A stretch of DNA of 47,038 nucleotides from Nitrospirota bacterium. Lineage in GTDB: Bacteria; Nitrospinota_A; UBA7883; JACRGQ01. The notes under the pieces are model-generated. The model was not told the DNA's origin. It ran no database searches and was given only the letters and a program-made list of their open reading frames with translations. The position numbers and the translations under genes are program-made. The stretch is taken from NCBI GenBank assembly GCA_024275955.1, contig JAJRYD010000035.1, positions 1-47,038 on the forward strand, given 5' to 3'. Shown here in pieces: positions 1 to 47,038 of this stretch (its first letter is position 1; each line of letters opens with the position of its first letter).

Positions 1-111
1 AGGCGGTCTGTTTTTGAATATATAGAAGTGTTTTATAATCGTGTCAGAAAACACTCAACCATTGGATATTGCTCTCCATCGGAATTTGAACAGGCGGCAA
101 AAGTTGCTTAA
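1..111 (+). CDS. IS3-family transposase, C-terminal fragment
   Basis: The last 36 codons of a DDE (integrase core) transposase, cut only by the window edge. The visible peptide includes [19 protein letters not shown], the typical C-terminal signature of IS3 OrfB proteins ('YN..R.HS.LGY.SP..FE'). The stop TAA is at 109-111 and is followed at once by the terminal inverted repeat, as in intact copies. The catalytic residues are outside the window, so activity cannot be judged. Confidence 0.85.
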
Positions 112-141
112 CTGTGTGTCCGCTTTTTCGGGGGAAGATCA
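1..141 (+). mobile_element. Right end of an IS3-family insertion sequence
   Basis: The window opens inside an insertion sequence. A transposase reading frame ends at 111, and positions 115-141 (TGTCCGCTTTTTCGGGGGAA in the middle, ending GATCA) have the look of an IS3-family terminal inverted repeat, so the element should end at about 141. The left end and the rest of the transposase lie outside the window. Positions 142-416, between this end and the glutamate dehydrogenase gene, hold no recognisable gene, promoter or hairpin. Confidence 0.75.
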
Positions 142-416
142 ATTTTAGACAAGAAGCTTAGGATAAACACCACTCTGGCCACTCCCGAATGGAGATTTTT
201 TGAGAGGTAGAAATAGTCCTAGTAGTTTTCTAAGTCTGATTCTATAATTTTTTGTCAAACCTTGCATCTATAAGTGTCACATTTACCAAAACCTTACAAT
301 CATGCCGGCAACGACATCAGCTCAAAAACGTTTCAGCTCACAAGAGTTTTGGGGAGAAGCTTTGCTTTGCTGTTCTTTTATCGGTAAAATAGAGAACAAT
401 AAATTTGGAGGGTTTC

Positions 417-3400
417 ATGCCGGATTCCAGTTCATCGTCAACACTGTCACTAAGATATCCACCCATTCACCTCGGCGTAAAAGAAAAGGCATCAGAATTT
501 GAGAAAATCTGGCCGAAGATAAAAGCTTTTTACGACGGAGATGAGCCTGAACTTTTCCACAAGTTTTCAGCCATCGTCTATTCCTCCTATACCGAAGCGT
601 TCTTCATGGAGAGAAACGAAGAACAGCATTATCACCAGCTCCGTTATTTTTTTGATTTCTTTATGCGCGATTTAGAAAGCGGCTCCACTAAAGATAAAGA
701 GGTGCCTGGCTTCCTCGTTTCCGTAGAACAACCCCCCTCCTCCATCATGCCTAAAAACGGACACAGAATAGCCTCTACAGGATTAATAATTCATTCTAAA
801 GAATACCCTTTTATACTTGAGAACCTCTGGGGCTACCTCAATATCACTGAAAACCATGTAATAGCGGGGCTATACCCTGTTATGACGGTCACGCGTGAAA
901 AGGGCAAAATAACTGACATTAAACCTTTAAGCAAAGACGGCTCTAAAGAGATCTTTACATACATAAGCATCGCCAAAATAGTCAGTGCCAGAACCATTAA
1001 AAAGTTAGAACGGGAAGTGACGGCAACGCTTGAGTCGCTTTTCCTATCGGTTATAGATTTTCCAAAGATAACTAAAAGAGTGGCTGATGTCTGCGACAGA
1101 CTATGCGGCCACGCCGCTGACAGCAAAGACGGAGAGGAAGCGATAGATTTTTTCAAATGGCTGTTACCCGACAACTTCATATTTATGGGGATGACCAGCT
1201 TCGACCTTCACGGTTCAAAAGCTAAAGAAGATGAAAAAAAACGGCTCGGTGTCTACAAAAATCAAACCTTGATGGAAACCGTTTTCCCATGCCTTGCCAA
1301 AGATATTAAGAAGCTCGCTGTTCAATACTCCACTAAACCGTATTCGATGATTTTTAATTTTCTACCTGCTTCCCCTAACATTATCTACCACAAAGATTCG
1401 ATTGACGTGATAGCGATAAGGGAGTTTGACAAAAATAAAAAACCTGTAAAGGCTTCGATTATCCTAGGGCGGTTTTCAAGAGGCGCGACGATGAACAGGT
1501 CTGCTGAGATTCCTTTTCTTCGCAAAAAGCTAAACCGTATATTTGAAATGGATAATATCCGCCCTAAATCACATCTACACCGAGAGATACTTACCGTGTT
1601 TAACACGCTTCCTAAAAAAGAACTTTTCTACGCAGACACGAAAAGCCTTTCCGCCACGCTCAATATCTCCGTAATGCTTAAAAGCGAAGATGAGGTGCAT
1701 CTTCTAGTGCGGAAATGCCACGAGTTCGAATATATGACTGTAATCCTTATTTTTTCTATTAAAAACCATAGTCACGAAAATACATTAAGGCTCGCGGACT
1801 TCTTTGAAAAACTTCTTGGCAAAAAACTGCTTTACATCCAAACATCCCGTACCACAGTAGTGGGTCAGATTTTTATCTATTTCCCACTTGCCCAAAATGA
1901 AGAAGTAAAGATAGATACCGAAAAAACCGTCGGGGAAATTAAGGAACTGATAACCACATGGGACAAGCTTTTGATGAAAAAGCTTGTGGCGCGCCTTACA
2001 GACACAAGAGGCTTTGCCATATACAACCTGCTGGCGCCAAGACTAACCAAGCTTTACAAAGAGGCGGTGACACCTAAAGAAGCTGTAAACGACCTTTTAT
2101 TGTTAAAAAAAGCTGTCGATACCGGCGAGCTTCAAATAGACATACAGTGCAAAAGTAGCACTTCCGCCACACTTCGAATATTCCTGCAAAAAGAGCTTAG
2201 TCTTATGAAGCTTATACCTACCTTTTCCAACCTCGGCATAAATGTAAAAGAAGAACTGGCGCTACCATTAAAGAAAGACGGCACAGACACGTTGCACATA
2301 CAGCTTCTTACGATAGAAGAGACCGAAGATAAAATAGACCTGCTGGTAAAACATAAGCAACACCTCATAGAAACGATACAGCTGGTAATAAGCCAGACGG
2401 CGGAAGACTGTCCTCTCAATAGCCTTGTGCTTTCAGCGGGGTTTACATGGAAACAGGTTGACCTCTTGAGAGCCTACCAGAATTATATCATCCAGATAAA
2501 CATGACAGCCAACCCAAGCTCGGTAACCGCCACCTTCAACAAGTTCCCAGATACTATGTCTTTACTGGTATCGTACTTTGAGGAAAGGTTCAACCCAAAG
2601 AGCAGTAATGTCGCATCGCTAAAGAAAAAAAGGGAAAAGTTTTTCAAAAAGCTGGAAGATGTTACTGACTTGGGCGAGGACAACATCCTAAGACTCCTTT
2701 TCAATATTATGGAAAACACTCTTAGAACCAACTACTACACCGCAAAAGAGGATCATTACATCTCCTTTAAGGTAAATTGTGCTGGTGTAATACAGATGCC
2801 AAAGCCAGTGCCTATGGCCGAAATTTATGTGCATTCCCCATCCATCGAAGGCGTGCATCTTCGGGGAGGCAAGGTAGCGAGAGGCGGCCTGCGGTGGAGC
2901 GACAGGCCGGATGATTTCCGTACTGAAATACTCGGTCTGATGAAAACCCAGATGGTAAAAAACTCCGTGATAGTGCCGGTCGGTTCAAAGGGCGGCTTTG
3001 TCATAAAAAAGATGAAGGCGAAAACCACCCAAGAAAGAATGAGCCTCTTCAAAAAGAACTATCAAACTTTTATCAAGGGACTCCTAGACCTCACAGATAA
3101 CCTTCTGGACGGTGAGCCTATTCCGCCCAAAGATGTGGTCTGCTTCGACGACCCAGACCCTTACCTTGTAGTAGCGGCCGATAAAGGGACTGCTACGATG
3201 TCCGACGCGGCAAACGAAGTGTCGGAACAATACCGATTCTGGCTGAAAGATGCCTTTGCGTCAGGCGGTTCCATAGGATACGATCATAAGAAATTCGGCA
3301 TAACCGCGAAAGGAGCATGGGAATGCGTCAAAAGGCATTTCCGTGAGCTTGGAACAGATATCCAGACCGAGCCGGTAACAGTTTCCGGCGTAGGCGGAAT

Positions 3401-5282
3401 GGCTGGCGATGTTTTCGGCAACGGCATGCTACTCTCCACAAAAATCAAACTTGTAGCGGCATTCGATCACCTCAACATATTTCTGGACCCTAGCCCAGAC
3501 CCTGCAAAATCGCACAAAGAACGGAAAAGGCTCTTCGAGATGCCACCCGGAAATACATGGGAGGATTACGACCCCAAACTGATATCAAAAGGTGGCGGAG
3601 TTTTTAAACGAAGCGCGAAGCAGATAAACCTTTCAAGCGAAGCCAAGAAAATGCTCCTTACCGACAAAGATTCGATGAGCGGTCTTGAACTTATAAAAAC
3701 AATTCTCTCTATGCCGGTTGACCTTCTCTACTTTGGCGGTATCGGCACCTATGTGCGCTCCAGCAGAGAGAGCAACGCCGATGTCGGAGATAAAGCCAAC
3801 GACCCTGTAAGAGTTACCGCGGATGAACTGAGGGCAAAGGTGCTTGGCGAAGGGGCCAACCTCGCGATAACCCAAAACGCGAGGATAGAGTTAGCCGAGA
3901 ACGGCGGAAGGCTTAATACCGATTCAGTCGATAATTCAGCCGGAGTAGACATTAGCGACCACGAAGTAAACCTCAAGATACTGCTTGAAATACTACTGGC
4001 AAAAGGCGAGCTGGAAAGCAGAGATAAGGCTATAGAGCTTTTTGTAAAACTGGGGCCTGAGATTGCCGAAATGGTACTGATGGATAACTACCTGCAAAGT
4101 GCCGGAATAACTTTGGATCAGGAGCGAAGTGAGAAAAAACCCGACATATTCCTAAACTACATCAACGACATGGAAACTGCCGAACTGTTTGACCGCATAG
4201 ATGAAAACATACCAGACACCGAAACACTCGCCTCGTATTCAGAAAAACCGGCGCATATGCTAAGGCCGATTCTCTCGGTAATCTACGGCTACGAAAAAAT
4301 GAGACTAAACGACGCGATACTAAGCTCGTCCATAGTCGATACAACTTTTGCTAGAAGGTATCTATACAGCTACTTCCCGCCGGTAGTAATACACGACCAC
4401 GAGCAAAGCCTGAGCAGTCACCGGCTTAAAAAGGAGATAATCTCGACAATAATAAGCAACCAGATAGTAAATCAGGCCGGAGTGACATTCGCCCATGGCA
4501 TGGAAATAGCCACCGGAGCAAGCCCGTGGGAAATATGCCGAGCGTATCTGATAGCTTCTAACCTCCTTCAGGCTGATGATTACAGAAAAATGGTACACGC
4601 GCTCGACAACAAAGTCGACGCAAAAGTACAGGTACAGTTTCTTCTTAAAATGGAAGACCTGCTTTCAAAGATTGTCGCGTGGATGCTTACGCATATACCT
4701 GTCGATAGAGTAAGCTTCGACTTCGTAAACCAGTATCAGGAAGTAGTCGATAGATTCAAACAAAACCTTTTTAAAGAGCTGGAGACTATCTGCTCGCTTG
4801 ATAAAGGCTGTCTGGATAAAAAGGTAAAGGAATTTGCCAAACAGAATATCCCCGAAGAGCTTGCTAAGTGGATTGTCATTTTGCCGTACATGAAAGATAT
4901 CATGTCGATGCTCTCTATTAAGGAAGAGCGCCACGCCGACTTTATGGAGACAGGCAACCTATACATCCTTGTTACGAACAATCTTGATATAGACTGGGTC
5001 TTTGAGATGCTGGAATCGTGTCCTATTCAGACCAGATGGGAAAAGCAGATGGTGGAAAACCTTTCAAGTGAACTAGAGAACTGCCAGAGGCATCTCGTTA
5101 TGAAAGTTCTCGATTTTAGAAGAAAAGATGAAAGCATGGAAAAAGCTTTTAGAAATTACATCGGTGAAAAAGAAAAATCGGTATCAGCATACAAGGATAC
5201 CGTCGCCAAGATAAAAGAGGAAAAAGGGTTCAACATAATGGCTATCGGGGTACTGATAAAACAGCTGGAGGACTTTACTTAA
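417..5282 (+). CDS. gdhB: NAD-specific glutamate dehydrogenase, large (180-kDa class)
   Basis: A protein of about 1,621 residues that oxidatively deaminates glutamate to 2-oxoglutarate with NAD+, in the cytoplasm. The size and the central catalytic core identify the large GDH class. Around residues 815-865 lies GGLRWSDRPDDFRTEILGLM followed by a lysine-rich stretch and a GSKGGFV segment, and near residue 990 lies GDVFGNGMLLS. In the family this motif is usually preceded by 'GVGDMS'; here it reads GVGGMA, a small departure. The long N-terminal region is the poorly conserved regulatory part. An upstream in-frame TTG at 405 is possible, but ATG 417 has GGAGG at 407-411 with good spacing. The gene stands alone on + and overlaps the tail of larE by 8 bp. 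Symbol given by homology class only. Confidence 0.93.
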   Translation: MPDSSSSSTLSLRYPPIHLGVKEKASEFEKIWPKIKAFYDGDEPELFHKFSAIVYSSYTEAFFMERNEEQHYHQLRYFFDFFMRDLESGSTKDKEVPGFLVSVEQPPSSIMPKNGHRIASTGLIIHSKEYPFILENLWGYLNITENHVIAGLYPVMTVTREKGKITDIKPLSKDGSKEIFTYISIAKIVSARTIKKLEREVTATLESLFLSVIDFPKITKRVADVCDRLCGHAADSKDGEEAIDFFKWLLPDNFIFMGMTSFDLHGSKAKEDEKKRLGVYKNQTLMETVFPCLAKDIKKLAVQYSTKPYSMIFNFLPASPNIIYHKDSIDVIAIREFDKNKKPVKASIILGRFSRGATMNRSAEIPFLRKKLNRIFEMDNIRPKSHLHREILTVFNTLPKKELFYADTKSLSATLNISVMLKSEDEVHLLVRKCHEFEYMTVILIFSIKNHSHENTLRLADFFEKLLGKKLLYIQTSRTTVVGQIFIYFPLAQNEEVKIDTEKTVGEIKELITTWDKLLMKKLVARLTDTRGFAIYNLLAPRLTKLYKEAVTPKEAVNDLLLLKKAVDTGELQIDIQCKSSTSATLRIFLQKELSLMKLIPTFSNLGINVKEELALPLKKDGTDTLHIQLLTIEETEDKIDLLVKHKQHLIETIQLVISQTAEDCPLNSLVLSAGFTWKQVDLLRAYQNYIIQINMTANPSSVTATFNKFPDTMSLLVSYFEERFNPKSSNVASLKKKREKFFKKLEDVTDLGEDNILRLLFNIMENTLRTNYYTAKEDHYISFKVNCAGVIQMPKPVPMAEIYVHSPSIEGVHLRGGKVARGGLRWSDRPDDFRTEILGLMKTQMVKNSVIVPVGSKGGFVIKKMKAKTTQERMSLFKKNYQTFIKGLLDLTDNLLDGEPIPPKDVVCFDDPDPYLVVAADKGTATMSDAANEVSEQYRFWLKDAFASGGSIGYDHKKFGITAKGAWECVKRHFRELGTDIQTEPVTVSGVGGMAGDVFGNGMLLSTKIKLVAAFDHLNIFLDPSPDPAKSHKERKRLFEMPPGNTWEDYDPKLISKGGGVFKRSAKQINLSSEAKKMLLTDKDSMSGLELIKTILSMPVDLLYFGGIGTYVRSSRESNADVGDKANDPVRVTADELRAKVLGEGANLAITQNARIELAENGGRLNTDSVDNSAGVDISDHEVNLKILLEILLAKGELESRDKAIELFVKLGPEIAEMVLMDNYLQSAGITLDQERSEKKPDIFLNYINDMETAELFDRIDENIPDTETLASYSEKPAHMLRPILSVIYGYEKMRLNDAILSSSIVDTTFARRYLYSYFPPVVIHDHEQSLSSHRLKKEIISTIISNQIVNQAGVTFAHGMEIATGASPWEICRAYLIASNLLQADDYRKMVHALDNKVDAKVQVQFLLKMEDLLSKIVAWMLTHIPVDRVSFDFVNQYQEVVDRFKQNLFKELETICSLDKGCLDKKVKEFAKQNIPEELAKWIVILPYMKDIMSMLSIKEERHADFMETGNLYILVTNNLDIDWVFEMLESCPIQTRWEKQMVENLSSELENCQRHLVMKVLDFRRKDESMEKAFRNYIGEKEKSVSAYKDTVAKIKEEKGFNIMAIGVLIKQLEDFT

Positions 5283-6099
5283 AGTTCGGTTTTTGTAAAA
5301 CTTCGTTTAAGCTTCCTCTCCTGTACCCTTCTAGGTCAAGCGTAACGTAATCAAAGCCAAGAGACTTTATTCTGCCTACTATCTCCTCCTGCCGGGGGTG
5401 GGATATGAATTTGGCTATTAATAATCGGTCAAGTTCTATCCTTGCCATCGCTCCGTGATGCCTAACCCTTACCTTTAAAAAACCTTCCCCTTTCAATATT
5501 TCCTCGGCGGTTTCTACCTGCTTTAGTTTCTCACCAGTTATTTCCATGCCGTAGGGGAAGCGCGACGCAAGGCAAGCGGCGGCAGGCTTATCCCAGTTTG
5601 ATAACCGAAGTCTTTTCGCGTGAGAACGGACATCGTCTTTCGTCATCCCAGCCTCTATAAGAGGCGATCTAACGCCAAGCTCTTTTGCCGCTTTTCTTCC
5701 CGGCCGGTAGTCACCCTCATCGTCCAAGTTGGAGCCGTCATAAACTACATTATAACCTTCCGTTTTAGCTATTGAAATAAGTATCCCAAAAAGTTCGCCC
5801 TTGCAGAAAAAACAGCGGTCAACCGGATTTTCGGCAAAGCCGGGGATATCAAGCTCTTCGGAATTGATTACTCTATGCTCTGCTCCGATCGTTTTTACAA
5901 TTTCTATAGCCGCCTTAAATTCCGATTCTGGATAAGTGCTGGACCTCGCTGTTACAGCCAGCACTTTCTCTCCAGAAAGAGAAGCAGTGTCGTACGCCGC
6001 CTTAACAAGAAAACTGCTATCTGTTCCACCGGAATAAGCTATGACAGCGGAGCCAGCATCTTTTAGTATTTCGGTCAAACGCTCAAACTTTTTTATCAT
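5275..6099 (-). CDS. larE: LarE-type ATP-dependent sulfur transferase (PP-loop)
   Basis: A 274-residue cytoplasmic enzyme of the LarE family, which activates and sulfurates the pyridinium dicarboxylate precursor of the nickel-pincer cofactor. The PP-loop SGGTDS is at residues 23-28. Cysteines are at 96 and 99 (RCFFCK) and 176 (AACLASR). Cys176 is the sacrificial sulfur donor in Lactobacillus LarE, while homologues with the extra cysteine pair have been shown to use a [4Fe-4S] cluster; this protein has all three. The start lies within the end of the upstream glycosyltransferase gene (17-bp overlap), so it is the last gene of that operon. LarB, LarC and LarA are not in the window. Confidence 0.9.
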   Translation of the reverse strand: MIKKFERLTEILKDAGSAVIAYSGGTDSSFLVKAAYDTASLSGEKVLAVTARSSTYPESEFKAAIEIVKTIGAEHRVINSEELDIPGFAENPVDRCFFCKGELFGILISIAKTEGYNVVYDGSNLDDEGDYRPGRKAAKELGVRSPLIEAGMTKDDVRSHAKRLRLSNWDKPAAACLASRFPYGMEITGEKLKQVETAEEILKGEGFLKVRVRHHGAMARIELDRLLIAKFISHPRQEEIVGRIKSLGFDYVTLDLEGYRRGSLNEVLQKPNFK

Positions 6100-7012
6100 G
6101 TTCGCTCAACCCTTTCGCCAGCACGGCATACACATTGTGAAGCTCTTTTTCGCCTTTGAGCGAATAGACGATTTTCCAGAACCAAACTCCTATATAAAAA
6201 ACTACCCTCACAAAAAAGTAGCCAAACGCGGAGCTATGCTTTTCAAAATAACGAAGATAGCTTTTCTGTTTTTCAAGCATAACAAACGGTTTTACTTTTT
6301 GCGAGCTATAGCCTACATGGTGTTCTATCTCGAACGAAGGATCGAAAACTACGTTCATCCCAGTTTTTTTTAGCCTAAGGCACCAGTCTATCTCCTCGCA
6401 AAAAAGAAAAAACCTTTGGTCGAAGCTCCCCGCTTTTATCCATGCCTTACGTTTGATAAGCAAGAAGGCACCTGTCACCCAGTCTACCACCCGACGGTCT
6501 CTATGATGATGGAACTGTCCAAAACTATTCCCCAAAAAGGCGGAAAGGAACCTTCGCAATCCCTGAATTTCCAAAAAACCTTTCAGATGAAAAACATAAG
6601 AAAAAAGCTGAAACAGCCCCGGAAAATTATACGCAGAGGTCTGTATGGCGCCGCTCGGCAGACGGTTTTGGCATCCGAGCGCGCCGGCCGTTTCATCTTT
6701 TTCAAAGCTGTCTAACAGGTTTTTTATTTCGTTAGAAATAATAGAGGTGTCAGGGTTCAAAAAAAGCAGAGATTCACCATTCGCCATCTGCGTCCCGATG
6801 TTGCATCCGGCGGCAAAGCCTATATTTACTTTTCCGGCTACCAGAACAACCTCTTTGCGTCTTCGGGCCGCCTCCTCAGAGCTATCGGTAGAGGCGTTAT
6901 CGACAACTATAACCTCGTACGATACCGCGCGAAACTTTTCCTCTATCGACGCAAGACACTGCTCAAGCAGGCCGCCCGTATTGAAATTTACAATAACAAC
7001 ACTTACGCGCAA
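6083..7012 (-). CDS. Family 2 glycosyltransferase (rhamnosyltransferase-like)
   Basis: A 309-residue GT-A fold glycosyltransferase, probably adding a sugar to a surface polysaccharide or lipopolysaccharide. The N-terminus shows the GT2 pattern: VSVVIVNFNTGG near residues 3-14, VVDNASTDSS near 35-45, NIGFAAGCNIG near 64-74, and LFLNPDTS, where NPD replaces the usual DXD. A hydrophobic segment near 255-275 may attach it to the inner membrane. The start is TTG, seven bases after the stop of the prolyl isomerase gene, with no strong Shine-Dalgarno, which suggests translational coupling. The acceptor cannot be told from sequence. Confidence 0.85.
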   Translation of the reverse strand: MRVSVVIVNFNTGGLLEQCLASIEEKFRAVSYEVIVVDNASTDSSEEAARRRKEVVLVAGKVNIGFAAGCNIGTQMANGESLLFLNPDTSIISNEIKNLLDSFEKDETAGALGCQNRLPSGAIQTSAYNFPGLFQLFSYVFHLKGFLEIQGLRRFLSAFLGNSFGQFHHHRDRRVVDWVTGAFLLIKRKAWIKAGSFDQRFFLFCEEIDWCLRLKKTGMNVVFDPSFEIEHHVGYSSQKVKPFVMLEKQKSYLRYFEKHSSAFGYFFVRVVFYIGVWFWKIVYSLKGEKELHNVYAVLAKGLSEHDKKV

Positions 7013-7018
7013 AACAGC

Positions 7019-8116
7019 CTACAGAAGTACTTTGATTTCCGCTTTTTCTCTAAGATTGGAAATAAAACCCTTCATCAGTTTATTCTTTTCGTTAGACTCT
7101 ATATTGAGTTTTAGTTTTTCCTTAACCTCTTCAAACGACTCTGTACCGGCTTCCTTAACATCCGTAGTTTCCACCAGATGAAGCCCGAATCTGGAGCGGA
7201 CTTTTTTAGGTGCATCTCCCGGTTTTAGCGAAAAAGCTACATCCTCAAATTCCTTAACCATATTACCCGTAGAAAAAAACCCGAGGTCTCCTCCCTTGTT
7301 TTTTGACGGGCCATCGGAATACTGCTTTGCCAACTCGTCAAACTTTTCCCCTTTTTTAAGTTTAGCCACGACATCATCCATCTTCGCCTCCACCTTTTTT
7401 ACCGTTTCATCATCGGCATCCGGCGCAAGGTTTAGAAGAATGTGACGGGCTTTAACGCTCTTGGGCCGTTTAAAGTCAGAAATATTCTCATCATAAACCT
7501 GCCTTACCTGCGCATCACTTGCCTTTATGTCGGCAAGCACAACCTCTTCAAGAAACTTGTTTATCTTAAAACCGCGGGTCACTTCTGCTCTAAGGTCATC
7601 CATAGTGACCCCTTCTTTATCAAGCTGGGCTTTTAGATGCTCTTTGTCTGTATACTGGGATTCGAATTTCGCTATCGCTTCGTTTACCGCTTTTTCATCG
7701 GCCTTAATCCCTTTGGCATCGGCCTCCTGCGAAAGCAGATAGACATTGATTATGTTTTCCATAAACTTTGTTTTGATAGAATCATAATCTTGTTCGGTAA
7801 AAGGCCTGCCCTGGCCTGCCATCTGTTTTTGTATGCCTGAGAGTATTCTGATAAATGGCTTTTTATCGACTTTGGATCCGTTGACGATAGCTATAACCTG
7901 CGGGATGGCGGCCATATCTACCAGATACGTTTTTTGTTCCGAAGCTTGATCCGAATGGGGCGATGAACTTTCGGACGGCGGCTGTGCCGTCTCCGCCCGC
8001 GGTTCCTTTTCTACCGGAGGAGGAGGTGCGGCAGGCTTATACTCAATAAACGCAACCATAATCATACCAAGGGCAAAGATTACCGCTAAAACTCCAACAA
8101 TTCCTTTTTTTGCCAT
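7019..8116 (-). CDS. Membrane-anchored peptidyl-prolyl isomerase (PpiC/SurA-type)
   Basis: A 365-residue periplasmic folding factor. Residues 6-25 form one N-terminal membrane anchor, followed by a proline- and glutamate-rich linker (about 28-65), a SurA-like N-terminal chaperone region (about 75-210) and one parvulin domain (about 220-320). The parvulin domain shows KARHILLN, FDELAKQYSDGPS, KNKGGDLGFF and the RSRFGLHLVE strand. It probably assists outer-membrane protein assembly. It sits 47 bp downstream of fabG and is followed closely by the glycosyltransferase. A single parvulin domain and a retained anchor make PpiC/PrsA-like as likely as true SurA, so no symbol is given. Confidence 0.88.
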   Translation of the reverse strand: MAKKGIVGVLAVIFALGMIMVAFIEYKPAAPPPPVEKEPRAETAQPPSESSSPHSDQASEQKTYLVDMAAIPQVIAIVNGSKVDKKPFIRILSGIQKQMAGQGRPFTEQDYDSIKTKFMENIINVYLLSQEADAKGIKADEKAVNEAIAKFESQYTDKEHLKAQLDKEGVTMDDLRAEVTRGFKINKFLEEVVLADIKASDAQVRQVYDENISDFKRPKSVKARHILLNLAPDADDETVKKVEAKMDDVVAKLKKGEKFDELAKQYSDGPSKNKGGDLGFFSTGNMVKEFEDVAFSLKPGDAPKKVRSRFGLHLVETTDVKEAGTESFEEVKEKLKLNIESNEKNKLMKGFISNLREKAEIKVLL

Positions 8117-8163
8117 TACAACTCCTTAAAATCAAATTACCTGCTAAAAGCGGACAAACCATA

Positions 8164-8901
8164 TTACATATACATGCCGCCGTTCACATGCAAAACGTGA
8201 CCGGTAATATAATCCGATGCAGAAGAAGAAAGAAACAAAACAGAGTTTGCAACATCAGCAGTTGTTCCCAGTTTTTTAAGCGGGATGCTTTCCAGAATCG
8301 TCTCTTTCTGCTTTTCGTTAAGTTCATCCGTCATATCTGTTTCTATATAGCCGGGAGCGACAAGGTTTACCTGAATGTTTCTCGAAGCTAGCTCCCTCGC
8401 TACAGACTTGGTAAGACCGATAAGCCCAGCCTTAGATGCCGAATAGTTAGCCTGCCCCGGGTTCCCCATAGAGCCGACGATTGAACCGATGTTTACTATT
8501 TTGCCGACACGTTTTTTAATCATTATCTTGGATACCGACTTCATCATATTAAAAGCGCCTTTAAGGTTCGCGTCGATAACGTCATCCCAGTCTGATTCTT
8601 TCATCCTTATAAGAAGGCCGTCTTTTGTAATGCCGGCATTATTTACAAGCACATCAACGGTGCCAAACCTCTCTACACAGCTCTTTACCGCCTCGTCCAC
8701 GGCAGACGAATCCGATACATCGAGCTTAACCGCTTGCGCCTCTGCCCCATGCTCCGAAATAGCCAAAAGCGTATCTTTCGGCGGCGTGCTGTTGTAGGTA
8801 ATAAAAAGATTAGCGCCACCTTTGGCATAGGCTACCGCAAGCTCCCTTCCTATACCTCTGGAAGCGCCGGTAATAAAAACTGTTTTTCCTTTAATCGTCA
8901 C
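8164..8901 (-). CDS. fabG: 3-oxoacyl-[acyl-carrier-protein] reductase
   Basis: A 245-residue short-chain dehydrogenase that reduces 3-oxoacyl-ACP with NADPH in fatty-acid elongation. The cofactor loop TGASRGIGRE is near residues 10-20, NNAG near 87-90, and the catalytic Ser-Tyr-Lys is present (NIGSIVGS, then YSASKAG). The start is GTG, overlapping the fabD stop as GTGA, so translation is coupled to fabD. Normally acpP and fabF follow fabG; here the next gene is a prolyl isomerase, so the cluster is cut short. Confidence 0.95.
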   Translation of the reverse strand: MTIKGKTVFITGASRGIGRELAVAYAKGGANLFITYNSTPPKDTLLAISEHGAEAQAVKLDVSDSSAVDEAVKSCVERFGTVDVLVNNAGITKDGLLIRMKESDWDDVIDANLKGAFNMMKSVSKIMIKKRVGKIVNIGSIVGSMGNPGQANYSASKAGLIGLTKSVARELASRNIQVNLVAPGYIETDMTDELNEKQKETILESIPLKKLGTTADVANSVLFLSSSASDYITGHVLHVNGGMYM

Positions 8902-9845
8902 CGCAGTTCTCCAAGCGTCTTCTCAAGGCTAGCTTCGTCCTCTACATTCAAAAGTTTTAGCGATTTACCACCCTCCGCCCTTTTTAACATTCCAAGAAGT
9001 GTTTTCCCCGTGCCAAACTCTATTACGGTTGTCACTCCGCTATCAATAAGCTTGTCCATTATTTCTGTCCATCTTACCGCGCCTGTCACCTGTTTTTTCA
9101 AGCCTTCACGAACATCAAGAGCCGAAGAAACCGCCTTCGCGTCAACATTGTTTATCAAGGTAGCTTTAAGGTCTTTAAATGTCAGCTCGTCCAAGTTCCT
9201 CGCTAGCTGTTGGGAGGCTGATTGCATGAACGGCGTATGAAAAGCGGCCGATACATTCAACGGTATAACCCGTTTGGCACCCTTTTCTTTAAGTAAAATG
9301 GAGACCTTCTCCAAAGCTATAGCGGTTCCTGCTATAACTGTCTGACCATTGCCGTTATAGTTTGCCGGCTGTATAAACTCATTACCGCTACTAGCCTCCA
9401 AGCAGGCAGACTCTATCGCCTCCGCCTCAAGCCCAAGCACGGCGGCCATCACCCCGCCGGAAGTTTTGGACATATACTCTCCCCTTTTGCGTACAATGCT
9501 AACGGCATCCTCGAAGGAAAGGCCGGAAGCGGCATAAACGGCCGAAAACTCTCCAAGAGAGTGACCAGCGACAAAATCCGGCTCTATATCGCACTTTTGC
9601 CTAAAAGCCTCCAGAGCAACCACCGATGCCGTCAACAAGGCTGGCTGGGTATTTTCGGTTTTGGATAGTTCCTCATCAGGGCCATTGTAACAGATGGAAG
9701 ATATTGAAAAACCAAGCACTTTATCAGCTTTTTTCGTAATTGCGAGGGCCTTAGGGCTAGAGCCTGCCAACGCTTTACCCATACCGATTTTCTGGGCTCC
9801 CTGCCCCGGAAAAACAAACGCCAGTTTACCGCTGTCTATAGTCAT
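8898..9845 (-). CDS. fabD: Malonyl-CoA:ACP transacylase
   Basis: A 315-residue enzyme that loads malonyl groups onto acyl carrier protein. The family motifs FPGQGAQKIGMG (residues 11-22) and GHSLGEFSA (nucleophile serine, near residue 93) are intact, and a FHTPFM segment supplies the catalytic histidine near residue 205. It begins 92 bp downstream of the SulP gene and overlaps fabG by 4 bp. No plsX, fabH or acpP accompanies it here. The Shine-Dalgarno is weak. Confidence 0.95.
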   Translation of the reverse strand: MTIDSGKLAFVFPGQGAQKIGMGKALAGSSPKALAITKKADKVLGFSISSICYNGPDEELSKTENTQPALLTASVVALEAFRQKCDIEPDFVAGHSLGEFSAVYAASGLSFEDAVSIVRKRGEYMSKTSGGVMAAVLGLEAEAIESACLEASSGNEFIQPANYNGNGQTVIAGTAIALEKVSILLKEKGAKRVIPLNVSAAFHTPFMQSASQQLARNLDELTFKDLKATLINNVDAKAVSSALDVREGLKKQVTGAVRWTEIMDKLIDSGVTTVIEFGTGKTLLGMLKRAEGGKSLKLLNVEDEASLEKTLGELR

Positions 9846-9937
9846 AATAAGCGGAACACTCTATCAGGGTTGAAGTTTGAGAGTCAAATGGAGTTACGGA
9901 AAAAAACTAAACATACTCTCTATCTATGTCTAATCTA

Positions 9938-11698
9938 TCACTTTGGCCTCAAACCTTTTTTACCGGCATAACCACACTCGATGAAAATCTCTTCGTCGCA
10001 TAGGTAGCATATACCTTTATTTAGTTTCGCGTAAATTGTTTTCAAAGCTATATCTTTTGCCGGAAATATATTATCGGAACCTATCTTTTCCACAAGTCCG
10101 CATTTTTCCATCACGGCTAAAGTATTCGCCTTAAGCCCATAAAAATATATCTCCCCTCCAGCCTCCTTTGCTTTATTGACTATCTTGGAAAACATTTCTA
10201 TCCCCGACATATCAATAAAGTTAATGCCGCTGGATATAATAAGGAGCCTCTTTCTACCACCAGCATCTTTATCGAAAGAGTACTGTAGGGCCTGCTCTAT
10301 ATGATTAATCGAACCGAAGTATATAGACCCGTCAATCCGCAAAATTTGTAGTTGCGGGCAGACAGACCGGCGGGAAGCTGTTTTAAAATGACGCCCTGGG
10401 GTAGATGAATCTGGCAGGCAAGGCACTATTTTAGGTTTTGATGTTTTGTTCAGGTAGAGGACTAAGGAAAATATCATACCGATATAAATAGCAAATTCCA
10501 GCTGAACCGTTATTGTCGCTAGGAAGGTAATCAGCATTACCGACAGTTCCGACTGTTCCGACGTAATAAGCTTTTTTATATATTTAAAATCTATCAGATT
10601 ATAAGCGACTATAAGGATAATCCCCCCCAAAGCAGGAAGCGGGATATATGCCGTAAGGCTTCCAAACCCGACCAGTATGAAGCATAAAAAAAACGCCGCA
10701 AAAATCGCCGCGAGCGGTGTCTTGGCTCCAGAGGAATAGTTTATTCCAGTTCTTGTAAATGAACCTGCGGAAGCGTAGCAGGAAAAAAAAGAGCCGACAA
10801 TGTTCGATAACCCCTGCCCTACAAACTCCTGATTGCCGTCAATCCTCTGCCCCGACTTTAGCGCAACCGACCTAGCTATTGAAACAGCTTCGATAAGCCC
10901 AAGCATAGCGACGGCAAACGCGCTTGGAATCATACTGCTCAACACCTCAGGAGAGAAATCCGGCATTGAGAGAAGCGGAAAGTTAAAAGAGATTAATGAC
11001 ACAAGCTCTATATTGTGCTCATCCGCGCCAAGTAGGTAAGTGGCGACCCCGCCGCCTATCATCGCATACAGCATGCTTGGCCAGCCTGGACGGAACCTTT
11101 TTAACAAAAGAAAAATAGCCATTGTAACTAACGCTATAAAAACCGAAGGAAGGTTAGTCTCGCCCAGTTTGCCAACAATCTCAACCCATGTTCCGAAAAA
11201 AGATTCGCCTATCGCCAGCGAAATACCGAGACAATGCCTAATTTGGCTTGTCCCGATAAGCAGCGCCGCGCCGGCTGTAAACCCGATAACAACCGTATGA
11301 GAAATAAAATTTACCAAAGCCCCAAACCTAGCTAAACCGAGAAGAAGCTGAATAACCCCGACAAGAATTGTCAAAGTTAATACCAGCGAAATAAATTCTG
11401 GGCTACCTGCCTTGGCATGACTACTGATAGACGAGAAAATCACGATAGATATAGCCATCGTAGGGCCGGATATAAGATGAAGAGACGAACCAAAAAGCGC
11501 CGCTATGATTGGGGGGATGATTGCCGTATATAATCCATATTCGGGCGGAAGGCCGGCAACCATCGAAAACGCCACACCTTGCGGCAACACTATAAGCGCG
11601 TTCGTAATACCTGCAAAAAAATCACTCTTTAGTGACGACGAATCGGACCGCCGAGCCCACGCAAGAAACGGGAATAACCTTTCCGTAAGTTTCTCCAC
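9938..11698 (-). CDS. SulP-family anion transporter with STAS domain
   Basis: A 586-residue inner-membrane transporter of the SLC26/SulP family, carrying sulfate, bicarbonate or a related anion. About ten or more membrane segments occupy residues 25-420, with LPQGVAFSMVAGLPPEYGLY near the start and SGPTMAIS in the third segment, both typical of the family. A cytoplasmic STAS domain follows (about 445-550, with FIDMSGIEMF). The last 25 residues form an unusual tail with CYLC and a further Cys (EECG-like) that could bind metal. The start is GTG with an AGGTGAAG Shine-Dalgarno eight bases upstream. Substrate is not predictable. Confidence 0.9.
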   Translation of the reverse strand: MEKLTERLFPFLAWARRSDSSSLKSDFFAGITNALIVLPQGVAFSMVAGLPPEYGLYTAIIPPIIAALFGSSLHLISGPTMAISIVIFSSISSHAKAGSPEFISLVLTLTILVGVIQLLLGLARFGALVNFISHTVVIGFTAGAALLIGTSQIRHCLGISLAIGESFFGTWVEIVGKLGETNLPSVFIALVTMAIFLLLKRFRPGWPSMLYAMIGGGVATYLLGADEHNIELVSLISFNFPLLSMPDFSPEVLSSMIPSAFAVAMLGLIEAVSIARSVALKSGQRIDGNQEFVGQGLSNIVGSFFSCYASAGSFTRTGINYSSGAKTPLAAIFAAFFLCFILVGFGSLTAYIPLPALGGIILIVAYNLIDFKYIKKLITSEQSELSVMLITFLATITVQLEFAIYIGMIFSLVLYLNKTSKPKIVPCLPDSSTPGRHFKTASRRSVCPQLQILRIDGSIYFGSINHIEQALQYSFDKDAGGRKRLLIISSGINFIDMSGIEMFSKIVNKAKEAGGEIYFYGLKANTLAVMEKCGLVEKIGSDNIFPAKDIALKTIYAKLNKGICYLCDEEIFIECGYAGKKGLRPK

Positions 11699-11894
11699 AA
11701 CTACTTCACCTATTTAAACCTTCAAATTACAAGCGGTGCGAAACCGCCTGCTAACATAAGAACGGTAACAATATCGTATTTTCACTATTCTTTAACAGAC
11801 AAAAGAACCGGCTAGCCTTCAGCCTCGTAAAAACAGACGAGATTATGGGAATAATAACAAAGATAGGCAAAACTAAAAAAGTCGAAGATCCAAA

Positions 11895-11938
11895 TGGAGC
11901 AAAAGATAACATTAGAACTTGCGACGTAAGCTTACCAA
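11895..11938 (-). repeat. Strongly decayed copy of the tRNA-Gly 3' half
   Basis: Aligned without gaps to the 3' half of the intact tRNA-Gly gene at 46654-46697, about 28 of 44 positions agree by hand count, including TGGAGC at the CCA end and GCGACGT in the TpsiC/variable region. It has the same orientation as the intact gene. It shares the word CAAATGGAGC with the copy at 35645. The 5' half of a tRNA is absent, so it is not a functional gene. Confidence 0.5.
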
Positions 11939-12162
11939 CGCTGAAAATAAAATCTTTTGTATACCTAAAAAAAGCTCAACTCCGCTATCTAACGTGTTTT
12001 CAAACTATTAAAGCCTTCCAGAAGTTCCATAGATTCTGGAAATTCTATTACTTTTGATTACCTATAACGCAACTTTGGCCCAATTAGGCTTCACCCTTAC
12101 ACCTCTAAATCTACGTTGTAAAAGTAAAAGATGTCCAAAAACAGAAATTGTCAAAAATGTTG

Positions 12163-12168
12163 TATAAT
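12163..12168 (+). promoter_or_regulatory. Candidate -10 box for the PilJ-repeat/chemoreceptor genes
   Basis: A perfect TATAAT lies 164 bp upstream of the ATG at 12332, with AT-rich sequence before it but no convincing -35 box at 16-18 bp. If used, the transcript has a long leader containing the hairpin near 12265-12291. Confidence 0.3.
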
Positions 12169-12331
12169 TGCGCTAAGGGTATGGGGGAGACTCGTTGGCA
12201 TTAAAAGCAGATACTTTCTTATCCTGCGCAGAGTGAACGCTTCTCCTCGATTTCTGTTGGCTAGAGTGGGTTGTATCGCTTCAATCCCACTTAAAAGCAA
12301 AAGCGCCTATTTTTTTAAAGGGGGTCTTGCC

Positions 12332-13213
12332 ATGAACAGATTTTTTATCAGTTTCGTCCTTTCCTTTTCCGCCATCCTTTTCTTAGCTGTCCCGTCTTAC
12401 GCGTTATCGGAATCTGAAATGAGCAGGATACTCAACCTCTCCGGCAAACAAAGAATGCTTTCGCAAAAAATGAGCAAGGAAGCCCTGCTGATAGCCAAAG
12501 GGATAGATGTCACAGGCAACAAAGCAAACCTAAAGAAAACCGCCGCACTTTTTGACAAAACACTAAAAGGCCTCATTAACGGTGATGCCGGCCTAAAACT
12601 GGCCAAAACGCCAAACGCAAAAATAATTAAGCAACTAGGCAAGGTCACTGCTCTTTGGGCCGAATTCAAAAAAAACATAGATGCCGTTGTCGGCGGCGAC
12701 ACATCGAAAGCTGTACTGGAAAAAATAGCCAAGGAAAACCTGCCGCTTCTCAAAAATATGAACCGCGCAGTTGGCATGTATGAAAAAGATGCCAAAGCCT
12801 CCGGCGGCTCCAAGCTCGACCCGGGCATGGCTGTCACGATAAATCTGGCTGGCAAACAAAGAATGCTTACCCAAAAGATGACAAAGGAGCTTCTTCTTGT
12901 CGCAAACGGTATAGATGCCGATAAAAACAGAAGGAACGTGAAAAAAACCGCTTCACTCTTTGGACGCACGCTTAAGGGCCTGGTGGATGGCGACAAAGAT
13001 CTCGAGCTTCCCGGCACGACAGATGCCAAGATAGTGGCCCAGGTTGAGAAAGTAAAAGGCTTGTGGGCCGGCTACGAGCCTGTTCTAAAGAAGGTGGCAA
13101 GCGGTTCGGGCGAGATACCAAAAGCCGATATAGAAAAAGCGGCACAACTAAACCTGCCACTGCTAAAAGAGATGAACGCGGCGGTAGGGATGTACGCATC
13201 TTCTGTCAAATAA
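12332..13213 (+). CDS. Secreted protein with two PilJ-type sensory repeats
   Basis: A 293-residue exported protein. Residues 1-24 are a Sec signal peptide (FAVPSYALS-like cleavage region). The mature part is an internal duplication of about 130 residues. The first copy begins with LNLSGKQRMLSQKMSKEALL and the second with INLAGKQRMLTQKMTKELLL; each ends with a LPLLK.MN.AVGMY motif. This 'GKQRML.QKM' pattern is characteristic of the PilJ/NIT-like periplasmic sensor helices normally found inside chemoreceptors and histidine kinases. Here the module is free-standing and doubled, followed 111 bp later by a chemoreceptor. I infer a periplasmic ligand-binding partner for that receptor. The ATG at 12332 has AAAGGGGG upstream and creates the signal peptide; an in-frame extension to 12131 is unlikely to be coding. 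Confidence 0.85.
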   Translation: MNRFFISFVLSFSAILFLAVPSYALSESEMSRILNLSGKQRMLSQKMSKEALLIAKGIDVTGNKANLKKTAALFDKTLKGLINGDAGLKLAKTPNAKIIKQLGKVTALWAEFKKNIDAVVGGDTSKAVLEKIAKENLPLLKNMNRAVGMYEKDAKASGGSKLDPGMAVTINLAGKQRMLTQKMTKELLLVANGIDADKNRRNVKKTASLFGRTLKGLVDGDKDLELPGTTDAKIVAQVEKVKGLWAGYEPVLKKVASGSGEIPKADIEKAAQLNLPLLKEMNAAVGMYASSVK

Positions 13214-13239
13214 CCGACAGAGGAAAAGCTAAAAGGAAC

Positions 13240-13272
13240 GCTTTCCCGCCGCACTAAAGATGGCGGGAAAGC
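13240..13272 (+). terminator. Strong hairpin between the PilJ-repeat gene and the chemoreceptor gene
   Basis: A perfect 11-bp inverted repeat, GCTTTCCCGCC (13240-13250) and GGCGGGAAAGC (13262-13272), with an 11-base loop. It is not followed by a uridine run, so it may attenuate, stabilise or process the transcript rather than end it outright. Confidence 0.55.
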
Positions 13273-13324
13273 GAAAGAAATTTTGGCCGCGACATTTAAC
13301 GCTGATAACGGGGAGGTTAGGTAG

Positions 13325-15004
13325 GTGAGCAAACGAATTAATTTCAATCTGGGCGATTTAGGCGTAAACAGACTGCTTTACCTAGGTTTCGGCTTCGCTA
13401 TTGCCGCCGTAATTTTTATCGTAATCTTTTCTTGGAGAGGCTTTAGCGGTATAGCGGTTAATGCTTCATCTGTCACGCAAGAAGCGCAGAAAGTAAATAA
13501 AGGGATGGGCGAAGTATCCACCGGAATGGCAAACGCGTCCAACGACACAAACCATCTTGTCGATGTCGTCGAAAAGAAAATGCTCCCAGCTACCAAATCG
13601 AGCGTTCAGGATATGCTGACCCTCGAAGAAATATTTGAAGAAATGGTAGACAGCTTCGCTGAACTGGCGGCCGAGGAAGATATGAGCGTCGATGATTTTA
13701 TACTGGAAGTAGAAGATATTCTTGAAACTATCAAGCGCGAAAACCTTCCGCTGGTACGCGATATAAGGAGCAACACCCAGAGTGCTTCAAAGCTGATGGA
13801 GGAAACGGCAAAAACACTAAAAAATTTTGAAGCCAACTTCGAGACCTATGTAAACAGGTCCAAAGAAGCGGCAAAAGCATCAGATGAAATAGTCACAAAA
13901 GCTCATAAAGCGGAACAGCAAGCCGCCGATACCAGCACGACGATGATGATTACAGCGACCGTAGCCACTATACTGCTGATAGGTTTTTCGATTTTAGTAA
14001 ACAACGCCATTAGTAAGCCGTTAACGCACGCAACCGAATCGCTGAGCGAAGCATCCAAGCAGGTCTCATTGGCATCGAGCCAGATATCATCCAGTAGCCA
14101 GTCTCTGGCGGAAGGGGCAACCGAGCAAGCTTCTTCGCTTGAGGAAACATCGGCCTCTCTGGAGCAGATATTATCCATGACCAAACAAAACGCCGATAAC
14201 GCAACCACAGCTAATTCCATTATGAACGATAGCCGTGGGATGGTAGACAATGGTGTCAACTCGATGAAAACTATGACAATTGCTATGGATTCTATCAAAG
14301 AGTCTTCCGGCGAGGTATCGAAGATTATCAAGGTTATCGAGGAGATCGCTTTTCAGACGAACCTTCTAGCCCTTAATGCCGCCGTAGAGGCGGCGCGTGC
14401 TGGCGAGCATGGCAAAGGGTTTGCCGTCGTCGCCGAAGAGGTGAGAAACCTGGCCCAACGTTCCGCGACGGCATCGAAGGATACCGCTTCACTTATTGAT
14501 AACGCTGTTAGCAAGTCTACCGAAGGCGGAAAAATAGTCGAGAAAATGGCAAAAGCTTTGGACGAGATAGCGGAGAGTACGAAAAAATCTAGTGACCTTG
14601 TAACCAAGATAACAGCCGCCTCTAAGGAGCAGTTGACCGGCATTGATCAGGTAAACAGCGCTGTTAGCCAGATGGACAGTGTAACGCAGAGGAATGCCGC
14701 CGTCGCGGAAGAATCGGCTTCCGCCAGCGAAGAGCTTAGCGCTCAAGCCCAAACACAGGTTGCCATTGTAAACAACCTGTTTAAAATTATTTATGGCGTA
14801 AAAAGCGGTGGACAGCGCCATAAGCGTCTTACATCCAAATCGGCAGATGAAGCTAGACCCCATGAGAAGCCAGCAGGCCTTCCACAGCCCCGACATACAG
14901 CGGTAAAGGCGGCAATGGTTAAACAACCGGCAGAGCATAGAGGAACGATAAACCCAGATACGGTAATCCCGATGGGAGACGACGATAGTTTTAAAAACTT
15001 TTAA
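13325..15004 (+). CDS. Methyl-accepting chemotaxis protein
   Basis: A 559-residue chemoreceptor. One membrane segment is at residues 18-38 and a second at 205-225, enclosing a mostly helical, acidic periplasmic region (about 40-200). The cytoplasmic part has the conserved signalling tip [20 protein letters not shown] (about 346-365) that binds CheA/CheW. A recognisable full HAMP domain is missing: the second membrane segment leads almost directly into the methylation helices. The C-terminus is basic then acidic and ends DDDSFKNF, resembling the DDxFKxF tails of deltaproteobacterial receptors. The start is GTG with GGGGAGG about eight bases upstream. It is co-directional with the PilJ-repeat gene, which probably supplies its ligand sensing. 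Confidence 0.9.
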
Positions 15005-15012
15005 ACTTATAC

Positions 15013-15030
15013 AGCCTGTTCAGGCTATTT
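15013..15030 (+). terminator. Probable terminator of the chemoreceptor gene
   Basis: AGCCTGTTCAGGCT forms a short hairpin (15013-15026) followed by ATTTT, nine bases after the stop codon at 15004. Confidence 0.5.
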
Positions 15031-15159
15031 TCGGATAGAGCCTAGGTAGTCGTCACCAAAAAAGTCGTTTATTGTTTAAACGATTATAAAAACCTTTCCC
15101 TTTTATTAAGAAGGGAAGGCGGCGTGAGCCTGTCGAACGCCGGAAGGGTTACCAATAAG

Positions 15160-15217
15160 AACCACCCCCGCCCTTCGGGCGACCCCTCCTTCCGCTTCGC
15201 TAAGGAGGAGGTTTTTG
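15160..15217. repeat. Palindromic double-hairpin element, possibly a terminator
   Basis: Two nested hairpins, CGCCCTTCGGGCG (15169-15181) and CCTCCTT ... AAGGAGG (15185-15191 with 15202-15208), are enclosed by an outer AACC ... GGTT pairing and followed by GTTTTT. The composition is much richer in GC than the surrounding sequence, as for dispersed palindromic repeats. It could also end transcription on the + strand. Confidence 0.5.
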
Positions 15218-15220
15218 CAA

Positions 15221-15334
15221 ATAACCTTGAGTTAAATAACTATGTTTTTCATTACTTCTTCATTTTTCTTGCGATTTCCAAAGAGTTAAAAACCGATATT
15301 AAGCTTTATCGGCAGTATAAAACAACTTTTTCAG
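15221..15334 (+). repeat. 114-bp inverted repeat, left copy
   Basis: Matches the reverse complement of 46784-46897 over 114 bp without gaps, with 11 mismatches by hand count (about 90% identity). Similarity fades gradually after 15334. In both copies one frame stays open and reads FFIFLAISKELKT..., ending shortly after, so the unit may contain the decayed tail of a gene. Its partner lies just upstream (5') of tRNA-Gly. Confidence 0.8.
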
Positions 15335-15350
15335 AAACAACTAGGTATCA

Positions 15351-15414
15351 TTGAAAAACCAAAGATTGAGTAGAGAAAAAAACGAAACTCGAACCTGCAA
15401 CATCAGTACTCGGC
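15351..15414 (-). repeat. Decayed copy of tRNA-Gly terminator and 3' half
   Basis: TTGAAAAACC at 15351-15360 is identical to 46634-46643, and the following positions align without gaps to the tRNA-Gly terminator and 3' half (about 26 of 44 within the tRNA part, with CGAA, TCGAAC and TGC kept). Spacing between the terminator word and the tRNA end is 20 bases in both. It has the same orientation as the intact gene and directly abuts the 114-bp repeat. Confidence 0.5.
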
Positions 15415-15870
15415 ATTTTGAAAAGTATGCTTTTATAACGGCATTGTATAAAGTGGCTGTTGCCTAATGAGATAAATTTGATTTTTCTACAAATTGTCAA
15501 TCCCTAAAGGCTCTATTTTCAAGAAGTTAGAAAATAAACTTCTCCATGAAATGCTCAAAAAACTCCTTTGGAAACAGTTCCATAAAGAATCTGGTCATCC
15601 CTGTTTAGTTTTATTTCAAGCTCCCAAAAGATTTCCATAAGCCACGTTAATTTCAAAAACCTCTATCGCTGAGGCTGGCGAATTAATTTTGTTTTTCTGC
15701 GCGAAGGTTCTAAACTTGCTTTGCGTGAAAAATGCTCACCCGCTACGACATAGCGACAGACTGTAAATTCTAATATTGAACACCGCAAACTGCCACATGC
15801 CGAAAGAAAATATTCAGCAATTAATACAAAACTTTAGAAATAATAAAATCGCAATACGGCATCATGCTTT
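15415..15870. other. Gene-free stretch downstream of the ATPase operon
   Basis: AT-rich sequence between the tRNA-like remnant and the end of the ATPase operon. I find no credible reading frame, no RNA gene and no clear terminator. Short matches to the flank of the 35.6-kb tRNA scar (a TTGATTT ... CTAAAGGCT-like run near 15478-15530) suggest it is decayed mobile-element DNA. Confidence 0.4.
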
Positions 15871-16515
15871 TCATAAGCTCTCCCCGCCCTGAATCGCCTT
15901 AAAACGTTTCATGCGGAAAATTTCTTCCCTTCCCCACTCTTCCATGTACGACCGAATAGTTTTTATTTCTGATTTTATCTTCGGCTCAAGCTGTTGCTCC
16001 AGCGCATTCACACGCCTGCTTGTTGCTTTAATGGCCGACCCGATTTTCATTAACCGATTTTCAAGAACAGCATTTTCAATAAGCATCCCTAACGCTTCTT
16101 CAAAAAACTCTGCTGTTTTATCAACCGTTGGACTCCGGTAGCCGGGCAATGATCCATATTCGAAAACAGCGCGCTTCTCATGCTTGTAAATAATTTCAAG
16201 AATTTCGACACCCCATACCTTTTTTTTATTAGTGGAAAACATCACCTTTTTTTGAGAGGCAAAAGCCGCGCTGGCAATACTCTCGTGCGGCTCCATCCCT
16301 TTTGCCACAAGAAGCGATTTTGCGGCAACCCGCATACTTTCATCCAAAAGCTTTCTGGCTTTACTTACATCCTTAATAGATAAATAAAATTCTTTCATAA
16401 GCTCGTCCCGCTTATCCGTAAGTATTTTAATCCCCTGTTTGACAAAGCTGAGCTTTTTTCTTAGCCGTAAAAGCTGAAGCCGGTTGCGTTTTGGACTACT
16501 CATTGTTTTTACCAT
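15871..16515 (-). CDS. atpD: V/A-type ATPase subunit D (central stalk)
   Basis: A 214-residue subunit D, the long coiled-coil rotor shaft that sits in the A3B3 head. The N-terminus ([20 protein letters not shown]) and the helical C-terminus (RRVNALEQ, then [20 protein letters not shown]) are diagnostic of the family. It is the last gene of the operon and overlaps the end of the B gene. Two starts are possible: ATG 16515, or ATG 16503, which overlaps the B stop codon and lies nearer to the usual N-terminus. Confidence 0.93.
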
Positions 16516-17884
16516 TTTTATATTTTTCTATTATTTCCCTATTAATCCTCACAAGCTCGGAAGATGGAAAGATACTCAAAAGGCGCCATCCTATCTCCAG
16601 AGTCTGTATTATCCCTCGGTCTATAATTCCCTGGTCGATAAAGCCACTCTCAAATTCATCCGCAAACTTCATATAAAGCCTATCTATTTCCGTTAAGCCG
16701 TCTTCGCCTATAACAGCCGCGACGCTCCTTTGCTCCACTCCTTTAGCGTAGCACATATAAATCTGGTCGGATAACTGGCGGTGGTCTTCCCTCGTTCTGC
16801 CGGCGCCAATCCCCTTCCCCATCAGTCTGGAAAGGCTCGGCAACACATTGATAGGAGGGAATACACCTTTTCTATGCAAAGCTCTGTCTATAACAATCTG
16901 CCCTTCCGTAATATATCCGGTAAGGTCAGGTATAGGATGGGTAATATCGTCATCAGGCATAGTAAGAATTGGGAGCTGGGTTATCGAGCCGGGAAGAGAC
17001 TTTATCCTGCCGGCGCGTTCGTAAATGCCGGCAAGGTCGGTATACATATAGCCCGGATACCCTCTCCTTCCGGGAACTTCGTCCTTCGAAGAGGCTACCT
17101 CCCTTAAAGCATTACAGTAATGGGTAATGTCCGAAAGTATTACAAGAACCTGCATTCCAAGCTCAAAAGCAAAATACTCCGCTGTCGTCAACGCGAACCT
17201 AGGAGTGAGAAGGTTTTCTATTACAGCATCGTCCGCCTTGTTTAGGAAAATTACAGAGTGTTCCAGCGCTCCAGAAAACCGGAAAGAGTCGATAAAAAAA
17301 TCTGCCTCGCGCGAAGTAAGCCCCATTCCGGCAAAGACAATCGCAAACTTTTCGTCTTTATCGGCTACTCTCGCGTTTTTGATAATCTGGCTCACAATTT
17401 CATTTGCCGGCAGGCCCGCGCCGGAAAAAATCGGAAGTTTTTGTCCCCGCACAAGCGTGTTCATCCCGTCGATTACGGAAATGCCTGTCTGAATAAAGTC
17501 TCTCGGCGGCTCACGCCTAAAAGGATTGACGCAAGCGCCATGAACATCTCTCCGAACGCGCGGAGCTATCGGCTCACCGCCGTCAATAGCTTTCCCTCCA
17601 CCGGAAAAAATCCTCCCAAGCATCGTAGGTGAAAGATCTATCTTAACCACTTCTTCTCTAAACCTTACCCGTGTCGAACCGGGGCTAATTTTCCCTGTAG
17701 TCCCAAAAACCTGCACCACCGTAAACGATTCGGAAAGCTCTATCACCTGTCCGTACTTTAGTTCGTCATCCAGTTCTATCTCCACAAAATCACCGAGAAA
17801 CGCTCCGCTAACATCCTTTAAAAAAATAAGCGGCCCCTTAATCGTAAAAATGGATCTATATTCCCTTACCAGCAGATCTTTCAT
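16496..17884 (-). CDS. atpB: V/A-type ATPase subunit B (non-catalytic)
   Basis: A 462-residue regulatory nucleotide-binding subunit of the A3B3 head. It carries [20 protein letters not shown] and SGAGLPANE in place of a canonical P-loop, as expected for subunit B, and the conserved [10 protein letters not shown] region. It overlaps the A gene by 4 bp (ATGA). Confidence 0.97.
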
Positions 17885-19623
17885 TTTCCAAGCCTCTTTC
17901 TAAAATACGCCTTTAGCTCGGCCTCTATCTGTTCAACACCGGAATCAATTTCGCTATCTCTAACCTCTTTCAAACGAATAACCGACTCCTTTACAGGAGT
18001 GTCCAAGATTTCTTCGAGCTGAAGACCATTTTGCAACGCATCTCTAAGGCTTGAAACATAGAAGAGCTGAAGGGAAAGCAATTTTCTCTGTTTCTCCATG
18101 CTACAGTACGCGTCTGTTTCATGGTAACTGCTTTGCCTTAAGAATCCTTCGCGTATTATCATACCTGCTTCCAGTTCAATCCGCTCAGACTCCCCCATAG
18201 CGTCAAGACCGACTATCTTCACCATCTCAAGCAGTTCTGTTTCTCTCTGGAGTATAAGATTCATATCAGCCACCATTTCAACCCAATGCTCATCAAGGTT
18301 TTCGATATACCAGCTTGAGAGACTTGAAAGCGAAAGACTAAAACTATTAAGCCAGTTAATCGCCGGAAAGTGTCTTTGGTGCGCAAGGTCGTAATCGAGC
18401 GCCCAGTAGGTAGATGCCATTCTCATAGAGGCTTGAGTTACTGGTTCTGAAAAATCTCCGCCGGGGGGCGAAACCGCGCCGATTATGGTGATAGAACCGA
18501 TATCTAACGGCCTTCCAGAACACCGCACTCTTCCCGAGCGCTCATAAAAGCTTCCAAGCCTGCTCGCAAGGTAAGGCGGGTACCCTTCTTCGCCCGGCAT
18601 CTCTTCCAGCCGCGAAGATATTTCTCGCAAAGCTTCCGCCCAGCGGGAAGTGCTGTCCGCCATCACCGCAACCCGATACCCCATATCCCTGTAATACTCC
18701 GCTATTGATATCGCTGTGTATATTGATGCCTCTCTCGCCGCGACCGGCATATTTGAAGTATTTGCTATAAGAATCGTCCTCTCCATCAGCGAACTGCCGT
18801 ATCGCGGGTCTTTAAGCTCTGGAAACTCGTGCAGAACATCCGCCATCTCATTACCACGCTCTCCACATCCGACATAGACAATTACATCGGCATCGGCAAA
18901 TTTGGCTATCGTCTGCTCCAGAACTGTTTTACCTGTACCAAAGCCTCCAGGAATAATCGCCGTCCCGCCCTCGGCTATAGGGAAAAGAGTATCCAGCACC
19001 CTTTGTCCGGTAAGCATAGGAACCTGATGCGGTAGTTTTCCGCATGTTTTACGCGGTTCCCGTATGTTACTTTTTTGGGCAAGTTTTATTTTCTCGCCGC
19101 TTTCAAGAATTGCTACCGTGTCTCTTATCGTCAACTCACCGCTAAAAATTTTTTTAATTTTCCCTGAAACTTTTTCCGGCACCATTATCTTATGAGCAAT
19201 CCTCTTTGTCTCTTGAACGGTTCCAAGAATGGTTCCTGTCTGAACAACATCCCCATCTTTTACAAGAGGCGTAAAACGCCATTTCCGCTTTGGATCAAGT
19301 CGATGAACCGTCGCACCTTTCTGTATAAAATCTCCCCACTCTAAAGCAAGTACCGGCAACGGTCTTTGTATACCATCGTAGATTGAACCTATAAGGCCAG
19401 GCCCAAGCTCGACCGACATAAGCTCTCCAAGCGGCTTAACAGGGTCTCCTATCTTAAGCCCGCCTGTATCTTCATAAACCTGAATGGTAGCTACATCTCC
19501 CCTCATAAGTATTATTTCTCCAAGGAGCTGTTCATTGCCGACCCTCACAACCTCATACATAAAACTGTCTGACATTTTAGAAGCCTGAACAGTCGGCCCT
19601 GAAACTTTTATAATTGAAGACAT
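17881..19623 (-). CDS. atpA: V/A-type ATPase subunit A (catalytic)
   Basis: A 580-residue catalytic subunit that hydrolyses or makes ATP. The Walker A is GGFGTGKT (about residues 224-231), with the [12 protein letters not shown] and [15 protein letters not shown] motifs. The non-homologous region typical of V/A subunit A (about residues 110-190) distinguishes it from F-type beta. It starts two bases after the F gene stop codon. Confidence 0.97.
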
Positions 19624-19625
19624 AA

Positions 19626-19973
19626 CTAAACCTTTATTCTCAGCCTATATCCGATTGCTCTGCGAACCGTCTCTTCAAGCCCGCTCTCAACTCCTTCAGG
19701 AGCTTCCCAGTCCTCAGGAAAAGGGTAGTAAATTGGTAAGGGAAACGGCTCTTTTAAAAATCTTTTCCGGTTTTTGGGGGAAACAACATCCCGCATCGAC
19801 TCCGGTATCGCCAACACGCCAACATCGCTACTCTCTATTGCGTTCTCTATCTCTGTATTAAGCGAATCTGAATTTATGATTTTCACACGCGCCCCGCCAA
19901 GCCTAAAGCCGGTATCTATACCCCACGGAGCAAGAACAAGCAGAGATAAAACGCTTTCCTGTTTATTTTTCAT
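19626..19973 (-). CDS. atpF: V/A-type ATPase subunit F
   Basis: A 115-residue central-stalk subunit. The pattern of a glycine-rich N-terminal strand (GFRLGGARVK), a VGVLAIPES segment and a PLPIYYPFP motif matches the CheY-like fold of subunit F. It overlaps the C gene by 4 bp (ATGA) and sits between C and A, the usual place in bacterial and archaeal operons. Confidence 0.88.
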   Translation of the reverse strand: MKNKQESVLSLLVLAPWGIDTGFRLGGARVKIINSDSLNTEIENAIESSDVGVLAIPESMRDVVSPKNRKRFLKEPFPLPIYYPFPEDWEAPEGVESGLEETVRRAIGYRLRIKV

Positions 19974-20995
19974 GCTGTCTCCTTTAGCAGTAGATAGTTT
20001 TCAGAATTTGCCAAAGAAACTTTCGACCTCGAAAAATATACCGCGAGCTTAAGGTTAGAAACCATTACGGAAAGCTCCTCGAGGAAAAGAAAGATATCAG
20101 CAATACCTGTGGGGTTTACAACAGCTTTGCGCCTAAGAATATAAAGAAAAGCCCTCCTAAGAATGCTCGGCAACGGAACCGTGCCGACATTACCCTCCGT
20201 TATAATCTTAAAACCATACTTGCGCGACAGCAGGCTGACTAGCTCGGGAAGCTTCATTTCAGCAAGGATAAGAGCTTCTTGTAGCTTTATCTTCCCGAGG
20301 CCGCGTACAAAATATTTTTCAAGATCGGAGCGGCTTGTATGTTTATTTCCAAGAAGGTAGATAAAATTCAGGTTTATCATGTCGTTTTGCAAAACGAAGC
20401 AGTCCCATATTCCCAGAAGGCTCTGCTCTCTTTTAGGAAGGTAACTCTGAAAGTAAAACCGTTCCATAGCGATCTCAACCTCAGTCCCTTTGGCCTCTTT
20501 TTTTATATCTCTAAACGCTGGGCTAAAGGGATGGCCAAGTTCTTCCAGCTCATCGACAAACTCCTTTATAGAGTTAAAAGAGCCACTCTTACCAACCCAG
20601 CTACCGTGAGAGCCAAAAAGATTAAGCATAGCAAAGCGTCTTTCAGGAATCTGCCCGCTACACAAAATAAACCTTACACACTGTTTCATCTGCTCCAGTT
20701 CCAACCTAGAAAAAACAGGCTGAAGCAGTTCCGGCATCATAGAGTTGATTATCCGTGCCGTTTTTTTCAGAATATTCTTTCTGCCTTCCTCAATGCCTCT
20801 TATAATCGTCTCGGTTTTAATATCTTTTTTAGCTCCGCTAGGTATATTTTCGAAACCTTCCCCAAGAGCAGAACGGGAAATAAGCCAAAGAATGTCGGCA
20901 TCTCTCTCTCCGTTGGCGATACGCCTGATATCCCCCTCGCTAACGAAGATAGACTTAATCGCCTTTAACCGTGTTACGGTATATTCAAAATTCAT
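19970..20995 (-). CDS. atpC: V/A-type ATPase subunit C
   Basis: A 341-residue subunit C (AC39-like), the helical adaptor joining the rotor ring to the central stalk. The sequence is poorly conserved, but the DADILWLISRS opening, the helical bundle and the genomic slot between E and F fit. I chose ATG 20995, which follows an AAAGGTGGA site and overlaps the end of the E gene by 11 bp; an upstream ATG at 21025 would add ten residues with no ribosome-binding site. Confidence 0.85.
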   Translation of the reverse strand: MNFEYTVTRLKAIKSIFVSEGDIRRIANGERDADILWLISRSALGEGFENIPSGAKKDIKTETIIRGIEEGRKNILKKTARIINSMMPELLQPVFSRLELEQMKQCVRFILCSGQIPERRFAMLNLFGSHGSWVGKSGSFNSIKEFVDELEELGHPFSPAFRDIKKEAKGTEVEIAMERFYFQSYLPKREQSLLGIWDCFVLQNDMINLNFIYLLGNKHTSRSDLEKYFVRGLGKIKLQEALILAEMKLPELVSLLSRKYGFKIITEGNVGTVPLPSILRRAFLYILRRKAVVNPTGIADIFLFLEELSVMVSNLKLAVYFSRSKVSLANSENYLLLKETA

Positions 20996-21569
20996 TTTCC
21001 ACCTTTGCCGCGATTTTTTTAACATACTCAGGAGCTACCCTGCTCCACAGCTTCTCCAGCCGGCCATCGAAAGTGCAGTATACGCGTAGACTATCGTCGC
21101 CCGATACCGCCACGAAGCCCCTGTTAATTGCTTTATCATTTATAATTTTTAAGCCGGTTTTAAGTTTCTCTAAAGCTTTCGATGTATCTGCATCGCCCCT
21201 TAGCTCTCCTATATCTTCAAGCTCGTCATCTATTTTATTAAATTCGCTTCTCAGCATTTCCAGATATTCATCCTGCTTCATAAATTTTTCAAAAAGCTCT
21301 CCGCAACTATCTTTCACAGCAGTAATGTAACTATTTTCTAACGCTGTCTTTTCTTTTGCGTCAATAAGTTTTTTTATGCTGTTTGCGTAAGATTGTCTCC
21401 TCTTTGAGTATTCTTTTTTAAAAACCTTTATCTCTTCGTCAATCTTTTCAGCCTCTTTTTTTGCGGAAGCAGTTATCGTATCAGCCTCAGCTCTAGCTTC
21501 GGTTAAGGTTCTTTCTTCGTTATTAGAGGCCTCCCTTTTCAGGGTCTCTACAAGCTTATCAATACTCAT
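20985..21569 (-). CDS. atpE: V/A-type ATPase subunit E (peripheral stalk)
   Basis: A 194-residue peripheral-stalk subunit with a long charged N-terminal coiled coil (about residues 1-90, rich in Glu, Ala and Lys) and a globular C-terminal half ending in LEKLWSRVAPEYVKKIAAKV. It starts at ATG overlapping the K stop as TGATG, so translation is coupled to the rotor-ring subunit. Confidence 0.88.
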   Translation of the reverse strand: MSIDKLVETLKREASNNEERTLTEARAEADTITASAKKEAEKIDEEIKVFKKEYSKRRQSYANSIKKLIDAKEKTALENSYITAVKDSCGELFEKFMKQDEYLEMLRSEFNKIDDELEDIGELRGDADTSKALEKLKTGLKIINDKAINRGFVAVSGDDSLRVYCTFDGRLEKLWSRVAPEYVKKIAAKVENEF

Positions 21570-21778
21570 CAGCGATAAATCATTAAAACAGCGACAACAA
21601 AGCCGAGAATAACCATAGTTTCAGGCAGTGCGACAAGCACTATCATTATTCCTGTTAGTTTTCTATCTTCCTGTATAGCCGCGACTGCCGCCGAACCGAT
21701 CTTCGCCTGCGCGTATCCTGTTCCTATAGCCGAAAGGCCTACCGCCAACCCTATGCCTATGTCCTGTAAGTTTTCCAT
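21569..21778 (-). CDS. atpK: V/A-type ATPase subunit K (rotor ring, c-type)
   Basis: A 69-residue proteolipid with a single membrane hairpin (about residues 6-34 and 43-68). The ion-binding carboxylate is Glu53 in ALPETMVI. A Thr follows it (position 54) and helix 1 has Thr20 where Na+-type F-ATPase rings usually have Gln, so whether it carries H+ or Na+ cannot be settled by eye. One hairpin instead of two is common in bacterial A/V-type rings, but 69 residues is compact. It has a strong GGAGGAAG ribosome-binding site, as expected for the most abundant subunit. Confidence 0.93.
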   Translation of the reverse strand: MENLQDIGIGLAVGLSAIGTGYAQAKIGSAAVAAIQEDRKLTGIMIVLVALPETMVILGFVVAVLMIYR

Positions 21779-21802
21779 AACACTTCCTCCAAACTAATCT
21801 TG

Positions 21803-23692
21803 TTACTTAAAAGGCTCATACCTCGCGGAACCCGCGATAAAAAACTGGCTGAAAAATTCCACATAGTGAAGCCTTAAAGCCTGTATCGTGGGAGCAAACA
21901 GACCCAAAATAAAATTAACCGCATGAACGGCAACCGCTCCTGCAATGCCGATAACTACACTTTCAGACAAAAGATAAAAATCGCCAGCAAGGTCTGCTAG
22001 CATTACCGAAGCTATACCTATAGCCATAAGCCTTGAGTATGAAAGCATGTTGGAAAGAATACGGAAGAGTTCAAGCAGTTCTTTCGCCCCTCCAAATAAA
22101 CTTTTCCCGATAACAGACAGAACAAAAATAAACAGTGGCAATTCTACCTGCCAGTCTAAAAAAAGAGAAGCAATCGTCGCGTAGAGAGAGACTATCAGCA
22201 CCAAGTTAGATAGACTTTTAAAAACTTCAGACTTTTGTTTTTTCCTGATAGAAACAACAAGCGTTAGTATATTCCCAAGAAAAATGTGAATGCCGCCCAG
22301 CACAAGTGCTATAACAAGAAACCCCACTATTTCGTGCTTCCTGTCGTAAAACGGTTCCGGCAATCCCAGCTCTACCCAAAATTTGCCGAAAAACTCCCCA
22401 AACAGTATGCCGAAAAAAGCGCTACTTATCGCGCAAAAAGCAAGTATCCGCGTTAGATCACCCAAAAGCGGGTCGTCCACCTTTATCCTTTTAATCACTA
22501 AAATCAAAAGAAAAATAATACCGGCGTATCCTACATCGCCAAGCATAAACCCGAAAAAAAGAGGAAAGAAAACAGCAATAAACGGAGTTGGATCTATTGA
22601 CCCATAAGCGGGCGGCGAGAATATTGAAAGCAGTCTTTCAAAAGGCTTTGCTAGCGGTCGGTTAGCAAGCAGTACCGGAACATCCGCGTATTCTGCTGAA
22701 AGAGGTACCTGAAAGTAGCATACAAGGCTCCCTTCAAATTTCTCGGTGATGAAATTTTCAACTTCGTTTTTCTTCGACTCAGGTACCCACCCCGAAATCC
22801 AAAACGTATTATTGCTGAACGCTAGGTAATTCTGAACTTTTAAATTTCTAATTTCGTCACTCAACCATTCTTTAGCCTCAAGCAAGAGCGACGCATGCCG
22901 TATAGAGTGGTCAGTCAGCTCATTAACACACTTTGCAAGCTGGCGTTTTACCTCTCCCTCCTGCCTAAAAAGATTAAGAAGCGTGGAGCCGAATGTTTCC
23001 TTCCCATACTTTTCAGGAACATGAACGGGCCTGATTTCCTGTCCAAAAACTTCTTCCCGCACAGCCTGACTTACAGATGACGGATAGACAAGAAGACAGC
23101 TGACTCCTTTATTTTCTTTTACAGAACGAACTATGGAATAAGCTCCGCTGGAAATTTTATCTAAAACATCTTCAATTAATCTTAGCTTTTTTTCAGGATT
23201 GTCAGCATCCTCTTTTATAATTAAGCCTGAAACTTCTACATTCTTTAAATCTTCCACAGTTTCAATCAAAGGCTGAAACTCCTCGAACAGCTTACGGTAA
23301 TATCCTATCTCTCTAATCTCTTCCTCAAGCAGTTTTTGCTTTTCCCCTATCTGCTTTATCGTCGCTGTAATATTTTTTATTTCGTCCAAAAGTTTGTCTG
23401 TTTCCCACTCATCTCTTTCCGGCATTGGTAATGAATTTCCCCTTTGGAGCAAATTGCCATCGCAAAGAAGCGAAAGAACCGATATTATATTTTCTAAAAG
23501 GCTTCCCATTTTGTGAAGTTTTTCGGAGATACCGGGTTGCATCATTTCGACTTTAAACCTGCTCTCCGACAGTACTTTATCCATACGGGAGCTTATGATA
23601 TGAAGATAGCCAAGCTTACGCAGTTCACCAACGGACTGATCCAGAACAGATTTGGAACCGCCGATTCTAATTCTAACCATCGGCACTATCAT
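21803..23692 (-). CDS. atpI: V/A-type ATPase subunit I (membrane stator)
   Basis: A 629-residue stator. The N-terminal half (residues 1-330) is soluble and helical, and the C-terminal half has about seven or eight membrane segments, including FIAVFFPLFFGFMLGDVGYA, typical of the a/I subunit. It forms the ion half-channels and links to the peripheral stalks. It starts at ATG 23692 after GAGGGG, six bases downstream of the H gene. Confidence 0.95.
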   Translation of the reverse strand: MIVPMVRIRIGGSKSVLDQSVGELRKLGYLHIISSRMDKVLSESRFKVEMMQPGISEKLHKMGSLLENIISVLSLLCDGNLLQRGNSLPMPERDEWETDKLLDEIKNITATIKQIGEKQKLLEEEIREIGYYRKLFEEFQPLIETVEDLKNVEVSGLIIKEDADNPEKKLRLIEDVLDKISSGAYSIVRSVKENKGVSCLLVYPSSVSQAVREEVFGQEIRPVHVPEKYGKETFGSTLLNLFRQEGEVKRQLAKCVNELTDHSIRHASLLLEAKEWLSDEIRNLKVQNYLAFSNNTFWISGWVPESKKNEVENFITEKFEGSLVCYFQVPLSAEYADVPVLLANRPLAKPFERLLSIFSPPAYGSIDPTPFIAVFFPLFFGFMLGDVGYAGIIFLLILVIKRIKVDDPLLGDLTRILAFCAISSAFFGILFGEFFGKFWVELGLPEPFYDRKHEIVGFLVIALVLGGIHIFLGNILTLVVSIRKKQKSEVFKSLSNLVLIVSLYATIASLFLDWQVELPLFIFVLSVIGKSLFGGAKELLELFRILSNMLSYSRLMAIGIASVMLADLAGDFYLLSESVVIGIAGAVAVHAVNFILGLFAPTIQALRLHYVEFFSQFFIAGSARYEPFK

Positions 23693-23697
23693 CTCTA

Positions 23698-24006
23698 CTA
23701 CCCCTCTTTAGCAACCAATTCTATAAAAAGCCGTTTGGAAAGCTCTTCTACCAGTTTTTTATTTAGAGGATAATCATCCGCAGAACGCAATGCCTCTTTT
23801 TCGTCAGCCAGCATATTCTGTTTTAAAAACATTCTGCCGGCTTTTGTAAGTTCGCCTCTTTTCTCTTTTAAAAGCTTTTCCTTTTCCATTAACGCATCGG
23901 ATACAATTTTCTTCGCGCGCCGGCTCACTTCCAAATAGCTTGCTTCCAGCCTTTTTTCGATATCACTAATTTTTTGGAAAGCTTTTTCTTCCTCAGAGTT
24001 TTCCAC
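23698..24006 (-). CDS. V/A-type ATPase subunit H/G (peripheral stalk coiled coil)
   Basis: A 102-residue, highly charged, helical protein that heads the operon. Length, coiled-coil pattern and position immediately before subunit I match the peripheral-stalk H (G) subunit, which pairs with subunit E. Sequence identity in this family is low, so the call rests on context as much as on sequence. The start is GTG with GGGAGA six bases upstream. The operon promoter should lie in 24007-24313. Confidence 0.75.
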   Translation of the reverse strand: MENSEEEKAFQKISDIEKRLEASYLEVSRRAKKIVSDALMEKEKLLKEKRGELTKAGRMFLKQNMLADEKEALRSADDYPLNKKLVEELSKRLFIELVAKEG

Positions 24007-24313
24007 TTTAATTCTCCCAACTTTTAATTAGCCACGAAAGTTGTACAGCCACTTACAATTCGGTTATCGGTATTCTTTATTTAACAGTAAGACTGAGAGG
24101 GATTGCATCGTGGCAACGTAGGTATCGGAACAAACTTTCGAGCTTTTCTAAAAACAGTCATAACTCACCAACATCTTCGTGGTTCAACATTTTCCAAAAC
24201 CGTTCCCTGTCTATATGATAGTACATTATTAACTATTTTTCCTACCTGCCTGTACCGCGGTACAACAATGCCGAGCAGTATAACTGCCATAACCTAGAGC
24301 AGAGCCTGCTCCT
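24007..24313. other. Intergenic region between the ATPase operon and hypF
   Basis: A 307-bp gap holding the upstream region of the ATPase operon and the end of the hyp operon. It contains the perfect palindrome at 24251-24264 and a GAGCAG/CTGCTC hairpin at 24297-24311, a possible hyp terminator but without a T-run on the minus strand. I see no gene or clear promoter boxes. Confidence 0.5.
24251..24264. promoter_or_regulatory. Perfect palindrome, possible operator
   Basis: TGTACCGCGGTACA is a perfect 14-bp palindrome without a spacer, about 245 bp upstream of the first ATPase gene and 65 bp beyond the end of hypF. A spacer-free palindrome is more like a dimeric protein site than an RNA hairpin. 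No regulator is known. Confidence 0.35.
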
Positions 24314-26587
24314 TTAAAAAGAGCTGGTTGCCACGGCAATCTGTCCGATTGCAAGCCCGCCATCGTTTATCGGAAACTGGCGGGAAAAGTGGGGTCTAAA
24401 GCCGTTACTTTCTAAAAGCTTGGAAAGATATTTTAGCAGTATCAAATTCTGGAATGTACCGCCCGAAAGACAGACATCCTTTATCCCTGTTTCTCTTTTG
24501 AGCCTTTTACAACATTCCAAAAGAGAAGATGCCACCGTATTGTGAAACATCGCCGAAACGTTTGGTATGGAACCGGCATCGTTAGCAGATTTTACGAGCT
24601 TGCCGAGCATCTTAGTAAAATCAATTTCACCCTCTCCCGATATGTCAAACTCAAAAGAGTCTTCTACGGTACTATCGGCTATTGATTCAAGAAGCATAGG
24701 CGACTGACCTTCAAAACTGTTCTTATGGCTAATTAAAAGAAGCGACGCTACAGCATCGAACAGCCTCCCCGCGCTTGATGTTACCGGAGAGTTGATATCA
24801 GCTTTTAAGATTGAAACGATATTATTAACTCTGCTTTCGCCTATCTCCTCTACAAACAGTGGATGCGCGTCTTTGAACCTTTCACCAAACATCTGCCAGA
24901 GGATATATGTCGCCACCCTCCACGGCTCTTTGGCCGCCATATCGCCGCCCGGCAGTTTTAAAAGCGGAAAGAAAAACCGCCTCTCGAAACCTTTCATATC
25001 GCAAACAAAAATCTCACCTCCCCATACGGTGCCGTCATCTCCGTAGCCTGCGCCGTCCAGCGCAAGGCCGATAACTTTTTCTTCAAGCCGGTTTTCCAAC
25101 ATCACCGAAGCGACATGAGCATGGTGGTGCTGAACTTCCGTTACAGGGATACCGAGCGACCTTCCATAATTGGAACTAAAGTATCCGGGATGTTTATCGA
25201 CAACCGCCACTTCCGGCTTTATTTCAAATATTGATTTGAAATGATCTACAGATTCCCTAAACGAGTTAAACGCTTCGGCATGCTCTAGGTCGCCGATATG
25301 CGGGCCGGGGAAAACTGTTTTTCCTTTTGCCAGAGCAAAGACCGATTTAAGATCCCCACCACAGGCAAGCATCGGTGGAAGTTTTCGTCTGAGAAAAACC
25401 GGAGCTGGCACGAATCCGCGCGAACGCCGCGTTATAAAGATTCGCTCGCCTACCGTGCGCGCCACCGAGTCGTCACAACGCCATACTATCGGCCTATTAT
25501 TTACAAGAAAATTGTCGGCTATACCTCCAAGTCTTCTCAGCGCTTCCGATTCGTCGAAAACGATAGGCTCATCACTGACGTTTCCGCTTGTCATTACCAG
25601 CGCTGACAGAATGGGGTCGTCCGCGAAAAGGAGGTGATGTATCGGTGTATACGGAAGAAAAACACCATACTCGTTGAAACCGAGTGCTACTGATTTCGAC
25701 AACAGTTCATTTTTCTTTTTTAAAAGCACGATCGGTTTTTCGCGCGATTTTAAAAGTTTTTCGTCCTGCTCACCTGCTTCGGCATATTTTCTTATAGCTT
25801 CAATATCTTTTGACATAACCGCGAACGGTTTTTCTTTGCGCTTTTTCCTCTCTCTTAAAGCCGAGACCACTGTTTCGTCCGTCGCGTCGCAGGCTAGATG
25901 GTAACCTCCAAGCCCTTTTATCGCTATTATTTTCCCTTTGCGCAAAAGTCTTGCCGTTTCGGCTATCGGGTTGTCTGTCTCTATCTTCTTCCCTTTGCCG
26001 TCAAGCAATTCTGGCCGCGGCCCGCAGGCATGGCAGGCGTTCGGCTGTGCATGAAAGCGACGGCCCTTCGGGTTTTCGTATTCCGCTTGGCATTCATTAC
26101 ACATTTTAAACATTGCCATAGATGTTTGCGGCCGGTCGTACGGGGTTTTACGAATAAGTGTGTATCTCGGCCCACAGTCGGTACAGTTTATAAAAGGATA
26201 CCTGTACCGTCTGTCATTCGGATTCAGCATCTCCTTGACGCAATTCGGACAGACATCACTATCGGGCGAAATGAGGGCTATATCATCCCCGCTGTCGTCA
26301 CTTTGGAGTATGACAAACCGGCTATCATTTTTAAGCGGTATGCTTTAGCTTGTTACCTCGGCGATACGGGCAAGGGGCGGCACCTCCCGCTTGAGGCATC
26401 CAAGAAATTTTTGGCAGTTTATCCCTTCCACCTCCAGCGTTACGCCAAGCTTGTTGTTGAGTATATTGCCGGAGAGTTTAAGCCTCTCCGCGAGGTTATA
26501 AACAAACGGGCGAAAGCCAACACCCTGAACTATTCCCTTAACATCTATCCTTAATCTGCTTTTTTCCATAGGCTCAATGTTCGGCAT
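24314..26587 (-). pseudogene. hypF: hypF (carbamoyltransferase) interrupted by one in-frame stop
   Basis: HypF makes the carbamoyl group that becomes the CN- ligands of the [NiFe] site. One reading frame of 758 codons runs from 26587 to 24314 with a single TAA at 26345-26347, after 80 codons. Before it lies the acylphosphatase domain (GIVQGVGFRPFVY). After it, all in the same frame, come the zinc-finger region with all four CxxC pairs (CPNC, CTDC, CNEC, CHAC), the YrdC-like domain and the carbamoyltransferase domain (GGDLKSVFALAKG, then HHAHVASVMLE, DGAGYGDDGT and SGGTFQN). No frameshift is present; one base change would restore the normal ~757-residue protein. The first ATG after the stop (26230) would lose the first zinc-finger CxxC. 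Either the gene is recently inactivated, the stop is read through, the enzyme works in two pieces, or it is a sequencing error. Confidence 0.92.
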
Positions 26588-27233
26588 TGACCAAAGAAGC
26601 TATCCAGCCGCACCATTCGTTCATTCCGTTGCCGGTTTTCGCGGAGGTTTTAAAAATTTCCAGCTTAGGGTTTACCATAAGAGCTTCCTTTTCAAAATCG
26701 TCGGCTTTTATATCGAGCGCGTTTTCGAGGTCTGTTTTGTTTATGACAAGGCGCGAGCAGGCCCTGTACATGCCGGGATATTTTTTCGGTTTGTCTATCC
26801 CTTCGGTGAGCGCTCCAAGCATCACCGTTACATTCTCGCCGAGGTCGTAACCGGCAGGGCAGACAAGGTTGCCTATATTTTCGATAATCAAGAGATTAAG
26901 CTTTTCCGGTGCCAGCTCCATTACAGCTTCTATCATTCCAGCCTCAAGGTGGCACCGCCCTCCGGTATTTATCTGTATCGCCCAAAAAGCCCCTGCATCT
27001 TCCAGTATCTTCGCGTCGTGGTCTGTCGCTATATCTCCCACTATTATGCCTATCGAAATTCTGCCCGAAAGTTTTTTAATTGTTTCAGCCAGTAGAGTTG
27101 TTTTGCCAGCACCCGGCGAACTCATAATATTTATTACGGCAAGCTTCCGCTTTGCAAAATTGTTCCGTAATCTCGCCGCTATGGTATCGTTTTTTTCAAG
27201 GATTTTTTTTTCTATCTTCACGGTTCGGCTCAT
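26574..27233 (-). CDS. hypB: Hydrogenase maturation GTPase HypB
   Basis: A 219-residue GTPase that helps HypA insert nickel into the hydrogenase large subunit. The P-loop SSPGAGKTTL is near residues 38-47, the metal-site Cys-His pair is in GGRCHLEAGM, and NKTDLE supplies guanine recognition. It lacks the N-terminal His-rich nickel store and the CxxCGC motif seen in some homologues. The correct start is the ATG at 27233, just after a GGCGGGGA site; the in-frame region upstream is not protein but a tandem repeat. The stop overlaps the hypF start region. Confidence 0.95.
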   Translation of the reverse strand: MSRTVKIEKKILEKNDTIAARLRNNFAKRKLAVINIMSSPGAGKTTLLAETIKKLSGRISIGIIVGDIATDHDAKILEDAGAFWAIQINTGGRCHLEAGMIEAVMELAPEKLNLLIIENIGNLVCPAGYDLGENVTVMLGALTEGIDKPKKYPGMYRACSRLVINKTDLENALDIKADDFEKEALMVNPKLEIFKTSAKTGNGMNEWCGWIASLVNAEH

Positions 27234-27370
27234 TTCCCCGCCTCTGGCTGAAAAATAAAAGGATGCAGGGACAAGACATTCGCTACGCTCATTTCCCCGC
27301 CTCTGGCTGAAAAATAAAAGGATGCAGGGACAAGACATTCGCTACGCTCATTTCCCCGCCTCTGGTTGAA
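27231..27370 (-). repeat. 59-bp tandem repeat copying the hypB start region
   Basis: Two complete, identical 59-bp units (27231-27289 and 27290-27348) plus a partial third (27349-27370). Read on the minus strand, each unit carries the hypB ribosome-binding site (GAGGCGGGGAA) and ATGAGC. The two upstream ATGs (27349-27351 and 27290-27292) each open a 20-codon frame, MSVANVLSLHPFIFQPEAGK. Because 59 is not a multiple of 3, each frame ends in a TGA that overlaps the next ATG (ATGA). The result is a chain of two coupled minicistrons leading to hypB. Confidence 0.9.
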
Positions 27371-27465
27371 GTTTAAAAGTAAGCAGTCTAAAGCTATGCC
27401 ACCGCAAAGCGGAAAACTATATATCTGCCGCGTGCGACGACTGCCTGCCGTGCTACGGCCTTCGC

Positions 27466-27804
27466 TCATTCCACTTCCATATTTTTTATATAAAGGTCGT
27501 CTCCGCCAGATGGCAGTACTACCTCTCCGCACTTGGGGCAGTTGAACATGTTTTGCTCCACCTCGAATTTGCCTCCGCACTCCACGCAAAGAGCAGTTGC
27601 CTTTACCTCTTCAATTACTAGTTCTGCTTTATCGGCTATGCTTCCTTCTTTTACAGTATCAAAGCAGTCTTTAAGAGAGTCGGCCACTATTCCTGCCATG
27701 TTGCCTACCACCAGATTAACTTTTAGAACTCTCAAAGCTCCGTCCGCCTTCGCGCTCTCTACAATTATGTTCATCAAGGATGTAGCTACCGATAGCTCAT
27801 GCAC
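27466..27804 (-). CDS. hypA: Hydrogenase nickel-insertion protein HypA
   Basis: A 112-residue nickel chaperone. The N-terminus MHELSVAT provides His2, the nickel ligand, and the zinc site is CVECGGKFE ... FNCPKCGE near residues 71-90. This N-terminus requires the GTG start at 27804; an ATG three codons earlier would put extra residues before His2 and disable nickel binding. The GTG lies two bases after the hypE stop codon, so translation is coupled. 232 bp separate it from hypB. Confidence 0.95.
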   Translation of the reverse strand: MHELSVATSLMNIIVESAKADGALRVLKVNLVVGNMAGIVADSLKDCFDTVKEGSIADKAELVIEEVKATALCVECGGKFEVEQNMFNCPKCGEVVLPSGGDDLYIKNMEVE

Positions 27805-27806
27805 CT

Positions 27807-28823
27807 TCAGCATATCCTCGGCAGTTGGTCGCCGACAAGCGGTTCTATTATCCGGTTGCCAATGAATGATGTTTTCATCTCCACCCTTCCCGCTTCGGGG
27901 CCGCCTACCGTTCCTATTATCGCCGAGTCTTTTCCGGCTGGGTGCGACTTCATCGCTTCAAGCACCATACCGGCATTCTTTGGCAAAACAAAGGCGACCA
28001 ACTTGCCCTCGTTGGCGACATGCAGTGGGTCCAGCCCCAGTATCTCGCAGACGGAGCGTACATTTTCGTTTATCGGCAGTTCGGTTTCGTTTATCGTTAT
28101 GCCGTTGCCGGAGCTTTTGGCGATTTCGCAAAGCGTAGCGGCAAGCCCCCCTCTCGTAGGATCCCGCATCATCTTTATTCCCGGGTCGGCTTTTAATATC
28201 TTTTCGATAAGGGCGTTTAACGGCTGGGAGTCGGATAATATTTCCGTATCGAACTCCAGCCCCTTTCTTTTGGTTAGTACAGCCATTCCGTGGTCGCCGA
28301 TGGAGCCGGAGATGATTACGGCGTCGCCTTCTTTTACGTTTTCCGGCGAAATGTTTACCCCCTCCGGCACAAAGCCGATACCTGATGTATTGATGAAAAG
28401 CCTGTCCACTTTTCCTCTTGGGACAACCTTCGTATCGCCGGTAACTACAGCTACCCCGCATTTTTTTGCCGCTTCGCCCATAGATGACGCGATACGTTCC
28501 AAATCGTCTATTAAAAATCCTTCCTCTATGACAAAACCTGCGGAGAGGTATTTCGGTATCCCTCCGCAAACAGCTATGTCGTTGACCGTGCCGTGGACGG
28601 CAAGCGAACCTATATCTCCCCCGGGGAAAAAGATAGGGTCTATAACAAAGCTGTCTGTCGAGAAAGCTAGCCTGCCGTTTTTCGGCGGGTCAAACAGCGC
28701 TCCGTCTGAGAGGGACTCCAGTATTGGATTGGAAAGCGCCGGCATGAAAACCTTTTCCGTAAGCTCGGCAGATGCCGTGCCACCGCCGCCGTGGGCAAGA
28801 GTAACGATTTTATTTTGCGCCAA
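27807..28823 (-). CDS. hypE: Hydrogenase maturation protein HypE
   Basis: A 338-residue protein that dehydrates the carbamoyl group received from HypF to thiocyanate on its C-terminal cysteine. The N-terminus has TLAHGGGG and the protein ends in PRIC, with the acceptor Cys as the very last residue. I place the start at TTG 28823, which has AAGGAG six bases upstream and gives the usual length; a longer frame to 28910 overlaps hypD too far. The overlap with hypD is 14 bp. Confidence 0.95.
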   Translation of the reverse strand: MAQNKIVTLAHGGGGTASAELTEKVFMPALSNPILESLSDGALFDPPKNGRLAFSTDSFVIDPIFFPGGDIGSLAVHGTVNDIAVCGGIPKYLSAGFVIEEGFLIDDLERIASSMGEAAKKCGVAVVTGDTKVVPRGKVDRLFINTSGIGFVPEGVNISPENVKEGDAVIISGSIGDHGMAVLTKRKGLEFDTEILSDSQPLNALIEKILKADPGIKMMRDPTRGGLAATLCEIAKSSGNGITINETELPINENVRSVCEILGLDPLHVANEGKLVAFVLPKNAGMVLEAMKSHPAGKDSAIIGTVGGPEAGRVEMKTSFIGNRIIEPLVGDQLPRIC

Positions 28824-29919
28824 CCATCTCTCCTTTTTGCATACCGCCGAAGCGGAAGTATACGGAACAGGTACCCTCCTCCGATACCATACATGCCCCC
28901 ACAGGTTCATCAGGACTACACGCTGTCTTGAACAGCTTGCAGTCTGTCGGTTTGCTTTTTCCTCTTAGTATCTGGTCGCATATACAGCCTTTTGTCTCCT
29001 TGTCGTCTTTTGGGATTTTAAGCGAGAACTGTTCGCACGCGTCGAACCTGCTGTAGGCTGTGGAAGGCTTTAGCCCACTCCCCTTCACAACCCCTATGCC
29101 CCGCCACAAAGCGTCTATCGGCTCGAATATCTCTTTCATAAGTTTTTGCGCATGCAGGTTTCCGCTTTTCGTAGCTACACGCGAGTACTCTATTTCCGTT
29201 TTTGCGATATTTTTGTTTACCTGCCGAACCAGCATAAGAATACTTGTGAGAATGTCGAGAGGCTCGAAACCGGACACTACGCACCGCTTGCCGGCATCGG
29301 TAAGCGGTGCGTAAATCGCCGTCCCTGTTATGGCGGTAACATGTCCGGGGCATACGAAAGCATCGAGCTTTACTTCGTCGGCAAGAAGCGCTCCCAGTAT
29401 CCCTGGTGTTGTCTTGTGAGCGCTTAGAACAAAATAGTTTTCCACGCCAAGATTTTCGGCAAGTTTTATCGAGGCGGCTGTCACAGGAGCAGTAGTTTCG
29501 AACCCGACTGCAAAAAAAACAATCTTTTTCTCACGGTTTTCTTTCGCCATCTTAACAGCATCGTCGGGTGAATATAAAATCCTTATATCAGCCCCTTCCG
29601 CCTTTGCCTGCAGTAGCGACTTCTCCGTTCCCGGCACCCGTATCATGTCGCCAAACGAAGCGAGTATTACATCGTTCCTTTTCGACAGCTCTATCGCGGT
29701 ATCTATCTCTCCTTTAGAGGTAACGCATACCGGACATCCCGGCCCCGATACCATTTCTATGGATGGAGGAAGCAGGTCGGGTATGCCGTACTTGAGAAGC
29801 GTGATGGTATGCCCGCCGCAGAACTCCATGATACGGAGATTTTTTTTCGACTCCCTTTCTATGACAGATACAACCTTCTTGGCCAAGCCGCCGTCGCGAA
29901 ACTCGGACATATATTTCAT
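28810..29919 (-). CDS. hypD: Hydrogenase maturation protein HypD
   Basis: A 369-residue [4Fe-4S] scaffold that, with HypC, assembles the Fe(CN)2CO unit. Conserved cysteines are at residue 34 (EFCGGHT) and in GPGCPVC near 62-66, with C-terminal iron-sulfur cysteines (CICDQ, CKLF, ACMV). It follows hypC by eight bases. Confidence 0.97.
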   Translation of the reverse strand: MKYMSEFRDGGLAKKVVSVIERESKKNLRIMEFCGGHTITLLKYGIPDLLPPSIEMVSGPGCPVCVTSKGEIDTAIELSKRNDVILASFGDMIRVPGTEKSLLQAKAEGADIRILYSPDDAVKMAKENREKKIVFFAVGFETTAPVTAASIKLAENLGVENYFVLSAHKTTPGILGALLADEVKLDAFVCPGHVTAITGTAIYAPLTDAGKRCVVSGFEPLDILTSILMLVRQVNKNIAKTEIEYSRVATKSGNLHAQKLMKEIFEPIDALWRGIGVVKGSGLKPSTAYSRFDACEQFSLKIPKDDKETKGCICDQILRGKSKPTDCKLFKTACSPDEPVGACMVSEEGTCSVYFRFGGMQKGEMVGAK

Positions 29920-29927
29920 AAAAAGTT

Positions 29928-30167
29928 CTACTCCCCTTTTTCGGGTATCGAGCCGATATCTTCTATACTGTTCAAAAGATCGAGAGTCTTTCTTGCTTCA
30001 TCTTCACTGAGCAGGGAGATAGCGGAACCGGCGTGGATTATGACGTAATCTCCAATTTTTGCGTCCGGCACTAGCATAAGATTGACATCTCTTTTCACGC
30101 CGCCCATTCTGGCCACGCCATAAAAGTCGTTTATTTCTATCAATTCCATCGGAACGGCAAGACACAT
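29928..30167 (-). CDS. hypC: Hydrogenase maturation chaperone HypC
   Basis: A 79-residue chaperone that carries the Fe(CN)2CO unit and binds the hydrogenase large-subunit precursor. The invariant N-terminus MCLAVPM with Cys2 is present. It is the first gene of the hyp operon, with GAGG before the ATG, and is divergent from the hydrogenase operon. Upstream on the minus strand, a GG-N10-GC arrangement with TTGCT (30212-30229) weakly resembles a sigma-54 promoter. Confidence 0.97.
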   Translation of the reverse strand: MCLAVPMELIEINDFYGVARMGGVKRDVNLMLVPDAKIGDYVIIHAGSAISLLSEDEARKTLDLLNSIEDIGSIPEKGE

Positions 30168-30303
30168 AGCGACCTCAAATCAAGATTTTTGGGTAGCTAA
30201 ATATTATCACAAAGCAAGAAACACTCCTTCACTTTGCAGAAGATAGAGTGTGATAGAATAAGGAGTTTAGTATCATTTCATCGGTTTCCCCTTAATTTTC
30301 ACA

Positions 30304-30373
30304 TTGATAAATTCTTATCAGAGTGGGAGAATGGTACCCGAGAGATAAGAATTTTTACCGGCATGGTGCCGGT
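30304..30373 (+). promoter_or_regulatory. Structured leader or operator region of the hydrogenase operon
   Basis: TTGATAAATTCTTATCAG (30304-30321) contains the palindrome TGATAA-N4-TTATCA, a possible dimeric regulator site. The same bases pair with a later segment: AAATTCTTATC (30309-30319) and GATAAGAATTT (30344-30354) form a perfect 11-bp stem around a 24-base loop holding GGG ... GGTACCC. A second perfect hairpin, ACCGGCA-TGG-TGCCGGT, follows at 30357-30373. This is 135-200 bp upstream of the first hydrogenase gene. It matches no riboswitch family I can recognise. Confidence 0.45.
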
Positions 30374-30507
30374 TTGCACGCGCTTTCTTTGGGTTTAGCT
30401 CCTGGGGGCCGTATGACTTTAGTGTCGTATTCTTTTGCACTATCTCCCTCTACCAGCGTTCTTTATCCAGACTATTCACACAGCTGTTTTTCTATGAGGT
30501 GTCTGTT

Positions 30508-31305
30508 TTGACTGCCGGAACTTCAGCTTTAAAAGGAAACGAAGAGGTCTACCTCGTAGTTAGGACGAGGTCTATCTTCGCCTGTGCCATCCACTGGATA
30601 GTTTTCTGCTCTGTTATTGTGCTTGCGGTTACCGGCCTTTACATCGGCAACCCTACTTTCTATTTCGGAAAAGGAGAGCCGTACCAGGCTTTCGCCATGG
30701 CCGATATGCGCTTTTACCATTTTACCGCGGCGGCGGTTCTGATAGCTTCGTTTCTGACAAGGTTTTACCTAGCTTTTACAGATTCGTGCAACAAAGATAT
30801 AAAGCAATTTCTGCCGACCCCGCGCAATGTTATAAACGCGTTCAAGCTTGCTTTCAACTACGGGCTGGGCGGAGGAAAACACCTTGCCTACCGTTACGTC
30901 AACCCTTTGGGCGGTATCGGTATTTTTGGCATGATAGTTTTTATAACGATGCTTGCCGGCACAGGCCTTTTAATGTACGCACAGGGCGGGAACCCGAACA
31001 GTTTCTGGTATTCGCTTTGCTCTTCGCTAACTATTATGATCGGCGGAATCCAAAATGTAAGAGTTATCCACCACCTCTCGATGTACTTCCTTTTTTTTAC
31101 CGTAATAATCCATATCTATATGCAGATATGGAAAAACATAGTGTTCACGGAGTCCGACATTTCATCCATTATAGGCGGTTACAAAATATTCCCGTATAGA
31201 GACATAGGCCATTTTGCCGACTACTACGGGATACATCTTGACGATGCCCCTCCTTCCAGAGAGGAGATGGATAGGGCTTCGACACCGATGAAGGACGCAG
31301 AGTAA
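30508..31305 (+). CDS. hyaC: [NiFe]-hydrogenase b-type cytochrome subunit (first copy)
   Basis: A 265-residue inner-membrane dihaem cytochrome b that takes electrons from the hydrogenase small subunit to quinone. Four membrane segments are visible (about residues 24-44, 70-92, 138-158 and 185-205), with histidines in HWIVF, YHFTA, and the VIHHLSMY and VIIHIYMQ region as candidate haem ligands. I favour TTG 30508 because GAGG lies eight bases upstream; GTG 30499 is the alternative and adds three residues. It is the first gene of the operon, unusual because this subunit normally follows the large subunit, where a second copy is also found. Confidence 0.85.
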   Translation: MTAGTSALKGNEEVYLVVRTRSIFACAIHWIVFCSVIVLAVTGLYIGNPTFYFGKGEPYQAFAMADMRFYHFTAAAVLIASFLTRFYLAFTDSCNKDIKQFLPTPRNVINAFKLAFNYGLGGGKHLAYRYVNPLGGIGIFGMIVFITMLAGTGLLMYAQGGNPNSFWYSLCSSLTIMIGGIQNVRVIHHLSMYFLFFTVIIHIYMQIWKNIVFTESDISSIIGGYKIFPYRDIGHFADYYGIHLDDAPPSREEMDRASTPMKDAE

Positions 31306-31360
31306 TAATACAGCCCCTACACAGGGGACTGTGACTGCTTGGGATGCTAAAGGAGGTAAC

Positions 31361-32500
31361 ATGTGTGAAACAAGAAACAGGTTCGTAGGGCTTGAACCAA
31401 AAAAACGTGTCGAGGCGCTGGAAGATATAGACCGGCGCGACTTCATTCTCTTTTGCACTACCATAGCCGCCACGCTCGGCCTTGAAGCGTCGTGGGTGCC
31501 GAAGATAGCCGAAGCTGTGGAGAGAGCGGCAAGAAAACCTTCTGTCATCTGGATGCATTTTGCCGAATGCACCGGCGATTCCGAAGCATTCATAAGATCA
31601 AGCTACCCTTCCACCGAAGAACTGATACTGGATATTCTTTCGATTGACTACCACGAAACGCTTATGGCGGCCTCCGGCGAAGCGGCCGAAGAAGCTCTTC
31701 GGCTGGCAATGGAGGAAAACGACGGCAAATATATTGCCGTTTGCGAGGGAGCTATACCGATGGCAACCCCTCCCGGGCCGAACGGCAAGCCGGGCGACTA
31801 CCTTAGAGTAGGCGGTAAAACCGGAATAGAACTTGCCAGGGAAGTTTGCGGCCGAGCGGCCGCCGTAATGTGCGTAGGGAACTGCGCCTCTTTTGGAGGA
31901 GTGCAGGCGCAATACCCAAACCCTACAGGAGCGGTATCTATTTCTAAGGCAACAGGAGTTCCTACATTGAATATTTCCGGTTGTCCCCATAACGTTGTCA
32001 ATTCCGTCGCTACGATTATCAATTTTCTACTTCTTGGTTCGCTACCCAAGGCAGACAAGCTTGGACGGCCTCTTTTTGCTTACGGCAAAAGGATACACGA
32101 CACCTGCCCAAGAAGAGCGCACTTCGACGCTGGACAATTTGTCGAAGAGTTTGGAGATGAGGGTGCTAAGGACCAATGGTGCCTTTACAAAGTGGGGTGC
32201 AAAGGCCCACAGACATATCACAACTGCTCCAGCGTGGAATACAACGACGGTACCTCGTGGCCTATAAAAGGCGGCCACGGGTGCATAGGCTGTTCCGAAC
32301 CGCAGTTCTGGGACAACATGTCTCCGTTTTATGAACGGCTACCTAATATCAAACTGCCGGGAGTCGAGGCGACTGCCGACAAGGTAGGGCTTACCCTTGT
32401 AGGCGCGGCGGCGACAGGCGCGGCGGCACACGCCACCTATACTTTGCTTAACCGCAAGAAATTCGACGAAACCTTAAAAGACGACGAGGGGGAGGAGTAA
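31361..32500 (+). CDS. hyaA: Uptake [NiFe]-hydrogenase small subunit
   Basis: A 379-residue iron-sulfur subunit, exported by the Tat system together with the large subunit. The Tat motif is RRDF at residues 25-28 in a hydrophobic signal segment. Iron-sulfur ligands include CTGDSE, the CVGNCASFGG region, SGCPHN, and the C-terminal HDTCPRR, CLYKVGC and CIGCSEPQFWD motifs. A C-terminal helix (about residues 340-365) anchors it in the membrane facing the periplasm. ATG 31361 follows AAAGGAGGTAA, a strong ribosome-binding site; the frame is open further upstream but not coding. Confidence 0.96.
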   Translation: MCETRNRFVGLEPKKRVEALEDIDRRDFILFCTTIAATLGLEASWVPKIAEAVERAARKPSVIWMHFAECTGDSEAFIRSSYPSTEELILDILSIDYHETLMAASGEAAEEALRLAMEENDGKYIAVCEGAIPMATPPGPNGKPGDYLRVGGKTGIELAREVCGRAAAVMCVGNCASFGGVQAQYPNPTGAVSISKATGVPTLNISGCPHNVVNSVATIINFLLLGSLPKADKLGRPLFAYGKRIHDTCPRRAHFDAGQFVEEFGDEGAKDQWCLYKVGCKGPQTYHNCSSVEYNDGTSWPIKGGHGCIGCSEPQFWDNMSPFYERLPNIKLPGVEATADKVGLTLVGAAATGAAAHATYTLLNRKKFDETLKDDEGEE

Positions 32501-32503
32501 GCA

Positions 32504-34162
32504 ATGGGTGAAAGACATGTAATAGATCCGATAACCCGGATTGAAGGACACTTGAGAATAGAGATAGATGTTGAAGACGGCAAAGTGAAAGACGCGTGGA
32601 GCTCCGGCACGCTGTTTAGAGGTTTCGAGATATTTATGAAAGGACGCGACCCGAGAGACGCATGGATAATAACGCAGAGGGTTTGCGGTGTATGTACCAC
32701 CGTACATGCGCTTGCGTCGGTCAAGTGCGTTGAGAACGCCGTAGGAATACAGATACCGGAAAACGCGCGTCTCATCAGAAACCTTATCCTCGGCGCGCAG
32801 TATATACACGATCATATAGTTCATTTCTATCACCTGCACGCGCTTGACTGGGTAGATATTGTTTCCGCTTTGAGTGCCGACCCAAAGAAGACTTCGGAAC
32901 TTACAAACTCGATAAACCCAAACGCTCCAAAAAGCGGGCCGGGCGACTTTAAAAATGTTAAGGACAAGCTTAAAAAATTCGTCGACGCGGGACAACTTGG
33001 GCCGTTTACCAACGGGTATTGGGGGCATCCTGCGTATAAACTGCCGCCGGAAGCCAACCTTATGGCGGTATCGCATTATCTCGATGCTCTTTCTCTGCAA
33101 AGCCGTTTGGCGCGTATGCATGCGATATTCGGCGGAAAAAACCCGCACATACAAACCTACACCGTCGGCGGAGTAACCTGTGTTAACGACCTTAACCCAG
33201 ACAGAATAAGCGAGTTTATGTTCCTCCTCAAAGAGGGGCAAAATTTTATCGACAACGTTTACCTGCCAGATGTGCTTGCGATCGCTCCTTTCTACCTCGA
33301 CTGGGCCGGTATCGGCGGCGGGCTGGAAAACTACCTTACCTACGGGATGTTTCCCGGGCAGGGTGGAAAAGAGCCGGAATCTCTCTGGTTCCCCCGCGGC
33401 ATCGTAAAAGGCAGAGATATAACCAAAGTCCACCCCGTACAAGTAGAGAAAATTACCGAAGAGGTTACGCACTCGTGGTACAAGGGCGAAAAATCGCTTC
33501 ACCCAAGCGTTGGTGAGACCGACCCATGGTACACAGGTCTCGAAACCTCCAAACCGGAGGGCAAGTACTCGTGGCTTAAAACGCCGAGGTACGACGGCAT
33601 GGCGTGCGAGGTAGGCCCGCTTGCGAGAATGCTTGTCAACTATGTATCTGGCCACAAACCGACGGTAGATAATATCGGCTTCGTGCTTGGCAAGCTTGGT
33701 GCCGGACCGGAAGTTCTTTTCTCCACTCTTGGACGGATAGCGGCAAGAGCGGTAGAGACGAAGGTAATTGCCGACGAGATGGGCGGCTGGATAAACGAAC
33801 TGCTTGCTAACCTGAAGCGGGGCGATATGGAAACCTTTACACCGTTCGAGATGCCAAACAGTGCAAAAGGATTCGGCATGACCGAGGCGCCGCGCGGAGC
33901 GTTGGGACACTGGATAGAGATAGAGAAAAAGAAGATAAAAAACTACCAGATGATCGTTCCGACAACATGGAACGGTTCGCCGCGTGATGCTAAGGGGCAG
34001 ATGTCGGCGTTTGAGGCATCACTTATCGGCACCCCGATTGCCGACCCCAAGAAACCGCTTGAGGTGTTGAGGACGATTCATTCGTTCGACCCCTGCATAG
34101 CCTGCTCGGTTCATGTTCTGGATTCGGAAAAGGAAGAAACGTACGAGGTAAAGGCGGTTTAG
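32504..34162 (+). CDS. hyaB: Uptake [NiFe]-hydrogenase large subunit
   Basis: A 552-residue catalytic subunit. The two cysteine pairs that hold the Ni-Fe centre are RVCGVC (residues 59-64) and DPCIACSVH near the C-terminus. The protein continues 15 residues past the His, the peptide removed by the maturation protease. It lies three bases after the small subunit with GGAGG before the start. A long antisense frame over this gene is a shadow. Confidence 0.97.
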   Translation: MGERHVIDPITRIEGHLRIEIDVEDGKVKDAWSSGTLFRGFEIFMKGRDPRDAWIITQRVCGVCTTVHALASVKCVENAVGIQIPENARLIRNLILGAQYIHDHIVHFYHLHALDWVDIVSALSADPKKTSELTNSINPNAPKSGPGDFKNVKDKLKKFVDAGQLGPFTNGYWGHPAYKLPPEANLMAVSHYLDALSLQSRLARMHAIFGGKNPHIQTYTVGGVTCVNDLNPDRISEFMFLLKEGQNFIDNVYLPDVLAIAPFYLDWAGIGGGLENYLTYGMFPGQGGKEPESLWFPRGIVKGRDITKVHPVQVEKITEEVTHSWYKGEKSLHPSVGETDPWYTGLETSKPEGKYSWLKTPRYDGMACEVGPLARMLVNYVSGHKPTVDNIGFVLGKLGAGPEVLFSTLGRIAARAVETKVIADEMGGWINELLANLKRGDMETFTPFEMPNSAKGFGMTEAPRGALGHWIEIEKKKIKNYQMIVPTTWNGSPRDAKGQMSAFEASLIGTPIADPKKPLEVLRTIHSFDPCIACSVHVLDSEKEETYEVKAV

Positions 34163-34166
34163 GAAA

Positions 34167-34859
34167 ATGACGCAAAAACTTATATCGCCGCAAAAGAAGG
34201 TGCTGGTCTATACCAGAAACTTTACCAACAGGCTTATACACTGGCTCACCTTTTTTTCGGTGATTACGCTCCTGATAACCGGCTACTACATAGGCGAACC
34301 TACAGCGGTGTATGGTAAAGGCGAGCCGTATAAAACTTTCGTAATGGCCGACATACGGCTTATCCATTTTTATGCCGCTATGGTGCTGGACATAACCCTG
34401 CTCGTCTGGCTGTACCTTGCCTTTATGAGCCTGCACAACAAGTACTGGAAGCTTTTATTCCCAAGCATTAACACGGTAAAGGGAGCGTGGGAAATATTTA
34501 AATGCTACTTCACCTTTAAAAAACCCCGCTTTTACGAGCATTTCGACCCTTTGGACGGGCTAATATTTCTTGTGCTGATAGTTCTCATGGCGTTACAACT
34601 GCTTACAGGCTTCCAGCTTTTTGTCGTGGCCCTCCCTGATAATTACTGGTTTGCAAAGTTAATACATTTGAGTACCGACTGGATATCATCGCTACTCGGC
34701 GGTTCGCAGAACGTAAGGCTTGTCCACCGCATAGTCGAATGGATACTTATCGCCGGGGTTATAGTCCATGTCTATCTGCAGATAGCCAAGACCGTCATAT
34801 GGCAAGACGGCCATATAGGCCAGATGGTCGGCGGCTACAAGTACAGAGATGTTAAGTAG
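34167..34859 (+). CDS. [NiFe]-hydrogenase b-type cytochrome subunit (second copy)
   Basis: A 230-residue paralogue of the cytochrome at 30508. Both share GYYIGEPT/GLYIGNPT, YGKGEPY, MADIRLIHF/MADMRFYHF and the closing GQMVGGYK/SSIIGGYK motif. It is four bases after the large subunit, the usual position for hyaC. The two copies flank the catalytic subunits, so the enzyme may use two membrane partners, or one may be specific for a different quinone or condition. Confidence 0.9.
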   Translation: MTQKLISPQKKVLVYTRNFTNRLIHWLTFFSVITLLITGYYIGEPTAVYGKGEPYKTFVMADIRLIHFYAAMVLDITLLVWLYLAFMSLHNKYWKLLFPSINTVKGAWEIFKCYFTFKKPRFYEHFDPLDGLIFLVLIVLMALQLLTGFQLFVVALPDNYWFAKLIHLSTDWISSLLGGSQNVRLVHRIVEWILIAGVIVHVYLQIAKTVIWQDGHIGQMVGGYKYRDVK

Positions 34860-34919
34860 GATAAAAATATTCCGCCGTTTCAAAATTTTTTCTGCTTGAG
34901 CTGAAAATAGGAGAAACTG

Positions 34920-35414
34920 ATGTCTGAAATTCCTAAAATAATCGTACTCGGTATCGGCAACATACTAATGTCTGACGAGGGTGTCGGCGTAAGGGCGCTT
35001 GAGAGGTTAAAAGAAAAGTATTCCTTCCCCGAAAATGTAGAGATGCATGACGGAGGTACGACAGGCTTGCATGGTTTGCTTCCTTTGGTAGAAGAGGCAG
35101 ACCACCTAGTCGTTATAGATGCCGTAAATGGTGAAGGAGAGGCCGGCACGCTGTATCGGTACACCTCTGATGATTTCAAAAAGATTTTCCCTAAAAAACT
35201 TTCCGCTCACGAGATAGGTTTTATGGAATGCCTCACAGTGGCGGAACTAAACGGACGCTTACCAAAAAGCGTAATTATTATCGGAATTAAACCAGAAGAT
35301 ATGCAAACCCCAAACATAGGCCTTACCTCGACAATAAAGCTTAAAGTAGATGAACTTGCAGAAGCGGCGGCAAAAGAAATTGAATCACTCGGTGTGCATC
35401 ATCAAAAGCTATAA
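34920..35414 (+). CDS. hyaD: Hydrogenase maturation endopeptidase
   Basis: A 164-residue protease that cuts the C-terminal peptide of the large subunit after nickel insertion. Motifs GIGNILMSDEGVGV (residues 11-24, Glu20 a likely nickel-sensing ligand), VVIDAVNG and SAHEIGF (His ligand) match the HybD/HyaD family. It has TAGGAGA before the ATG and closes the operon. Confidence 0.95.
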   Translation: MSEIPKIIVLGIGNILMSDEGVGVRALERLKEKYSFPENVEMHDGGTTGLHGLLPLVEEADHLVVIDAVNGEGEAGTLYRYTSDDFKKIFPKKLSAHEIGFMECLTVAELNGRLPKSVIIIGIKPEDMQTPNIGLTSTIKLKVDELAEAAAKEIESLGVHHQKL

Positions 35415-35591
35415 CCAGCCCACCTATACAGCTTGTTTTTTCCATTTATCATTGCAGGCGGCAACCCTCATAGCTATAACTACGGCAGATCGAATTTCCG
35501 AAAATAGAGAGCAGTGCGGCGAAATGAAGAATGAAGAAGGTAGCTCGACCTCGGCCTTGTCAATCATCTCAAAAACCGCCTAGCTTATTGT

Positions 35592-35601
35592 GGGGGGGGG
35601 G
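35592..35601 (+). repeat. Homopolymer of ten G
   Basis: A G10 run in AT-rich noncoding DNA, 28 bp before the tRNA-Gly scar. Such tracts are prone to slippage; here it is not inside a supported gene. Confidence 0.9.
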
Positions 35602-35628
35602 CAGACAAATACAGGGTAGTAAAACTGT

Positions 35629-35692
35629 CTGAAAAACTAAAAATCAAATGGAGCGGGAAACGAAGTTCAAACTCACGACATCAATTTTGGCA
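35629..35692 (-). repeat. Direct repeat of tRNA-Gly terminator and 3' half (integration scar)
   Basis: Aligns without gaps over 64 bp with 46634-46697, the terminator and 3' half of the intact tRNA-Gly gene, up to the anticodon. In the 44-bp tRNA part, 37 positions are identical and all seven differences are transitions toward A or T. The match stops at the anticodon loop, the usual crossover region of tRNA-targeting integrases. The orientation is the same as the intact gene. Confidence 0.8.
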
Positions 35693-36163
35693 GAAACAGC
35701 CATCTCATAGTTATGGTCTATTTCACCTTCAAGGCTGATTCTAGCTTGATTTCCCCTAATTTAACTAAAGCCATGCTTTTAAAGATGCTCCATAGTCTCC
35801 ATAGATTCTATCAATTCTACCACGTTGGTTTTTTTTGATACAATTCTGATACAATCATGACTATTTTTAACCATATCTGGTGACATCCAAATCGGCGCGA
35901 TTGAGTTCAGCGAAAAATTATGGCAATGAATCTCCTTTCTTAAAAGCTTATTTGAGTCTCAAAATTTCGGTATAGGTGCGGCTATTATTTTGGCAAGCAT
36001 ATAGCCGTAAAAGTTCATATTATGGAAAGGCCGGATGCCCTCAAATGCTATATAATAACGGGCAATTTGGTCATATCTGTCTGTAGCATGCTTTTAGTCC
36101 GACATGCGTATGAATGTTGCCCATTACAAAGTGGCATAGGGCGGCTATACGGAGGTTTTTATT

Positions 36164-36976
36164 ATGGGATTTGACAACGCACATATTGAAAGTTTGACTA
36201 AAGACAACCTTAAAAACGATGCTACCTTCCTAAGAGATAACCCGGGCCCAATTACCGTGATGGCTACCGAAATGCGCTTCATTTTTGGAGACTGTAGCTC
36301 GACTCTAAAAATTTATCATTCTCTTGTCAATTTTTGCGTCATGGTCAACAACGGAACGGCAGTTAAGAAAAGTAAAAATAAGACTCTATCTTCATTCGAT
36401 AATCCAGCGAATGCTGTTGAGGCTGGGGTTCTCTTGCAAGAGAAAATTGATGCCTATAACATGAAAAAAAACAGTTCTGAAGAGATAATGGCAGCTAAGG
36501 TAAAAATAGGAAGTGGAGCCTTCCATGAAAACCTTAAAGCCGCCCCGAATATATCAATAAATGAGACTCCTGCTCCCGACTCTTTAGTATCGTTTGGGGA
36601 GATATTTATTTCGGAGGATGCCTATCATGCCGTTAAGGCTCGCGGCAGGTTTGATTTCCGCCTCGAAAAAGAGATAAAGATTTCTGAAAAAAAGGCGCCG
36701 ATGAAATTATTTAAAGTGCTTTTTGACCCACATGAAATTGGAGCTCACAAAAAACAGATGACTGAACAAAATAAAGCTCTGAAAAAAGCAGGAACCGAGA
36801 ATCGATACAAGTTTTTGATTACCACAGTAGCCATTCCCGTTTTGCTTGTCGTAATTGTTACCATTATAAGCTGGTACAGCAGAAACCCTACAAGCCTTTA
36901 CAAAAAATATTCAATCACGCATTCTGTCGATTACAAGGCCGAAGGAAGTAACCAGAGGCTTAAAAATGGAAAGTAA
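36164..36976 (+). CDS. Degenerate nucleotide-cyclase-like domain protein with C-terminal membrane helix
   Basis: A 270-residue protein whose residues about 29-187 follow the class III adenylate/guanylate cyclase pattern: a first strand ITVMATEMRF, then LSSFDNPANAVEAGVLLQEK (usual 'F.dp..Av.Aa..mq'), KVKIGSGAFHEN (usual 'rIGihtG') and GEIFISEDAYHAVK. The metal-binding aspartates and the GD.VN.AARL motif are missing, so catalysis is unlikely and a binding or regulatory role is inferred. One membrane helix lies at 216-238. GGAGG precedes the ATG. It lies 35 bp upstream of bcsG, suggesting a role in controlling cellulose modification. Confidence 0.65.
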   Translation: MGFDNAHIESLTKDNLKNDATFLRDNPGPITVMATEMRFIFGDCSSTLKIYHSLVNFCVMVNNGTAVKKSKNKTLSSFDNPANAVEAGVLLQEKIDAYNMKKNSSEEIMAAKVKIGSGAFHENLKAAPNISINETPAPDSLVSFGEIFISEDAYHAVKARGRFDFRLEKEIKISEKKAPMKLFKVLFDPHEIGAHKKQMTEQNKALKKAGTENRYKFLITTVAIPVLLVVIVTIISWYSRNPTSLYKKYSITHSVDYKAEGSNQRLKNGK

Positions 36977-37011
36977 CAGATAGACATAAAATGGGGAACT
37001 AAGAAGCGGCT

Positions 37012-38532
37012 ATGGGAATTTGGGGCTTTTATTTTTTTGTTAAAATCTTTCTTAACCTGAAAAATGTAATCACTCTTAATCTTTCGGCAAACATCCTTTT
37101 TGCTTTTTTTCTGATAATTCCGCTTCCTGAAAAGAAAAGGTTTAGCGAGGCAATTCGAAAGGTCAAAGGCGTTGCCAATCTTGTTCTTGGGTTTTCACTT
37201 TTATGGCATGATTCATATTTCCCATCGCCATATGACATTTACGAAACATTCAAACATAATGGGCTTCCATCAACCGAATACATCTATACATTTTTGATAG
37301 GCTACTACAGCCAAGATATCATTTTTATAGGCGCGGCGGCATTAATAGCCTGTATGTTTCTAGCCCATTATATCAAGATAATGAATGTAGCGATTCTTTT
37401 CCTACTTTTGCTAATTCCCTACAACGTCTCGGGGCAGATAAGCAAAAAGAGCCTTGATGAGCATGTAGAAGAGTTCTTTGACGATGAAGAGATAAAATCT
37501 GTCTCTTTCAGCTACAATAGCTCAGAGCCTCCTGATTTTGACATTATTTTTCTCCATATATGTTCTCTCTCATGGGACGACCTCTACTATGTAGGGCTTG
37601 ATCAGCATCCGATTTTCAAGGAGTTCAACTATCTATTTGAAAACTTCAACAGCGTCACTGCATATAGCGGCCCTGCCATGATAAGGCTGATGAATGCCGC
37701 CTGCGGACAGAAAGCCCATACCGACCTCTACAGCCCATCCCTAAAACAATGCCATATTTTTCAAGAGTTATCCAAAGTGGGATTTGATATCTCCATTGCT
37801 CTTAACCATAACGGAAGATATGGTCAATTTTCCAATCAAATAATCGAATTTGGGCATGTTGACTCAAAGCCGATGAGCCTTGATAGCCTTGAAAGTAAGA
37901 TGCTGATGTTCGACAACTCCCCTGTCTATGACGACTTTGAAGTACTCAATAGCTGGCTTTCAAATAGAATGAAGAACACGCATGAACAATCTGTCTTTTA
38001 TTATAACTCAGTCTCCCTCCATGATGGTGTCCATGCTGTTAATGAGAAAGTTTTGGCTGATGATACTAAAACTATCTACACCAGCCATCTAAAGAAGCTT
38101 CTAGACGAGATGAGAAAATTTATACAGGCCCTTGAAGATTCGGGCAGAAAATTTATTGTTGTTTTTATTCCTGAGCATGGCATGTCGATAAAGGGAAGTA
38201 AGATACAAAAATCAACTCTTAGGGATATTCCTCTTCCTGATATTACAAGAGTTCCGGTTGGCATCAAACTTATAGGGGGAAAGTATAAAAGTGCCAAATT
38301 CAAACAACATAAAATATCAAAACCTACCAGTTACCTCGCTATTGCCCATATGCTAAGCATGTTTATAGAGAAATCTCCCTTTGCCAGCGAGCAGTACTCC
38401 TCAAGAAAATTTATTGACAGCATCCCGATTTCCGATTTTGTGGCAGAAAACGATAGTGGTATTGCTACCAGATATGATGGGAAGTACTTTTTTAAAGTGA
38501 AGGGTAAAAACTGGGTAGAATTGAAAAACTAG
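37012..38532 (+). CDS. bcsG: Cellulose phosphoethanolamine transferase BcsG
   Basis: A 506-residue inner-membrane enzyme that transfers phosphoethanolamine from phospholipid to cellulose in the periplasm. The N-terminus has about four membrane segments (residues 1-140). The periplasmic alkaline-phosphatase-fold domain has ICSLSWDDL (Cys184), TAYSGPAMIRL with the likely nucleophile Ser219, AACGQ, SPVYDD, LHDG and PEHG, matching E. coli BcsG closely. The ribosome-binding site is weak (AAGAAGCGG). bcsE and bcsF, its partners in E. coli, are absent from the window. Confidence 0.92.
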   Translation: MGIWGFYFFVKIFLNLKNVITLNLSANILFAFFLIIPLPEKKRFSEAIRKVKGVANLVLGFSLLWHDSYFPSPYDIYETFKHNGLPSTEYIYTFLIGYYSQDIIFIGAAALIACMFLAHYIKIMNVAILFLLLLIPYNVSGQISKKSLDEHVEEFFDDEEIKSVSFSYNSSEPPDFDIIFLHICSLSWDDLYYVGLDQHPIFKEFNYLFENFNSVTAYSGPAMIRLMNAACGQKAHTDLYSPSLKQCHIFQELSKVGFDISIALNHNGRYGQFSNQIIEFGHVDSKPMSLDSLESKMLMFDNSPVYDDFEVLNSWLSNRMKNTHEQSVFYYNSVSLHDGVHAVNEKVLADDTKTIYTSHLKKLLDEMRKFIQALEDSGRKFIVVFIPEHGMSIKGSKIQKSTLRDIPLPDITRVPVGIKLIGGKYKSAKFKQHKISKPTSYLAIAHMLSMFIEKSPFASEQYSSRKFIDSIPISDFVAENDSGIATRYDGKYFFKVKGKNWVELKN

Positions 38533-38720
38533 AACAGGGAGTACTTTTGCTAATCCGCGATACTTCTTCAGTCGTCACGTTAGGGTTGCATGCGTATTCC
38601 GACGCAAATCGGCATTTCCTTTTTTCGCTACCTGATATATCCAAATTGCACATCCTTTCAAGTAGCCTGTAGCCAGATTGCCCAGTATGATAGAGCGGCA
38701 TTCCTAAAGAGAAATAAAAA
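38533..38720. other. Intergenic gap upstream of the beta-rich protein gene
   Basis: A 188-bp gap with no recognisable gene or promoter. A GCCGATTTGCGTCGG-like imperfect inverted repeat (about 38599-38614) is the only structure seen. Confidence 0.3.
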
Positions 38721-40196
38721 ATGCGGGAGAAACTAAAAATAACCGATAAAATAGCGCGGACTAAAAAAGCCTTTTTGCACTTCGCTTGCCGTATGAAACG
38801 CTTACGGCTGAAAACAGCTTTTCCACTTTCCATCGCCAGATCTTTTTTTCCCATTCTTTTTCCCATTTTACTTACTCCGTTGTATGCATCAGCTAAAGAT
38901 TTTCCTATCGCTTACCCTGGTTACAGCTGGGGAAAGCTTATCCACGACAATGATAAAGTAGGCGGTAACGGCGGGCAGTGGAATATTGTGCAGGGAGTGG
39001 ACTGGTACAAGTTTTCGGGGGATATCGTGCTGAACACCTATGGGGCTTTCAACCATCGCTCAAGAGAAAACAACACCCGCTACTACAACTCGGAGGGGCC
39101 GGCGGTAGGTGTCGAGCTTGTTAAAGGCCCTGTCTCGCTAGGTTACGAATACTATAAGGAAAGGCTTCCAAAACTTCAGGAGACCTCTCATAACCGAGCT
39201 TACTACTTCAAAGGCTATTTGGATTGGGAACATATAATGCTCTCTAATGAAACAAAATTTCCAGGTTCTCTCTGGTTCCAGACAACTCACGATGTAAGCG
39301 GCATCAACGGTTCCGGAATCCAGTTTTCTCTTAATCAAGGAATTAATCTGTACAGATTCCCCAAGGATATTGACCTGAATGCTTATGTTGAATACAACTA
39401 TCGCTCAAGGGACAAAAACCAGAAATATTACGACGCCAATGGCCCCGCGGTTGGGATAGAAGTTAGATATTCTTCTTTTCGTGCCGGTATTGATTATTTT
39501 TGGGAGAGCCTGCCTCCCTTGAATGAAAGTTCCTATCGGTTTCAAATCTATCTTAGCTGGTTTGTAACTTGGGATTTGAAAAACTACTTCAAATCCAAAC
39601 CTGAAAGGAGAGAAGTGGTTGAAATTACTGGCACCGACATTTTTATAGTGGAAGAAAAAAAACCGCTGATAAATCCCAAAATTGAAGATGAGCTGATTGC
39701 AGGAGATCTCGATAAGCCAACCATCAGTAGCTCGGAGAAGGCGGCGAAAACAGAGAATGCCACTGCCATCTCCGAAGAGCCAGCAAATGCCGGTAAAAGT
39801 AGCATCTCTATAGAGGCAGGCGCCTCCTTCGACGATCCTGAAAAAGATATTCGAAAAGCGATAGAAGGCTGGCTAACGGCATGGAGCTCAGAGGATATTG
39901 ATGCGTATGCCGGTTTCTATTCTTCAGACTTTCTCTCGGCAAAAGGCCTTAATAAGGATGAACATATTAAAGATAAAAGAGGCGCGTTTGCCAAGCCACA
40001 CTCCCCCCATGTAGCAATAAGCAACCTTGCTATCGCAATAAAAGGCGACATCATTGATGTGGTATTTATGCAGAGTTCAGAGCCGAACTCTTCTCAGCAG
40101 ATAGGATGGAAGAGGCTTGTTTGGAGCAAGTATGGTGATGAATGGAAAATACTGTATGAGAGAGATAGCGCGAATAAATTATTATTAACTTTTTAA
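38721..40196 (+). CDS. Exported beta-rich protein with repeated module and C-terminal NTF2-like domain
   Basis: A 491-residue protein of unknown function. A signal peptide ends near residue 58 (YASA-KD). Two homologous beta-rich modules follow, at about 85-152 and 198-268. Each has alternating strands, an NHRSR/NYRSR turn, a YY..GPAVGVE/YY..GPAVGIE core and a final LGYEYYKERLPKL/AGIDYFWESLPPL strand, resembling outer-membrane barrel strands. A charged linker (296-372) leads to an NTF2-like domain (373-484) with AIEGWLTAWSSEDIDAYAGF, VVFMQ and GWKRLVW. That domain is clearly homologous to one inserted in BcsB next door. ATG 38721 has an AAGAG site; ATG 38793 would give a shorter signal peptide. 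It converges on bcsZ with a 13-bp gap. I infer an outer-membrane component of cellulose export in place of BcsC. Confidence 0.75.
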   Translation: MREKLKITDKIARTKKAFLHFACRMKRLRLKTAFPLSIARSFFPILFPILLTPLYASAKDFPIAYPGYSWGKLIHDNDKVGGNGGQWNIVQGVDWYKFSGDIVLNTYGAFNHRSRENNTRYYNSEGPAVGVELVKGPVSLGYEYYKERLPKLQETSHNRAYYFKGYLDWEHIMLSNETKFPGSLWFQTTHDVSGINGSGIQFSLNQGINLYRFPKDIDLNAYVEYNYRSRDKNQKYYDANGPAVGIEVRYSSFRAGIDYFWESLPPLNESSYRFQIYLSWFVTWDLKNYFKSKPERREVVEITGTDIFIVEEKKPLINPKIEDELIAGDLDKPTISSSEKAAKTENATAISEEPANAGKSSISIEAGASFDDPEKDIRKAIEGWLTAWSSEDIDAYAGFYSSDFLSAKGLNKDEHIKDKRGAFAKPHSPHVAISNLAIAIKGDIIDVVFMQSSEPNSSQQIGWKRLVWSKYGDEWKILYERDSANKLLLTF

Positions 40197-40209
40197 GTGG
40201 TGCTTCAAA

Positions 40210-41244
40210 CTAATAAAATGCATCTTCAGTTATCGACAGGAGATAAAGGCTGAAAGAGTAGTAGCTTTTCTCATCCTGCTCAAGCCGTTTTTTGGCCTCC
40301 TTGAACAGTTTCTCGCTTAAACTTTCTCTGCCAAGTTTTTTTGCCGCCAGACCAAAGACGGCGTAGAACCCAGGCGAACCATGAGCCAGAGAAACGGAGT
40401 TCCTGTCGAGGTCAACCCAATCCGGGATATACCCAAGCTTATCGTAATGGTTAAGTATTTTATGCACTCCGGGCGGCAAAGCGGAAGGTTCGCTGATAGC
40501 CAGGTTCATTACTACTCTTATGGCGTTGCTGTAAAAAAGAGTCGATTTACTTTCGAAAATCTTTATTTCCGATCCGGTGAGCTTAAGCCATTCCGGCGGT
40601 AGTTCATAATCGCTGAAAGAGCTTTTTCCAAGAATTTGCAGGCTATCTTTATAGACCTTTTCCCAAAACTTGCGGTCATCGTAGACCGCGAACTTTCTGT
40701 ACGCTTCAAACAAAAAGTAGGATGGGTTCATGATAATCGAATCCTCATGCGCATGCCCATAATAACTTGCCAAAAGAAGAGTTTTACCGTTCCATTCAAT
40801 TGGAAGGTTAACCCTTATGCTTCCAATGATTTTTTTACCTTCTTCTAGGTAGCTTTTTTGCTTCCATTTTTCGAAAGCCTTTAGAAGCGCCAGTGATATC
40901 AGAAGGTCTCCGTCAGTCGCATTATTAAAGTCGATAACTCCCCATGAGCCGTTGGCCCGTTTCCCCCATAACCACGGAATGAGAGAATCCTCCCTTTTGT
41001 GCATATTGTTATAAAGCCATTGGTGCATCTTTTTAAAGCTTGCCTTGTCGTTATAGGCAACTGCGAGAAGCATCCCATAGCCCATGCTTTCCGAATGCGA
41101 AGAGCTGTTTTGATAATAGTCGACGACTCTCCCCTCTTTGGTAATAAACTGCTCCTTGTACTTTTCCCACAGCGTTTTGGCTTCCAGCGGCTGAGGCAAA
41201 AATAATCCAACAATAAAAATCAGAGAGACTATCGGCTTAATCAT
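40210..41244 (-). CDS. bcsZ: Periplasmic endo-1,4-beta-glucanase BcsZ (GH8)
   Basis: A 344-residue cellulase that trims nascent cellulose during export. Residues 1-22 are a signal peptide (LEA-K). The GH8 general acid is Glu52 in SHSESMGYGM, and NATDGDLLI (Asp111, Asp113) supplies the catalytic-site acids. I place the start at ATG 41244, with GAGG nine bases upstream inside the bcsB end; longer starts at 41286 and 41262 put charged residues ahead of the signal peptide. It is the last gene of bcsA-B-Z. Confidence 0.92.
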   Translation of the reverse strand: MIKPIVSLIFIVGLFLPQPLEAKTLWEKYKEQFITKEGRVVDYYQNSSSHSESMGYGMLLAVAYNDKASFKKMHQWLYNNMHKREDSLIPWLWGKRANGSWGVIDFNNATDGDLLISLALLKAFEKWKQKSYLEEGKKIIGSIRVNLPIEWNGKTLLLASYYGHAHEDSIIMNPSYFLFEAYRKFAVYDDRKFWEKVYKDSLQILGKSSFSDYELPPEWLKLTGSEIKIFESKSTLFYSNAIRVVMNLAISEPSALPPGVHKILNHYDKLGYIPDWVDLDRNSVSLAHGSPGFYAVFGLAAKKLGRESLSEKLFKEAKKRLEQDEKSYYSFSLYLLSITEDAFY

Positions 41245-41245
41245 T

Positions 41246-44062
41246 TTATTTTTCCTCGTCATCTTTTTGTGGTAGCTTTCTCGCAATAAAGAAGAAGAGC
41301 AACGCCTTTTTTAAAACTGCAAAAACTCCAAGAACTGACCGCCCGACTTCCGGATCTTCCTCACTAGCCTTGCGTACCAAGATATTTCTGTACATCATTA
41401 TGGTCGACATTATCAACATTACCAACAGAATACCGCCGACGATGTAGAGAGCATTTGGGTGCGTATAAAAATAGAGCGCGCCCTTCTGCAAGATGCTATT
41501 GGCTCCAATGTAGTAGGCTTTCTCCGTTGTCAAGCTACTTACCTCGTATCCGGGTTTGTTAAAATCGACGATAACAAAATCCTTTTTCCCTTTTTCCTGC
41601 ACTCCGGCATCGGTCATCGCCAATCCTAGTTTGGCGAGGTCTTCCTCTGTTTCGGCAGAAAACAGAATGGCGGTTTTGTTGTTGCCGTATGGCGATTTAA
41701 ATTCCAGAATCAAGCCTCTGTTTGCTCCGATATCCGATATCTGCCGGATCTGCGCGAAGGTTTCGCCCATCGGGTTTTTAGAAAAAGGGTAAGGAACCTT
41801 GGTTATATTCTTAAGGCTTAATTCCGAATTGCCGGCAACTTCATCCATTAAGGAAGCGATCGTTCCGAACACCATAATATTGCCGTTCCATTTGTCCGGC
41901 ATATTTTTTCTTACATTAATTGAAAAAAGGGGAAAGCCATTATTCTGGGAGATCATCCCTACCGTATTCATCGCGGCTTCCAAAGCCGGGTTGTCTTTAT
42001 CGGAGAGAACTATAAGTGTGTTTGATCCATCAGGCCATACCGTGAAAGGGTATCCATTAAGCATAAAAAGGGCAATGTTCGGCATTTTAACAAAATGCGG
42101 CATTTTGGGAAAAGAGAGTTCGGAATTATCGTGTATGGTCAAAACAAGGCTTTCCGGGAGTACAAGCTGGCATTCTTCGCTATCGGGAATCATCACAGGT
42201 TTAAAGCTAACCTTATTCTTACCCGGCTTGAAGAGATAGGTAGGTATCGATATTTCATAATCTTCAAGTGTCGCGCCTTTAGGATTGTCAAATGATATTG
42301 TTGTTGCAAAAACCCCGTTTAGCAGAATATTAAGGCCCGAATCAGCTCTGAGACCTCCAGAGTAAACAAAATTCAGGCTTAGTTTCGCGTATTGGTTCGG
42401 CTTAATATCAAAATCAGGCGGAAGGTTGAATGACAAATCTTTTGGAGCAGGCAATAACCCAATGAAAGTTTTTGTATGGAAGCCGAGCTTTTGAAATTTT
42501 GTAGGTTTTCCGGTCTCAAGTACCGCTTTGCCGGAATAGGTTTTTATATCGTTTACCTTGAACTCAAGGACTTCCATTTCGCTCACGCCCGGGTAAGGAA
42601 AGGTAAGGGATATTAATGCTTCGGTCGCAAGTTTTATATCATCCTCACTCTTTCCTGATAGAATTATCAGTGCGTGGGTGGGATCATCATCATGCACGAG
42701 CTTTTTAAGTTTCTTTGCGGGAAGCTTCTCGACAACTTTTTCTTCGAGCTGTACAGGAGGCTTTTCGCGGCTCCATTTTTCCGACAAAATCTTTAATTCA
42801 CTTCCTTCCTTTACCCAAACAAGCTCCTTCCATCCATCGTGTTTAAATCTCTCCCACTTTTTCCCAACAAGCGATGCCAAGCGATACTTCTGCATAAAAA
42901 CAGCTTGAGTCTTCTTCCCCTGAGGAACAATAGAAATATCGCTTATTGTTATTATCGGCATCCCAATTTTATTAAAAAGATCTTTCTTCTTTTGGATATA
43001 GCTTTTTTGCTTTTCCCCCTGCTCTGAAATAAATCTTAAGGAATAAAAACCGGCATATGATTTAATCTCCTCGTTAGTCCATGAATCAAGCCATTTGTCA
43101 ATTGCTTCTCTGGCTTCAGATTTCTGGATATTACTCTTTGCCTCCTCTTTATCTTCTTCCACTGAATGGCCCTCAGATATCGGAAAAGTATTGATAATAT
43201 CTGTAGATTCTATTTTACCAAGCGGCAGTTTGGCTATTTTTATTGAAGGCCCGGAGATATCCGTTGGAATATTCGCCGGCAGGATATTTCTTATATCATC
43301 ACCCACACCAATCATAATATTATCCACTCCGGGTTTTATCTTATCCGATACTGAAAAAGTTACCGGAACATAATCAAACCTTTTTGCAATGCCGGAAGCC
43401 AGCACTGTAGCTGTGGTAAGCATCGTGTCGGAGGCATCAGCATGACCACCTGGAATGACAATGTTAATGTTCCCCCTTTCGAATGTTTTATTGTCAAACA
43501 GAAAGTTGTGCGCTTTTGATAGAACCAGAGGAACAGGGAGTGGATCGTAATCAATTTCTATATATGCGTTGTGGAAATCAATATCTGTCCAAAGGTTAGG
43601 GTCGCAAGGATGTTCGCACTCAAAGGAGAAGTGTTGTCCTACAAAGAAGCTTATTTCGTTATACTTATGTCCAAGAAGTTTTTGCGGTATTTCAAATAAA
43701 ACAGATTGCTCCGGTTCTTCCAGCCCCAGAACCTGTGTCCAGACAGGTTTGCTGTTTACTCTGACCGCGATCATTGAGCCTTCAGGAATGAGGGTGGGAG
43801 AGCTTACAAACCTGAAGTTTATAGTCGCTTTATTAATCTTCCATCTTTCCGGTATCGGCAGATAGATACTAAAGGTGCTTTTGTTGCACCTCATGTGGGC
43901 AATTTTTTTTCCTAAGAATTTTTCAAGCGGCATACGCACAATTTCGGCATTAACAGCTGAAGCAGTCGATAGAAGGAGGCCGAAGAGCAGGAAAAGTAAT
44001 CTGCTGACTACAGGGATGGATGAACCTCTGTCAAAACCCGGGCTTTCAGATAAGATGTTCAC
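41246..44062 (-). CDS. bcsB: Cellulose synthase periplasmic subunit BcsB with inserted NTF2-like domain
   Basis: A 938-residue subunit, about 160 longer than E. coli BcsB. A signal peptide (residues 18-39) is followed by carbohydrate-binding and flavodoxin-like repeats, and a C-terminal membrane anchor lies near 884-905 (YIVGGILLVMLIMSTIMM). Residues about 283-460 interrupt the first flavodoxin-like domain between GPSIKIAKLP and THALIILSGKS, segments that are adjacent in ordinary BcsB. The insert holds an NTF2-like domain (about 317-432: AIDKWLDSWTNEEIKSYAGF, AVFMQ, GWKELVW) homologous to that of the exported protein at 38721. The start is GTG, overlapping the bcsA stop (GTGA), so the two are translationally coupled. 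Confidence 0.92.
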   Translation of the reverse strand: MNILSESPGFDRGSSIPVVSRLLFLLFGLLLSTASAVNAEIVRMPLEKFLGKKIAHMRCNKSTFSIYLPIPERWKINKATINFRFVSSPTLIPEGSMIAVRVNSKPVWTQVLGLEEPEQSVLFEIPQKLLGHKYNEISFFVGQHFSFECEHPCDPNLWTDIDFHNAYIEIDYDPLPVPLVLSKAHNFLFDNKTFERGNINIVIPGGHADASDTMLTTATVLASGIAKRFDYVPVTFSVSDKIKPGVDNIMIGVGDDIRNILPANIPTDISGPSIKIAKLPLGKIESTDIINTFPISEGHSVEEDKEEAKSNIQKSEAREAIDKWLDSWTNEEIKSYAGFYSLRFISEQGEKQKSYIQKKKDLFNKIGMPIITISDISIVPQGKKTQAVFMQKYRLASLVGKKWERFKHDGWKELVWVKEGSELKILSEKWSREKPPVQLEEKVVEKLPAKKLKKLVHDDDPTHALIILSGKSEDDIKLATEALISLTFPYPGVSEMEVLEFKVNDIKTYSGKAVLETGKPTKFQKLGFHTKTFIGLLPAPKDLSFNLPPDFDIKPNQYAKLSLNFVYSGGLRADSGLNILLNGVFATTISFDNPKGATLEDYEISIPTYLFKPGKNKVSFKPVMIPDSEECQLVLPESLVLTIHDNSELSFPKMPHFVKMPNIALFMLNGYPFTVWPDGSNTLIVLSDKDNPALEAAMNTVGMISQNNGFPLFSINVRKNMPDKWNGNIMVFGTIASLMDEVAGNSELSLKNITKVPYPFSKNPMGETFAQIRQISDIGANRGLILEFKSPYGNNKTAILFSAETEEDLAKLGLAMTDAGVQEKGKKDFVIVDFNKPGYEVSSLTTEKAYYIGANSILQKGALYFYTHPNALYIVGGILLVMLIMSTIMMYRNILVRKASEEDPEVGRSVLGVFAVLKKALLFFFIARKLPQKDDEEK

Positions 44063-46311
44063 TTTGCCTCTTCAAACTTCCTTTTTAAGAAGACTTTTGC
44101 GAACTTAGCCTGCCGCTTTACAAAAGAAGTTATAAGTTCAACTATTCCTTTAAATCCAGCTCTAAAAAGATGCATCAGAAGCATCGAAGTGCCGGTAAAA
44201 TTAGATTTTTGATCCCATATAGACGCCCATCTTTGACTGCTTCCATAAACAAAGGCGACAATACTATCGAAATCTTCTTCAATATTATTATACTCAACAC
44301 CGCAGAACAGAGTTCCATCACTTCCTTTTGACGCTACTCTCTGAAGAGTTCCTTCAAAGTAGAATTTTTCTCCGGACTTCTTGTAAAGTATCTCTAAAAT
44401 TACTTTCCCTTTGGGCTTTGGCTTATCCTGAAATTTGCCTATGAAACTTAGACCGTGCAAGGAAATATCCTGAATCTTGCACTCTACTGTTTCCGATGTC
44501 TCGGGGATTGTGACCATTACTTCCCCTGAAGTATTTATTCTGTGGTAGCTTCTAACCTGCTTTCTCTCCCAGAACGCTCCTATCGAGATGGTAACCATAA
44601 CTATGTTGTAGGCGCACCATATTGATGTAAAGAAGAGTACATCCCTGTAAAGCGGTAACGATACCCATTTGACCATACCAAAATAAATCGCGGTAAGATT
44701 AATCCCAATGATAATAAGAAATGCCGATGCCAACGGGTTGAGACTCTCTTTTTCTATGGTACTCCCTTTTGGAGTAACCTTGAACATCGGTTTCCTTGGA
44801 TTTATAATCACCGAAATTATCGCGGGAAGAAGGAACAGTGCCTGTACACTTTCATAGATTTCAGAAAAAATCGGCTCTCTTGCTTTCCCAAAATAGAATT
44901 CCATCACCAGCATAGTGCTAAAAAGGTACGGTAGAGCATAAACTACTATTTGCGACATCGACGCATTGTAGACCATCAGGCCAAATATGAGAAAAAGGCT
45001 AGGGGCGATATAAAACATAAACCTTGAAAGACCGAAAAACCAGAAAAAGCTCGAACTAAAATAGCATACCCTTTGAGCGAATGTCAGGCCTTTCATTGTC
45101 AATATATTCCTGAGAAGGAATATCTGCATCATCCCTTGGGCCCATCTGGTTCTTTGAATTATGTAATCGTCTAATGTTTCAGGGGAAAGACCGCATACCA
45201 TCGGGTAATTAACATATACGCTATTGTAGCCCATGGCATGCAGAGAAAGAGATGTCTCTGCATCTTCGGTTATGGTATCCCCGGATATTCCTCCATTTTT
45301 ATCAAGATATTTCCTGCGTAAAACGGCGGCGGAACCGCAAAAATAACTTCCGTTCCAAAAGTCAAGGCCGGTATGGATTACACGAAAAAACATATCATTT
45401 TCAACGGACATTTTGGAACCGTAATCAACACTTTTTTCAACAGGAGTCTGGTTTATAAAAAAGTGAGGGGTCTGTGCCAGAAAAAGCTTTTCGTCCGCCA
45501 AAAAGTAACCAACGGTATTGGTCAGAATATCCCTTGTCGGTACATGGTCGCAATCAAGTACCAGCACAAGGTCGCCATTAGTATGAATCAGGGCATTATT
45601 GATATTCCCAGCTTTGGCTTTGCTGTTATCATCCCTGGTTATATACTCAACCCCAAGCTTTTTTGCCAATTTCCTGAACTTGTAATATCGCTCCCACGCA
45701 TCTTTTGATGTTTTTGGGTTGTTCCTCCTTGCCACGGTACCGCCATCGTCGATTATGTAGATATTAAACTTATCAGGAGGGTATTCAATATTCTTTGCGG
45801 CGGAGCATGTAACACGGACTATATTCTCTGCTTCAGAATATGTTGGAATCAGTACATCCACCGTCGGTAGCGACTTTTCGGACCAGTTGCCAAGCCGATA
45901 ACCTCTTCGGTTAATAGGCCATATGTTTATGAACATGCTTAAAAGGTGTAGCGTAATGCCGTGTACCTCAGCTAGGTATAAAGCTCCCATTGCGGTAAAA
46001 TTCACTACCCCTGTGTATGACAAAGTTTCAAAAGTTCTCCAGTAGAGATACCTCAGCGCAAGGAATGCCGCGATCATCATAAAAATTACACGCCACGGAG
46101 CCTTCCTGAAAAATTTTATTTTTAATGCCAAAAAAAGAATGGCAAAAGCACCCCAGTAAATCAATAGTTTATCTGGAAAAGATAAAGTCCTGTCAAATGA
46201 ATAGACAATATAAGCAAGAATTGTGACTATCAAAAATAAAAGGAACTTAATAGCAGTAAAAAAAGTTGTCGAGAAAGCCGATTCATTATAAATTCCAATT
46301 AAATTTGGCAT
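44059..46311 (-). CDS. bcsA: Cellulose synthase catalytic subunit BcsA
   Basis: A 750-residue inner-membrane processive GT2 enzyme polymerising UDP-glucose. Catalytic motifs are DDGG (188-191), DCD (253-255), TED (348-350) and QRTRW (386-390). About eight membrane segments flank the glycosyltransferase domain. The C-terminal PilZ domain carries the c-di-GMP motif RxxxR (Arg587/Arg591) and DISLHG (Asp615, Ser617, Gly620), so activation by c-di-GMP is expected. Residues after about 700 form a basic helix. It is first in the bcsA-B-Z operon. A TGTAACG-N8-CGTTACA repeat lies 91 bp upstream. Confidence 0.97.
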   Translation of the reverse strand: MPNLIGIYNESAFSTTFFTAIKFLLFLIVTILAYIVYSFDRTLSFPDKLLIYWGAFAILFLALKIKFFRKAPWRVIFMMIAAFLALRYLYWRTFETLSYTGVVNFTAMGALYLAEVHGITLHLLSMFINIWPINRRGYRLGNWSEKSLPTVDVLIPTYSEAENIVRVTCSAAKNIEYPPDKFNIYIIDDGGTVARRNNPKTSKDAWERYYKFRKLAKKLGVEYITRDDNSKAKAGNINNALIHTNGDLVLVLDCDHVPTRDILTNTVGYFLADEKLFLAQTPHFFINQTPVEKSVDYGSKMSVENDMFFRVIHTGLDFWNGSYFCGSAAVLRRKYLDKNGGISGDTITEDAETSLSLHAMGYNSVYVNYPMVCGLSPETLDDYIIQRTRWAQGMMQIFLLRNILTMKGLTFAQRVCYFSSSFFWFFGLSRFMFYIAPSLFLIFGLMVYNASMSQIVVYALPYLFSTMLVMEFYFGKAREPIFSEIYESVQALFLLPAIISVIINPRKPMFKVTPKGSTIEKESLNPLASAFLIIIGINLTAIYFGMVKWVSLPLYRDVLFFTSIWCAYNIVMVTISIGAFWERKQVRSYHRINTSGEVMVTIPETSETVECKIQDISLHGLSFIGKFQDKPKPKGKVILEILYKKSGEKFYFEGTLQRVASKGSDGTLFCGVEYNNIEEDFDSIVAFVYGSSQRWASIWDQKSNFTGTSMLLMHLFRAGFKGIVELITSFVKRQAKFAKVFLKRKFEEAK

Positions 46312-46401
46312 CTAACCTATTCAAAAATAAGAGACAGCTGAAAATAGCACAATGCTCTTATTAAACAACTATCGGCATAATAAAAGGCAATATTAGCACA
46401 A

Positions 46402-46423
46402 TGTAACGCAAAATTCCGTTACA
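46402..46423. promoter_or_regulatory. Inverted repeat upstream of bcsA, candidate operator
   Basis: Perfect 7-bp arms TGTAACG and CGTTACA separated by eight bases, centred about 100 bp upstream of the bcsA start codon. Size and spacing fit a dimeric transcription factor. No clear promoter boxes pin it. Confidence 0.45.
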
Positions 46424-46635
46424 CTTTTCCCCAGTTGGTTTTTGGAAAAGAAATATGATTCCCGGTTTCTCTGTGAATCAGGTAAAAAGACAAGCTAATT
46501 TCACAATGTCCCCGCTTATTTTTTTCTATCCCATTATTTAGATTGAGCTACCGCAAGATTATTTTGGAGTCACAAAACTGACACAATCACCAAATTCGTG
46601 TGTCATTAAAGACCGATGCCAGAGGATAAACAATT

Positions 46636-46651
46636 GAAAAACCGAAGGTTT
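46636..46651 (-). terminator. Terminator of tRNA-Gly
   Basis: On the minus strand AAACC-TTC-GGTTT followed by a T-run begins three bases after the encoded CCA. The same element is repeated in decayed form beside the scars at 35629 and 15351. Confidence 0.7.
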
Positions 46652-46653
46652 AA

Positions 46654-46728
<75 letters not shown>

Positions 46729-46783
46729 TCAAGTAGGAACGCAGATTATACTTACCTGCCAATACGAAGTCAATTAGCCGTCC

Positions 46784-46897
46784 CTGATAAAGTTGTTTCA
46801 TACTGCAGATAAAGGTTAATCTCGGTTTTTAACTCTTTGGAAATTGCAAGAAAAATGAAGAAGCAATCAAAAATATGGTTATTAAACTCAAGGTTAT
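46784..46897 (-). repeat. 114-bp inverted repeat, right copy
   Basis: Partner of 15221-15334 (11 mismatches, no gaps). It lies 56 bp upstream of the tRNA-Gly 5' end. On the minus strand an open frame reads ISKELKTEINLYLQYETTLS and stops soon after. The remainder of 46729-47038 holds no recognisable gene. Confidence 0.8.
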
Positions 46898-47038
46898 ATA
46901 GTCGTCCCTGAAAAGCTCTATTACCCCTATAGATATTGAGTGAAAGTGCCTTTCCTACCGGTTATAATTGCAAGCAATGAGTGATTCACCTTAAAAAGCT
47001 GGGGCTTGTACTTGCCTCCACAGAACTTCCCAAAAAAT

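Follow-up and report, generated by a model that had tools for sequence, protein, structure and literature searches.

The bcs locus described here encodes a BcsG-type cellulose system in which BcsC appears to be replaced by a small exported protein made of two tandem repeats and free of tetratricopeptide repeats (TPR). The locus carries the same NTF2-like domain (Cds6_C, PF24125) twice, once inserted into BcsB and once at the C-terminus of the exported protein. We give about an even chance to a reading in which the exported protein has taken the place of BcsC and the two Cds6_C modules hold the synthase and the pore at the cell wall.

Organization of the locus

The window analysed is an entire 47-kb contig of a 2.45-Mb assembly that is 98.4% complete. 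At one contig end, bcsA, bcsB and bcsZ lie on the minus strand, convergent with a cyclase-like gene, bcsG and the gene of the exported protein on the plus strand.

36164..36976, plus strand: gene kept in several bcs loci, whose homologue in genome G005 is class III nucleotide cyclase-like (PF00211, E=1e-22)
37012..38532, plus strand: bcsG, phosphoethanolamine transferase, upstream of the exported-protein gene (PF11658, E=2e-134; TIGR03368 above cut-off)
38721..40196, plus strand: exported protein, 491 aa, with signal peptide, two-repeat segment, linker of about 80 aa and NTF2-like domain
40210..41286, minus strand: bcsZ, GH8 endoglucanase (PF01270, E=8e-55)
41246..44062, minus strand: bcsB, 938 aa, with signal peptide, two PF03170 pieces and C-terminal membrane anchor (PF03170, E=1e-96; NCBIfam BcsB models)
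44059..46311, minus strand: bcsA, cellulose synthase (UDP-forming) carrying a PilZ domain (TIGR03030, 780 bits and above cut-off; PilZ match)

The original prediction noted that BcsC is missing from this locus. Its absence extends to the genome, since no match to the BcsC barrel domain BCSC_C (PF05420) was recovered anywhere in the assembly, even at E<=10. The gene at 36164-36976 adjoins bcsG and, unlike its homologue in G005, has no Pfam match in the window copy; given this loss, the window copy may be a degenerate form with a regulatory role. Close to the contig end, immediately upstream of bcsA, there is a tRNA gene (Rfam tRNA; window 46657-46728, minus strand).

An NTF2-like domain is inserted into BcsB

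The PF03170 match of BcsB is split into two pieces with Cds6_C between them, both halves of the family being covered. In an alignment of the window BcsB with ten BcsBs from related genomes and with the E. coli protein, about 175 extra residues (~281-459) fall between E. coli BcsB residues 307 and 309, within the first flavodoxin-like domain, as had been proposed from the sequence of this locus. The Cds6_C insertion is missing from the ten relatives' BcsBs and from the E. coli protein. Its GC content is 38%, versus 43% in the remainder of bcsB.

42707..43222, minus strand: insertion within the first flavodoxin-like domain of BcsB (residues ~281-452), comprising linkers and the NTF2-like domain (alignment)
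42776..43108, minus strand: Cds6_C (PF24125, NTF2-like) of BcsB, residues 319-429 (53.8 bits, cut-off 27)

The NTF2-like nature attributed to the insert was supported by a Cds6_C score of about twice the cut-off and by a search of the PDB with a profile built from this genome's four Cds6_C copies and one from a relative, which matched Bd1075 (7o21, E=2e-18), Csd6 (4xzz, 5e-9) and Pgp2 (6xj6, 2e-7). The open-access literature yielded no report of such a domain in BcsB, in line with the original prediction, which knew of no described Bcs system with this insertion.

The BcsB of G011 (L055 7649-10231) carries an unrelated insertion of ~120 residues in the same loop, which suggests that this loop is an insertion-tolerant site. 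Another variant, the BcsB of G007 (L063 7828-10791), has an N-terminal extension with a DUF4124 and a fibronectin type III domain, and fn3 or kelch/fn3 proteins adjoin bcs genes in G008, G009 and G010. At the BcsB columns that contact TPR#1 in E. coli, no clear difference was seen between BcsBs of the BcsC type and those accompanied by the repeat protein.

The exported protein contains two tandem repeats and ends in the same domain

With translation from Met25 (window 38793), the probable start of the exported protein, the signal peptide has a normal form. Its conserved part corresponds to ~235 residues, formed by two repeats of about 106 residues each.

38913..39230, plus strand: repeat 1, residues 65-170 (38% identity to repeat 2, E=1e-30)
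39258..39575, plus strand: repeat 2, residues 180-285 (relatives' proteins mostly end just past it)
39849..40163, plus strand: Cds6_C at the C-terminus, residues 377-481 (56.2 bits, cut-off 27)

Repeat proteins of this type begin with a signal peptide, are nearly devoid of Cys and contain 14-20% aromatic residues. The two-repeat segment matched no Pfam family and no PDB sequence, no named family was found for it, and Pfam searches detected no TPR in the exported protein. Profile comparison of the segment with BCSC_C and NfrA gave nothing either (hhalign probability of 0.1% against BCSC_C). An AF2 single-sequence model of the segment reached a pLDDT of 33, too low for use, and a strand-amphipathicity scan gave 7%, barely above the 5% obtained in shuffles. 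Folded as a barrel, ~235 residues would perhaps provide 10-12 strands, making it narrower than the 16-stranded barrel of BcsC.

The match between the C-terminal domain of this protein and the BcsB insert, on which the original prediction was built, is real: the two domains are 40% identical and find each other with E=2.4e-19 in a single-sequence search, so their likeness is not due to chance.

The repeat protein accompanies BcsB where BcsC is absent

The occurrence of these proteins was surveyed in 23 genomes of the class, 13 of which encode BcsB. The repeat protein was present in all 10 genomes with BcsB and without BcsC, in none of the 3 genomes with BcsC and in none of the 10 genomes without BcsB (Fisher p=0.0035 and 0.0004, values uncorrected for the kinship of these related genomes). 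The three BCSC_C genomes belong to one genus and share a bcsABZC operon with a TPR match. Both arrangements, with BcsC or with the repeat protein, occur inside a single family (f4). The mutual exclusion with BcsC is clean, and among candidates for a TPR-free substitute for BcsC the repeat protein ranks first.

Homologues of the repeat segment were found in nine other genomes, all without the NTF2 tail. In seven of the nine, the gene lies in the bcs locus, beside bcsG or bcsA; in G011 it neighbours bcsG at a distance from bcsABZ, and G007 has it on a different contig, so that the protein accompanies Bcs even where it is unlinked. Outside the phylum, no repeat protein was found in about 360 sampled genomes; single-protein scans of genome contigs yielded no relatives, and a scan of viral contigs was likewise empty.

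BcsG follows the same pattern as the repeat protein in the class. Because it covaries equally well, occurrence alone cannot separate a role in export from one in phosphoethanolamine (pEtN) modification. The BcsC of the genus that includes G016 (L064 11408-13168) is short (587 aa) with a single TPR_19 match, yet has a full BCSC_C; genomes of this genus are without BcsG.

The pair of NTF2-like domains, on BcsB and on the repeat protein, was found only in this genome. The nine relatives' BcsC-less systems have no Cds6_C on the repeat protein or on those BcsBs that could be read. The survey of co-occurrence thus upholds the original prediction as regards the exported protein, which in the class is found with BcsB wherever bcsC is absent (10/10), but not as regards the inserted BcsB, confined to this genome.

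The Cds6_C pocket is intact in both copies

The NTF2 domain of Campylobacter Pgp2 binds peptidoglycan, and mutants of its pocket lose the cell-shape function; K307A abolishes pull-down by the sacculus, and by NMR the binding of peptidoglycan fragments was located in the pocket (PMC8038945). Both Bcs copies share with Pgp2 the two helix tryptophans, W221 and W225, as well as Y233, Y237, F242, K257, K307 and E324, and thus keep every pocket residue that was mutated in Pgp2 (Y233, F242, K257, K307, E324), at an overall identity to Pgp2 of 21-27%. This conservation tracks membership in the family and is no proof of the ligand. A model of the domain built from the two sequences had a low-confidence pLDDT of 56 with the helices-then-sheet order of NTF2, and its top Foldseek match was again Bd1075 (7o21, E=0.016).

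Cds6_C also occurs outside the bcs locus: the genome encodes two further proteins with this domain. Across the class, the usual carrier is an AMIN-Cds6_C protein, present in most genomes and often with a lipoprotein-like N-terminus. A FimV_N-Cds6_C-SPOR protein (G000:C6:77309-77623; L068 8827-10767) is an unusual wall-associated carrier. Both AMIN and SPOR are wall-associated domains. Phylogenetically, the copies on BcsB and on the exported protein form a sister pair (91/75), which groups with the AMIN-Cds6_C protein of this genome (91/87); support is moderate. On the simplest account, the AMIN-Cds6_C protein was the source of the module, which was then copied between bcsB and its partner.

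What the two domains and the repeat protein may do

Both Bcs copies of Cds6_C are probably wall anchors, and not partners that hold on to one another or to cellulose; this reading rests on the preserved pocket, on the other carriers being AMIN and FimV/SPOR proteins, and on known structures that are not dimerised through the domain. The original prediction had instead proposed that the two domains either bind each other across the periplasm or both hold the glucan, forming an export path unlike BcsB-BcsC. NTF2 folds in general often dimerise, and here the tree places the two copies closest to each other, both should be periplasmic, and both were gained in the same genome. Direct pairing, which would dock the pore on BcsB, nevertheless seems unlikely: it is without precedent in Cds6_C, Bd1075 of Bdellovibrio being monomeric, with a domain that directs this enzyme to a single side wall (PMC8938487), and Csd6 dimerising via a separate N-terminal helix pair and not via the NTF2-like domain (PMC8938487, PMC8038945). 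The two other genomic copies, borne by unrelated proteins, would moreover compete, and the feature that is conserved is the pocket residues. A relay of nascent (pEtN-)cellulose from BcsB to the pore, with the chain held by both domains, would suit a pocket rich in aromatic and charged residues, able to accommodate a glycan or the pEtN amine, and domains carried by proteins of the cellulose pathway. We consider it improbable, since the family's known ligand is peptidoglycan and the residues that bind its fragments (PMC8038945) are those intact in both copies, most other genomic contexts of the domain are wall-associated, and relatives' systems exist without it. Pairing and relay both have less support than wall anchoring.

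Two other explanations were considered. The repeat protein could be accessory to BcsG or to the pEtN-modified product, with cellulose leaving through another outer-membrane channel; across the class, its covariation with BcsG is as perfect as that with the absence of BcsC, and its gene often adjoins bcsG. The E. coli BcsG system functions without a repeat protein, though, the loci showed no other candidate channel, no NfrA_C barrel scored above cut-off in the class, and within family f4 the repeat protein takes the place of BcsC in occurrence. This accessory role thus appears rather unlikely, if a little less so than direct pairing. Chance shuffling, in which a mobile Cds6_C segment landed in a BcsB loop and in a tail that are both permissive and changed little, is in keeping with the insert tolerated at this site in G011. 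It has, like the relay, little probability, as the same domain is found twice, in two partners at one locus, with both pockets intact.

A model for export without BcsC

In the model that we favour, the repeat protein would most likely be an outer-membrane barrel serving as the exit pore for cellulose. In OmpA-like proteins the C-terminal tail is in the periplasm; if the repeat protein is a barrel, its own tail would likewise point into the periplasm. In the lineage of this genome, a Cds6_C module would have been added to that tail and to the BcsB loop, each module gripping the wall from its own side so that its opposite faces are reached. Synthase and pore would then be held at the same wall sites, and their alignment restored without direct contact. 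Such anchoring would take over the job of the long TPR solenoid of BcsC in E. coli. The full proposal, that a TPR-free two-repeat pore replaces BcsC across the class and that in one lineage peptidoglycan replaces the TPR bridge through matched modules clamping BcsB and the pore, is put forward tentatively, as somewhat less probable than not.

Since the double gain of the domain is restricted to one genome, it is not essential to this mode of export, and the relatives' BcsC-less systems indicate that the route works without it. The idea of BcsC-independent export thus survives in part: an exported protein tied to Bcs across the class, replacing BcsC, is retained, and the NTF2 pair as the bridge itself is abandoned.

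Comparison with known systems

Type II Bcs of E. coli has bcsA, bcsB, bcsZ and bcsG in common with the present locus, and has BcsC where the repeat protein is found here. BcsC consists of a TPR solenoid and a 16-stranded barrel, roughly 1150 residues in total, compared with ~235 for the conserved part of the repeat protein; the solenoid spans the periplasm and docks on BcsB (PMC11379886), and its TPRs have been described as peptidoglycan-binding scaffolding (PMC7439463). Like BcsC, the repeat protein is exported and is associated with bcsA, bcsB, bcsZ and bcsG; unlike BcsC, it has no TPR and no homology to BCSC_C, and is made of two tandem repeats.

Cellulose operons without BcsC are as such already known. 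Type III Bcs lacks both BcsC and BcsG and often has the periplasmic scaffold BcsK (PMC11470070), and alphaproteobacterial operons without BcsC have been described (PMC7112194). The present locus shares the absence of BcsC with both and differs from Type III in having BcsG and in using a non-TPR exported protein. The Pgp2, Csd6 and Bd1075 domains belong to the same family by profile, with the mutated pocket residues all present in the Bcs copies, but are carried by L,D-carboxypeptidases; here the carriers are a cellulose synthase subunit and an exported Bcs-linked protein.

The repeat protein offers a concrete, small candidate for how a glucan crosses the periplasm and the outer membrane without BcsC. 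The acquisition of the same, probably wall-binding module by both ends of the route is a natural experiment, through which the part played by the cell wall in positioning a secretion machine can be tested directly. If the model is true, it would extend Cds6_C from wall-trimming enzymes to polysaccharide secretion.

Elsewhere in the window, the sequences at 30499-35414 read as a NiFe hydrogenase cluster, in which two similar cytochrome b-like genes flank those of the small and large subunits and are followed by a maturation protease.
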